From contig CM024168.1 in assembly GCA_013433145.1 (NCBI GenBank), positions 10,796,184 through 10,860,183 of the forward strand: 64,000 bases of DNA, given 5' to 3'. The stretch's first letter is position 1, and every line of letters begins with the position of its first letter. Positions 1 through 64,000 of this stretch are shown here, one piece after another. The notes under the pieces were generated by a model, which saw nothing but the letters and a program-made list of their open reading frames with translations, was not told the origin of the DNA and did not search any database. Source of the stretch: Ascaris suum. Lineage: Eukaryota > Nematoda > Chromadorea > Rhabditida > Ascarididae. The position numbers and the translations under genes are program-made.

Positions 1-179
1 CAATCAAACTTCACCATTTCATTATATTGCTAATGATTGTATGCTGCAACATTTGCATGTGTTGCAAGTAACTGATAGACTTTAGGTACGAATGATTACA
101 AATGCTATCACAATTGCCGTGGGCTTTATATATATACGTATATCTGTGAATCGCTCACTGCTGCAGTTCTCGGTTCTAG

Positions 180-247
180 GGAATGCGTCAAATGATTCTT
201 CGAAGAAACGAGCTGACAGAGCATGTGCAGACGTGCCAGCATTCAAT
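180..247 (+). CDS. Internal exon, unknown gene at left edge
   Basis: An open stretch lies between a 3' splice site (GGTTCTAG ending at 179) and a strong 5' splice site (AAT followed by GTAAGTA at 248). Two frames are open. One reads NASNDSSKKRADRA, a basic Ser-rich stretch; the other reads MRQMILRRNELTEHVQTCQH. I cannot decide the frame from one exon. It probably pairs with the exon at 340-418 through an intron of about 92 bases. No family is recognised. Splice signals are seen directly; the gene assignment is inference. Confidence 0.35.
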
Positions 248-339
248 GTAAGTACAACACGCCATGATAAACGCTCATTTCGGGGCCCGATTCGTCGGTG
301 ATCTCATCGCTAAACTTGTCGGGTGTTGGATACGGAAAG

Positions 340-418
340 TCAGATTCGTCAAGTTCAACTAGCGATGACAGTGGTAGCTATCATGACGCAGAGTTCGATG
401 AAAAACATCCTTCATTCG
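340..418 (+). CDS. Acidic Ser-rich internal exon
   Basis: A coding-like stretch reads SDSSSSTSDDSGSYHDAEF and ends at a GTGAGAG donor at 419. The start is uncertain: AAG ending at 339 or CAG ending at 343 could be the acceptor. The Ser/Asp-rich composition suggests a disordered acidic region, of the kind often phosphorylated by casein kinase 2 (inference from composition only). It follows the basic Ser-rich exon at 180-247 and is probably in the same gene, whose 5' part lies outside the window. Confidence 0.4.
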
Positions 419-786
419 GTGAGAGCGTTCGAGCATTTCTTCGCTGACCGTAGGTTATAGTCATTCGAAATGGCTTGGCTTTTCTAGGGTGCTATCACTA
501 CTGCCAAGTTTCAGTCGTTTGACTTACAGGTAGAAAAGTAAGGTGAGCACCGTTGTCTTCTTGTGAGGGCACAAGCGGATGGACCTTCGCGGTTCCTGCA
601 TCTCGTGGGATCAGGAGGCCCCACTGACATGAACGAAACCCCCAGCAGTGCTCTTAACGAGTCATCAGCACCGTGGGGACGCGTATAGCTTCGTCCTCCT
701 TCACCACTCGCTTAGTTATTTCAGATGAAAATGATTTTTTCCGCCTCCGCGAGGTCTTGTATTTGTGCGCAATAGTGGTTAATGAG

Positions 787-893
787 GACTGGATTCTGCA
801 CTGACCGAAGGCTCCTACAAAATGGTGATGCGGGTCTCAGATCGTTCGACCATCATCTCTCCCGTGCCAGAAGTAGAATTGGAGCACCTTTGA
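787..893 (+). CDS. Possible terminal exon, unknown
   Basis: One frame is open for 35 codons to a TGA at 891-893 and has a protein-like composition (ALTEGSYKMVMRVSDRSTI). The proposed acceptor (AATGAG) is poor because it lacks a pyrimidine tract. Another frame across the same bases is also open, so the call is weak. It could be the 3' end of the gene starting at 180. Confidence 0.2.
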
Positions 894-2710
894 CTCGGGA
901 AGTCTGTCGCCATAACTCAGTTGATAGCATCTTGGAGCCTCCCAAAACATTCTGGGTGAGTTCGGCGATAAAGCAAAAACAGCGGATTTGGAGTCTGCGT
1001 ATTAGCCGGATTGATTCAGAGATCTTGGGCTTGCATTGCTCGCATTAGCTGACACTGACAATGATAAAGAATCTTAGAGTGGCATTTGAAGGATACTTGC
1101 AGCTTCTGAAGAACTCTTAGTCTCATAAAAGTTGCCGGATGTAGCAAAAATGTTGTACGAGTCACGTGGACTGGAATTTTTGAACGGATCATGTGGAAAA
1201 TTGAAAAATTTCGGCGCCTCTTATTGTCGGATTCTAGACCGTATGTTTCGTCCACAGTTTCTCTTATTGACAACCGCCGCATACCCAAAAAGGTGCAGTT
1301 GATTGCTTCCGTGCGGCTTCTGTAAGTTCTTTCCATATGACCTGCCACTCGCGGAAAGAATACGAAGTGTCTCGAAGTTTCCACTCTAACTCAGTCTCCT
1401 ACGCTGCCTAAAATATGTTGGATGCGTCCGTCCCCTCATTCAGGGAATTTATTCCCTCACATTGCCAGAAACGGTATTTCAAAAGGAAAAATCTAGAGCC
1501 GCTGCGTTGTTTATCTTACCACATTCAAGGTAAAGTCTTTTGGGAAATATATTTGAGAGTTACGACGGATTTTCCACCTAAGGCCTCATAATGGAGATTC
1601 TCAGTTGATTTTTATATGCGGAGACGCGAAGTTCTGTGAATGCCGCTTATGTTCAACACCAGCCTCGACTCACTGAAGAACGAGACATTCAACATGCTGA
1701 AGTTTACTACTTCTGTTATCCTTTGCTCTCGCTCGCTTGCAAATTGCACCGTTTTTGAATTTCTTCGACTTAATATCGTCTGATGACCGTACGGGATTGC
1801 CTTGTGGATGATGTTTCGAGCTGCTTACCACTTTCCTAGCTCGCTGCAAATATGCCGTCCATATGAGCTCACCCCCTCTTAGAGAACAGAAATAATCTGT
1901 GGTATAACCTGCTGCTTAAATAATCTATCAGGCGAACTTCCCTGCGTTTAAGCACCTCAAATTACCATGGAGAGTTTTGAAAGGATTGCGCTTGCATCTT
2001 TGTAAATGAAGCGTTTGCTATATGAAATGCTAGATAATCTATGCGACTTTGCTGCAACTTTGAAGCGGGTTTGACGGCCCAAGTGCCTGAGGTGTCACGC
2101 GATGAATAATCCTTTGCTGAACTTCCTCATCCCTCCTTCCCTTAAATTAATCCTGCGCCAGTCCCTACGGCGTAAAAACGATTCATAGCCTTCACAAGTT
2201 TTATGCAGTTTGGACCTTTATTTCTCACCTCGGCTGCGTTTAGCTCAGTTTCGCGAAGCCCGCGAGTGGTCGGGTAATATGGCTATAAGATTTTTTTGCA
2301 GCTACCAACTCCCTTGAGGTAGGGAATTATAGTCAGATAGCTATCGCATGTGAATAAGTGTTCATCCTTTTGAATTCCGCAGCAACTGTTCTGAAGAAAA
2401 TAAAGCAGTTTATTCTACGAAAACCAAGAGGAATGTGCTCATAGTTTTTGAAGAGTCGAGTTCTTGAAATGATAGAGCGTTAGAACCATGAACGCAGTTG
2501 TTTGCTGCTAATGAGCCGATCGTTCAAGTGGAAACTGTTTTCGAGCCGAAAAGCTCTGGAAGTAGTTGATAATAAATTTCAGCAGTGGGTGTGCACAACC
2601 ATGGGATGGAGGAAAATCTGTAATAATTTTCTAGTGATCCAAAATGACAGCATGGAAATTTAGCCCATGTGGTTGCATAATATATCCGGTCAAAATGAGG
2701 GATTGTACAT
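894..2710. other. No supportable gene
   Basis: Only short open frames on both strands, with no splice-framed exon that I could support and no repeat. Probably intron or intergenic DNA. Confidence 0.4.
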
Positions 2711-2924
2711 TCAAAATTTGGCAGGCTTTGTAGGCGGAGAAGGTGCGAGTTGAGCGAAACCACTGCTTCCTTCTGGGTTTGCGAGTGTCCAAGAAGCATT
2801 GCAGCAGTTCGTTTCGGTTTTCGAATCCAGGTATGTCCTTATACCTCTGTATTCAATAGCAAGTGGGGAATTGTGCCGAATAAGGTGACACATCAAGTCT
2901 TTGCGCCCCACTGTTTTTGACCCG
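2711..2924 (-). CDS. Terminal exon, unknown protein
   Basis: On the minus strand an acceptor (TCTGAAATTAG) is followed by one base completing a codon and then 70 residues to a stop; the length fits the phase exactly. It reads GSKTVGRKDLMCHLIRHNSP at the start and ends in a Pro-rich tail (APSPPTKPAKF). The C-x-H-x3-H spacing near the start is not a standard zinc finger. A second possible donor (GTATAAGG) lies inside. No family is recognised. The open minus frame at 3437-3706 may be an upstream exon of the same gene. Confidence 0.4.
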
Positions 2925-3436
2925 CTAATTTCAGAGGACGCCAACAAAGGTAAGAAATGAACAGAAGTGCTTTCGTATTTAGCTGAGCTAGTCGTCCGTA
3001 TATGCACAACTTAAAAGGTTCAGATCTTATGCGATACGGCGATGTAAGTGAATATCACGCTGACTTCAAATGAATTTTTGTATTGCCGGTCGTCCTTACG
3101 TGCGACTCTACACATCTGCCATAATCCTCTGGAAAGTTGGTACATTTAAGGAGCAGTGCGCTCTATGAGGTTACCTTATAGTTCATATCACATTTCATAA
3201 CATTGTTTTGCTGCTTCCTGAGTTGAAACTATTGCACAAGCAAACACACATAGGCGGACATGGCGCAGGCATAACATACTTCTTAAGGCAAATTGTCATA
3301 AGTACACGCCAGAGCAGATAGCAAGCACATACCTTGATTCTTGTTTTCTCTCGGAGCGGGCTTAATGTTCGGTTGCAACCTTCCTTCTTGCGCAAAACAT
3401 TTCGGCCCTCCAGTCATGCTCGGAGTTGCCATCTTA

Positions 3437-3706
3437 TCAGTGCCCAATATCAATCACTTCTGCGTTTTCGGGGTTGCTGACTTCTTGGAGTTGCAGATTC
3501 GAAGGTGGCCTAGAGGCGAGGTTTTCTAGTGAGGGAAGACGGCAGACGCCCATTGATCCATTTCGAAGGGGGGCGGAGCGGGGCTGAGGAACTGTCAAGT
3601 GATCTAATGATTGTTCAGACGATGGCAAGTATGAGCATACGCCAATATGTCGGTTGAAAGTAGATATTTTCTTGCGTTCTAGGTCGATCGCCTTGTTGTA
3701 CTCCAA
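3437..3706 (-). CDS. Open frame, probable exon of the same minus-strand gene
   Basis: A frame of 89 codons without an ATG at its start. Composition is protein-like: a basic start (LERKKISTFNRHIG), then a Pro/Ser-rich part (VPQPRSAPLRNGS) and an acidic end (NPENAEVIDIGH). A donor-like GTCAGC follows LQLQE, so the real exon may be shorter. It lies upstream of the terminal exon at 2711-2924 on the same strand. The plus strand here has only Cys-rich frames that look like chance. Confidence 0.3.
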   Translation of the reverse strand: MEYNKAIDLERKKISTFNRHIGVCSYLPSSEQSLDHLTVPQPRSAPLRNGSMGVCRLPSLENLASRPPSNLQLQEVSNPENAEVIDIGH

Positions 3707-4703
3707 TGCCAGCGCACGTTCGTGCTTGTGTTTATTTTTGTGTATCGATAGGTATGGATCTCTATGCCTGTATGCTTTTTATACCTGCATGCATCGGAGT
3801 ACCTATGCGGCGTCCGACGTCTTCAGGTGTTTGTGTTTCTATGCGCGTTTGCCAGTGCTGCAGTTCTACTGCAGTGCAACACGGGGGTCACTGTGCCAGA
3901 GTTGAGAAACTTGTTAGGTATAGTTCATACCGCCGCTTGGCACTGTTTTGCATCCTGTTGTTTCATTATTCAACTCTGAAGTGTGTGAGCTACTAAACTT
4001 TATTATGCTTGTTTACTTTCGCTGCGTCCGGTTAGCAACCGGATGCATCATATTTCATAGTGAGTGGGGAGCGCAAAATGTTAAGAAAGCGAATTTTGAG
4101 TGGGAATTTTGCACCATTGATCTTTTTGCTTGAAATATAAGCATGATATTGCCTGGGCTTTATTGTTTCTCAGCATGATGATGCTGGCTAATCCATTCAG
4201 TCGTATTTTAAAAGAGTGTCTCATTTAACTTCTCAGGTGCGCTACGAACAAGTGTTTTTGATTGTAGTCGGGGTGGGGGCTGACGGCCACGGGTTGAAAC
4301 TGTATTTACGTGCTTGAGAGAATATAATGCATTCGAAAAAAAACCATGGGAAGTTGAATGATAGTTTCTTTTGCAACCCGACTGAGTGGACTAATGAGGA
4401 TCACAAGATGTCAAAAAATAACGAAGCATGCCGAATGATATTCCGCATAGCAATTACAGCAGAATTTTAAAGTACACGATATGTTTATTTGAAAACGGAA
4501 AAACCAACTTATTGGAGAATGTGTGTCTTGGGAGTAGAAGTTTTAGAAAATATTTGCTCCTCTTCTTCTACCCTCAGTGTAAAATCGGGTAACGGTTGAA
4601 AAATTTGAAAAACGTACAGTCAGCTGTGGAAACTATACTCAGACTCATATTTGAATGTGACTGGTGTCTTACAAGGATTTATTTGTGGCCCTTTCTTTTC
4701 TAG

Positions 4704-4815
4704 ATACGGTGGAAATCATCCAGTTTTTTCATATGGGCACCCTTCGGGATGCGATTCGTGATGCATTCCAAGCACCAGCCACACAGTTTCTGCTCGTCGA
4801 CCGCTTGCCGTTTAT
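4704..4815 (+). CDS. Internal exon of an unknown plus-strand gene
   Basis: The acceptor TTTCTTTTCTAG ends at 4703. The exon reads DTVEIIQFFHMGTLRDAIRD and ends at a GTACAT donor at 4816, leaving two bases of a codon. The next candidate exon (5481-5631) starts with one base, so the two join in phase through Met. The amphipathic pattern suggests helices. No family is recognised. The phase match is seen directly; that both belong to one gene is inference. Confidence 0.4.
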
Positions 4816-4899
4816 GTACATAATGATAATGCGATTGCGTGCAACATCTTCGCAAAAAATGTTCGTTTCAATCACTGATACATAGTTTACTCATAAAGC

Positions 4900-5250
4900 T
4901 CATAATGAGTGTTTCGTTTCATTGCCTCTGTTTTTATCGCTGATTGTGCGAACTTTATTTATCGATGAGTGAACGGAGCTGACTGATCTTGGTACATGTT
5001 TTTGTTGGCAGCTAGGTTGTTCTCGAAAATAACAGCACTTGTGGCATCTAAGTGCTTTTTTGAGACTGTCGTATGAGGTCAGCCTAACGGTACAAGATTC
5101 TTGATAACAAGGCAAAGCGTCGTTCAATGCTGAATGGAACATGGATATACAAAATTTCTCAGAACTGAATAATTGGTATTTATTACGTCCAAAGCAGTGC
5201 TGCTCAAAAATTTTCTCGCCTCCTTGAAGTCGAAACAGGAGATGAATCAC
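4900..5250 (-). CDS. 116-residue minus-strand open frame, doubtful
   Basis: An uninterrupted minus-strand frame with a Cys-rich piece (RCHKCCYFREQPSC). It lies in the proposed intron between two plus-strand exons, so either this or those exons may be chance. No homology is recognised. Confidence 0.2.
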   Translation of the reverse strand: MIHLLFRLQGGEKIFEQHCFGRNKYQLFSSEKFCISMFHSALNDALPCYQESCTVRLTSYDSLKKALRCHKCCYFREQPSCQQKHVPRSVSSVHSSINKVRTISDKNRGNETKHSL

Positions 5251-5480
5251 AAGACAAGAATTGGTGGACTAGGGTGGATATTAACACGTAAAAACGAGAT
5301 TGTTAGGGGAATTGCTAGCTGTTCATGGTGAAATGCATATTACTGTTTGTATGCCGTCTTTAGCTCCCTAGATGATGGGGATTTCTCATATGTATACTTA
5401 TAATCCGCTTATGATGGTAAGGGAAAGAACTGAGAAGAAGTGCTGAAACGAAGCCGATTTATATATGATACCTTTTGCAG

Positions 5481-5631
5481 GTGCTGTGTTTCCGACAAGA
5501 TTTCATCATTACTCAATGCTGAATTCGTGTTGTGTTGGCCGTGGGACGTGACCTTCACCGAGAACAGAGATGCTTTTATGAAGTGGATGGAAGTGTGCAG
5601 GATTCAGGGCCGGGCCTCAAAAATAGAATGA
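5481..5631 (+). CDS. Terminal exon, unknown plus-strand gene
   Basis: It follows a good acceptor (CCTTTTGCAG) and reads CCVSDKISSLLNAEFVLCWP, later TENRDAFMKWMEVCR, to a TGA. It starts with one base that completes the codon left by the exon ending at 4815, giving a joined coding stretch of about 86 residues. Aromatic and Cys content suggests a folded domain. No family is recognised. Confidence 0.42.
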
Positions 5632-6245
5632 AAAAGAACATTGGGGATCGTCGATGACGCACTCCATCACCATTTTCCATTGTGCGCAAGGGATTACCTG
5701 ATGGCGGCTAGAAAACAATGTACCAAGAGAAAGCCGTCTTTCTTAACATCGAAGAATTTTCCGGTTCCTTTAACGGACCATTCTTGAGAAGATAGAAATG
5801 CAGTTTTCCTTTTCGGTCTAGTTCCGCAGTTGAGGCTTCCACAGACAAGCACACGTCACCGAATCCTTCTTCTCTTCCCGTATCCACATTCGAACATTGC
5901 ACGTGGAGTCTGTCGCTAATTATAGGATTTCGTTCCTCAGAAAGCCGGTCGAACTTCGTTGGTCATTCGAGTACATGGTTGTAGAAGTTGCCTTGCACAA
6001 TTTTCAACATATAACAGTTATACATTTACTTAGGTACGCGTGGTTTTATTTCATGAGTGGACGCTCATGTTGGCGACCAAAGCACTTCGTGAACTGTTTA
6101 TTCACGCTGATCGGCATTTCTTTCCCACATTGATGCTGTAATGTTTATATTTACATCACTGTCTGTAAAGTTGTATAACGATTGACGCCATCACTAAAAC
6201 CTTAAATATGCTGCTTTATGATAATTTTGAAAGACTCACTGCAAA

Positions 6246-6406
6246 TCATTTAGGATACTCGATGAGCACTATCCCCTTCTTATCGTGCTCACCAGGAAAA
6301 ATGGAGTCGTACATTGCACTGACATCGCTTTCGGTTAGAAATTTTTTTGCATCTTTTATTTCGTAAATTATTTTCATAGATGCATACGTGTTTATCGAGC
6401 AGTCAG
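6246..6406 (-). CDS. Terminal exon, unknown minus-strand gene
   Basis: The acceptor on the minus strand (CATAATTCTAG) is followed by two bases and 52 residues to a TGA; the length fits the phase. The sequence (KDAKKFLTESDVSAMYDSIF, ending GIVLIEYPK) is clearly protein-like, with alternating hydrophobic and charged residues. Upstream exons should lie at higher coordinates. An open minus frame around 6660-6740 (MRDPIVPGPFNIYAV) is a candidate, but its junction is unproven. Confidence 0.45.
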
Positions 6407-6850
6407 CTAGAATTATGTAAAGCGAATTACGCATTTTCATTGATACTATGTTTCGGTGCATCGCAGTTACCCGAAAAGGAACACATTCCAGGCGACTCTG
6501 ATGAGAGGAAGTCTGGGGGAGTGAATGTGGCAGCCGAGCTGTCGTTGTCCAGGAGTTTATCCTAGCAATGCTTTGAGTATGATGCTCTCGACTTGTTTGA
6601 GGTTGCTTTGGGAATGCTTTTTTGTCGACCACTTTTTTGTGCGTTTTGCAATCTTTTTCGAACTACTGACAGCGTAGATGTTGAATGGTCCAGGTACGAT
6701 TGGATCTCTCATGTATTTGCATAGGATAGGCGTGGACAAGGACGGTGGCGTGGCACAAACTGGTTGCTGCGTCCAAGAAAACAGACCAACAACATGCGGC
6801 CCATCTCCTTCGGAGAATATACTCTGTATTCAGAGTTTGTGTCACCTTCT

Positions 6851-7011
6851 CAGCGTATGCTGCGATTTTCTTTTTCTTTTTGCTTTGTACATTCAGAGTT
6901 TCTGCGATTTCTTTGTACATATGCGATTTTTTGCTTTGTTTTTCACGTATGCGATTTTTTGCTGCGATTTCTTTTTGCTTTTTTTTCTCAGCGTATGCGA
7001 TTTTTGCTTAC
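6851..7011. repeat. Degenerate T-rich minisatellite
   Basis: The word TATGCGATTTTT and its variants recur at least four times, mixed with CTGCGATTTCTTT and CAGCGTATGC words. Three overlapping plus-strand frames stay open because of the repeat, giving artificial Phe/Cys-rich translations. The array stops about 190 bases before the assembly gap at 7201. Confidence 0.65.
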
Positions 7012-7200
7012 TCGCGCCTTATTTTCTATTTCGCCTCCTTTCACCACTTTTTCGCCTATCACCCATCCAGGAGCGGGTGAGAAAAAGGCTTCGAAGAGTT
7101 TGGAGTCGAGTTAATATGGAGCATCTAGGAACCCCCCTCTATACCAAATGTCATATTTTTAGGCATGCTTCGAAGGAGAGCGCTTAAATTTATGAAAGTT

Positions 7201-7300
7201 NNNNNNNNNNNNNNNNNNNNNNNNNNNNNNNNNNNNNNNNNNNNNNNNNNNNNNNNNNNNNNNNNNNNNNNNNNNNNNNNNNNNNNNNNNNNNNNNNNNN
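7201..7300. other. Assembly gap (100 N)
   Basis: A run of exactly 100 N, probably a standard placeholder of unknown true length. Frames crossing it are not meaningful. Confidence 0.99.
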
Positions 7301-7579
7301 GTGAGTGTGAATGACAATATACATGCCATTTTATACATCTCAGAACTTGCGGCGCAGTCCACTTCGGCCGTCTTCTCAAGCCCTTTTGCGAGGCGCGATC
7401 TGCGTGAGTTGTGTTCTTCAAGAATCAGTAGCCTTTCATCGTCGTTGAGAACTTTCGACGAACACGTCTGAGATGCGGCACTCTCGTTAACGAAGAGACA
7501 TCACCTATGAAGAGTATTTAATATCTTCTGCTGGTCTAGTTCACTGAGGCCAAATCGTTGCATAATACGATGGAAATAG

Positions 7580-7691
7580 CTCGTCTGTGACGTCTCTTCT
7601 TCGCTTCGCGACAGCCTACGACGCTCTGTCGAAATGTACGAGAGTGACCCAACCGCCACCAACCTCTGTCTCTCTTCTCATTCACTCCACG
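7580..7691 (+). CDS. Internal exon, unknown plus-strand gene
   Basis: The acceptor GGAAATAG ends at 7579 and a consensus donor GTAAGTTG starts at 7692. The frame reads LVCDVSSSLRDSLRRSVEMY and then ESDPTATNLCLSSHSLH. There is an internal Met, so an alternative start inside the exon is possible. Acidic and Ser/Arg-rich. The terminal exon at 9047-9173 could be its 3' partner, but intervening exons were not found. Confidence 0.42.
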
Positions 7692-9046
7692 GTAAGTTGA
7701 TAGCGGGATGCGTCAGTCTCTGGATCTTCCTAACATGCATGTTAAATAATAAAAATTTTCTGCCATTGAGAATAGAAAGGTGGATATTTTCAAAAAACCC
7801 GCTGACTGGCGAGATCTCCCGTCGTGACGTTTTCATTTGCAAGTTGCTGATGAGACCAATTTCAGCAAACTCCATCTACTAAATGCTTCATCGTAGCTTT
7901 CTTCAGAAGTTTTGCGCTAACGTCTTTCCGCCCTTACAAATGACTGAATTATGGTTTAGAACACTCCACACAGTCCCTCTTGGAGAGTAGAACATGCGAA
8001 GAGAAAGACCCGATCAGCCGAGCTCTTATATTTCATGCTGCTGCATTTCAGAATATTATTACTTGGCATCAATGTGTGTGATTATTACGAATCTTGTTTT
8101 GGCCACTCGCAAATAACGGTATTTAATGGGAAGCAGCTACTTCTAATTAGATCGCTATCTTGCCAAGCGAAAGAAAAATAGGGCTCTGTTATTATGTACG
8201 CGGCATAAGGACCGCCACTGAGTAAACTGATTTTTGCTTCTGGGAAAAAACTCATATTCTTCCCAGCACGATTTACCAATGACATCCGTTCTGCGGAACA
8301 GATGAAACAGGGGACTCTGGCAGTGATCGATAGAATCAAGGCGGGCTTAGTCGGCTGTTGCATAGTGTATTTATTATGTTTGTCGAAGCATCAGGGTAAT
8401 TTCATGCCTTGGCATTGGAGCAACAAGATGTATATACACGTGTAACGAGTACATGTCACTTAGTTGGCTCCGCTGTTACGTCTTTATATAGAAATCCATG
8501 AAGGCGGTTACGTAAGCAGTGAGCTCACCCAAGAGAAGCAGGATAACTGGAAAGATTGCTGAGTAACCATGGTCCGACCGCACGAATATCTGCTGAACCG
8601 TGGGATGTCTAAAGTGAACTGGAGCTGAAACGTGTTCGTAATTATTCGTGATTCGGTTCGATTTTACCCGAAGGTTGAACGTTAGTCTGGAGAGCACGGA
8701 TTTAACAGGTGAAACAACAGGTGGAGTCACAGAAAAGGTGGACAGGTTTAACAGGCAGAATAGCACGTGAGAAGATAGGTAAGTTAAAACAGCTCATGTA
8801 AACAAGACAAATTGGTATTACGCAACAGAAAAGGCTCGACTGCTCATTGCATTTATCTTTTATGGAGGATTTTGCAAGGATTGTTCATAAAGGAAGCTGA
8901 ACCATATACAACGAAACGTTACACTGAACGCTTACAAGGACGCCTCATGATCACTTACGATAGCATGGCTATCCAAATTATTCGTCGACATTATCTTTGC
9001 TGCGTCCAGTTTTTCGGCTTACTAAGAAATTTGCATTGGTACGCAG

Positions 9047-9173
9047 TAAAATATGCACTTCCGAGTGGATGTTGCCATCAAAGACTGCTTCTCTCGTTAA
9101 ACAGTTTCACATATTCAACGCCATCCAGCTGTCACAGGAGACGGGCTATGTGCCGGAAACAGAAGAGAACTGA
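9047..9173 (+). CDS. Terminal exon, unknown plus-strand gene
   Basis: The acceptor TACGCAG ends at 9046; one base completes a codon and 41 residues follow to a TGA. It reads KICTSEWMLPSKTASLVKQF and ends GYVPETEEN. A different frame over the same bases is open for 151 codons (8812-9267), but its residue composition is less protein-like. Function unknown. Confidence 0.4.
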
Positions 9174-9499
9174 CACCCCGTGCCAAGCCCGCTCACCGAA
9201 AGATGAGTGTTCAGTAACACACCCACAGCGTGGCTGCTGTAATATGATAATGAATACTAACCCATGAAGAATCGTTTATATAGGTGTAGTAGAACCATGC
9301 AAATTTCAATGTGCGGACATACACATTGATCCAAAACATGCATACGAGTCGTTTATATAAACAAGTGGAGATGAAAAATGAATAATATCAAATAGGAACG
9401 CGTGGCGTCCTATCAATTTGTAAAATGTTTATACACTGTGACAGGTTTCATGAGAACGTCTATACACTCCCAAATAAAAAAAAACATTCTTCTTTTCAC

Positions 9500-9656
9500 G
9501 CTAAGTGCATATAACGTGTAGCTATAAACATCGTGCTCAGTCCTTTCATAAGTGCACATCACTCCTTCCCAAGCTGGCGAACAAATTGAACACTCGCCAG
9601 TCTCTGATGTAGATTTCATGTAAAGTCTTTTAATCGTTGGTTCTGCGGTCCCACTG
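9500..9656 (-). CDS. Candidate internal exon, unknown minus-strand gene
   Basis: On the minus strand an acceptor (GGACCTTCAG) and a GTGAAA donor frame 52 codons: SGTAEPTIKRLYMKSTSETG, then ECSICSPAWEGVMCTYER. The Cys spacing C-x2-C-x8-C hints at an extracellular disulfide module, which is speculation. No family is assigned. Confidence 0.3.
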
Positions 9657-9781
9657 CTGAAGGTCCTAGACAAAGAATCCAACATGCATGTGCAAGATGC
9701 ACAGATACGTCGCCTACATAACAACACTGCAAATCCAAATTTAGGAGAGTGCCCAAAAAGTGATCGCCGGCATATATTTTT

Positions 9782-10384
9782 ATGCCTGCAATTTTTAAAG
9801 CATATGTTTCTCAACCCTCATTTCCTCCAGCTTATAAATTTCAAACTCCCATTCCTCCAATCCACACGTTTCAACTTTCCACTTGTTCGAACCTGCGTGC
9901 CCCAACATACAGATATGCGCGTTACGTTGTTTGCGTAAGCAATAATCTCCGTAATCGAATTACTCAAATAAAAATGCGCTATGTTCCTAACAGTCTAATT
10001 TCGGCGAAATTCGATAGTTCCATTTATGTCTTCATGAATATTTTGATGGAGAAATTTTGCACACTGAAATTGACCTGCGAGAGAAAGACTTTGAGGGACA
10101 ATAAGAGCTACTGTGCAGTTTTAACAGTGTGCCGGTTAATTATGTTTCGCTGCCACATCGCACGCGGACCACCAGTTGATACCTCCGAGCCGTACGCCTA
10201 TAATCGGTTGGTGCTATGCGAATTAATTTATTCATGGGAAATTACCTCGCCAATGGCTTTCCCTATTGCCAGTCCAACCAAACACTTCAAGTTTGTGAGA
10301 AACGAATCAGACGGTAATAACGCAGAAAATTTCTACCTTCCATCAACCAGTCCTGCTGCTTTCACGAACACTTCAAATTCTTGA
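9782..10384 (+). CDS. 200-codon uninterrupted frame, unidentified
   Basis: The longest plus-strand frame in the window with no stop, although nematode exons this long are uncommon. The last third (ASPTKHFKFVRNESDGNN) is more protein-like than the first. No splice sites, motif or family support it. It may be chance. Confidence 0.2.
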   Translation: MPAIFKAYVSQPSFPPAYKFQTPIPPIHTFQLSTCSNLRAPTYRYARYVVCVSNNLRNRITQIKMRYVPNSLISAKFDSSIYVFMNILMEKFCTLKLTCERKTLRDNKSYCAVLTVCRLIMFRCHIARGPPVDTSEPYAYNRLVLCELIYSWEITSPMAFPIASPTKHFKFVRNESDGNNAENFYLPSTSPAAFTNTSNS

Positions 10385-12240
10385 AGGCTCGAAATAACAG
10401 GAAAAATAGAGGTTCCTCAGTGGAGGAGCCTTGGACTAATGGATTTGTCTATATAGCTTTGTTCATGCACAGTAAAAGAATCGAAAATGCGGAAGTTGCA
10501 GTACAATTACCACCGCTGTAATTTTTGCATTGAAATATATTTTACATTATTGCTCTGATGAGAGCAATATAAGCACAATACACTTTGCCACTAAAGAAGT
10601 GATAAAGCTACAATATTGTACCATTTTGAGGCAGAACTATAAGCGAACATTACATACACAAAAAACTGTGCTAGGGCGACATATTTTGCTGTAAGACCCT
10701 CCAAGGGAGGCTCAGTTGTGTCTGTTTCGTTTCTCATGCCTGCTCTGAAGAAGATCAGGACGCCTTCGAAATGAACAGCAGAGGCTAAACTTACGCTGCT
10801 GTCATGTGCACGAATGTATCAGATCGGACCCTAGTGTTGAGACATGCTTAGATATGTTATCACATCCGAGGACGCATAAAACAATGATGGAAGTCAAGAC
10901 ATATAAAACCAAAGTTTATAAAGACGAATAGTAGGAAGTGCATGCAAATGCATTAACAAATTTTCTCCTTGAATTTTGGCGTGTCCTTCATTCGTACTGT
11001 GGGCTTGACTCGCCGACATCAACGCCGGACGATTTGTGAAAGCATGCGGGAAGGTGAGAGCAAGCAGTGACAATCCGTAGAATGGCACTGCTTCGACTGA
11101 GTCCGCTACCGTAATGAATTCCATCAGGAGGAAAGTCTAAGGTGCAGAAAACAGCGTCCATTACCTCGAAGCCTTTTTGGATCCTTCAAAGCATTGCAGC
11201 GCTAGTAAAGACACAAACATAATGCTTCTCATTTTCAGTATTCTACTGAGTCCTTACAATCTCTGATTATGGTGGCATTTTAGTGAAGAGGAGAACTGTT
11301 GCTGCGGCTATTCACCAGATGTGACCGTGTGATTGGAAAACCAGGATCATTACTTCTATGATGCTACAGGACATTCGAAAAAGAGCTGCTAACGCTCGAA
11401 AGCGATCCACCGGTTTAATTATATGACAGGGTGCAGCACATATATAGTCAGAAAAGAAAGGCAGCGCTATCGCATTCAAATCCGAATTCAGTCGCACTGA
11501 ATCTCTGAACATAATTCAGCAAGCGCGCCTGAATGGTAAAATGAAACCATTTTGACATCTGCTGGCCAAAGAGCAGCAAGCTTGATAGGAGACAGGGCAT
11601 AGCTGAACATGGCTTCCTCAATACGACAGAAATTTTGCGGTTTGTGTACGTCACATGTGGAATTTAGAGGCGAAGCTTCTGGAGGGATACGGAAGCGAAT
11701 ATGGCCCGTGAAGCTGGGCAGACTTTGATTAGCTTTCTGCGCAGGAATATTTCATTTCCATAAAGCATTTGCGACGCCTAATCGCACCGATTTGGTTACA
11801 AGGTTTCGTATTTTCGTAGCACCGAAAATGCCAATAGGTAATTTTTGCAGGTGGATGGTTAGACAAAAATTTTAGTTTCATCTTTATCAGCCGCAAGAAT
11901 TACTCTGGTGCAGAGTTGGAAATAGGGAAGTGCAAAGCGCTGTGAGCAATCCGATGAGAGTCCCAATTAAGAACAAAGGGAGTGGCCCAGAAGACGCCGA
12001 CAAGTCAACTGTTTGTCCCAACAAGTAACGTTCTCAGTTTTCACGAAACTCCCCTTCAACGTGACAAAGCGAGGCCACATTCAGTTCAGGCTGGTTCTGA
12101 AGGCGATACTATCAAACGTCCACGACGAAGTTCTGGTTGATAGCGATAGGCCCAATAGCAATTTCTGTGTAATGCAGATGTAACGATTATGAGCGTAGAG
12201 CAGCTGTAGCTGTAATATGCTCTCATCATGCCACTTTGAT
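10385..12240. other. Mostly no supportable gene
   Basis: One minus-strand ATG frame at 10894-11124 (76 codons, starting MEFITVADSVEAVPFYG with a hydrophobic stretch) could be a first exon, but no good donor follows. Otherwise only short frames and no repeats. Confidence 0.3.
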
Positions 12241-12253
12241 GCTATGAGTAGGG

Positions 12254-12261
12254 CATATAAA
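12254..12261 (+). promoter_or_regulatory. TATA-like box upstream of a candidate first exon
   Basis: ATATAAAG lies about 65 bases before the ATG at 12320. A GTCAG just before the ATG could be either an initiator or a trans-splice acceptor. Weak by itself. Confidence 0.25.
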
Positions 12262-12319
12262 GACTGTTAGTGCCCATTCTGTTATTCGTTTCTCTGCGGT
12301 TCGCTTACTCGTCAGTAGA

Positions 12320-12420
12320 ATGGAGTTGTTGTGCGACTTGTGTTTCGTTTTCGTCGGTGGTGTGTTGACGACAGGAGAGGTGCACTCGGTGTCGGCGAAA
12401 AAAACCTGGAGGTCCGAAAA
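12320..12420 (+). CDS. Candidate first exon with signal peptide
   Basis: The ATG opens a frame reading MELLCDLCFVFVGGVLTTGE, followed by VHSVSAKKTWRSE, then a GTAATT donor at 12421. The first 18-20 residues are hydrophobic, as in a secretory signal, with possible cleavage near GEVHS. Another frame over the same bases is open for 65 codons without these features. The rest of the gene was not found. Secretion is inferred from the hydrophobic start alone. Confidence 0.35.
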
Positions 12421-15149
12421 GTAATTCCAGGTCAGTATACAGATCTTGGGCTACTCAGCACCAGATCACCTATCATGTCTCACATTACTTTCATCTCATC
12501 AGATCATCGCCATTTAATGGGTGACTAGACAGATGCGTGTTAGGCTAACACAATGACCAGGAGAGGTGCTAACGATGTTCGAAGATGGGACAACACCCAT
12601 GTAGAGGCGTGCTTACGTTCGCGCTGCACCACCCTTCAATTGTTCGCAATCGTGAAGCAGAAGCGATGCGGCGAGATGCATCGGCAAAATACGTGTTAAA
12701 AAAATGGAAAAATAAGGAATTCCAGGCCTGTATAGATGAATATCACTCGTGATAACATAATTTAACAGAACAGAAGAAAGCAGGTGGGATAATAACCTTA
12801 GCGTCAAGCGCAATCTGTAACTCGAGCGGAGCTTTGCATGAAGAGTTTGGAAGAAAATATGCCTAATTTCAGGTCCTGCGTCTGGCTCTGATTCAACTGC
12901 ATGACTGGATCTTGCTGATTTTTACGATTTGAAAGGGTGCAACGACGGGTAGGTAGACATTTTAGGGGTCACCGGCTGAGGCAAATGCGTCTTTTGCAGC
13001 ATATATTTGTGGAACAGCACTGATGTAAAGCATGATACAGGACGGAAAGAGAACCACAGGAAACATCCGATCCTCTATTTATCTCCAACCCTGCGAAGTG
13101 ATTCAGGCGATTTCTATCAAGTGGCTTATACAGATCTCACAAGGACGAATATATCATTGTACACCAACTTTTTCAGCTCCATAATCGCAATGTTCTTTGG
13201 TGAAAAATCTTAAAATAAATATATCGAGCCTGGACTGGAAGGTGGGGCTTTTTAACCTGACGAAATTAAATCTTCTCGTTAGTAAGATTTGCTGTCGGAC
13301 GAACAATGCAGAAGATGACACATGTGGATAATGGCACATGCATGACCTCAGTGAAGTGAATTCGCGGACGATCGTGTATAATAAGCGAATCCGCCCGTTC
13401 GCCTTACACATGCACTAATTAGCCACCAACGAACACAGGCACTCAAAGGTGCCGCCAAGAGGACATTGTTCTGAACTGTACTGAGATTTCTGTGACTGCT
13501 CGCCGTCATGAAAATCATCTGACTCTTACTTATGATTTGCGAGAATTGAATGGAGGGTCAATCTCAGTGGCATTTCCATGCAGACTTTTGCTTGAAGATT
13601 GATGTTAATGCGGGAACGGAATAAAAAATAGATCAAACATACTGAAAGAAAGAAAAGGCAAGCGAATCGAATGGCTCGCGAAATCAGGATGGATGGTTCT
13701 TTAGAAAAGTTTCGCTGCTCATTCCCTCCCGCAGTCAACATATATATTGCTTGCCATAAACGTGTTATTTCGCTCATCGTAACCCTGCCGATTTATGCCC
13801 CACTGACGGAGAACAAGTTCGATTCGTTCACCGCTGTCCTCCACGAGAAACTGTTTCTATGGAATTGTCACCGATTCGGATGAGGCAGTGACTGCCGAAT
13901 CCATTGTACATACTTGAGCAATGTATTCCCCTATCCTTAGGTTCCCCTACTCTGGGTGCATTCTGGTAGTTTCTGTTGCTTCTGTCCAGTCCCGTTCCCC
14001 GTGCATCAATACCCAGTACTGTAGTCATTATCAGATCCTACGATGACAGACACAATTAGAAACTCATTTGCCGTCGGCATGTTACGAGAACAGCCTATAA
14101 GCAAGAGGAGATGGATTGAGCAATATGTAATGCATTAAGCGAAATTACTGCTGGAAGCTGATTCTTGAATCTGCAATTGGGTAACATCAGAAGGAAGGTG
14201 CGGTTATTGCATGCAAGTGTAGGTGATCTCGTGTAGCAAAAGGGTGATCATCAACGATACATTATGTCTGCTTACAGCCAAACAATCGTTCGGAACGACG
14301 TAAGTTTGAACATTTTACGCTTATTTTAATGAATCGATAGGAATAATCGATGCCTAACGTGTATGACTGGTTGGTTTTATATAAAATTGCACTAGTACGG
14401 GAAACAAGAACGAATGAAAGTTGAAAACTAAATTGGAAACGCAAAAACGAATGAAATTACGATAAACGATATTGAAAAATGCTTAAAGGAGATGATGTGA
14501 TGCATGAAGAATGACATAGCGCTTGAAGCATTAGTAAGAATCATGTAATAAGCCTATAAAATGAACCTTCTTTCCTACTTGCAACGCCCCGTAACTGCAA
14601 ACACTGCTCACTGCTGCACAATGAAAAGGTAAAACGCCGACTTTTATTCAGTTGGTCACTTGTAGTGAAAATGAGTTTCCTGCAGTGAACTGTATGCACA
14701 GTCAGTTTTATACTAAACTGTGTTGATTGAGTTAAGCAAGACGACGCGCTAAAACCTACTTTTAATTGCATTTCCGCATAGGGACCCGTTCGCCCGTTGA
14801 AGAGCCTTGTTTCATTGCTGTTCTCGGCATAATTCCACGAGAGCTGTGCTACATATCAAAGATCTCTCTTCATCTGAAGTGGGTGCAAGCCGTCTATAGT
14901 AGTCACGTTGGACCAGAAATCGTTGTGATACCGTGCGTTTAAATTACTCAGCTTTTGAAAATGCCCTGCAAATCTATCTAAACCACAGTTGTATACGAAT
15001 GGGAATTCGTAATACAGAATGTGGGGTATGACAAATTACAGGTGTTTCAGAACGATGATTTGAGCAAATGAATGGAATAATTCTCTTTGGTCCCGAAGTA
15101 ACACTGCAGTTTGGGTGATAAGACGAAATAGCAATGTACTGCTTTCGTT
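12421..15149. other. No confident gene
   Basis: Frames on both strands around 13671-14028 are open at the same time (plus: TLPIYAPLTENKFDSFTAVL; minus: RVGEPKDRGIHCSSMYNGFG), so neither is supported. No repeats were noted. Confidence 0.3.
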
Positions 15150-15436
15150 CTAGTGTTTGAGAACGTTGCGCCGATAAACAGTTCCGAACAAATCGCCCTT
15201 ATGCAAAACCTCCCCGTGTAACCTCTTTAGAAGGCTCACTTCACCTCTTCTCCTTTTCGAGGCCATTTGCATGTCATCAATGATTTGTTCGTTCTGCATT
15301 CCATAGAGCACACTTTGGTCTATTTTGCTAAGTTTGTACCTTCTGTGCGGTTGTGTGACGTCTGCAGCTCCCCATCCACACCATGTCTCGTCTGTCGCTT
15401 TCACCAACCACTGCTGAGGTGAGGTCTTTTTCGGAC
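15150..15436 (-). CDS. 94-residue terminal exon, unknown protein
   Basis: A near-perfect minus-strand acceptor (a long T run then TTTTTTCAG) leads into two bases and 94 residues to a stop; the length fits the phase. It reads PKKTSPQQWLVKATDETWCG, then WGAADVTQPHRRYKLSKIDQ, and ends in a basic region (ASKRRRGEVSLLKRLHGEVL). A GTACAAAC after HRR could be an alternative donor. The mix of Trp, charge and basic C-terminus argues for a real protein, but no family is recognised. This is the best unassigned single exon in the left part. Confidence 0.5.
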
Positions 15437-16328
15437 CTGAAAAAAATAAATGGATGTTCCTGTACTCAATGCTTAGCCAAAAGTGATGATCAGCGTGCAA
15501 GACCAGCACTCGTTTGGCTCCACACTTTAATCGCGCTAGAGGTGGGCAATAATAGCATGTGTTAGAAAGGAATAACTGAGGTTAGGGAGCAGTAAAGCGG
15601 TTAAATGATCCTCCAACTTCTGGCAGCGGATGAACATTGCATGACAACGCCGCTGTCAATGTCAGTAGGTATAGGAAGAAGATTCACTGTCCCTGTCTTC
15701 CCATATTCACTAATCCTGTGCACCCATCCATGTTAACCTCTTTCATTAACAAGAGTGTAGGGGGATGTTAATGATCACCGCTGCTTTATGCGAGTCGTGT
15801 TGAACGTCGACCAAAGTTATTATCGTGGAACATAAAACCTGCTGTCAATATACGATATTCAGTATTGCTTTCAACCACTCGATCGCTCACCCAGAGCTAT
15901 TCAAGCGAGCTTACTAATACTGTTTGACAGCTCTAACAAAACATAAACAATGGTGAATTGTAAAAAACTGGACCCTCCGACTTAGATGTGCCTTTCTATC
16001 TGGCTATTTATTTGCAAAATGTGCTATGAAGATGTAGTTGGGTGCGATTGAGAGGGAGTCTGATACATAGGATGGGGCACAGAGTTCTTCTTATAAATGA
16101 AATGCACATAACCCGCTAAACAAGCCTCTACCATAGGTGACACTGGCTGTGCGTATGCTTACACATCTCACAGCTACTTTAGAAAGAGTAGTTCACGACC
16201 GATTTCGCGCTTACCAAAAGTTGACCACGCCCTCTTGTTCAACCAGGTGCATCAATTAACGAAGAAAAGAATAGAACTATTGCGGTAAATTGCACTGTTA
16301 TTCTTGTCCAAATTGTTCGGTCGGGCAG

Positions 16329-16399
16329 AGTCCGCATACGTGGTCCGTTGCCTGCATGAAGATAGAGAGTTTTACGTATTTCGCAGTCTTGTAAAAAAA
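16329..16399 (+). CDS. Exon upstream of the MSP-domain exons
   Basis: The acceptor GGTCGGGCAG is followed by two bases and SAYVVRCLHEDREFYVFRSL-VKK, ending in phase 0 at a GTAAGAGA donor. The next MSP exon at 16963 also starts in phase 0, so they can be joined. By itself it is not recognisably MSP; it may carry N-terminal sequence of that gene, or an extra exon may lie between. Confidence 0.4.
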
Positions 16400-16962
16400 G
16401 TAAGAGAGATGCCTGCGAGGAATGGCAGTGTAGGAAGCAGATCTGATCTCTACACAGATCAAATAGCTTTCATCTTCTGTAATGGTGACACCGATTGGAC
16501 TCTTGACGACGAAATCTCCACCGATGATCAAACATTACGAATTTTTAAACAGCGACAGCTGATTCCAACCTACAGTGCAGCCAAAATTTTTTTGCTTTTA
16601 GATAGTTTTGAGATGTCCGATCGTCAGAAGGCTGTAGTAGAATAAGCATGTTGTCGTCTTTTGGTCTCAAGAACTATACTGCAGGCGCTAGAGAGTTCTT
16701 TTTATAAATGAAAATCGCTAAAAGTACAATTCCAATTGTAACGCAAGTGAGGTGCCTGTGAGAATGTCTCATTGCTTGATTCCAACTGATGGACAAACAA
16801 AATATTTGCATAGCGATAATGCTCAACGACTTACTATTGGATGTAGAGTGGTGGGAAACAATATTTGGATGCGTCAACACAATGAAGCGCTGAGTGATTA
16901 GAAGCGAGCTCAGCACATGTTAATTTTAAATGAGAGCAGTGGTAGTGTCAAAAATATTACAG

Positions 16963-19498
16963 GTTCCCGCCTCTGGTGGATCCACGCAATACAAGTTGAC
17001 GTGTGTCGGCAAAGAGCGAATCTGCTTCAAAGTGAAAGTGAAGCCACGATTATATGATATCTACAAGGCAAGACTTTCCTACTTTACGGTTAACGTCGGT
17101 GTGTATAGAGCGTTGCGCCTGGCTGCTGCATTAAAGAAGCGAAGAAAAAATATGCTGTAGTTGCACACCTCCGACACCTTCGACAGATCGAAATTGGAAA
17201 ACGAACGCAGATATCAGACGGGTGTGGGTTTTTGGATAGAGCCCGATTTAAAAGATATCAGGCAGCTCGGAACAAAAAACGCAAATATCTATGCAGATAT
17301 GTTCGTACGGAGCATCCTGAAAGCATCTTGGAAGCAATGAATAATGGAGCGCGCATTGCCTCTGAAAAGTTTCTAAGATGGAAAGCGCGATGAAACCATT
17401 AACCAGCAGTAGTATGTTTTGGGAAAAGAACTTCTAATGAAAGTGGGAGCCCATCGGGAAGCACTGCCGTGCGGAGACTCCGATAAAGGTGGCAGAAGGA
17501 AAGACTGGGAGAATGCTCGCAGCGGGGAAATCGCACAAAATTAACCAATAGTTCTCTTTCATGAGCTGTATAATGCTATGAACGGCGGAACATGATCGCT
17601 TTTTTTTGAAGTTTTGCCGATGACCGACGAGATGGTTTCCGTTTCAATCTGGTAACGTGGGAAACGTGCCATTCAACGATGATAAGTGTTTCCTTACAGT
17701 AATTCTACGGACGCCCCCCCTTTTCGGTCCCTGAGGTGCTGGACAATACTTGTATTTACTCGCTTATGACGTGTGACTGTTCTCCTCACCCTTCAGCCCC
17801 GCCACCCCACCGTTCCATCAACTGCGACCTGTCTTACTGAGGAGAGGTAAAAATTGGGCTAATCCTGCATATGAAAACAGAAGAAGGTTGGCTGAGAAGA
17901 CGACCTTAATCAATTGGACTGTCGATACTCGCCTCCACAAATTTTTTAAACCCCACCCCCCCCCCCCACCTCCCAAGATTTCCTGCATTGAACACCGAAC
18001 GAACAATCCTCAGACAACGCTGCATGATTCATTCGGTGGAAATTCAGAACTGTCTGATATTTTCCAAGCGCTGTGCAGGGCAAACTGACGAATTCTTACA
18101 TTCGAAACGCGAAAATTTCTGAACGGAAGGGAAAGCAGTTGAAACAAATCTCTGCTAAAGCTAGATATCACGTATCCGATTCGACCAGAGTGTTAGTCAA
18201 AAACTGAGTTCCTCCTAGTCAGCTGCAGTTGTTTCTCTGATGGTAGCGCAGCCCAGCTGACTAGGATTAGATATCGACTCCTAAACCAGCTGATGAGGGG
18301 AAGTGCGAATAAAAAAGCAACCAGTGCTGGGTACGCCTGAATCCTCATCTTTGTGATGGCGCTTACCATGCGCATGTTTTCTCCCACCCCTAATCCACCA
18401 TGTCGAGCTTCAGGTTTTGGTCGACGAAACATGAAAATATTCTTGAAGCAACGTAACGAAGTGATAACCTTGTGAAGCAATGGCACAGTAGTCTCAGTCT
18501 CACCTACCTTCCTCACGCCTTCTTCGATGAATGTCACAGGCGTCGAATGATTTTCGCGAGGCGCCGCTTCCTTTATCCTGGCGAGTTTTGGCCTCTGCTA
18601 GTAGAATACGCAGAAATCACCAACTTGCATGGTGGCATTCTACGCATTTTGTGTTTAAGCGCATGAGATGAAGAGGGCGCAATGAAAAAATCCTTATTAA
18701 AGGCACAATTAAAATTTGAAAGGAGAGCGCTACTTTTCTCGCTCTCTCATGCTCCATATTCTACATTTCATCGAAGTATTTCCCTAACGATGTGCATCTG
18801 GAACGTTTTGGATGTTCAAATGTAGGCTTGACTGGGTCTCTCCCGACTTCCAACAAATTGCCGGAAGTAACCGCATGATAATCTTTGAAAAATTGAAAAC
18901 TTTACATCGTTTCAAGTTCTCTCAAATTATTTTACCTTGTGGCTCCTGTACACTGTGGCGCCACGTGAGTATGAACCTCATGCTTCATTTCCACAAAATG
19001 TTTTAGGTACGTCCTGTGAAAGGCACTCTTGAGCCAGGAAAAAGCAGGACAATAACAGTTCGGCGACTGGTAATACCTCATTTTTCATAATTTATGCGCT
19101 TACACATCTTATGAGGGCAGCTAATATTAATGGCTAAAGCCTCGATGCCCCATGTAGACTTCAAGTTCGACTTCACTGCCAAAAGTTTCAGAATTATCTT
19201 TTGTGGGTAAGAATTTTCAGCACATACGAGGTTCTCAAATGAAAGCCTTAGAGAGAGATGATGAGAACTTGAATTTAGTCCCTATGAACCTGGCTACAAC
19301 ACTGAAGAGAAACCAATGCCACATCACAATTTTTACTTTCAGCCCGGCCAACCAAGCAGTGATTGTTTACAAATCCAGTACACTGTGGCGCCACGCGAGT
19401 ACGATCCTCATGATCCGTTCCCAAAAAATGTCGAAAAGTGTCAAAATGTTCTGGTGGAAATCCACGGTCAGTTCATATTTGCCACTGTTGCATCCTAG
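16963..19498 (+). CDS. MSP (major sperm protein) domain gene, exons at 16963-17067, 19007-19069, 19343-19498
   Basis: Three exons rebuild most of an immunoglobulin-like MSP fold. Exon 1 (after TATTACAG) reads VPASGGSTQYKLTCVGKERI and then CFKVK, the classic ASGG and FKVK strands. Exon 2 (after GTTTTAG) reads VRPVKGTLEPGKSRTITVRR, matching the RPV.G.LEPG strand-turn. Exon 3 (after CTTTCAG) reads PGQPSSDCLQIQYTVAP and then DPHDPF, matching the family's final strand (DKL.IQY..AP..DP). All junctions are phase 0. The exon 1 end at 17067 needs a GC-AG intron (AAG|GCAAGA); with a normal GT donor at 17038 the short linker before VRPV would be lost. MSP domains act in sperm motility and signalling or, in VAP proteins, as ER contact-site receptors binding FFAT motifs; the sequence does not say which. 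The N-terminal strand was not found. Downstream Lys/Ser-rich exons may be its tail. Confidence 0.65.
17109..17393 (+). CDS. Basic 94-residue open exon without Met start
   Basis: After TGTGTATAG a frame is open for 94 residues to a TGA: HLRHLRQIEIGKRTQISDG, then FKRYQAARNKKRKYLCRYVR and TEHPESILEAMNNGARIASE. Strongly basic and Arg/Lys-rich, so nucleic-acid binding is possible. It lies inside the long intron proposed between MSP exons 1 and 2. It could instead be spliced to MSP exon 1 through the GT donor at 17038 as an alternative 3' end (phase 0 on both sides), or belong to another gene. No family is recognised. Confidence 0.4.
   Translation, partial: SVAPGCCIKEAKKKYAVVAHLRHLRQIEIGKRTQISDGCGFLDRARFKRYQAARNKKRKYLCRYVRTEHPESILEAMNNGARIASEKFLRWKAR
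17394..18940. other. Intron-like sequence with a poly-C tract
   Basis: No supportable exon. A C-rich tract (about 17954-17976) is the only low-complexity feature. Confidence 0.35.
18948..19001 (+). repeat. Diverged upstream copy of part of MSP exon 3
   Basis: 54 bases match 19378-19431 (offset 430) with 8 mismatches and no gaps. In the exon frame this copy reads YTVAPREYEPHASFPQNV against YTVAPREYDPHDPFPKNV. Several differences are synonymous, so the copy was probably under coding constraint before or after duplication. It abuts the acceptor of MSP exon 2; its own GTGAGT and the following TTTTAG would even define a 42-base intron. Confidence 0.6.
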
Positions 19499-19674
19499 TC
19501 GAGGACTTTCATTCGCCGTTTATTTCATTTCGAAAGTGCAGAGTGGTATAATCATAAGTGCTTACTTGAACTTATTTGAAATAAGTCTTCGACAAAATTG
19601 TCATGTCTAATAGTGGATGGCTTTATTTTACGTTGCTTTCTGAATTTATTATCTGCCTTCGATATTTTCCCCAG

Positions 19675-19788
19675 ACAAGTGAAGCAGTGACATGGTGGTT
19701 CAACATGATTCCACCCTTTTGTGTTGAAACTGGAGGACCTGAATTGGTGACTACGGCTGATAAACACACACTCAAACTGTTGTGCTGA
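19675..19788 (+). CDS. Possible exon after the MSP domain
   Basis: After TTTTCCCCAG a phase-0 frame reads TSEAVTWWFNMIPPFCVETG to a TGA at 19786. MSP exon 3 could join through a weak phase-0 donor (CTG|GTGGAA). The WWF cluster is unusual for MSP tails. Uncertain whether it is the true 3' end or is skipped in favour of the Lys/Ser-rich exons. Confidence 0.3.
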   Translation, partial: TSEAVTWWFNMIPPFCVETGGPELVTTADKHTLKLLC

Positions 19789-19801
19789 GTTTTAGCTACA
19801 G

Positions 19802-20205
19802 AGAGAAAGGCCGGTGCAGTGGCTTCGCCAAAAATCCGCTCAAAAGAGACTGGTAAGAATGCTGAAGATGCTTGTACGAAAAGCCCTTCTAAAAGCACAC
19901 AACAAAGCCTTACTAAAAGTGCATCGAAAAGCCTCCTTAAAAGCGGATCGAAAGTAACGAAGAAGGATGAAGTAAAGAAGAAAGGAAAAAGCTCCCATTC
20001 GCAGGTCTGTTATCAATACTCATGCAGCTTTACTTCATTTCTTCAGTGCACGAGGCAACACTCATCATACGTCATAAAGGTGGATCAAGGCAATAGTTCG
20101 CACAAAAGGAAAAGAATGCGCTTTGCAGTGATTCCATCATCCGTTCGTGTTCCCAAGAACTATAACTCGATAACGCACCGTGCCTTCATAGGAGATGATT
20201 GCTGA
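19802..20205 (+). CDS. Lys/Ser-rich low-complexity exons (19802-20004 and 20047-20205)
   Basis: After TTAGCTACAG the frame reads RKAGAVASPKIRSKETGKNA, then repeated K-S words (SPSKSTQQSLTKSASKSLLK), ending at a GTCTGT donor. A 42-base segment ending CTTCAG can be spliced out without changing frame; the next part reads QGNSSHKRKRMRFAVIPSSV to a TGA at 20203. The composition is that of a disordered, strongly basic tail or linker. It follows the MSP exons on the same strand and may be a C-terminal tail. Short repeats of AAAAGC at DNA level suggest growth by slippage. Confidence 0.5.
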
Positions 20206-21578
20206 CTTTTAATAACAGCACTATAGGTGCACGCAACGCATGCGTCACTAATATTTTTGCACCTGTTGCTGCTGTTGTAGGAATTGATTCATTCAAAAAA
20301 CGACGTCAGTGGCAGAGAGTACCCATTCAGCCCCAGTTCCTAGATGTCATTGTAATCTCTCTCCTTTTTACTGCAAGAGTTCTCGTCCTGGTGACGCGGC
20401 GTTTCAGCATTCGACTGGCCCACTGGAACTAGTGACTAGCATAATTTTACCATCGTTTGTATGTATTACACCAGTTCTGTCACTGGTGCATGCTAGTGAA
20501 AACTGACGGGATGGAAGTCGAAGTAAATTTGCATATATTTAGCGGATTTGGAAGATTCATCGCAATGTTGACTTCGGACATCACCAAAACGTTGAAGAAA
20601 CGCAATAGGAATACCATTTTGGCATACTGTGTGCACTAATGGATATCAAGAAACAACAGTTGAAAAATGAGACTTCAATACAGTGCTTTTACGAACAAAG
20701 ATTTTCTTTTATTACGCAGGATGGATGGGTAACGACTGACAATCAGTCGACGGGGAGTGGAATGGGGCAGGAATGTGCGGAGTAAGGAAAGGGGAAGAGT
20801 TTAGGAAACGAGCAACAAAACATAATTGGAAATCCGGCGGACACGGTTCTTCTTCAACTTCAAGCTGATCGCCTGTCCGAGCATATGCCGTGTATGGATG
20901 TGTGGCCGTGACATGCTGTCTGTGGTTTCGTAACAACGGGAAGAAAGTTGTTCCTTGGGCAGCGTCTGACAAGCCCAAAAACTATCAAAACGCTGGAAAT
21001 ACGTTCAGGCTGTGAAATTTTGTATTTTTGCTACTGATGTAGGATGGCTTAGAATGTATATCGTACGGACGGGAAATGCATGACATCAATCACTTAACAC
21101 TCGCAAATAAATCATTATCTTATTTCCACCTAAGAGGAGATATTAGAACACCACCAACAACTCCGAGTTCCTCTTTTGACTTTTGCGACTTCCTGCCTCT
21201 GGAAACAATACCGAGAGCATTATTGACATTTACATCAAAAAAAAAAAAAAAAAGAAAGTGCACCGAACATGATAAGAAGGGACTGTACAGTGTGGAAATT
21301 ATGATAGTCCTGAAACGAATGCATATTCTATTCTATATTCTAATCTTAATATTCTATTCGACGAAAGAGTATGCAAAAAGTTCGACTGTGTGCTACTCAT
21401 GTGTCAGTGAATAATCCTTATCGATGACTGGCATAAAGAAATTGCATTGGTGAAGAAATTACAGGTAGCAGATGTAAAATTGAAACGGCCAAGTGGTGCG
21501 CATCAGGAACATGGAAAGCAAGGTAGTTCTTTATCGTTTCCATTCAAAAATGCATTCCATGATTTTCGCTTTCATCAG

Positions 21579-21702
21579 TGATGAAGCATCCCATCGCACT
21601 AAGTGGTGGCATGAATTAATCGATCGCAATAGCTACATTGCCATAGAACTCCTGTGTGTTGCAAGTGACCGTGGAAGGGCACAGCGGAAAATTCACTTAA
21701 GT
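21579..21702 (+). CDS. Candidate exon, unknown
   Basis: The acceptor TTTCATCAG is followed by DEASHRTKWWHELIDRNSYI and AIELLCVASDRGRAQRK. The end is uncertain; GTTGTG near 21703 or an earlier GTGACC could be the donor. Protein-like charge and Trp pattern, but no family. Same strand as the MSP and Lys/Ser exons. Confidence 0.35.
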
Positions 21703-21749
21703 TGTGTTTCCTGTATGAAATTTCATCCATTTTTTATAAATTCCACAGC

Positions 21750-23200
21750 AGTGGCTAGTTTTTTTTTTTACTTATGATAGCAGCACAGCGATATCCTTGT
21801 AGCTGTTCTTGGACCCCACTAGATTTGTACTGAATAGTGAAGCAGCATCGAAAAATTTTATTTGCTTGGACGATGGCCATTAAATGTAGTGTTTCACTAT
21901 TCTCACATTCTGCCACACTTTATATCACGGTTACCTCCACACTTGTACATTTCGTCAGGCAGTCACTGCACTGAATGTCATAGCATTTTGCACCCGTCAC
22001 ATTACATAGCGGAACTTAATGACGCAAGGGTGACCTATCTTTTGGAAAACTTCTTGTCCAACTCATAAATAACCTCTAACAACTACTATGGTGTTAAAAG
22101 CGCGCTGTACAAACTGAACGATAGTTTTGGGAGATTTTATTCGAGAAGGAAGAGGCATGTTCTTCGGAATGTTGCGAGACCGGCATAACTGAACGAGTCA
22201 TCAGCGACGAAAGGAGTCTAACGTGCGAGTGACAGATATTATTTCAGGCATACGCATACTACCTCTCCACATGTACAATATTCTCTATGTAATCCGTCGT
22301 CGCCAGGCATTTTGCTTGTTTTCAGATTTCCCCGCTGCTTTCAGCGCGTTGTTAATTGCACTTCGAAGCACGTCTTCCGCGTGCCCTCTTCTCGAAAGCT
22401 TCGTTGCGGCTTCAATGCTGCTACTGCTGCAACAATTGAAATTTTTGTGTGCGTTGGCAACTGATAATTTAAATCATCGGCACATGCTTTTGCAAACTGC
22501 TCAGACGTTACAGATAAGGACGTCTAGAATGGAAGGAGGACCATGTCGTGACCGGGATTGACTGCTCTCGCTATTGAAGTATTAGAAATGTTGAAGGCCG
22601 GTCGATTGTGCACAAAAAAGTATACGATATTTGATGCCATCTTCTGAGGTTACCTTTGAACACTGAAATGGGGGAAAGTTTAGTTCCGCCGCGACAAACA
22701 AAAGTAACGGCGGGGACCAAGTAGATTTGATCTGTGTAGGTCATATTCCTTTCTCTTCCTCTTTTGTTGTTTTCTAAATTTCCACAGACTGCGCTGTCAT
22801 CACTATGGTACTGATTTTTTGCGCGAGACAGACTGTGCGCATATTAAGATCCCTCTGCATGCCCTCCATGTAAAAGTCAGGAAATTTCTGCAAAATATTG
22901 CCTTCCAGCAAGCGACAGCAAAAGCAGCTATACACCGAGTGACAGACAACGCACTTATTGCTCATTTAATGCGATAGGCAGTGGTGCACAAACATCACGA
23001 AATCCTTTCTGCCACCCCTCCATAAAGTGCAGAAGTTTCGATGGTCTGTAACAGATGTAATCTACATGCACCAACACGGATTAGCGGGAGCTTTGTAAGT
23101 GCAGTCTCATTTTAAAGTTTGGCAAGAGGTTTTGATGTGCATTTTTGTTGGGTGTGGCGTTAAAGAGCCAACCCAAGATATCTCTGTGTGATGAAACAGT
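21750..23200. other. No supportable gene
   Basis: Only short frames on both strands, without convincing splice-framed exons. Confidence 0.3.
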
Positions 23201-23281
23201 GACCTTTTGCTTTTATAGCGTTGTGTTTGCGCGCCATGTCATTGTCATTGTTTCAACTTGTACTTTGGGTCGGCCGAAGCC

Positions 23282-23316
23282 TATATAAGGCGGGCCTCAG
23301 CCCGTCGGAGTCAGTC
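23282..23316 (+). promoter_or_regulatory. TATA box plus initiator, core-promoter-like
   Basis: TATATAAG at 23282-23289 is followed at the canonical spacing (about 30 bases to the A) by TCAGTC at 23311-23316, which fits the invertebrate initiator consensus. The stretch is GC-rich compared with its surroundings. Most nematode genes lack such a neat TATA-Inr pair, while LTR retrotransposons often have one, so a solo LTR is one explanation. No start codon with a convincing coding frame follows closely. Confidence 0.45.
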
Positions 23317-24692
23317 TTATCCCTCGACTGCTCGCAGGCCGGCACCTCTGTCTCCTCGCGTCTATCTTCGACCTCCTCCCAATGATCTAGCGGCTAGGGA
23401 TGTAACAATTTTGATTTTAAAACTCGATTTATGCAATATTGCCTTTGATCGTTTCTCCGCATATTTCGTCTACTCTCGCGATTTGACATAAGTGACCGTG
23501 CTACCAAAGTTCATGCAAATCTTTATCGCAATGTTGATTATTTTTCTCTAACATTGCCCTTCGATTTTGGTTGGAGTTGTTGAAAAACGGTGATGATGAG
23601 CTTGTTTTCATTAGGCAAAATCATTAAGCGGTTCCATAGCTGTTCTGATAACAGTTGTCCTATTTTGCTCCAATCATGTGCGCCTCAACGTTTGAGGAAG
23701 TATTCTCTAGAAGACAAGCATTTTCGAAGTTGCCTTCTTCGAACGCTCAATTTGCCATCGAAGCTTTGCTAGCTGCTTCGGCATACGATACCTGCTTATA
23801 ATTCTTTTCTGCGTTTTCCAGCCTCACCTATACGCTCTTCAGAAATTTGTTAATTTCTTTCACGTCTCCTATTATTCATCTTTTTGTTTGACTATTATTT
23901 CCTCGAGTTCAGTATACAGCACGTGTATCTCATCTCCTACATAGTTCTTTTCCTCCATCGTTCATAGTTTTTGTCTCTGCCAGTTCATTTGTATGTGAGT
24001 TTTGACAGTTTGCTTTTGGTTTGCATCCTTGAAGTTCCACAGAGTTCGCATGATGATAACGCAGTTCAGTGGAATTCTTGGTCCTATCTTCTTTTACATT
24101 CCTCACAAATAATCGTGTCCGTATTTGTTTCGGCCTTAACTTCCGTTCTTTATCTCGCAAGAAAGTGGCATGTGTTCAGTGTGCTAATATTCTGCGACAA
24201 GATCTCACGGGATTTCCGGTACAAAAGGTGATACGCTGCAAAAGTACAATATTATCTTACATCTGCTTTTTAATTCATTGCTTCGTGCTCGCCTCGAAAC
24301 GGCGCCCTAACTTATTAGAATAGCACGTGCGCAGTATATTTCACTAATGCAATACAGAGCGTCCTACATTTTCGTGCGCAAGATCCAAGAACAAGGGGAC
24401 GATGCCGTTAGATTTTTATCTCCTCGCATTCGTTTATGTCGAACATTTTAAGAAATCTCTTTGAAGGAAACTCAACCTCGACCAATGAAGAAGTGCCATA
24501 AGGAACATGAAGCAAACTTAATGTATGAGTGAGTTCCATAAGGAATACGAATTTATAAAATGAGAAGAAACTGGTACCTACAAACTCAGTGAATTGTGAT
24601 TTGTGTAGAGTCAGGAGAGCGAGAGAGCATGCTTGGATCGTCTGAAAGTTTAGTTGGACAAAAATTTGACTTTCTCTGTCCTTTTGTTTTAG

Positions 24693-24755
24693 ATCGCGCA
24701 GCTGCTACGAAAGCGGCGAGGGAACAGTCGAAGACACCACGCAAATCATCGCAGA
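24693..24755 (+). CDS. Small basic internal exon
   Basis: The acceptor TTTTGTTTTAG gives two bases, then RAAATKAAREQSKTPRKSSQ, then one base before GTATGG. The Ala/Lys/Ser-rich composition matches the exons at 19802 and 28365. It ends in phase 1 and the next exon (27573) begins with two bases, so they join in frame. Confidence 0.45.
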
Positions 24756-25196
24756 GTATGGCACTTTCTATCTCCTTTGTTCTTTAGTGCGAATTTATTA
24801 GTCACCATGAGAGTAATCATATAAATTGTGAACATTGGATGGTAAGAAATAGTGCTAGGTGATTTACTTTATTGCGAACAATGAATATATAACAAACGTT
24901 TAAATTTGAAAGACGTTTCATTCGCTTCAATGAATAAACCGTAGAGGGAGGGGAGGGGGTGGGGGGTGCTGAATAACTGTTATTTCACATTTTGCTCTGC
25001 AGGTTTGCTCAGCATTCAATCTTACCTATTGCATAACTGCACTAAGGATTTATCTACTTGGCCAGGCGTTGCGCTCTACAAATTCAGTGAACTCTTTGCG
25101 ACGAATTTTATCACATCCCTAAAGCATTAGTCATCCATGAACCATCTCTTGATGGCAGCCACTGCCGAGTGAAGCACAAACACTAACGGTCAAAAT

Positions 25197-25254
25197 GGCG
25201 ACTGCGTGACAATTTTTCATGTTATGGCGACTGCGTGACAATTTTTCATGTTAT
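25197..25254. repeat. Perfect 29-bp tandem duplication
   Basis: Two adjacent identical 29-base units starting GGCGACTGCGTGAC. No open frame or structure is attached; a recent slippage or unequal-exchange event. Confidence 0.9.
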
Positions 25255-25259
25255 TGAGG

Positions 25260-27320
25260 ACATTACTCTAATATGCAGTATTACAAGGTCTTTTATAGCT
25301 GCAACTGCAGCAGGGATTTGTGAGGCTCTGCTCTAAGCCTGTATATGTATATGTAAAAATTGAATATCTATGAAGCCCACAGTTTGATGTCGAGACACTT
25401 TATCGGCAGCCCACAGAAGACACGACCCATCTCGAGTTAGTTTCATGTTACGCGCGGATAATGGTGCCACCTAAGATTCACTGTGGGTGGCAAATACACT
25501 TTTCTGAAGGTTAAACATTTCCTTTAGCTTCACTAAAACGTTTTCCCTGAGGCATTCGTATCGGCTGCCCCGCAAAATCTCACCTCTCCACTCTACGGCA
25601 TTCGTCGGTGTTACGTCAGCAATCATGAACAGGGAACGTCAGACTCGCTAGCTCTCCCCCTCACGTACGATACAAACATCTTGACTCCACAGCAACTAGG
25701 TTGAACCCATGCGACATTCCCTATGTTGTAATGCGGACTTCTGCAGCACAAAACGGTCTGAAGGAACTCCAAAGCAACAGACTGTGCATAATGACAGTGA
25801 GCGCCCGTTTGAACAAGCAACGCATTGTCGATTCATAAAAATCAAGTTGTCTTCCTTCAATTAGGAAGTGCTTGAGCATCTGGAATACATGGTGTAGACG
25901 CTAGACATAGAGCCTATACCCGTCAAATCTGGCCAGCACGGAGGTTTCCTCACTAGAAGGAAAGGTGGGGTTTGAAGATTTTGATACCATAGCAGTGAGA
26001 TATACTAGAAAGAAAGCTTTGAGGATTGCACCGTGTTTGGGGATCGGATGGCACCGTAACCTCCATTCAATGACACCAATCACATTCGAGAAGTTAAGCA
26101 GAAAACTGCTTCCCGTGCACAGCGGAGGATGAATATAAGAAATGCAAATGCGTAACCACAACTGCAGCAATTCCATTTGCTTTGTACACAAACATCAGAG
26201 TTGCCTGTTGTTCTCATTCCTATGCTGCCAATACGACTAAAATAGAGCACCTTAAAATTATACTGCTCTCGTAATCTTCGCAGAATGTGCACTTCCTGAG
26301 AGATTTTCCAAATAGTGTATGTTCACTTCTGAAAGCGGCAAAGTCATCTGCTTGCTAGTAGTAGTCAGTGGGGTATAACTTTATACGCTAAGTTATCTAC
26401 TGATCACAATATCAATAATGTTCCAAAACCAAATAGTGATTGAAGGTAAGAGCCCTTTCCATGCCCTCTAGGTAATCCCTGAAGAAAGTATTTAATTTTA
26501 ACGAATCTAAAAATTCCATTTCTATAACCTGAAAAATGAGCCTTGTCTAGATGAAGCTTTTGTTTGTCCTTAAAATTTCTCATATCCATCATGAATGCTC
26601 AGCGACGAGGCCTTTCTCATTTGCAAGCCAGATTGCGGTGCAGTTAATGGACCGCACAAAATTCATCAAGAAAGTTGTCGAGGTACTATCAGGCTTGCTT
26701 ACTTGTTTTTATTCTAGCATAAAATAACCAAGCCCATCAACCGAGACACTGAATCATTTTCCGGCAATTCATTACAGCAAATTTACTCACGGAAATGGAC
26801 AGAATAAATTTTGTTCTCAGTACCGACATCATTTTGCGTATCTGTTTTGCGAGTCATAATTCGAAGTTGTGGCCGAATTTTGTTTTTTATGTTGTCGGTT
26901 TAATTCTCACTCGGTTACTTCTGCTTTCTTTCCATTCACCTTCACCTTTCACTCGATTTAGACATTTGTCACAGTCCTTATGCATTTTACTATTTCATTG
27001 ATATGTGACAAAGCTTTCCAAAGCAAAAGTTTGTTGTTCCCGGGCACGTTTCCGTAACTTTTTTTGTATCGTAATATGCAACAGTTGCTCCATATTGGTG
27101 CACAGCAGATTTCAATCCTCAATAAATAATCGGGGGGCTTATCAGCGTTAACAATCAGTTGCCTCATGGTAGACTTGAAATTATAGGATACTGTGGTGAG
27201 AAGTTATTCACGCTTCAACTTTTGAGAGCCAAGTCCTGCTAACGGCTACAAGTCCAAAATCTTGCTTTCTCTAGTCATCTGAAAATCCCAAAGTTATGTA
27301 GCTAACAGCTTGGTTTTTGC
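25260..27320. other. Intron-like, no supportable gene
   Basis: Frames on both strands are short. Probably intronic to the plus-strand exons on either side. Confidence 0.3.
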
Positions 27321-27572
27321 TTGTTTGCAGCTTCCCCCCCCCCCCCCCGCGCCTCCAAATCCTGGCTCGTCAAACTATACATAACAACTATTCCTGAGTT
27401 TTAGCGAGTCATACACGTCAGTACTGTTATTGAAAAAAAACTGCCGCTGTCGAATGTTTTCCAATGCATAGTTTCAAAATCAGTGAAATATAGAGCGCAT
27501 ATGCACAAGAATCCATTTGCGTTCTCCCATGAGTGCAGTATTGCCATTGTTTTGCTCGTGGGATTCATTTAG

Positions 27573-27815
27573 ATGGAAAGAGTCTCGCTAAAGAACAGGG
27601 AAATGGAACGCATCCAACAGCACTCCCTATGGCACACGACAAATCTGCAGCTTCTGATGGCCAGGCTGTCGTCCAAACAATCCAAACAATAGGTTCTTCT
27701 GCTCAGGTCGATACATCAAACGTAAGAGAATCTGGAACTGCAGAAGGGCCCAACAAACAACAATCATTGGGAAGCGCACCTATAAAGTCAACGTATATTC
27801 AGCTGCAGGCAGAGG
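27573..27815 (+). CDS. Gln/Ser/Thr-rich internal exon
   Basis: After GATTCATTTAG the frame reads DGKSLAKEQGNGTHPTALPM and then GQAVVQTIQTIGSSAQVDT, with SAPIKSTYIQLQAEG before a GTACGA donor. It begins with two bases and ends with one. The following short exon at 27879 (GGCTCCGCGACCAG, then GTACTT) starts with two bases and fits. The composition is disordered and low in aromatics. No domain is recognised. Likely in the same transcript as 24693-24755 by phase and composition (inference). Confidence 0.5.
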
Positions 27816-27944
27816 GTACGAATCTTTCGAAAATCTGTCAGAACTACTCAATTCATGTCCTCATGTTTATTCTCGTAGGGCTCCGCGACCAGGTACTTCG
27901 GGTATGGCGCAATAGTTCTGCTAATTGTCACTCTTTCATCTTAG

Positions 27945-28024
27945 CCGCCCAAACTGTCTCACCGCAGATGATCGCCCGCAAAAGAAATCCTTCTGTAGGA
28001 AAACTGAAACAATTACGCAGATAG
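27945..28024 (+). CDS. Possible small exon
   Basis: After CATCTTAG a frame reads AQTVSPQMIARKRNPSVGKL and KQLRR to a stop at 28022. It shares the basic, Ser/Pro/Gln composition of its neighbours, but the junction with 27879-27892 is not in phase as I read it. Confidence 0.3.
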
Positions 28025-28126
28025 TGGCATTAGCGACAGAACGCTGAGTTAACGTATAACAATAACCTTTATATGCGCTGTTCCTTTCGTAGCTTTGCCA
28101 GTAGAAGGCTGGCGAGATAGATGCTC

Positions 28127-28260
28127 TGTTTACTGGAAAGTGCCGATCGTGATGAAGTGGCCGAAAGGAATAGAAAAGTGAACGGCAGTACAACTAACAT
28201 GAGCTCTCTGTTGACATTCAAGAACAATATTAAGCAAGCAGAACTAGGAAAGAAGGTCAC
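28127..28260 (+). CDS. Possible charged exon
   Basis: The frame reads ADRDEVAERNRKVNGSTTNM and LLTFKNNIKQAELGKK, followed by GTCACT, which could be a weak donor; the frame itself runs on to 28402. The Glu/Lys/Asn-rich pattern is compatible with a coiled coil. The 5' limit is uncertain. Confidence 0.3.
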
Positions 28261-28364
28261 TTTGACCCAAGAAACCATTGAAAAACGCATGACTGCTGCT
28301 TTCTTTGGACGTTCTTGGAAGAAAACAGCTTTGTGGGGAAGAGCGGGGATAGAATACGCGTTAA

Positions 28365-28586
28365 AAGCAGTCAAAAGCTCACTTATTTTCGAGAATCTCT
28401 AAGTTTCTTCAAGATTCAAACGGGCTGGAAGCATGGGAAAGGAAGGGTGCGGAAAAATCATGTACTCTGTTGGGAGATGGCAGGAATTTCCTAACAAAAG
28501 TGAAACATAGCAGTGCTCAGCAAGAGAAGACAGATGTTAAAAAATCCTCGAAGCATAGAAAACCGCGTGGAACCTCTTTTTCTGAG
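28365..28586 (+). CDS. 74-codon open exon, Lys/Ser-rich, no Met start
   Basis: The frame is open from 28365 to a GTTTAT at 28587: AHLFSRISKFLQDSNGLEAW, then GRNFLTKVKHSSAQQEKTDV and KKSSKHRKPRGTSFSE. Strongly protein-like and basic. The acceptor is uncertain (TTTTCGAG or CTCTAAG are options). The next open stretch (28623-28739) is in the same frame 36 bases later, but the bases between contain stops and do not form a normal intron. Confidence 0.45.
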
Positions 28587-28622
28587 GTTTATTATAGCTA
28601 AGAAAACTCTTAACTTAAAGCA

Positions 28623-28739
28623 GATAATGGATCTTTTTCAACACAACCATCGCATGGAGTATCGCTGCTTCCCAGCTCTGAGCGTGTTAGCGCCTCCATC
28701 GTTTCGCGATTTGCAGGCATGCAAACATCAGTGCACTTG
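28623..28739 (+). CDS. Ser/Pro-rich exon with strong donor
   Basis: 39 codons, DNGSFSTQPSHGVSLLPSSE and RVSASIVSRFAGMQTSVHL, end in phase 0 at GTAAGAAA. The composition continues the disordered style of the preceding exons. Start uncertain: the CAG at 28621-28623 leaves two bases, which does not match the previous exon as read. Confidence 0.45.
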
Positions 28740-29129
28740 GTAAGAAAATTGCCACAAGGTGCGACATCTAACATGCCTTAGGAGTAAATTTTCCAGTACG
28801 ACCTGCTTCCACTTGTGTTCAGGTGTTCCATATGCATGTGACGGTCAGTTGAGGAGGGCGTTTCGCACTGCTGCACAACTGTCTAGTTGCAAAGAATGCC
28901 GCCTTTAACTTGACGCAGACTGCGTGATTCAGAAGGTGATTTCAAAAGAAAAAGAGCTTGAAAGGGAGCTCATAATTTAGTAACAAAGTTGAAGGCAAAA
29001 CATTAGCTTCTAACATGGAGGGATTGCCCAATAAGAGCGTGGTGCCTTCGCTGGCGGAAAGAATGGAAGCGGCCTGAAGATTATCTGCGAGGAGATATCC
29101 TGATGAGTCGTTGCTGCATTTCTGAGGAG

Positions 29130-29240
29130 CTTGGTCAGTGATGCTTCGCGCGGAGCAGACGAGAATGCACTAGCGATCGACGAGCAGTATGAAAAGAAGG
29201 CCCGCTTCGGAGCATCGTATTTAAACGAACATAGAAGCTT
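29130..29240 (+). CDS. Possible exon, unknown
   Basis: After GAGCTTGGTCAG a frame reads DASRGADENALAIDEQYEKK and ARFGASYLNEHRS. Charged and helix-like. The minus strand is also open here, so support is limited. Confidence 0.28.
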
Positions 29241-29339
29241 TAGTTGCATTTCCCGAAATGCGTTAAGGATTCAAATCCCGCTTTACATGAACACCATGAT
29301 CGCCAACACCTTTTCAGACCACTATAAGGTATAGTGCAG

Positions 29340-31040
29340 CGGGGAAGTGAATAAAGCACAAAATTTACTTGTTCTACACCGCAGTTTCGCAACAAAAATA
29401 TCTACCTGCTAAGCCTGTGGCGAATCCGTCAAAGTGCGCAAATGACGAAATCATTCGCTAGGTAACTCAATTTGAAGGCCGCTCTCAAATCTCTGTGGAA
29501 TGCCATTTGCATACAGCGCGAATAAAATCACCCTATGGTAAACATCTGTCGGTGATCCGGCACAAGAACCCACAGTCTGACTTATAGTTACACTTCCTCC
29601 ATCCTCCAGTAACTCTCGAATACCGTTTCGTCGGATTTATCGCGGCAACGTTGCATGGTTAAATTATGAATGCTAAACAGTGGATTATGACGATCATCCA
29701 CAAAAGGCTAGTCGTGGCATCAGTTGCGCGATAGTTAGTGGTGGGTTATGCTATTAAGCGGGACGTATAAAAATGCTGGATCGCAGAATGGTCACATTGC
29801 TGTATAAGGGTCGCTTTACTGATTTATGCAAATATTTGCCTTGTTTTGAACATTTCGCTTTCTGGATCGTAGAACGCCTTCCTAGCAGTGCATTTTTTCT
29901 GTCCATCGACTAATTTTAACGGAGAGACAGTTGAGGGGCAAAAAACGTCGCATTTTCAGTCATTGCAATGCTTGCATGTGAGGGGCCATCAATAATATAC
30001 TGCTGACGAAGCCGAATATGAGTTGAACTTCTTAGCAAGGTGCACTAATTATCTTTCGACGCCACTCTTAGGAAGAAAGGGAAGTATGGAAGAGAGAGGG
30101 AATTTCAGGAGTTGAAGAGAATATATATTATCGTCAATCTAAGGGAAAAGGCCAGTATGCCGAAGGATCCCCTTTGCGCCGATGATTTACAAACAGAGCT
30201 TCTGCTTATACGGTAGCCATGTTAGAAGTGGCCGAAATGGCCAACACCTGCAATCATCATCTTGTCCAATCTGGCAAGCTCAGAAGACTGTCTTATATTG
30301 GAAATCCTTCGCAGTAAGACACTTTATCTATTGTAAGACAACGCAAAGAAGTACTGCTGCAAACCATCAGAACGAGGTGAATATTTACAGCAATCATTTA
30401 TTGATGACCAGAATAATGCACTTCTGCTTCATGCTGGACACCTAACAGGGGTAAATGCTGAACACTAAAAAGATCAGGTCGTCAAGTTTTAAGGAATGAA
30501 GCGCTGAAACTCTCCTGGTTAATTTTGAAAAACAAAGAATAAAATGTGATCTAACATAGATGGACTTTCTAAGACAAATTTAGAAATATCGTAATAAATT
30601 AACGCAATGAAAACCAGCATGTAGATCAAGCAGCAGAATATGCGGACGCTAGAAGCGTGCCTCAGAGCATCAAGCGCGCTGATTTTGAGTATCTTTTTGA
30701 TTTCGGATTCCTCAATCCTCAGCTGAACATTATGAGAAAACGAGGAATATTTGTCATACAATTAGTTGGTAGCTGATCATGAATTGGTGAAGATACGCGA
30801 CGGAAATCTACTCCACCATTCTCTTTATTTAATGTACGATCTGCTGGGCAAGGCCAAATTATGTGGCTCTGCCTGTCGATCTGTCCACTCCCTTATTTCG
30901 CAGTTTATCTGTGTAGAACGTAAGGCTTATCTTTGTTTTCTGTCCTTGGTTGAGAGAGCTTCATGTTCAGTGTCTTCTTCAGTTTTGTTGTACGTTATTT
31001 CCACGTTACGTTCTGACAGACTCGAAGTATGACGGTGCAT
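29340..31040. other. No confident gene
   Basis: Only short frames on both strands; nothing splice-framed. Confidence 0.3.
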
Positions 31041-31081
31041 CAAAGTGCAGAACGGTTCGATGCGCCTGAAACTTCGAGCAG

Positions 31082-31236
31082 CGACGTCACCAAGTAACGC
31101 TTTTACAGATGTGAAGGAGATAGAATCAATGCCAGTCCATCTAGAGGCAATCGGGCGCATGAAGGTTCGCAGTAACAGTGACAGCGTCTATTTTCCGATT
31201 CATCCAGGATACAACACGGAAACAAAGGACATGTGA
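31082..31236 (+). CDS. Terminal exon, unknown plus-strand gene
   Basis: The acceptor CTTCGAGCAG is followed by two bases and 50 residues to a TGA: TSPSNAFTDVKEIESMPVHL, then RSNSDSVYFPIHPGYNTETK. The length fits the phase. It may be the 3' end of the plus-strand exon series at 24.7-28.7 kb. A minus-strand frame overlaps (30927-31160), but its splice context is poorer. Confidence 0.4.
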
Positions 31237-31640
31237 CACTGACGAAGGTAGACTGTTATGCGGGCTCAAGTGTGCATTATATCATCCACATGTTAATGTT
31301 CTAAAGCTGTCATATTTTACCTGCAATAAATTCCTGACGTAATCGCCCGATTCTCCGCGTTTTAACATCGAAAGTACTGGCTAAAATAAGGGTTCGAAAA
31401 TGAAGCCAGAACGGATGGCTCACGGCCTTCTTTGAAAACTTCAAACGTCTAAAGGTGGGTACGGAGTACCGTAACACATCAAATTGCGACTATGATGTTG
31501 AACTTTACACTTGAAATTTGCAAAGCTATAGTCCAGCTTAATGTGGTTGAACCTTCAGACTTCCTAGCTTGGCGGTGGGGAAAACGCATAATGTTTGCAT
31601 CCAAAGTGCCTTTAGTGCCTTTACTCCCTCTTAGAGTAAC

Positions 31641-31742
31641 CTTGTCATCCTCCGTAAGTCCTCGGATCCCACCAAACGCTTCTCGTTCGGAGTCTTCCGT
31701 CGCAGTACAGTTCCTCAACTCATTTCTTGGTGATATTGCATT
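31641..31742 (-). CDS. Internal exon, unknown minus-strand gene
   Basis: The minus-strand acceptor TTCATCTTCAG and a GTTACT donor frame exactly 34 codons in phase 0: NAISPRNELRNCTATEDSER, then GGIRGLTEDDK. If the donor is ignored the frame runs on to 31479. Charged and protein-like. It could be a downstream exon of the gene at 32927-33599. Confidence 0.38.
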
Positions 31743-32926
31743 CTGAAGATGAACGACCACTGGTTGTCATAGCTAAAAATTGCACTGAAGACTAGCAAGA
31801 GCTCGGTGCGACGGTTCCGAATGTTTCGTGCTTACTTCAAACGCCTGAAAGCATGCCATGCGCTGTCAAAAAGGAAGCGAGAAGACGGGCCGCACGAGTT
31901 CCACGGAGTCAGCCAAAGCCGTGCGCACGTGGGGAGGGGTGGAGCGGATGTCATAGTTTCTCATGGTGAGGTGAGCAGAGGGAATGAGGAGTGCAAACTT
32001 ACTCCCTCCCCAAACTCTTTTCTTTGCTAACCTTAACTTGAGTAATTGAAGGGATAATCGATATCGCCACTGCGACATCTCATCTGTCTCCCTAATTTCA
32101 AAACCAAGACTAAGCGAATCGAATGACATCTCTCTTCGATATCTTCAGTCGTAAAGCCAACTGATTGCCAATACAGCCACTCCCGTTGATCGAACCTCAA
32201 AACATGTCACTGGGTTCAAAAATGTAAAATATTTTGGTGCAATTAAAACAGGTTGGATCTTAATGTTGCAGTGGTCGAATCATAAAATCAAACGTTTTAA
32301 AAGATTGGCACCAACACCTCAATCTTTCAAACACTATTCATTACATTATCAGAAAGTTGGTCAGATGACTCGAATCCGAAGACATATATTATACCGCTCA
32401 TCTAGCGCTAGTTCTCATCAGTAACTTCTCTGCGAAACCTGAAATGTCACTTCTGCGGATAGGCAAGAGCCGCTGTCGTGCCAACTTTACTGGCATGCCT
32501 TCGTTCTTGCATTTCCTCCAGTTTGTTTCGGACCAACTGTTTTACTTCAAATCACCACGGATATTCAGCTGCAACATTTTTTTAGCCATTACTTAACGCA
32601 TTTTCGGAAAGAGAGAAGAACGCCGGATAGGACTCTTGTGTTCTGTCGAATTTTCATAGAACTTTTGCTAAGCGAGTTTTATAAGCTCGTTAATGACGTC
32701 TGAGTTGGCGGAGTGAGTGCCTCCGTGGTACCTACTCGAACTTTCCCCCAAATGTTGGACCTGTGCACTTCCACTCACTCACAACTTTTCTTGGCGAATG
32801 GTCGGTCGCTTTGAATCATCAACGTTGCGGTGGCATTCAGGTCTATAAGTTAGTAAGTCGTTTGTTCAAGGATGACGTGTACAGAGGTGCTGATCGCCTT
32901 GTGCAGGTGTGGGTAGTTTTTCGTAC

Positions 32927-33599
32927 CTAACGTCTTCGTTTAACGATAGTCCGCGTCCACTAATTTTCACGTGCAGTGAGTTGAAGAAAAATTCAGTAGT
33001 TGTCTGAAATAGTGTGTGGAAGGAGGCCTGTGTGTGCTGAAGCCTTCCCTGAGGGTTGTTGTTGTGTGACAAATCCTCCCCCACCTTGCCGAAGGAGATT
33101 TTCATGTTGGCGAGGTCATCCGCGGAGAGTTTTGTGTTCCTGAAATCCACCGCAAGAGTGAAAAGTACTGGGACCCCCTGCCCAAGCCCCACATGAGATG
33201 GAAGGTGGTCCGAAAACAGTTGCCTTATCAGAAGGTAGTCCTCGATTGTTCATGCTATTCCTCTGTATCGTTTTTGCATACAATTACGATGGATTAGCAA
33301 TTTTTGAAAAATTACGGTTTCGGCATTACCTCACGTTTGAATGGAGGTGATTTGATGAAGTAGCTGCGGTTGATATCCAAAGCTGTGTTTGCGCAGGACA
33401 CGATGGTACGCTTGCTGCGGCATATGTAGAAAGGCCATGATCTTTTGTGGCTCTTGGCTTTTGGTACAAGTGAAATCCGTGAGTTGTCTGCACAGGGAAT
33501 ATTGCCTCCTGAGGAAACCTCATCTGGATGTGTTGAGTTTTGTTCTGGACGTTGAAGTTTTTCTTTTTCCGTGCAAACGCAGAGGCTTGCGTTAATTAT
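32927..33599 (-). CDS. Two-exon minus-strand gene fragment (33330-33599 and 32927-33177)
   Basis: Exon 1 follows TTTGGATTCAG and is 90 codons (CVCTEKEKLQRPEQNSTHPD, then RISLVPKAKSHKRSWPFYIC, then DINRSYFIKSPPFKRE), ending in phase 0 at a consensus GTAATG. Exon 2 follows GGGCTTGGGCAG in phase 0 (GVPVLFTLAVDFRNTKLSAD, then NMKISFGKVGEDLSHNNN) and ends at AG|GTACGA. Together about 173 residues. The phase match and both good donors make this one of the better unknown gene models. No family is recognised. The first 177 bases of exon 1 are duplicated at 34223-34399. Confidence 0.5.
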
Positions 33600-33700
33600 C
33601 TGAATCCAAATACTTTGAAGCACGAGATCTTCCAAGCAATCGAGCGGCTTTTTTGCAAATCTTTTGAAATGTTTTACGCACTATACTTATGGCTGCAAAT
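33423..33700. repeat. 278-bp direct repeat, copy 1
   Basis: Aligns without gaps to 34223-34500 with 3 substitutions (33534, 33584 and 33651), about 98.9 percent identity. It covers the end of the intron before exon 1 of the minus-strand gene plus the first 177 bases of that exon. Flanks on both sides are unrelated. Confidence 0.95.
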
Positions 33701-34222
33701 TCCACTCAGTACAACCTATAAAGAAATTGATGCAGTCAGCATAACCTTGACCCAAACCTTATCAGAGTGCTTGGTTTTATTAGGAGACCGTTTTCACCTG
33801 CTTCGTATTATTGTGTTTTGTCATGTTCGCATGAAAGTGCCGCAGATAAGCAATTCTTGAGAAGCCTGTGTCTTGGCGTACTCCGTCATGACATGTTGGG
33901 TGGTAAAGCAGCTACGCCCGTATGCAGTTTCTAAGGTCATGACGATAACCTTAGCAGTTTCAGGAAGTCATGCCATCTACGGCTAACACTCTCTTTCCTT
34001 GACGACTGCTTCAGAGCGGACCTCCTGTTGTTGTTATGTTTCTTTATCGTTCTACAAAGGGAGATGATAGTATCAGAAGCCTAAAACACAAAGATAGAAT
34101 TAATAGACCGATGTTAAACGATAAAATGTTAACAAAGTAGGTTTTAGACATGAATGAAATAAATATGCGAATAAAAGGGGAACGCGTTTCGGCGCTTATC
34201 CGTTGACGTATACACCTGAGTT

Positions 34223-34500
34223 ATGTAGAAAGGCCATGATCTTTTGTGGCTCTTGGCTTTTGGTACAAGTGAAATCCGTGAGTTGTCTGCACAGGGAATA
34301 TTGCCTCCTGAGGAAACCTCATCTGGATGTGTCGAGTTTTGTTCTGGACGTTGAAGTTTTTCTTTTTCCGTGCAAACGCAGATGCTTGCGTTAATTATCT
34401 GAATCCAAATACTTTGAAGCACGAGATCTTCCAAGCAATCGAGCGGCTTGTTTGCAAATCTTTTGAAATGTTTTACGCACTATACTTATGGCTGCAAATG
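34223..34500. repeat. 278-bp direct repeat, copy 2
   Basis: The second copy, exactly 800 bases from the first. On the minus strand it keeps the acceptor and frame of the exon but runs into unrelated sequence after SWPFYI, so it could give an alternative, truncated exon. It lies next to the AT-rich DNA that leads into the retroelement. Confidence 0.95.
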
Positions 34501-34539
34501 CGCGGGCCATCGTCAGAACGAAACGCATAACCCTGTTAG

Positions 34540-35301
34540 TAGAGGAAAGTTAAATAGTCATTTTACAAGCATGCGCTGTGAACAGGATAAAGAAATGAAG
34601 TAGCAAACAAATATGTAGTTAGAATATTTGTTATGATTGTGTAATAAACAAGAGAATCTTAAATATGGGGCCTACCTCTTATTGAAGGAAACGGATTAGA
34701 AAGTTTCTAACGAAAATTTTTTGTGTTGAAAACACTAGGTATATTAAGCGGAGAACATTATAAGATGATATACGTAATTAATCAAGTAAGGGATTATAAC
34801 CTAAAAGCTTCAATAAAAGATAATCATACAGCTAAGGGTTTAAAAATGCAGATAGTCTTAACCGTTTTAGTATGTCCAAATATACTTTGGAGAGAACATG
34901 TTCACAACTATAAAGTACCATCAAAATGAAATAAAAGCAAACCTCTCGTATTGAAGTCGTCCGAATGCGCTACGTAAACATAAGATACCAATAATCACGT
35001 ACTTTGTGTACGCGAAAACATTTATGTTGAGATCCACAACGCTAAAGTATCGACCTATGTGGATCAATATTTATATACCATGCGCTGCCAATTTCATGCA
35101 TCAACTCAAGAAAATGGCATTGTAGATCAATAAAACCGAGATGTCACACTATAAAATAAGAAATATTATATGTATACATATCTGCAATGGAAAAACGAAA
35201 CTACACACATATAAAACACATATAAGTTCTTAAATGTGTAATATGTAGGTGGGGTGAGGGCGGATACTCCCTTTAGTTGGCAAGAAAGGAATCAACACTT
35301 A
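34540..35301. other. AT-rich DNA beside the retroelement
   Basis: Noticeably richer in A and T than the flanks, with no supportable coding frame. It lies downstream of the reverse transcriptase stop on the minus strand and may be the 3' untranslated region of the element. No GIY-YIG endonuclease frame is seen. Confidence 0.4.
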
Positions 35302-36048
35302 CTAAAGTGCTTGAAACATTTCTTTGATTAAACTTTTAATACCTTGCCTACAGGGATAGGCGAACTTATAAACTAATTCTGGTTTACTAACAAATGCCTT
35401 AAATAAGTATTTTTCCACTAGTGTAACACATAGACCTTTTTCTTTATAATTTTTAAGCAGACCTTTACATTTATTAATAGAAGCTGTCCTAATTGAACAT
35501 ATGTTGCTAAATCGGAAGACCTGCGAAATTATAAGTTTTTTGTGTATGAACGCTGGAAAATTACTGTCTAATTGAGTATACTTGTTCGCTGCAAAATTAA
35601 AATCTTCCGTCTTATCGTACACGCTTGAAATGACACCTTTGCCGGTAACGTTTAAGTTTAAGTCCAAGAAATTAGCCTTGCTTCCGGTATATGTGATTTC
35701 AATTTGCAAAGAATCCCCATAAATTATTTTAGCAATATTGTGAAAATTTTCTGTATTAAGTATTAGTAAATCATCGACGTACCTACAACAAATAGCATTA
35801 AAGCGCGAAATTTTGGCACATTTATATTCCATGAGAGACAAAGTGAGATCGGCAATATCAGGACTGGCATTACCACCCATAGGTACTCCTTTAGTTTGCC
35901 TAAAAACAAAACCGCAGGAAGTAACATAGCTTTCTTTAATAATAAACTTAATCATTTCCATAATTCGTGCCTTATCCAAAGCAAGTGCGTGTGCATTAAA
36001 CTCGAAATTGTCCGTGTAAAATAAGACTTTGTCGTTGCAAACTTTCAA
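35302..36048 (-). pseudogene. Reverse transcriptase C-terminal half
   Basis: 248 codons from an internal Met. Visible motifs: FRQTKGVPMGGNASPD around residues 48-64 (fingers/palm motif B), CCRYVDDLLIL around residues 87-97 (catalytic motif C with the two Asp), KANFLDLNLNV around residues 123-134 (motifs D/E) and a thumb-like region (FRFSNICSIRTASINKCK). The C-terminus ends after KEMFQAL with no endonuclease domain. Penelope RT copies RNA into DNA at the insertion site. The upstream half, including the motif A Asp, is in other frames, so this copy cannot give one active protein as assembled. Confidence 0.8.
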
Positions 36049-36470
36049 ATAGGCTTTTTTTTGAATTTTCAGAACACAAGTGTGTTAAAAATTCCATTGC
36101 TTTAATAATATGTTCGTGTGGCAGAGCAGTGAATAAGGTGGAAAAATCAGCAGTCAGAATCGTTTAAACATATTTTTTAACTACATCCAAAACATCATAA
36201 GAATTTTTAGCGCCACAATAATAATTAATCCCGCTTCTTTGACTAGCTATATTACAATAACTGCGAAAATGGTTTTTAAAAAGTTTTAAAATGTTATGCA
36301 ACAAGCAAGATAGTGGTTTTAGAGAACTTTTACTGGCCCCAGCTATAAAAGAAACTTGTAGAGATTTTTATGTAATTTAGGAATGGCAAACATTTTGGGT
36401 AACGTTGCATTTCCCTCATTAACGTTAATAAAATACCTTTCAGAAAACTTGCGGTGCGTATTAATAATAT

Positions 36471-36983
36471 CTAGTTCTGCGTATTTTCAACATGCTCATA
36501 GGTGTCATTGCCAATAATCCTACCGTTGATAATTGCAAGTTCATTACTTAAGTTTTGAATATAAAAGTTTTTGCATATAAAAGCAGAATTATTGTCAGCT
36601 TTATCCACAGGTGCAATAATAAATTTAGATTGCATATTGGTAAGTATTATACTATTATGGTAATCTAGACCATGAGCTATATCGATTTCTCCTTTATAAA
36701 ATTCGTTATTAAAAATATCTTTAATGCGCCGCATAGCCAACATATGAAATGTTATAAAATTGACCACGTTAGTGTGCTCGGTTCGAGCAATTTGCAGAAT
36801 TAGTTTGTTTAAAGATTGCGCTGCATCCTCTATAATAGGGAGAGGATGCTTATTAATGATGTTATGTTTTGCACGAGAAAGCTTATTCAAGCTTCTCTTC
36901 AACTGCATCTGCTCCTGGGCTAGAATGTCTATGTGTTCATGGCTTTGCTCTATTTTGCTCCGCAAAATGTGCAATTTGCTCAT
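36471..36983 (-). pseudogene. Reverse transcriptase N-terminal part
   Basis: 170 codons. The first 60 residues are charged and helical (SKIEQSHEHIDILAQEQMQL), the rest includes SKFIIAPVDKADNNSAFICK, the conserved block that precedes the RT core in Penelope-like proteins. Upstream in a different frame, MSKGKIASYQVGRMLTEVLQ looks like more N-terminus, cut off by a frame change around 36985. Confidence 0.65.
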
Positions 36984-37080
36984 GTATGCTCATCATCTTG
37001 TAAAACTTCGGTGAGCATGCGTCCAACTTGATAGGAGGCTATTTTGCCCTTGCTCATTTTCGCATGAGTTTTTCTTACTT

Positions 37081-38180
37081 CCTGGCTTGTGAGCCCGAGG
37101 ATCTATGCTACGTCATATATGTCACCGCCTAATGTTTATCCTTCCTCGGACAACATCACTACCCATCGAAAAACTGCTAGGATGGAGGACTGGAAAGCTG
37201 GTTTGTCTATGTTTTCAGTAAAGGAAAATCGACAGATGAGTTTTATAGTTAGATCGGATGTGTTTGCGCTTTTGACGTAGCATTCATTCAATTTTCATGG
37301 GACACTGAAACAAAGTGCGTGTAGTTGTTTTGCGATAGAACGAAGGACAATTTATAGCCAAGAATGAGCTGTTTGCTATCATGTACGGGTGACTGTGAAG
37401 CACGATAATCCTATGATGAGTGTCTGCAGGGAGATGTAAAAACGTTGCCGGGAAGATGTTTTCCAGTCAAAGGGAAAGGTCTGGAAGTGCCCGATGGCAG
37501 AATATGGAAAAATGTGAGCCAGCTTATGGGAGGATAATGATCTTCGTTGCTGTCGAACCGTTCGCTTTTAAAACAAAAGGGTGAGTGCTAATTGCATCTG
37601 CTTAGCGCATATCTCGTTGAATGATAGTTGAGGTTGCTGGCTTCCTCAGTGGTCTGTCCGGTTGAAGTTGAGCGTCAGAGATGGAAAATTTACCCCTGTG
37701 CTTTGGCATAGTTCCGGTCCCACATCGCCGTATGACACACAGCGCTTATGCATGTCGAATCTACAGCGCTTATGCAGGACCCTCATGTCGAATCTAGGAT
37801 TTCGCAGGTTCGTGTTGTGATATGCACTCATATAATCCGTTCACACCTTTCACATATACAGTTTACATTCACGGAAGCACAAGACGTGACTCACGGCATT
37901 TTGTAGCGTATAATTTCGCAGCGTCTGAATCATAACACCAACTCGGGCGTGACCGAGTGTTAATTTGCCTTCCCACAGGTCGTTTCGCACTAGCTCCGGC
38001 ATTGTTGTTCTCCACTCGGAAAGGGAAAGGTGCTAACGACGGAATTGAGCACAATTACAGAGGAACAGAATGGTACAGCCGTCCAAACTGCGCCTGAAAA
38101 TGAGTGTAAGAATGAATGAATGAATCCCCTAGCCGTTTTGAGAGCTCTTTATGTAGCCCTCAAAAGTCATAGTATTTTCA
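37081..38180. other. No supportable gene
   Basis: Short frames only, plus a (GAAT)n stretch near 38111. Confidence 0.3.
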
Positions 38181-38189
38181 CACAGATCA

Positions 38190-38350
38190 CCATCGGAGGC
38201 GAATATCGTCTTTTGCGGCGCCTGGTCGTCACCGGAAACTCGAACGATTCATTGATGGAGAAGAATATCTTGATTTAGCGGCGCCTAATCGGCACCGGAA
38301 TCCCTGCGGTTCATCACCGAAGAAGGTCTCTTAGCTTTCGCGACACCATT
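38190..38350. repeat. Degenerate tandem repeat, about 65-bp unit
   Basis: GCGGCGCCTGGTCGTCACCGG and GCGGCGCCTAATCGGCACCGG start two units (about 38215 and 38279), each followed by a CGATTCAT or GGTTCATC word and a GAAGAATATC or GAAGAAGGTC word. A weaker partial unit precedes (CGGAGGCGAATATCG), and CGCGACACC at 38339 may start a third. No coding frame is tied to it. Confidence 0.7.
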
Positions 38351-39069
38351 GTTGCTTAGCAGCGACTGCTCTGTTTTTTCATGAATGAACCTGGGAAGTG
38401 CGTTAGTGCTAGTTATTATACATTAATTCCGATGTTTTCTTATTAGATGCCATCATGAAAACATTTCCTTCAGCGGCTATCTCACTGCAAGCTAACTCCT
38501 GATAGTGTTCTTATGTCAGTCTTTTAAAAATTACATCGAACTAGTTTTTGGGCAATTTTTCACGAGGTGCAGAGAGAGAGTGACTACATTTGAGATATGA
38601 TGTTCGCCCGCAGTGGTAGGATAGAGCGTTGCATGTGTTACAATTTCGTGCAAAATTGGCTCCAGAAATCTGCATTGAGAATGAAGGGTTGCAGGCCATC
38701 TACCTTTCTCGCTTCCTTCTCTCTTTTTTATTGTCTATTATTTTTCTGCACTGCAGTATGAACATTCGAAATTAACCCCACCGGCAACGTCTATTCTGTG
38801 ACTCAATCTGCGGTATAATTCTTCATATAACAACACCAGACACCGCCTACACGCGCTAGTTCAAATTCAAATCAAAGAGAAAGTAAACACTACGCAAAAC
38901 CACGTTTTGTCTAAATCAGTTTAGTCGGCAAAATTCTTATACTTTGGCCGGCAGAACTTCGAGAATTCTGCTCATTATATTTCGGGGCGGGAGTAAGTTG
39001 TTTTAAAATTTTCGAGAATTTGGAAGATTCGTAACGTTGAAGATAGTATGTGGTAAGCCTGGACATTAG

Positions 39070-39241
39070 CCAGAAAAAACTAATTCCTGTGAAAAACAGA
39101 ACGCCGAACCAACAAGAAGAAGCAGTGAGAAAGAAAAGAATGCAAGCAAAAGGGGCTCCTCAATTTCTGCTGGCCAAACTGGCTGAATCGGCACAACCTC
39201 GTGCAGTGGCATCCTGGGATCTCAGCGAATTCGCGGAATGA
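39070..39241 (+). CDS. Terminal exon, basic, unknown
   Basis: After GGACATTAG one base completes a codon, then QKKLIPVKNRTPNQQEEAVR, KKRMQAKGAPQFLLAKLAES and a short end (WDLSEFAE) to a TGA; the length fits the phase. A basic helix followed by an acidic tail. Style resembles the Lys-rich exons at 19.8-28.7 kb on the same strand, but the retroelement lies between. No family is recognised. Confidence 0.45.
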
Positions 39242-39244
39242 TCA

Positions 39245-41340
39245 TCTCATTTTTCATCCTTTCTGTGGACTCGCAAAAGTTCACTCCACCTTATAAATTT
39301 ATTGCCGAGATTTCGCAAATGCGGCGTTATTCAGTTGCAGCATACGGATGTTCATCAAGTACAGACGTTCTATATAACTATCAAATACAGCAATGTTACT
39401 GAAATTTCTATGTCGCATTACGCTGAAAACATCCTCATGTCTTCACAGCAAGGGTGATCGTCGAAAGAAAAAAAATTGCTGCTCTTTTTTCGATTTAGAA
39501 TTCACGAGTAATTCAATTAAGTGAGGGTCAGAGTTGCGCGGACTGGTTAGTATACTTTCACTGCCCTTGAAGATGCTTCCGTGGTTCATGCTATGCTACT
39601 AGTGTTTTTCAACACGGATCATAGGTGCCAAAACTTATGTGGGTGTGATACCCCAAGCCATGCATATGACAGCAAGAAGGCTATGAATATGAGCAACATC
39701 GTAATTACTACAGGTGGTGACGCTGGAAACAGTCGGAGCTGCTCCTAGTGGCGCTGTTTCCAAAGAGCTTACTCTGTGCTTTCTTTACTACTTTTTACTC
39801 TTAGCGCTTCCACTCCGATTACTTGCTGCGACACATAGCTACCAACCCCCCACTGAAAATTTGTTCTACACTACACACTATCCATTTCCACTTTTTCTTC
39901 GAAGGCTATGAAATTTGAAACATACTGCACGGGTTTACTTAGAGTTTCTCACTGTTATTTGCATGATATAATAATAGCGAAGTCTGGACACGAAACGTTG
40001 AAGCCACCGCAAACTAGGGACGCAGAGACACTTGATTCTTTCATTCTTTTCGCTGTCCTGGAGTACTGGATTTCCGAAACCATCTGAGTGCAGTATAGGG
40101 TTTCGATCGTCGTCTTAATTAAGTACAATAATGGATCAAATATTATTCAGTCTCTTTAGTCACGGAGTTTGTCCATAACCTATATTCAGGATGTATGGTG
40201 TGGCGATTTCATCGGTTAAATGTTACGTGGCGTCAACTGATTATGAGCTCAAAATCGTGGATATGTTTGAAGATCCAAGAGTTAAACAGAAATGTTCTTC
40301 GTACTTGTCGGTTAGTGTACCTCATTTGTTGAGCAGTGTTACGGAATGGTGAGAAAGTGCTCCTTCCTTTCGTGCACCTTCAGTTTTATTTTCTGTGTAA
40401 CGAAGCATTATCAGCGCGGCATTGCAGGAATCTTGCCAAATAGTGGTGCAACTTCACTCACAACTCTGCTATCGATAGAATCATGCCTGGTTCCTTTCCG
40501 TTCATTCTCCACCGTTTTGTTCTTTGCACCTTTGAATTTAATTGCCAAGTTTTCCGTAATTTTCTGTGCTCATCCTAAAGCGAGAGGAAAATTTTCTGCA
40601 TTGCACATTTTACGTGCAATAAAGTTCCAACTCAGTCCTTGGATGGTTGAAGCAGTAGTTATACCAAACGGCTCTCAAGCACTCCGGATGAAGTTTCTGG
40701 GTAGAGGAAGTTTTTCGGACTAGTATTAATTGCATCTGATTTGTCATGTAAGCCGTACAATGTGTTACAACTTGTGGATTTTTGAATACCTTGGGTCAGC
40801 GAATCTTCGAAGAAATTAACACCTTTAACGCCAGTTTTGGAGATTTTGCAGCTCAGCGACACTCTTGATGTGGTTTTCGTGTTCGACGCACGTGTGCAAT
40901 GATTGCTTGCTGCTTGGTAACAGAAAAGGTTAAAAATTTGAGAGACGAGGGCGATTCCATTTCCCTCCACTGCTGTTGGCCGAGGCCGTTTGAAGGGTGC
41001 AAGATCTGGAAATTCTGCATTGCCGCGTAGCCCTCGAAAATATCATTGTCAGACATTGGAATCCCCCGATTAATTTGCTGTTGTCCGATCCTAAGTGTGT
41101 GAAGTTTCCCGACTGCACCAGCTCGCCTGACTATGGATTTTTCGCTCGCTCACATAATGCGGAGAAGTTCGAAATTCCGACTATACGTCGAAATTTCCAA
41201 TAAAAAATTCGGCTCGCTTTCAGTAGAAGCATGTCAGAAGTCTTGTCGGAGGCCCTATTCTCTCTTCTCATTTCTCGCTTGCCTCTGTCTCCTTCACAGA
41301 AATCCTTCAAGTCATTCCATTTTCAGTTTCACAGGAATAA
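39245..41340. other. No confident gene
   Basis: A 125-codon plus frame (40346-40723) and overlapping minus frames (40659-41118) contradict each other. A word CGAGGGCGATTCCATTTCC near 40946 recurs in modified form near 48680, suggesting a dispersed repeat. Confidence 0.3.
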
Positions 41341-41343
41341 AAG

Positions 41344-41457
<114 letters not shown>

Positions 41458-41835
41458 GCGACTGCGCGTGAAAAATGGTACAAAGAGGGGGTCAGTGATT
41501 TGTCTTCAAACTGTATGAAGGCACAAAACTAAAAGAGGTTGAGGTTGTTGACTGGCCATCAGATAGTGTTATCCGCAAGAAGAGGGGATTCATGTACGAG
41601 CAACACAAACGGGCACAAAGACGCCATGTTAGGGCTTTGCCTTTAAACTCCTTAAAGGCAAAAGGTGCCATAAACGTGTCAGAAAAGTTATGCGCGAATG
41701 AGTAAACAAAATGGAAGTTGATTTAATGCCGCAGAAGTTTGCCGGAGCGGGTAATGATGGGGTCAAAGCAAACAAAGATTGGGGATTTTGACGGGCTAAT
41801 CACATATGTTATGATGAGCGCAAATTAGCAAAACA

Positions 41836-42440
41836 ACCTTTGGGACCAATTATAGAAGGGACGGGCCAAAAGCATCCGAAGGTGTTAACAAGAAGGCTAC
41901 ATAAAAGAGCCCAAGGGTTCGGCAACACAGTGACTTCGATCGGAGCTGCGACTCCGACGGTTGGCTTCGATGTTTCCCTTTTTTTGCTTTTCGTTCATGT
42001 CTAGATAATGTAAGCGTATCTGTTAGTTGAATAGCAATGTTATAGAAAATCATTTGAGATTTCTTCGGTTTTTGAAGTTCGTGCATGTAGTCGAAAGAAT
42101 AGCACTCGAGTTTCTTCGAATTCTTGATTTATCCCATGGTAAGCATCTCTGAGAGAAAAAAGTGTCCCCATCTTTGCGTTTATTGACTAAATAAAGTAAG
42201 CGTATCTTTTAGTGGGCTGTAAGGTTATAGACTGTCCTTGGATTTTTTCGGCTTTGATTTGATCCCAATGTATGTGTGTCGTTGTAACTGATGGTTACTT
42301 TTTGAATATCATTGAGTTTTTTCCGCCTGATTTTTATCCCATTGCACATGTAGTTGAAAATTAATTGTTACTTCTTCGCGATTTTATTTTCTAGACGTGA
42401 TAATAAAGGTTTAATTACCCAAGTTTGAGGTGGGTTCACA
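41836..42440 (+). mobile_element. LTR-like block (inferred)
   Basis: Signs of an LTR: a TATA-like ATAAAAG at 41901 followed about 28 bases later by an ACAGTG start-like element near 41929, a GC-rich leader with an inverted GGAG/CTCC pair, and AATAAA at 42402. Two diverged copies of a unit of about 185 bases (GTAAGCGTATCTGTTAG at about 42010 and GTAAGCGTATCTTTTAG at about 42193) fill the middle. No matching second LTR was found; ACCTTTGGGA-CAA words at 41837 and 42857 are the only shared pair. So the call rests on architecture, not on a repeat pair. Confidence 0.35.
42408..42429 (+). ncRNA. Exact SL1 spliced-leader 22-mer
   Basis: All 22 bases match the canonical nematode SL1 exon (begins GGTTTAATTACCC, ends AAGTTTGAG), followed by GTGGGT where an SL RNA gene has its splice donor. 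It is preceded directly by AATAAA. A functional SL RNA gene should continue with a short intron-like part carrying an Sm site (AATTTTTGG type); none is seen in the next 100 bases, only GATATTTGTATTG. So it is more likely a copied leader, from a reverse-transcribed trans-spliced RNA, or an SL pseudogene, than an active SL1 gene. The identity of the 22-mer is certain; its origin is inference. Confidence 0.6.
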
Positions 42441-42552
42441 AAACAGTGGGAAGGTGCACCAGGTCGTTGCACAGCAGAATCTGATATTTGTATTGTAAGA
42501 CGAACCACCTCAACGTCAAGAGGATATTCTTGGGTAACTGGCAGAGGAAAGA

Positions 42553-42795
42553 AAGGTGATCATTGACGAGTGGAGAGCGTCAATATTTGGAGCAGCGCGA
42601 CAACTAGGCCGGTCGCAGCAGACGGGAGCTCAGTGATTGGGATCGTCGACTCCAACGGTGGTCGCGGTTGGATCGACACCAGTGGATAAAGAGGCAGTTC
42701 GACGGTGGATCAGGAACGCCACGCGTCAATTCAGAGAGCTGACTATGGCAGACAGCGGACAACGAGCAACAACAGGGACTAAGCCTAGTTTTTAA
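42553..42795 (+). pseudogene. Open frame with one TGA after the LTR-like block
   Basis: A frame reads EERKVIIDEWRASIFGAARQ, meets a TGA at about 42632, and continues in the same frame with VDKEAVRRWIRNATRQFREL and MADSGQRATTGTKPSF to a TAA. The position just after an LTR-like block would suit a gag start, but no gag family motif is recognised. Confidence 0.3.
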
Positions 42796-42962
42796 TAGTG
42801 ATATTTCCTTTCCTCTTGTTTTTTCTTCTTCTTTGTTTATATTGTTTCTCCACGAACCTTTGGGAACAAACTATTATATAGTCAAAAATATTGACCAACT
42901 TCACACCTTCACTAACACAACAATCAACCCACAAGGGGAGGAAAGTGTGAGTGGTTAATACT

Positions 42963-42966
<4 letters not shown>

Positions 42967-43040
<74 letters not shown>
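42967..43040. repeat. (AT)37 microsatellite
   Basis: 37 uninterrupted AT units, the second of two long AT tracts bounding a 1.5-kb island. Its flanks hold an imperfect inverted pair (CACAAGGGGAGGAAAGT on the left, ACTCTTCCCCTTAGGG on the right). Confidence 0.98.
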
Positions 43041-43043
<3 letters not shown>

Positions 43044-43413
43044 AACTCTTCCCCTTAGGGATGTGCAGTTCTTGTGCTCATTCACAACACATAGTTTAGC
43101 ACGGTGAAGAATAGCCAGCTGAGGCTTGCGAAGAACGCAGGAAATAGGTAAGAGCCTGGGCGAAGAAATCCTCGATAGTCCTTTTTCCTGAGCCAGAAAG
43201 CGCGCTGCCGTAGCTGCGTGTTTAATGTGCGATGTTTTTAATTGCCACTAGAAGATCGACACTGTTAACAGGAACGTTCTATCTGCCGCTGAAGACTCCA
43301 AATTCCCTCATTTCCTCCGTGTAAAGATCTGTTTACGAACCTGCTGGTGTCAGATAGACTAGGTTCAAAATTCAGCATCCATTTATCCGCTTTCAATCTA
43401 AAATAATTTGCAG

Positions 43414-46066
43414 GTTTTCTTTCGGAAGCACTGCGCAGTAGCGGCATATTTGAACGAGACCAACTTGATGTTGGTAATAGATGCCGACACGGGGGTAGTG
43501 AACCCGAACCACTGCGTTGAGGAATATATCGACGACCGTGTCAATCTGATATTCTATGAGCGTTTCTTCACTTGGGAAATTACGAGTGGCACTATTTAGT
43601 TTGTTTCATTCTTTTGAGCGCTTCACTGAATCTGAACGCTTAATACGGCATTACAATTGAACGCATAATAATATCAACGAATGGACTGGGTCTGTGCGAA
43701 TGGCTCGGTGTAGTCTTAAACAGTTTGTGCATGTTTGTTTTCCTGGATTGTCTTTAGCTGCTGCCGTCTTTTAAAAGATCACATATAGAGGCCGGCTGTG
43801 CGGGGACGAGCAGTTGAGCATGGAAACGATGACTTCGGAACAGTACATCATGCAGGTGAAATAACCATTTTTTTGACTTCTTCAGTGCAATCAAAAGCGC
43901 AAGTTTAATCAAACGAGCTTGCAGCCTACAAATAGGAAATCGTAACCATATTTTGAAAGCGGTAATTCCTGCTGGTTAATTGCGTCTGAGCGGAATACCT
44001 TAAATGATCGAGTCATTTCTCCTTGTGCTGAACGATGAGGCCAATGATGCACCGTCGATACGTTGTCCAAGCAGTTGTCAACTTTTCTTCTCAACAGCTG
44101 CGGCATTCGATGAGCGGACGAGTTAACACAGTGATGCATTCTGTCCTTTATTTGCCGACCAACTCATGTTTGCTTTCCAAATATGAATTGAACAGGAGCC
44201 CGCTCTGCCAGGGTTTAAGCAAGCTGATATAGATTGAGGAATTCTGTGTTCATGGCGTAGGTTTATCTGACAAAGGAATTGTTTCATCTGACACGCAATA
44301 CGTTTCATCTCACTTTCGAAGTTATTATCATACTTCTTGGACATAAGCTCTCAGATATACCTCATCAAAGAAGATTTTTAGATCGCTAATCAGTGGATTC
44401 ATCTGGTCAGCGTTGAAGCAAACTTGGAACGCAATTCCACCTTTCATTCTCGATCTTATCGCTTCTCTACAAGCAGACTTGAGTGCGCTTGCGGCATGAG
44501 CAGTTTTTTTTGCAACACGAACGTCTTCTGCGCGAGAATCCGCTTAATCCTTCCTAAATGATGCATCTAGGACCTTTGCCACGACGCTAATGTTACGCAA
44601 CATCAGTGCATTTGTCGCCTGCAAAAATTTTACTTAAACTCATCTGCTTTTTGCGTTTTCCGCTCCAGAGGGTAAACATGCAGTTAACTCAAAAGTGACA
44701 GTCGAAGGGGAGTTGTCAGACAAGTGTAGGTAAGATGGTTGCGCCTGAACCTTGATAAAAGATTTCCAAAGCGGCTTTTAAAATAGGCTTTTTGCAAGAT
44801 GTATCACGCATTCAAAGTCAGCACTCGCGATATAATGCATGTAATTATGTAGTGAGTGCATAGATAATTGTATACATTATACATTCGTATGACAGAATGC
44901 ATGCAACCATGTGCTTGTAATGTTAATTATAAGCATGTGGCACCCGAAGCGGGGTGGCGGGGCGATGGACATTGGATGAGTCTTCATGGAATGATCTCAG
45001 ACAAATTTTTCTCAGTATTATCTTTCACAGGCAAAAAATTCCGAATATACGCAGAAGTTTCTCATGAAATGGGCGGATTATGAATTTCTCGAACTGGGTA
45101 GGATAATGGAAAATTTTGGGAGAGAAATTTCGTGTTTTTAAATTCACTGGGACGTAAATTATTACCTCATTCACTCGTGAACGACAGCATCGGCGCTATG
45201 GTCGAGTTTATTTCAGGCAGTGTTTCTCGATGCACTTTTCTCGAGGCGGTCGCAGGAATATAAAAACTGCGAGGCCACTTGGTACGAATCGAATGGCTAT
45301 GAGGCGTACATCCAGTTTGTCATGTGCGTTCGTCTGTACATCGGTTCGAATTTATGCAGTTTTTCCTACCATGCAGTCCCATTATTTCACGCTAAACAAA
45401 CCCGAATTTGTCATCCTGCTGGGCTCTTGCACGACTATCATCAAATATCTCATTGAAAAAGTGAATTTCAGCCGTCGAAGTCAGTGGTTATTGATGATGT
45501 AGTGTAATATTATATAGCTTTATTGATTCAGCCGATTATGCCAGAGAGCGCTTCATATGAATGTGACAGGTGCAGTGAATTCTAATAACCTATTGTTGAG
45601 TTTATGGATTGCTGAGGGAGAGCATCTGCAGAGTATCTACCAAGTACTGAAGGCTTCTAGATCCGAGCGTCTTTTGTTTCCGTATGCTCTGTAATGCTGG
45701 TGCACGATTATCGATTTCATTTCTTTGCTAGCGTTGAAGCTTTGTGCTAAACTTCCTGAAGGCTTGCAGGTTATAAAAAAGAAACACAAGCGAACAACGT
45801 TATATAAGTGCCGTCTTTTGCAGATTATTTGTTCTTTTTCATTCCTCGTGTTTAATGCTAGTTTAAAATTCGTCCCACTTGACGTCTCGTTATCAAGCTT
45901 AGCTTCTGCACGTGTATGGCCTGGCAAACTTCGACTTCTTCGAAGAGCACATGGAATGGCACGGGACTGGCTGTACTCTACAGATGAATAGTGCAGTGCG
46001 GATTTCATGTTCCACGGTTGGAAGCACAGCCGGATCGAGGAAGATGGATGGCTGTCACCGTTCACC
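43414..46066 (+). pseudogene. DUF273 (glycosyltransferase-like) gene, probably broken
   Basis: Exons: a, 43414-43590 ([48 protein letters not shown]); b, 43789-43855 (HGNDDFGTVHHA); c, 45031-45097 (AKNSEYTQKFLMKWADYEF); d, 45221-45343 (FLDALFSRRSQEYKNCEATW); e, 45903-46066 (GKLRLLRRAHGMARDW, ADFMFHGWK). These match the DUF273 family of nematodes: a [11 protein letters not shown] core (DxD-type metal/nucleotide-sugar site), KW.DYEF, HG.D.G..H, and FM.HGWK. Junction d-e is in phase. Two defects: a TAG at 45989-45991 where the family has Trp, and block b lies before c although it should follow it in the protein. 5' exons were not found. Family enzymes are predicted Golgi or secreted glycosyltransferases. 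Confidence 0.75.
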
Positions 46067-49000
46067 GTAAGCATATTTGTTAATCGCTCTTCTGTCCGAC
46101 GACGCGACATGTTTAAATGACATCTTCATACTGGACGGTCGCATCATTCCGCTTGCATTTTAGTTGAGCAAAGCCAGTCAAGATGACGCGTATGCCAGAC
46201 GTACTTAAGCAGAAAAGGGGGGGGGGGGGATGCTCAGGTTTACAACTCTTACTTGCTTGGAGACTCAAAAAACAGTGATGAAAGAACCGAAAATCTCTGT
46301 TCAGAGCCATCGAAAATCGCCGACTCCTCTTGCTCGCCTTAAAGTTCTCCCTCTCAGTTCCTTCTTTTTGGTTTGAAAGTTTTTTTTCGCTTCTGAAGCT
46401 CACTGTGCAAAATGATGCATCGGGCCTCTGAAGCTCACTGTGCAAAAATGATCCAATCGGGGACGGAACAGCGAACCGACACCGTACGAAACCCCCAGGT
46501 CTCGTGCGGTTCAACAGCGTTAAACTATGCTTTAAGAGAATCAGCGTTTAAATCCACCCATTAACGTACATCGTGAAATGTGAACATTTTAGCCCCATTT
46601 TCGACATTTACGTCATCGTAATGAGTTGCTTCTCAGATTAAAAAATTTCGCCACTGAAATGGATCTATGCAAGTAATGACAGTTTGTTGCTTTAAGAGCC
46701 GCTTGACTACTGCTTGTTTGAAGGCATGCTGTTTGCTGCCTGTGAGCGAAATCTGGAGCGCTTATGAGTTAGAGGATCATACATATGCCAACTCCTGGGC
46801 TTCCAGCCGACAGCAGCTAGCCTAAAGAGTTTCATTGCATTCTTGTGGGTCATTGTGAACAACCTTATCAGGTCTTTTGTTTGTAATCAAGAGAATTTAA
46901 CGCCAATCGTCCGCCGTTTAAGAGGAAAAGTCAAAAGATAGTCTTGGGCAAAAGTTCAGGTACGGACATCTGGCAGAAATTCCTCTACGATTGATAGCAT
47001 AAGCGAATTCATGTATGGTTTCATTACAAAAGGTGTGGCAAGGTTGACAAGGTTATAATGAGTATGTAGACGCCCAACGTCTTTGATGATTGATTAATTT
47101 TCAAATTTGATTTTTTTGAAGTGTGGAAGTTTTGCATTCGCTGGCCACATCATGATGACATCTTGCCAAATCTGATTTTGACAATCGTGGCACATTGCTG
47201 GTCACAGTTGGTTGGGTCAGTTCCCTTCGCTCTGTTCCGCGACTTTTCTATACGCATGAAGGTTCAATTCGCATTGGTGAGCGCTATTTGCGAACAACCC
47301 TTTCGAAGCCGTAGTCCGACCACGTGGGCTGTGGTCTCGGGCTATGCATAAAGAGAATCTGTGTCTCGGCCATGGATCGAGGAACCCAGGACCATATTTT
47401 ACCACTCACCTTTCTGTTGCATTTTCTTGTTTCACATCTAAGCAGTAATTCGAACTTCTGCTGTGCGGAAAAGTGCGTCGCGTATGCCCCGCTCCTAATC
47501 AAGCAGGAATTTTGTCGCTTTTTGTAAAGACAAGTGCGCTGTGAGGGTTTTGTATGCTTTTGAGCGATAACCCGACATTTTGCCATATGGATAGGTGCGC
47601 CACTACTCTCGTACTCCTGTTTAGGAGAAAATTAGATCATCATGGAGCGAGTGAGCTGTGATTACGCGTGTTTCCGTTGGCATCGAATCTGCCGTGCTGT
47701 TTAATGCCGTCGGATGGCAAATCCGATGAAAGCAACGCCATATGGCCGATTTCGTCCAGTCACTATGGAAGTAATTACTTCTGCAGTTAAGAGAACGTCA
47801 TATAGCAGGTCTTCAGATAGTACACTGTTGTCGATTTCGTTAATTCGCACTTTTCCTTAATTTCGAGTACACTTGCCGCCTCAATCTCGCGCATTCTTTC
47901 TTCACTTTCTCTCTCGCAAAAATGTGTTTTCATCTGCGAAGCGATTTCATATTTTCGTTCCCGAATGAAGCTTTTCCTTCCCGTCGACTATTGTTGCCCT
48001 CTGGTGCTCCTGTGATGCTGCATTGCATCTGCAAAGAAGATGATATGAAAGGGAAATATCAGGCTGGGCTGCTCTATGTCATTTTGATAGAAAACTATGG
48101 GTCCCCTGCCCATCCACGACCTCGCTGATTCTAATTGTTTCCCCGGTGTTCGTGTTTTTGTGAAACAACACGACGTACATGTGAGCCTCTTTAGACCTCG
48201 AAATCAAAACCAGGTGCGAACGGATGAAATCGTCACAGCGTTATTTTTGAAGACTTCAAGGTATGACAGTACGACGATGTTTTGGCCGCTGGAGTGACAA
48301 TTTTCATAGTGCATGAAATCAGCGATATGGTGTTGCATTCATCGAATTCCGATGACATTAAACAGAACGACAAGCTTGATGCCGAGGATATCAATCTCAT
48401 CCGAGGGCAGTGAATATAAGTCAGACTAGAAAGACAAAGATTCCACCTTCGCAAAACAAGTGCAGCAAGAAATCAAAGGGCACAAATATCAAAGTCTAGC
48501 CTAACTGAGAGTAAAAGGACCACGGCGCACTTGCCTGCGCGAGAAAATATCAGGTTATTCCTTGCAAAAATGGGATCGATGCTAGGCGCACTTCACCTCC
48601 GCAGCAAAAGTTTAAACAACTGCCTACGCAGAGGTAAAAGAGAGGAATAAAGCAGAAAAGAAACTGCTCACATAAAGCCACGAGGGCGGAGATTCCATTT
48701 CCCCGTGGCCTGGGACCACGGAGCCGCGCGGTTTGCCCAGGATTTCCTTAGTTCTCGCTTGTTTGCATGACAAAAAGAGTGACCGATGTGAAATTTTACC
48801 AAAGCTCGTGATCAGTTTAAAAAAGTCTGCCGCGTCTGCTTCAGCTATCAATGACTGCTGTCGCATTGAATGGCCAATCAAAAGGAGTTTGTTGACAAGA
48901 CGTCCACTTCAAGTTTTGCCTTGTCATTTTGCTAGAGATACTGTGCTGACCACGATAAAATAGCCTGGTGGAAGCCTGCCCGAATCACAATTTAAAAGAG

Positions 49001-49190
49001 CATGATAAAAAGAAAGTCGGACTGACGCGTATTTATTTAGCCTCATTCGATCTAGCTGAATGTAACAGCAGACAGACTCATTCGGAATGAGCTTTAAGTA
49101 AGGAAGAAGCGAGCTTTTAAGGTTTAAACCACTATCAAAAATTATTTGTACTTGAGGTGAGGAAGGCGACGTGCAGTGATCTTGCATGTG
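46067..49190. other. No confident gene; small repeats
   Basis: A G-run near 46217-46228. A direct repeat of TCTGAAGCTCACTGTGCAAA at 46392 and 46427 (35 bases apart). A plus frame with ATG at 47922-48128 (68 codons) has no supporting features. A GC-rich segment near 48680-48750 resembles 40946. Confidence 0.35.
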
Positions 49191-49191
49191 A

Positions 49192-49380
49192 TTTCGGGCA
49201 ATTCCAAACATTTCAATATGCGGCAGAAATTACGATGGCTGGTACTGGGGACCTGAAAAAAGAAAAACTATCACCGAGATTCGTGAAACTCTGCGTAATG
49301 CGGAGCATGACACATCTATTGAAATACGGAAATTTAATCTCACGTTGCCCTTTTTGTCATTCATGGATGTCAGACTGTGA
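49192..49380 (+). CDS. Possible terminal exon, unknown
   Basis: One frame, open for 62 codons to a TGA, reads NYDGWYWGPEKRKTITEIRE and TLRNAEHDTSIEIRKFNLTL. More protein-like than the overlapping 80-codon frame. No clear acceptor was chosen. No family is recognised. Confidence 0.28.
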   Translation, partial: FRAIPNISICGRNYDGWYWGPEKRKTITEIRETLRNAEHDTSIEIRKFNLTLPFLSFMDVRL

Positions 49381-49704
49381 TCGGTGGGCGCACGACTGAT
49401 TCTTTCTTGTCTTTCAAGCAATATGCGATAGATGTGCCGATTATTTTTGAGAGGAGACACATGCTTTGCTCTCTGTTTTCGGTATTGCTCTTAGGGCGTT
49501 ATTGATATTTTTATTACGCAACTGTCAATATCAGTGTCCTTGCTATACTATAAATTTCTGTGCGATATAAAATGAAATGTGTTCTGTTTGTTTAGCTTCT
49601 GTAATATAGAATAGAGGTCTTTTCCGCTGAACAGAAACTTCCCCCTCCCACTCCAACACAGCACTTGTGTAACACATTGGTAAGGAACTTATTTTGCTCC
49701 CTAG

Positions 49705-49933
49705 TTGGCGTCTTCGAAGTCATAAAAATGACGATCTATTTCTAGATCTTATGAAATTCCTAACATTATGTGAGGTGCGCAGAGCTGAAGTGAGTCCTAC
49801 GTGTTTTACTTTTCGCTTCTGGGAGTCGTTCCTACTTGAGACACAAGCCTCCAATCTACCTGACTCGATAAAATGCAAACTGAGGCTGCTGCTTTGTCGT
49901 CATTCAGCGGAACTTTGCTCACTTCTTAACTGA
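49705..49933 (+). CDS. Terminal exon, unknown plus-strand gene
   Basis: The acceptor TTTTGCTCCCTAG is followed by one base and 75 residues to a stop: WRLRSHKNDDLFLDLMKFLT, later FTFRFWESFLLETQASNLPD. The length fits the phase. A GTGCGC after TLCE could be an internal donor. Leu- and Cys-containing helical pattern. Function unknown. Confidence 0.38.
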
Positions 49934-50992
49934 GCCTTTAAAAGCATCGGGTCACAAGCAGGTGGAAATACACTGCAGAAGTTTTTACCAGAAGAGTTTT
50001 TATGGCATGCGACCTCCCATCTTTGCTCACCTCACCAAGCGGACACACAAGTCGACAATAAATAATAAATTTTGCAGAAGAGTTGCAGAACCTTTTAAGT
50101 TTCAATTTACCCGTGCACACATGCAAGTCTGCCAAGAGCAGCCATTTGGCACCTAACCGCTAATGTAAAAGGGAGATATGGTCAGGTGGGTTGCTTGTGA
50201 GTTTTTTTGACACCTTCAGTTGTTTACAGCTACACTTAAAGTAGATAGAGCAGCACGGAGGACGCCATAGAAGGTCGCCCATGTTGTGTTATGCACATCC
50301 GTAACTTGTTTCCCAGTTGAGACTAGCGGACAGGCAAAGGGAGGCCGACTATGTCATCGTGCGCTTTCAAAATGCAGCTTCACACGTGTGCGCAGACTAA
50401 CCTTTGTGGGAAATCTGCGCAAGCGAGTGAATCTATGAACGCATGGACGGCTTGCGACCTTTTTTGACTATTTTTGGGTTTTTTCCGTGCTTGAACCAGA
50501 AATGAGGGAGAACGCTGATGTGGTGTTCACCGTGCTGTGACTCCTTGTCACGTCCATGAATTCCGTGAAGCTTGAGAATTTGTGGAAAAGTCACGTCTTG
50601 CTCCCTGCCTATTCGTATTTGAAGCAGGCGAATAAATTTCATTAATTTCTTGCCATAATTTAGTTGAAAAAGTCGGATTAGAGCCTCAATGAGTGCTCGA
50701 TGAAACAGATATGCTAAGCTGTTTCTCTTTCTTCAGACATTCCTGAAACGTCGGCCTCCGCTAAGGCGCTTCGCTGTTTTACACCTCACACAAGCTTTAT
50801 TCATTTCCCTACGCCACGCCAACCGACAGTGTATGCAAATTTCCGAGTCGTTTTAATTATATAAGAAAGAACTTAATGCATTCGCGTCATTGCGGCGTTC
50901 GCGGTTATTCGTGGACTGTAGTTTCGTTCTGATTGGTGAGTTTAGCTGTCTCGACATTCATTGGCTGTGATCTACTCGCGTCAGCAGCTTCT

Positions 50993-51355
50993 ATGCTCAA
51001 ATTTACACAGCGTCGTTGTATGCGAGTTTATTCCGCTTCATCTTGCGGTATTCTGCGACCACTGAAGCAACGGAAAAGTAAGAGCGTTGGGTTAGGTTCA
51101 TTCGAAGGGTTCATTTCTATGAAAATATATTTCATCTTTGATGTGCCCTAGTGATATATTCATGGCAGCTATGCAGGGACTGTCTCAAATTAAGGCAGGG
51201 TAGTGCAGCACCAGTAGTTATTTTCACAGGTTTATTTCCGCGTAGTCGGATGGCGGATGGAATGAAGTGGTATGGCTTGGGACCAGGCCTGCGGGAGGGA
51301 GGATACAGCTTTGAGCAGGGTTGGAAAAATAAAAGCAGCGGAAGTATTGAATACG
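50993..51355 (+). CDS. Two-exon 5' part of a candidate mitochondrial precursor
   Basis: Exon 1 (50993-51077) starts at an ATG shortly after GCGTCAGCAG, which could serve as a trans-splice acceptor, and reads MLKFTQRRCMRVYSASSCGI then LRPLKQRK with no acidic residue and eight basic ones, a typical mitochondrial presequence. It ends with one base before GTAAGAGC. Exon 2 (51230-51355, after ATTTTCACAG) supplies the missing two bases and continues LFPRSRMADGMKWYGLGPGL and EGGYSFEQGWKNKSSGSIEY before GTACGG. Later exons were not identified, and I cannot name the protein. Targeting is inferred from composition only. Confidence 0.45.
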
Positions 51356-51369
51356 GTACGGCTGTGTGA

Positions 51370-54100
51370 TCAAATCATCTCATTTCGAACACGGCAAAAT
51401 TTGAGGGCGTCAGAATGTATCCCCTGGGGTGGGCGATCATTTGTCGCATTCGGTTCTTTGCATATGCGAATGCAAGGAATGCTTAGCCACCGCCACTCCT
51501 TCCCTCTCTTGCAACGAAATTCGACATGTGAAGCTTCTTTAAAGACCAAAGTTGGTAATGGTTTCTAGCCACAACGTGGGTATCGCGGATTTGGCAGATA
51601 CACTGACCGCATCAAATCAAAAACGTTTTTAGTATCCTCACTTTCAAATCTTTCATTTATATGTATTCCCAAAGCTGCGAACACTTTTAGAATTCCTCAA
51701 ATAAATTCTCTACTATTTGATGCCTTCTCCCCCTCGACATCCCGACACTGCCAGAGCACGTCGGATGTGAGCCTAGATCTGAACGTATGTAAGCAGGAAT
51801 GGAGGGTGGTGGAAGGTATCTTAGTATCTCTCAAGTAAACTCCGTAGGATTTGGCTGGTTGATGGCCAAGTGCAGGCGTATTAGTCGCGCTAGAATCTTA
51901 GAGATTAAACTGCCCAAAGAACTGATGGGCGATAGAGCAGTGGATTCAAAGTTCATCAAGTAGTGACATTAGTACTCGCTGTCCAGATTTCGTGCGATTT
52001 GATGGGTAATCCCGTTACAACCTGCGTATTGGGGAACAATGTGACCTTTAGTGGGGAAAGTACAGAATAAGGATTAAAAATTATGAAACAGCTACTAGTA
52101 TGGCTCAGACTGCACACTGAAACTTTGCTTTAAAAGCTTTCGTTTTCATCAATGTTTAAGTAGTCCATAAAATCCGCGGAAACTATCATTAAGACGTCTA
52201 TATCCGTCATGACGCTTGCTCGTTACCCTCATAAAACATGTGCGATCTTTTCCGCTTTGCTTGATGCCACTCCCATAATTTTTATGATTGAATATGTTCC
52301 CAACTAATAATACTGGAAGAAACAATCTCCGCGGGTAATGTGAAACATATGATGACAGAAACCGATCTTTTGAATCGGCTTTGTAAAATATCATCACTTA
52401 TTAGAAAATGTCGATCTATCATCGGCAATGGCATGAATTCGTCTGAGGCAAAACGTCTGTGATCTTGAGTGCATCTTCACATTTATCACTAATTAGTTTT
52501 GTTTCATCATTTTGCAAACTGCTCGAAAATACTGTGAGAAAGTGAGTTTGAAATTATCGATATTCCTCTAATGTTGTCGGTGGTAACGGAGAATTGATGT
52601 TCATAGCGGCTCATCGTCACGAATATAGTATATTAGCGGTAGTTTCCAAGGAGAGGCGAGATTAATCTGGCTAAAGTCCACGCTTCGGCATTCCATCATA
52701 AGCGACTAAGGTAGCTATGTTCAGATCTGATCGAGAAGGTTGTGCGAGTGAAGACTCAGTCGAAATTGGAGATGCCTCCTTCTCATTCCATCGTTTTATG
52801 CTGAGTGCAATTAGACAATATTCTGAGATCGCTTTGTTTTTATCTCATGTAAATGGCTTCTAAGCCGTCAATATAAAGATATGCAGAACCGTTATTGAGT
52901 AAGAGTTTGATTACCAGCACTACATTAAAATTTGCTTCCGTTGGGAATAATGTCAGAGCTTTGGGAGTGCAGCATTCGTTGAGAAATCTTTTGTTCAGCA
53001 CGTAGATTTCTCAGTCGAATGCCCCCTGCGTTTTTTGGAGTGGACCTTCCCCAAAATAGCTTAATCAAGTAAGTGAATGTTTATGTGAGTGGCAACCTCA
53101 ATTATCATATTCACTGCATCGTCAATTCCCTGAGTACTGACAAGGTTGCAGATTCCACTCCATGTTTTGAATTTCAGTTGCATAAAGAAGTATCAGATGG
53201 ATTTGTTGCCATCCTCTTCGCGTTTAGGATGCTGTACTCAAGTTTGATCGCTCTCTTTGATACAGGATGTCTTGGAAACTGAAAAAAAAAAATGCATTTG
53301 TAAAGGCGGGTTTGTGTGAACTCCTCCTAAGCCGTTTCAGCAGAAATAAAGGCGACACTTTCGTGCTTTCACCGAAATTTCTTTTCATATCCTAGAGCTC
53401 CGTTCATTCAACAGTTTGCTTCGATATAGCAAAGGCTTTCTGATATTCTATTCGCAAATGGTTTCTTAATTTTGAGTTCTGCACTGCTTGCAAGTCAGCA
53501 CCAGCTTCAGACTGAAAGGAAGGTAGGACTTCAAGCTGACCTGCTTAATTCCTTTGCTTCCTTTATCTGTCCCATATGGAATTAACTACCATCTGATGTA
53601 ATGTGACTTCTACCTCTATTACTTTAAACGTTTTTTTCGAGCAGTATAGTCCGTGCAGTGTATGCACTGTGCAGCAGTTGTAATTACTTGTTCCCACAAA
53701 TCTGTCGCTTTTTTGCTTCACTGCCTTGTATTTCCACTTTCGTTTTGGTCTCTAAATATATAGCCACATGCATTCTTTCTTGCAGAATAAACGCTTATCA
53801 TTTTTATTGTCGCTCTTATTATGAGCACTCCCTCGCTCTCTCAGAAAGAAAAACTTTGGAGAGGGGCGCTTTGTGGTGTTATTTGAAAGCAAGCAGCACT
53901 TTCAGCTGAAACGAACGGGCAACAGATGAGCGAACAATTTCGCCTGTAAGCGAACACAAAATTTTGGTTCCCATTAGTGCTCAGGGACTGGGAGTGCGAG
54001 GTATTCTCGTCGACTCCAAAGGAGTGCTTCGAGCCAGCCCACGAGAATAACTCTAGGAGTCTTTGACATCATTTTCAGTTAGGAAAGGCGACGATAATTC
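51370..54100. other. Little supportable coding
   Basis: One minus-strand ATG frame at 52149-52397 (82 codons, basic, VSHYPRRLFLPVLLVGNIFN) is protein-like but unsupported by splice context. Otherwise short frames only. Confidence 0.3.
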
Positions 54101-54368
54101 CACGGCTTTAGTGGAGTGGATGAAATCTGAAGAACATGCTGACTGTTCGAAAGACGCGGCGAATCAGTGAACGATAATTTGGTGGACAATATGGACGTCG
54201 ACGAAAGAAAGGGAAATGGAAGTTGAAAATTGCTTCTTCAGTTGACTGCTGCGTGTGCTGTATGAAGTCTTCAAGATGGTAGATCAACGTTCTGTCAACG
54301 GTTATTTTAAAACAACGTCTTGTAGAGTGGGAAGTGTTGTACAGCACGTCTACATTGAAGCGGTACGG

Positions 54369-56962
54369 ATGGGTAAAGACTACTACAAAACGCTGGGCAT
54401 ATCAAAGAACGCCTCCGAGGATGAGATCAGAAGAGCTTATCGTAGAATGGCGCTGAAATACCACCCAGATAAAAACAAAGAGCCTGGAGCTGAGGCTAAG
54501 TTTAAAGTGTGTTTGCATTTCGGTGTAGCAAATGGAGAGATTACTACTGCTTCGTCAGTAGGACACAGGTCAGGGATAGTGAGGGTAGAAGATGTTTCAA
54601 GGCTTGGGCTTTGCGTAACCTATCTCAGACTGAAGTCTTTTAATGAAATGCTAGACTCTAATCTGCTATTACAAAGCTACAGGCGCTTGTGTATGCAGAT
54701 GTGGGTTAGAGCGTACAAGAAACATAGTCACAATATCGAATGACTATATATTTCTTGACCAGTGTATTTGGGGAAATGGCTGGAGGTGCAACAGAGGAGG
54801 AGGAGTATAGGCATTTGATATATTCACAGTAATTCTACATCACCTATCAGTGCTCCTCCTTGTGCTTTCGACGTCACGCATCAGATATACAATAGCGTTG
54901 AATGGGAACTGTTGGACAACAAAACGACACTTGAAGGGCTCGGGTGTAAGGCATATGGTCATGCCCATTTGTCCTGGATGCAAATATTTTTGCTCCTACA
55001 TTTAGCACTGAACTAGGTTGAACAAGGTATTGGTCGTCAGAGCAGAGCTGTGACTGAAAGTAGCGTTCACTGTTCAGGAAGTCGCCGAGGCGTACGATGT
55101 GCTGTCGGATCCTAAGAAGAAGGAAGTTTATGACAATTTCGGTGAAAGTAGACTGAAAACAGGAAGCGGAGGAGCACCCGACTCCTTTCACTATGAATTC
55201 GAGTCAGTGATTTTGAAATAATTAAAAAATTCAACAAGGCACATTGACGTCGATGTATCACTATGCTAGTGCTCTATTCATTTCACGTGCTGTCGCAACC
55301 TGTTATGCGGGAAAGCTTCGACTATGAATCCACCCGAGAACAGGCACAAGCAGAATTACTCTAAAGGATGATGCAGCAAGTGGGGAAATTCTGGGAATAA
55401 CAATTTTTGCAGGCTGGTCTTGGAGATAGCAGATAAGTGCTAGGAAGAGCCTGGTCAATAAAATGGGAGCTGTGCAAAAACGGTACCGTACCTTTTCACC
55501 TTAAACGCATACTAAAACGAGTCCAATACGTGCTTGCAATGTTTCCTCAATGCCAACATGCGAAGAAATGGTGGCATTAACCTCAGTTTTTACTTACTTC
55601 GCGCAGATTGTCTCCGAAAAAAATGCGCTGGTAGGCACTGCTATACAGTTTTTAGAAACAATCGGCCGGTCGTTTACACTTATGCGCGGTTCTGGTGACA
55701 ATGATTTTATGGTTGCAACATAGCTTGCGTAGTTAACATAGTTAACATGCTTGCAGATAAAAAGACCGTTTAGGATGACGTCTCTTGTTCTGAAGTCCTT
55801 AAAGTTCGACCCATTTTTGAGGTCATGAGAGCCTTAGAGTGGCTTTTTAGTTTAAAACGAAACGTATTTCACTCGTTTATTTTAACGTCATGGTGCGGGA
55901 ACGCACAGAAGTATGCCAACACCAACAGCTAGAAAAAGCGGTGTGCAAAAAACTACAGTTCGGTCGAATAGGCACGCGATACTTGAAAGCAGTAATACTG
56001 CTAGATCGAAACGATAGAGCTGGAGCTAAAAGTCGGAGAGATGGGTCATCAAAAATATTGGTGGGAAACACACTCCAAACCCGTACTACACGAAACTGGA
56101 AGCTTGGAGAACGTTGTTCATGCCGAAACGTTTACTGGCTAATTCAATTTGCTGCAACGTAGAGCACGAGCCAGGGTGGATTGGAATATTTCTGAAGCGG
56201 GATGCCGGAAAAGTCACCACAGTTTGCAATAAGTCGAGTCAAATTTTAGCCTCCGGTATTCTAGTGACCTAGATTATAGATCTCTTGTTCGGTATGTAGC
56301 TTTGACTCGGTTTCGACAAGAAACCTTCAGCTTCGACATATTGACTATACACCGATTTGTATGGTTTGTATGGTTTACGCACTATTTTTTAGCCATTCTA
56401 CTAAACTCTTATGAATGAGATGTCATTCTGTTGACGAGTTTTTCTTCACTAGCCCTGTTGCGTTTGCCGGCCTCTAGCATTTTAGTGATTATCAGTTTTG
56501 TGGCATAGCATCTACATATCGGAATGCTGTATCTTGTTCCTATGTTTTCCGATGATCACTTGATTGCATTCTCTAGAAACGAAGAAATCCGCCTGCATGA
56601 GAAGCCAGAGGTACAATGATAGTGACAGTGGTGTTTTTTACAACGGTGAGAATATCTTTTGTCAAACTGTGGTTATGTCTATCGATAGAACGACTTGCAG
56701 CAGAAAGTCTAAGTCAAACGGACATTTGTGCGATGGCCAGGCTCCTCAATTAAAGGCCACATTCTTTATAATGCTTTCGCCTGACAAATGAGTGGCCGCG
56801 CTTAGTGCATTGCTGGTGACCATTTCAGGGGTGATCCGTTACAAATGTTCAGCCAGTTCTTTAGAAAGGAGAAGCAGTTTGCTTCGTTTTTCGGTGGAAG
56901 CGGTGGCTCTAGCATGTTCTTCGGGACAACCTCTCTCGAGGACGACATACTCGCTTTTGATG
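54369..56962 (+). CDS. dnj-13: Type-II DnaJ/HSP40 co-chaperone (DNAJB1-like), 5' exons
   Basis: Exon 1 (54369-54506) is a J domain start: [20 protein letters not shown], helix [12 protein letters not shown], and the HPD triad at residues 32-34 that activates HSP70 ATPase, then [13 protein letters not shown]. Exon 2 (55078-55202, after GTTCAG) completes it with [22 protein letters not shown] and a Gly-rich start. Exon 3 (56829-56962, after CATTTCAG) joins in phase and reads [20 protein letters not shown] then [12 protein letters not shown] and [10 protein letters not shown], the G/F region of DNAJB1-type proteins. Residue order and intron phases match this subfamily closely (C. elegans dnj-13, human DNAJB1). 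The C-terminal substrate-binding domains should follow 3'; a possible trace (AECSLENILKFI near 57470) is weak. Start chosen at MGKDYY because the family begins there; an upstream in-frame Met is ignored. Confidence 0.88.
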
Positions 56963-58674
56963 GTACGGTTCATTTGTACAACTTGTGTGGGTAATGAATA
57001 GTGCAGTTATTGGGAACTGCAAGAGTTCCGCAAGTCAGATTTGTTGATTTTAATCGTGCGCTAACGGGAGAAAAAAAAACTACTCACTGCATCTCTCATC
57101 TGCATGGCCCGATAAACTGAAGTGGCTTCACCTACAATCCGACCAAAATACATATGTAACAAAGGGCTGAGGGTTTCCAACGTTTAGTGAACGTTTGCGA
57201 CCGAGGAATGTGCAGAGATTCTACCAAATTCACGCGCGAGGTATCTTATAACAGCTATGTAGCGATCGTATTTGAAGCTTCAGTTGACCTGTGCAAAAAA
57301 TTTTCAAACGCACTCTCGAGATTCTTATTCTCGTATGATAGGGATTCGTACATCGAGTGCAGCGTTATGAGTTTGGGCAGTACGACTCTGAATTAACTCA
57401 GCCATATACTAATGCATCATTTCTCATTCACGACATCCTCCTTGTCGGTGCTTTTCCTCGCCGGTGGTTGTGATCGCAGAATGCTCTTTAGAAAACATTT
57501 TAAAATTCATAAGATGTAGAAGATGGCGGAATTGAACTTCAGCATGGGTGCTATAAAGGTGGGTTTCCCTTTCCATGGGACAGTTAGAGCTTAAGGGAAG
57601 AAAATGTAGCTTGCACACCAACTTCTGGCTTCTTGGCTCTTCTGTTTGATCTAATCACCTAGTTTCCTGTCTCAATAGCCTATGACGACGCATTATCCTA
57701 TGGTTTCATTTCACTTGTACATTGAGGATACGTGCTAACGAAGCAAGGAGGAATATCTGCTCACTTCGTTAGCATTTCGTCCCCCTTTGATAAGCATCTT
57801 CTGAATCTGCTGCAATTAAGACGGAATTCTTTTTTCCTTGCGGCCATGGGGGCGGGGGGGGGGGGGGGGGAGAGGAGATGGAGGAAGTAGCACTGTCGCC
57901 AGAAAATCACCACCCACATTTTCACTTAACAACTAACTGCTTTTCTATATGCTCGTTCGCCACTTTTTCCTTGCGGATTATTTCACACGGTGGTAGCCTC
58001 ACACTTCACCCCATCTATTTCATCTACCACTCTGTTTCCCACCAAGCGTCCAGCATATATCCCTCATGCACCAAACTATTATGTCACTGCTTGTGCTTGC
58101 GTTCCCATCGCGCCTCGCATTTGCCTTTTCAATTGTCTCGGTTTCCAGTTCCCCCCCGTCGCACCACGCTGTTTTTTGACAACACTTAGCTGTCACTAGC
58201 ACCACAGTTTAAAAAGCCTTTTTCATCTAATTTGATCCGTCAGTTTGCCTGAGAGTTTCGTTCAATCCCACTGTTATCTGTAACGGGCGAGGGAATGAGA
58301 TTGGTAAACGTGAGAAAGAAAGGAGAAGGAAGATCATTGTGTGGATTGGCCTTGACATGGATGCTTCCACTACTGTTTCCTTTGCAACACATTTCAATGA
58401 TTTTTCCTAACATTGAGTACTGCCGTCAGTATCTATTCCCGATCTTCCATTTATTATACTCCACCACTGAGAGGAATTGCGAAGGCTAGGTAGATGAGCA
58501 ATTCATTGTTTCGTTGCTCGAAAGTTAACGTTCAGACATACCGTGTCGGTGGTGAGTGTGGCAGGTGTGGTCGAGCACGTCACCATGAAGCAGGAACCAC
58601 CGGTGTATCATGATGTAACCGGTTTCACTTGAAGACGTTCACAAGGGGTGTACGAAGAGGTATGAAGATTACTA
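56963..58674. other. Region expected to hold more DnaJ exons; none secure
   Basis: Near 57463-57512 a frame reads PVVVIAECSLENILKFI, resembling the SLE(D/E).LKG start of the DNAJB C-terminal domain, but the next residues degenerate and no clear splice sites frame it. A G-run (57846-57871) and a C/T-rich stretch with several open frames (57878-58199) lie further on. Remaining exons may be past the gap or lost. Confidence 0.35.
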
Positions 58675-58684
58675 NNNNNNNNNN
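58675..58684. other. Assembly gap (10 N)
   Basis: Ten N. Base composition differs sharply on the two sides, so this may be a scaffold join. Confidence 0.99.
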
Positions 58685-60407
58685 AGCGCTCCACCGAGCG
58701 GAAACTTTATTAGCTAGCAAAAATCGAAAACGAATTGGTCGCATTTGCTTATAAGTTCACGAAAGAAAATTTCGCATCGTATTAGCACACTATGGAAAAT
58801 TTTCTTGTTTCACTATGCCGGTATAACCTTAAGTCTATTCAGTGATAAACCATCCGCTTTATATTTTCAAAGAGGTTCTACATGGATTAAAAACAAAAGA
58901 GCCAGAGTAATTGTATTGGGCTCGCGGACGTTACTGCATTCAGCATAGCGTAAATTGGATACAATTGATTAAAAGATTGGCAACTAATAAGTACCACATT
59001 TCAATGGAGAAATTTCAGGACGGGAAAAAAATAGGCAAAAAAGCAAGTACGATATCGAGGAGGTGATTCTAATGTGGAGCAAACGAGAGGTGAACTTCAA
59101 AATGTATTTCAACGAAAAATAGGTCATTGAGGGCATTCACATTGCTCTAAGCAAATATTCGCTGCACAAAATTAATGTCTACGGAAAAAATCTCTCATAA
59201 AATATTCAATGAATATTTTTCTCATTTTCTTTTTGCTAATAAAATTACGCAACAAAATGAAATGAACAGTGAAAATTTGGAAGTTTTTATGAAAAAGCTA
59301 CCTCAGTGAATTGCTTCATCAACATCGAATAGTAAATGCCTTACCTCCGGCGACCATATGCGAAAAAATTCTTGTGTCGTTCACTACGACATTTATAAAC
59401 ATCGTTTCATTTATTTCTTTATTACCGCTATCTATTGCTCAAATACAAATAATCTAAAGCATCATTTTTGATTGGTGGTCGTAAAAAGGTTGATCTCAGT
59501 CTTGGTCGACTAAAGCCAAGATAGAGGATTTCCGACATCTTTTATGATAAAAATAGACCCAAATAAAAGGGAGAGATCATTGTGCGGGTTCTAACAGGCT
59601 AAAAAGAAATGAAACCTACCAAGAATTCCTCCTCAGGTGTGCTTTCTCTGCAATTATGCTTGCAGCATTAAACCGGTGTTTTCTCAGTCGAATATGAATA
59701 TCGAGAGAGACGGTCGTTGACAGAGACGAAGCATATTTTGAGGAAATTTATAAGCATGCCTTCATGGCACACTTTGCCATTTAAATGGAGATGTGTTGTC
59801 ATTTTATGATAGAATCCGATCGCCATCTCTCACTTTGACTATCGTCGTTTTGTCTGTCGAATTGTGCTTGTTATGTTGAAGCGAAAATTGTATGACATTT
59901 TTCTTTGAATTCATGCACCATTATTTCAGAAAATTACACCATGCACGTATTTGTAATACGTTATAATTCCGGTAATATCGAGAATGCGCTCGTTGTATCT
60001 TACTGTTATCTTTATGAGTGACGAATGATAGTAGATCGCTGAAAATCTTATCACCGCAGAGAAGAGTGTTTGAAAAGTTTTGTTGAAAAAGAGCAAGAAC
60101 TTCACGCTGAATTTTATTGATAATTTTTTCGCCTGTTATTTCGCCGCTAGAGTATATCATAATGAACTCTTGTCGTATATGCAACGTGTATTTGAATTTT
60201 TTTAGAAACTTCCGTGAATTGCTTAATATTAGTTGGAGATTTTTATTCATATAGGATGAAGAACCTTGAAGGGATCTTATGTATTGAGGCTTTGTTTTAA
60301 AACATTCTATAATTTTATTTTTGCATAACAGAACTTAATGGAATGATTAGAGAGAATTAATCGCTCTTTAGGAATTACACTGGAGAATTTTCATTCGATT
60401 TTTCTCG

Positions 60408-60545
60408 TTATTTCTATTCCACTTTTGTCGCACCTCTAGTCTATTTCTATTCAACTTCTATCTTATTTCTATTCTATTTCTATTCTATTTCTATTCCACC
60501 TCTATTTTATTTCTGTTCTATTTCTAATCTATTCCTACTCTATTC
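60408..60545. repeat. (TTCTATTTCTA)-type pyrimidine-rich repeat
   Basis: TCTATTTCTATTC words recur about ten times with variants (CCACTT, CCACCT, TGTTC). All pyrimidine-biased on the plus strand. Confidence 0.8.
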
Positions 60546-62547
60546 TGTTCTGTTTATTCCACTTCTGCTTGGCATTTCTAGCAAATATAATTTCTGACAT
60601 TCAACGCTGAACTTTTCATGTATTATTCACATCGATAAAATACTCGCAATGAATAATCGATGAAAGTAAATAATCGGTTGCCGAATCATAGTCACATATT
60701 TCAAATAAGACGAATGCCACTGAGCATCTTAAATATGGGCTATTCAAAATCATTCTCTCTACTATTATTGTGCAAGAGTAGTACAGATGCATCATGCGTT
60801 TAAAACGTCGAACACTTCATTTATGAGGTCAATTCTGAGTGAAATTCATGTTATCGTCGCATTAATCTCAATGAATCGTTGATATTATTGTGTGTGTATA
60901 TATTGTTGATATATTGACCTCGAAATGGAACGAATCAAAATCATCAAACTTTTCAGTCGAATATTTATCGCTTTTAGATAATACAAAATCGATAGGAATT
61001 GAAAATCGAAAATTTTACGCATTTCTAATTTAATTCCAGTCAAAACAAGTCTAATCAGTTTCATTTCGATTGATGATTGGTTCTGTGGCATTGCAGTTGG
61101 CTGGCTTTGTGATAGTATTTCAACGTTTAGACGCTAGCTAGTTTGAGGCTCAAATACCATTTGCTTTGAGAGATATTAAACATTAGCCAAAGAACGAAAA
61201 TCAGCGCTTAGCTCAGAAGGATTTGATGGTCATTATGAGTCAACTAACCATGAAGAAATCTACGTTTATATCTGTTTAAATTTGCATAGAATTCACGAAT
61301 AAATTGCAAAAAGGATACATAGCTTTGTGGAAAAATTGCAAAAGCCGTTATAGTTGGAACTTCTGCACAAGGCATCTAGATATAGACGGGTTTAGAGCGA
61401 TGACAAAAACAAATCTAGGAAAGTAACGAAAGAATTGGATCAAAGAAGCGGACAAGATATGTGCTTCTGTAATCTGCAATCTGCAATCAGAAGGAATTTC
61501 CTCAAATTACCTATAAGGTGAAATTATGCGTTCGTAATTTGTTGAGTGCAACCATTCGCATAAGTTCTATGCTAAATCTCAAGTGTAGCTTCGATGGTTT
61601 AGACGTTGCAATCATCGAACAAAAATGCACACACAGACGTATACAGACTTACTCACGTAACTTCACCCCATAGTGTAACTTGATGAAGAAAAGCCTTTGC
61701 GAGTGTGTATAGGTGAACGGATTGGGTGTAAACCGAAAATTCAATGGGTTTCACTGACGTTGAAGGTAAGTATTCGTTAGGCGTAAAGTGCAACATATGG
61801 TCATCTCTTATGCCATGTCTTCCACAATTTGGAGAAAATGCTAAAAGCTTCGACGCATTTATTGTATGTCAAGATTTCATTTCACGCTTCTAGGATTGCA
61901 AAAAAACTGATGTTTTTTTTTTTCGCCGATGATGTTTATAGACGGTTTGATCAACGAAATTAGAAAGGCATTAGTTATTAATTGTAATGAATGTATTCGA
62001 TCAAATAAGCAAAATTTACGAACGCATAATGCGTCAACAATCTTCGCAAATATGTGTTATTTGTAAAGTGATCTTTTCTCATGGATGTTAAAGTTTGCTT
62101 GAAACGTTTCATTTTTCCATAGCTGAATGTAACCTTTTTTGTGAAGTTTCTCAACGTTCTTTTTCACGTTTTTGCTATCTATTGTTATTCTCTCCTCAAT
62201 TTGCTGTTGTACTCTATATCGCAATACACTCTAATATACGTCGACTTTTGTTCCCCGTTACCATTTCGTAGAGTCAGTCATCACGTCTGATGGCATTGGA
62301 ACCGTCATCTGTCCTATTCTCTTCCACATATGGTATGTACCATTCGTTCCTTTAAAGCTTATTATTAATCAAAAGTTATTAGTGAAGATGATCAATGTAT
62401 AATCCATTGGATAGGATGATATTGTTAAACAAAAGCAAAGAATTTAAAAATGATATATCAATGATTTGAAGCGTTAAAGCATTTTCAATTATGCAACGAT
62501 CTCAATAAAGTGCAATTTATCAACGACTAATGTAAAATATATTCACC

Positions 62548-62548
<1 letters not shown>

Positions 62549-62622
<74 letters not shown>

Positions 62623-62658
62623 GGTAGAGAGAGAGAGAGAGAGGGAGAGAGAGAGAGC
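62549..62658. repeat. (AG)n microsatellite
   Basis: About 110 bases of AG units with three interruptions (AAAG, GGGT, GGG). It creates a false Ser/Leu-rich minus-strand frame. Confidence 0.97.
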
Positions 62659-64000
62659 TTTATTGTCAATTATAGATATTTCTTTTGTATTCAATAATTT
62701 AGTGGGAAATAAATCTCTCGGAAAATTTTTTTTTTTAATGCGAAATTTTTTAATACTCAATTTGTGCTAATGGAATATTCACATTATGATCGTATGCAAC
62801 CAATTATAGCAAAGTTAATTGGGTTGCTGTTGTGTTTGTTTTCGATCTTCAATACGTGTTGTGTTTGGAAACATAATTTTCGTCATGAATGGTGAAATCA
62901 TTTGCGAATGGGACTTCTTAGAACGTCGAAACTAGAAAAGTGGGTCAGGGCCGAATGACCTATTTTAGGGGTTAAGGGGGATCATTTTGGGGAAACTCTA
63001 TCATATTGTGTGTACTACTCGCATCAAAAGTTTCAACGAAATATCACTACTTCGATGAGGTCATTTGTGTATAGATGACATATCAATGTAAGGCTGATGT
63101 ATCGTGATGTTAACCATTTACGACACTATCTTTCTTATCGAAAAGTGAAATCATAGATTGACGTATTTATCGTTTGCTTCTAGGAAGTTGTTGCTATTGT
63201 TGTTTTTTTGACTTTGTTGATTATTTATTGGAGAAGTAAATGACAACCGTCACCTAGTCGATTATGCGCTTATTACTTAAGAAAATTGCATCTTTTTGAA
63301 GCACCGTTTAAGTTAAACAAGTAAACAGGTAATAGGCAGTAGAAAGTATCCTTTCGTTTAGTGCTTTGATTTTGGCGTAATCGTTGTTTCGGAATATCCG
63401 AGATCATTTTTGTGGAATATAAACATCACAGAACGTACAAATGCAATTTTAGTGATCCCTATACATGAGTTTTGGGTTGATCGATATCTTTTTATGTATA
63501 GATATCCACTACGGGAAAAGAATATACAGAAGGGTACAAACTATAAGCTTATAATGAGTTGTTCATTTTTATCACTTTCGAGTGAAAAAATATTTTCTGG
63601 TTTGATTTTCTTGGATTCAAAGATCTTGACTTTAAAAAGTGGTAACGAGAGTTCGTCGGAGGGACCAACATCCTATAAATGGTTGAGCATTTCTGAACTC
63701 ATTTCGAAACTTCCTATCTTAATAATGAGATTTGGATTTTTTTTCGATCTCGTTCAATCCTTTTGCTGCTCATATTTTTTCGTCATAAAAATAAACTGTT
63801 CAACGACATTTGAGTTCTTTATGTTTGTTCTCTCGATTAAAAAGGTGAATAACGGTTCTAAATGAATAGCGTATCAAGACGTCGGTGGAGAGGAGATGGG
63901 AGGAGAAGATCGACAAAGCTGCACCTTGAATACCTCAAGAGTGTAACGATCAGGCTACTTCAGACAAAAATCGGCCGCATGCAACTAACGGTTCGGTCAG

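Follow-up and report, generated by a model that had tools for sequence, protein, structure and literature searches.

Spliced leader SL1 as an internal part of BEL/Pao long terminal repeats in Ascaris suum, and its possible role as the start of their R region

The nematode spliced leader SL1 is present as an exact 22-mer in the 64-kb stretch of Ascaris suum DNA analysed here (the window), at 42408-42429 on the plus strand, where it forms an internal part of a solo long terminal repeat (LTR), of a class designated A, of a BEL/Pao LTR retrotransposon (41454-42961, plus strand). Elsewhere in the genome SL1 likewise occupies a fixed internal place in LTRs, namely at 98 of 110 examined occurrences and in five LTR classes (A, A2, B, C and D). 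We propose, with a probability of about 0.6 and on the grounds of sequence anatomy, that SL1 is the start of the R region in these BEL/Pao lineages, and that the element RNA would begin, and probably end, with the leader of its host. A first-pass annotation of the window had suggested either a leader-tagged retrocopy or a mobile element carrying its own SL1, and it is the second suggestion that was borne out, the element being a BEL/Pao LTR.

The identity of the leader is not in doubt, as the window contains a single match to SL1 at up to three mismatches and 100 shuffled versions contain none, in keeping with the annotation's statement that the 22 bases equal SL1 exactly and that chance is excluded. 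Also as annotated, SL1 follows directly on an AATAAA (42402-42407, plus strand), which likely serves the 3' LTR transcript as its poly(A) signal, and the proposed start and main part of R, and thus the putative RNA 5' end, would be SL1 itself. The GU-rich GTGGGTT at 42430-42436 (plus strand), 22 bases past AATAAA, was picked out by eye and may be a downstream poly(A) element. The annotation further held that no Sm site follows and that the locus is not a recognisable SL RNA gene, and both statements stand: an Sm-like motif, as patterned, is absent from 42430-42961, no Rfam family reaches its gathering cut-off in the 64-kb window, a tRNA search of the window found none, and the 86 bases 3' of SL1 match those of a true SL RNA gene (L080) at only 24 of 86 ungapped positions, or 37 of 88 columns when gapped. 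The window SL1 thus lacks the Sm site, the RF00198 match and the 5S repeat context of SL1 RNA genes and is internal to a repeat with LTR ends, and an SL RNA gene or pseudogene at 42408 was rejected. A retrocopy of a trans-spliced mRNA was rejected as well, since such a copy should begin at SL1, whereas the repeat begins 954 bases 5' of it and the copies compared have SL1 in their interior. Although the exactness of SL1 would suit a gene, a pseudogene or a leader-tagged retrocopy, we regard these explanations as practically out of the question.

We surveyed the 277.8-Mb assembly (97 contigs) and found 251 exact SL1 22-mers, and none for a reversed-pattern control. SL1 is followed by GTA in 104 copies, and the 100 of these that were listed are all on contig C19, nearly all in arrays with a period of about 1.03-1.05 kb. 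An Rfam scan of two of the array loci (L080 and L083) showed SL1 RNA genes alternating with 5S rRNA genes; RF00198 scored above cut-off in both arrays (50 scored), and an Sm site is present in L080. An isolated GTA-type copy (L079) had no Rfam match. The remaining 147 copies are outside the GTA type, and in 87 of them GTG follows SL1. The 110 examined come from these 147, lie outside the true SL gene arrays, include the window copy and its segmental duplicate, and were assigned to classes by the 200 bases on either side of SL1. By left and right class, the 98 LTR loci comprise A/A (15), A2/A2 (29), B/B (29), C/C (13), D/D (4), A2/A (7) and A2/B (1), and the other 12 occurrences fall outside the LTR classes. 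SL1 lies about 390-1050 bases from the left end of the LTR and 190-715 from the right, depending on class. When single representatives of A/A2, B, C and D were compared by blastn, they shared only a block of 23-29 bp at E<1e-5, consisting of SL1 and at most a few neighbouring bases; A and A2 additionally share U5 and the end of U3 (77% identity). At four loci (L021, L027, L070 and L121), SL1 is followed by loosely similar non-LTR sequence (72-81% over 36-89 bases) and preceded by unrelated DNA; these are possibly retrocopies of trans-spliced RNAs, which was the annotation's other option.

The 1.5-kb island that the annotation had described is a defined repeat unit between two microsatellites, an (AT)n array of 54 copies on the left (41347 to about 41453), which was the insertion target, and a (TA)n array of 39.5 copies on the right (42962-43040). 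The LTR begins with TGTCGCGAC and ends in ..TTAATAC followed by TATACA, where most other copies end in ..CAATACA, and it contains an internal direct repeat of 75% identity. Upstream of SL1 we place a putative U3 (41454-42407, plus strand) and downstream a putative U5 (42430-42961, plus strand), the end of which agrees with class A elements that retain an interior (L038 and L074), in which a putative primer site directly follows the same LTR end. A genome search for other copies of the island, a check that the annotation had proposed, recovered units with the same two ends (TGTCGCG..AATACA in class A), unrelated flanks and, in the copies compared, an internal SL1. Terminal TG..CA repeats with a short target duplication were found in copies other than that of the window, whose own duplication is unreadable because TA repeats adjoin it left and right. 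Under strict automatic criteria, 18 of 60 loci have perfect 5-bp target duplications, every one of the five classes being represented; the 60 also contain LTRs of full elements and non-LTR loci, which are not expected to show any. In all five classes the LTR typically starts with TGTCGCG, with a second CGCG within about 15 bases, giving a short inverted repeat at the tip. The window region 40757-44122, LTR and TA flanks included, also forms a segmental duplication with C1:10525935-10529255 (L002), about 311 kb away and 98.6% alike over at least this span.

The LTR status is further supported by elements in which two near-identical LTRs surround a coding interior, such as L038/L039 (LTRs 99.87% alike) and L041/L042 (100% over 1123 bp), and the assignment to BEL/Pao by Pfam domains in the interiors of A2 and B elements. 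Among ten open pieces of the class A2 element L054, Pfam matches comprise Peptidase_A17 (2.8e-47), RVT_1, DUF1758, Integrase_H2C2, rve and DUF5641, and four of the ten pieces are without a match. Two end pieces of the class B element L041/L042 match DUF1759 (5.4e-27), DUF5641 (3.5e-16) and rve, and a protein search with a class B gag piece gave five matches at 36-47% identity. The gag reading frames start alike in A, A2 and B, and the putative primer-site sequence TGGTGCCACGAGCCGGGA follows the LTR at once in A and A2 and at a distance of 13 bases in B; one strict pattern found no tRNA gene matching it. L054 belongs to an apparent head-to-tail array of class A2 (C7:3652283-3681505), with five exact SL1 copies about 7.3 kb apart and four Pao pol regions between them, of which the first unit was read. 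Viewed from the side of the elements, an exact same-strand SL1 lies at LTR distance in 8 of 42 Pao loci on contigs C1-C13 (split matches merged), and on both sides in 7. Such an SL1 is absent from the other 34, two of which have SL1 on the opposite strand, and some of the 34 carry long open frames, which suggests that other Pao lineages may do without SL1. No SL1 was found in the viral_contigs set.

The placement of a poly(A) signal is part of the argument for an R region. AATAAA or ATTAAA occurs within 25 bases upstream of SL1 at 42 of 54 LTR loci checked (part of the 98) and at none of four SL genes. By class, the hexamer is found in 12/12 loci of A, 13/15 of A2, 11/16 of B, 6/8 of C and 0/3 of D; AATAAA takes the same place as in the window copy in all 12 of class A and in 13/15 of A2. 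We count the loci without the hexamer (all three of D, 5/16 of B, 2/15 of A2 and 2/8 of C) against the R-region reading. A GU-rich stretch 3' of SL1 was seen by eye in A, A2 and B. This arrangement, a hexamer before SL1 and a GU-rich stretch after it, is that of a poly(A) signal closing U3, with the cut in or near SL1, and it would work best if the RNA started past AATAAA, which points to a start at SL1. A class A-type copy ending in AATAAA, the start of SL1 and poly(A) was looked for and not found. We also compared the 90 bases upstream of SL1, using one locus per class and one SL gene: for the SL gene against each class, 59-241 of 300 shuffles gave a shared motif as good, and the LTRs show no upstream similarity to the true SL RNA gene. 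Between classes, shuffles as good numbered 0/300 for A/A2, 10 for A2/B and at least 29 for the other pairs. By eye, one LTR (L125) is without the TAATAAA that immediately precedes SL1 in other copies.

In two mosaic LTR types, the change of class falls on SL1 or no more than about 30 bases from it. In the L057-type, for which four copies were aligned, the U3 next to SL1 is A2-like and the sequence is A-like from about SL1 on; this first switch was located around SL1 in 50-column windows from -31, and a second switch lies near alignment columns -680 to -630. Both L057 and L073 have 5-bp target duplications, which argues that the mosaic moved as an LTR. In L031, a class A2 U3 is joined to a class B U5 at SL1; this copy lacks a target duplication and may therefore have arisen by chromosomal recombination. 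A switch of class at R is what would be expected from strong-stop transfer between two RNAs.

Conservation of SL1 within a single class is weak. The class A set was gathered by similarity to 42300-42620, a segment that itself contains SL1, and among the 40 scored of 187 candidates, 24 of 39 copies have an exact SL1. Shared variants per site amount to 0.14 in SL1 against 0.19-0.35 around it (37 rows, with three near-duplicates left out), which corresponds to three shared variants over 22 sites, a value as low as that of 91 of 430 windows, and private variants are not reduced. SL1 in class A therefore decays after insertion much like its neighbours, and the strong evidence for its upkeep lies between the classes.

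Downstream of SL1, the LTRs contain a stretch complementary to it. In the window this is CTTGGGTAA (42529-42537, plus strand), a 9-base complement of SL1 positions 8-16 (42415-42423) that no shuffle out of 200 equalled in length, accompanied by GAACCACCTCAA (42502-42513, plus strand), which is complementary to the junction of SL1 and U5 and is predicted to form an inner helix. Each of A, A2, C and D has a complement at a position characteristic of the class, and so do five of the six B copies tested, in which it is mostly weak. Its length is 9 bases in A and A2 (0-4 of 200 shuffles as long), 8 in C (1-9) and 8-11 in D (0-5), and among the six B copies it is 7 bases in four (10-15 of 200), 10 in one (0) and 5 in one (174). 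As controls, the 200 bases upstream of SL1 gave complements no longer than 6-7 bases, with one exception of 8 (L012, class A), and downstream of SL1 in two SL genes the complement had 6 bases, a length reached by 110 and 131 of 200 shuffles. The stability of the predicted folds exceeded that of shuffled sequences in C (z -3.2), D (-3.8) and one B copy (-3.0) and did not clearly do so in A (-1.1), A2 (0.0) and a second B copy (-1.15). Over 16 sequences, 98.8% of the cells of the A/A2 hairpin pair, compared with 28-53% when the alignment is slid, and no pair changes on both sides, that is, there is no two-sided covariation. These predictions hint weakly that a partner stretch in U5 may fold over SL1 in the 5' RNA.

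Taken as the start of R, SL1 would serve the element as follows. Transcription would start at the first G of SL1, so that the RNA is born with the host leader as its 5' end. With AATAAA at the end of U3, only the 3' LTR would direct polyadenylation, with the cut in or just after SL1. SL1 would then be the terminal redundancy for minus-strand strong-stop transfer, after which both new LTRs would again read U3-SL1-U5, while U5 would supply the predicted partner able to fold over SL1 in the 5' RNA. From the anatomy, that is, the AATAAA upstream, SL1 as the sole block in common between classes and the mosaics at SL1, we infer that the element presents SL1 on its RNA. The annotation had thought of such an element as looking like a mature, capped mRNA, and an R-region role would explain more of the data than this disguise.

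The main rival holds that SL1 is renewed by trans-splicing, which would still leave it as R. The RNA would start upstream, host SL1 RNA would be spliced on at ..TTTGAG|U5, and reverse transcription would copy the host-supplied leader into both LTRs in each cycle. This would hold SL1 constant across unrelated LTRs even if the DNA were under no selection, and it would explain a perfect SL1 in otherwise unalignable LTRs beside ordinary decay after insertion; moreover, both Brugia malayi and A. suum put SL1 on downstream operon genes too. However, a transcript started upstream would carry AATAAA in its 5' LTR and risk ending there, and it is because upstream starts would include AATAAA that we prefer initiation at SL1. 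The usual nematode trans-splice acceptor is TTTCAG, from which the would-be acceptor TTTGAG departs, and the bases that precede SL1 (AAA, AAG, CAAGA and ACCA) contain no good acceptor by eye. In addition, the 8-kb RNA of Cer1 did not appear to be trans-spliced at its SL1 site in the passages that treat it (PMC3315495). We thus see renewal by trans-splicing as a real but minority prospect. The fuller proposal, in which trans-splicing, which would otherwise remove the 5' R of a retroelement in such a host, supplies R instead, each cycle takes a new R from host SL RNA, and unrelated elements can recombine through this common R, seems to us rather doubtful. Both initiation and trans-splicing would make SL1 the R region.

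Two further explanations would give SL1 another role. Perhaps SL1 acts mainly as a splice donor, SL1|GT being cis-spliced to an acceptor near gag to yield a message that looks trans-spliced; the GTG that follows SL1 in so many copies outside the GTA type would fit, as would AG dinucleotides seen by eye shortly before the gag ATG. Yet eight class C loci have AT rather than GT after SL1, and the predicted A/A2 hairpin, given its near-complete pairing, would cover the donor, though fold energies do not back that hairpin; we consider this role improbable. Or perhaps a Pao ancestor captured SL1 once, long ago, and it has been kept only as a promoter element in DNA, so that the RNA would carry no SL1. 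In favour of this idea, SL1 serves as a promoter element within Ascaris SL RNA genes, but the idea leaves unexplained both the placement of AATAAA and the mosaics at SL1, and we judge it highly improbable.

The preferred reading, with SL1 as the start of R, has parallels among known elements. Mouse mammary tumour virus (MMTV) and similar retroviruses have AATAAA in U3 and a short R; a poly(A) signal just before a short R would thus be a shared feature, although the R of MMTV is not a host spliced leader. NeSL-1, SLACS and CZAR are non-LTR elements that insert into SL genes and so also join a mobile element to a leader, but they target SL genes, whereas here the leader is part of the LTR and the flanks of the compared copies are unrelated. 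Tas, a BEL/Pao-type element of Ascaris, belongs, like the elements described here, to the nematode Pao lineage.

An association of SL1 with Pao elements is already in print. Passages of a study of B. malayi report 316 SL1 signatures, 120 of them outside SL1 gene arrays, with 60 of these 120 no more than 1 kb from Pao elements and occasionally two same-strand SL1 copies flanking one element; the inference drawn there is that expressed Pao RNAs acquired leaders and carried them along on integration (Foster et al., 2020; PMC7181701). The A. suum copies likewise lie outside SL gene arrays and beside Pao elements. In that account, SL1 is described as flanking the element and as a relic of earlier trans-splicing (PMC7181701). 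In A. suum, by contrast, complete LTRs contain SL1, each of the five classes has it at a single fixed position, a poly(A) signal is its neighbour in most cases, and mosaics switch at SL1. What we add to the published SL1-Pao association, as far as those passages describe it, is the LTR anatomy and the R-region reading. Cer1, a Ty3/gypsy element of C. elegans, is another nematode LTR retrotransposon associated with SL1: the passages on it report a short spliced mRNA found with and without SL1, the leader being added to RNA at an internal acceptor at which the 8-kb RNA did not appear trans-spliced, and, unlike the case here, they describe no SL1 in its LTR (PMC3315495). For Echinococcus, published passages describe the splicing of an LTR transcript to an ancestral trans-splice acceptor (PMC4558846). 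Among the matches listed by a literature search that was mostly without subscription papers, including those on Tas, we found no further study of SL1 within or next to LTRs.

Hosts that trans-splice replace the 5' ends of their mRNAs, which is a problem for an LTR element, whose RNA must have an identical R at each end for the first strand transfer. If the R-region reading is true, an R made of the spliced leader would solve this transfer problem whether the element initiates at SL1 itself or the host splices the leader on, and the element RNA would acquire the 5' sequence of a normal message. A practical warning also follows, in that read filters based on SL1 may count these LTRs as trans-spliced genes.

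Two other features of the window were observed. A segment at 35302-36989 (minus strand) contains a reverse transcriptase fragment at 35305-36084 (RVT_1, 3.2e-6), which appears Penelope-like from its motif, and a second open piece at 36474-36989 (minus strand) without a Pfam match. An exon encoding a DnaJ domain (8.1e-19) lies at 54246-54740 (plus strand).
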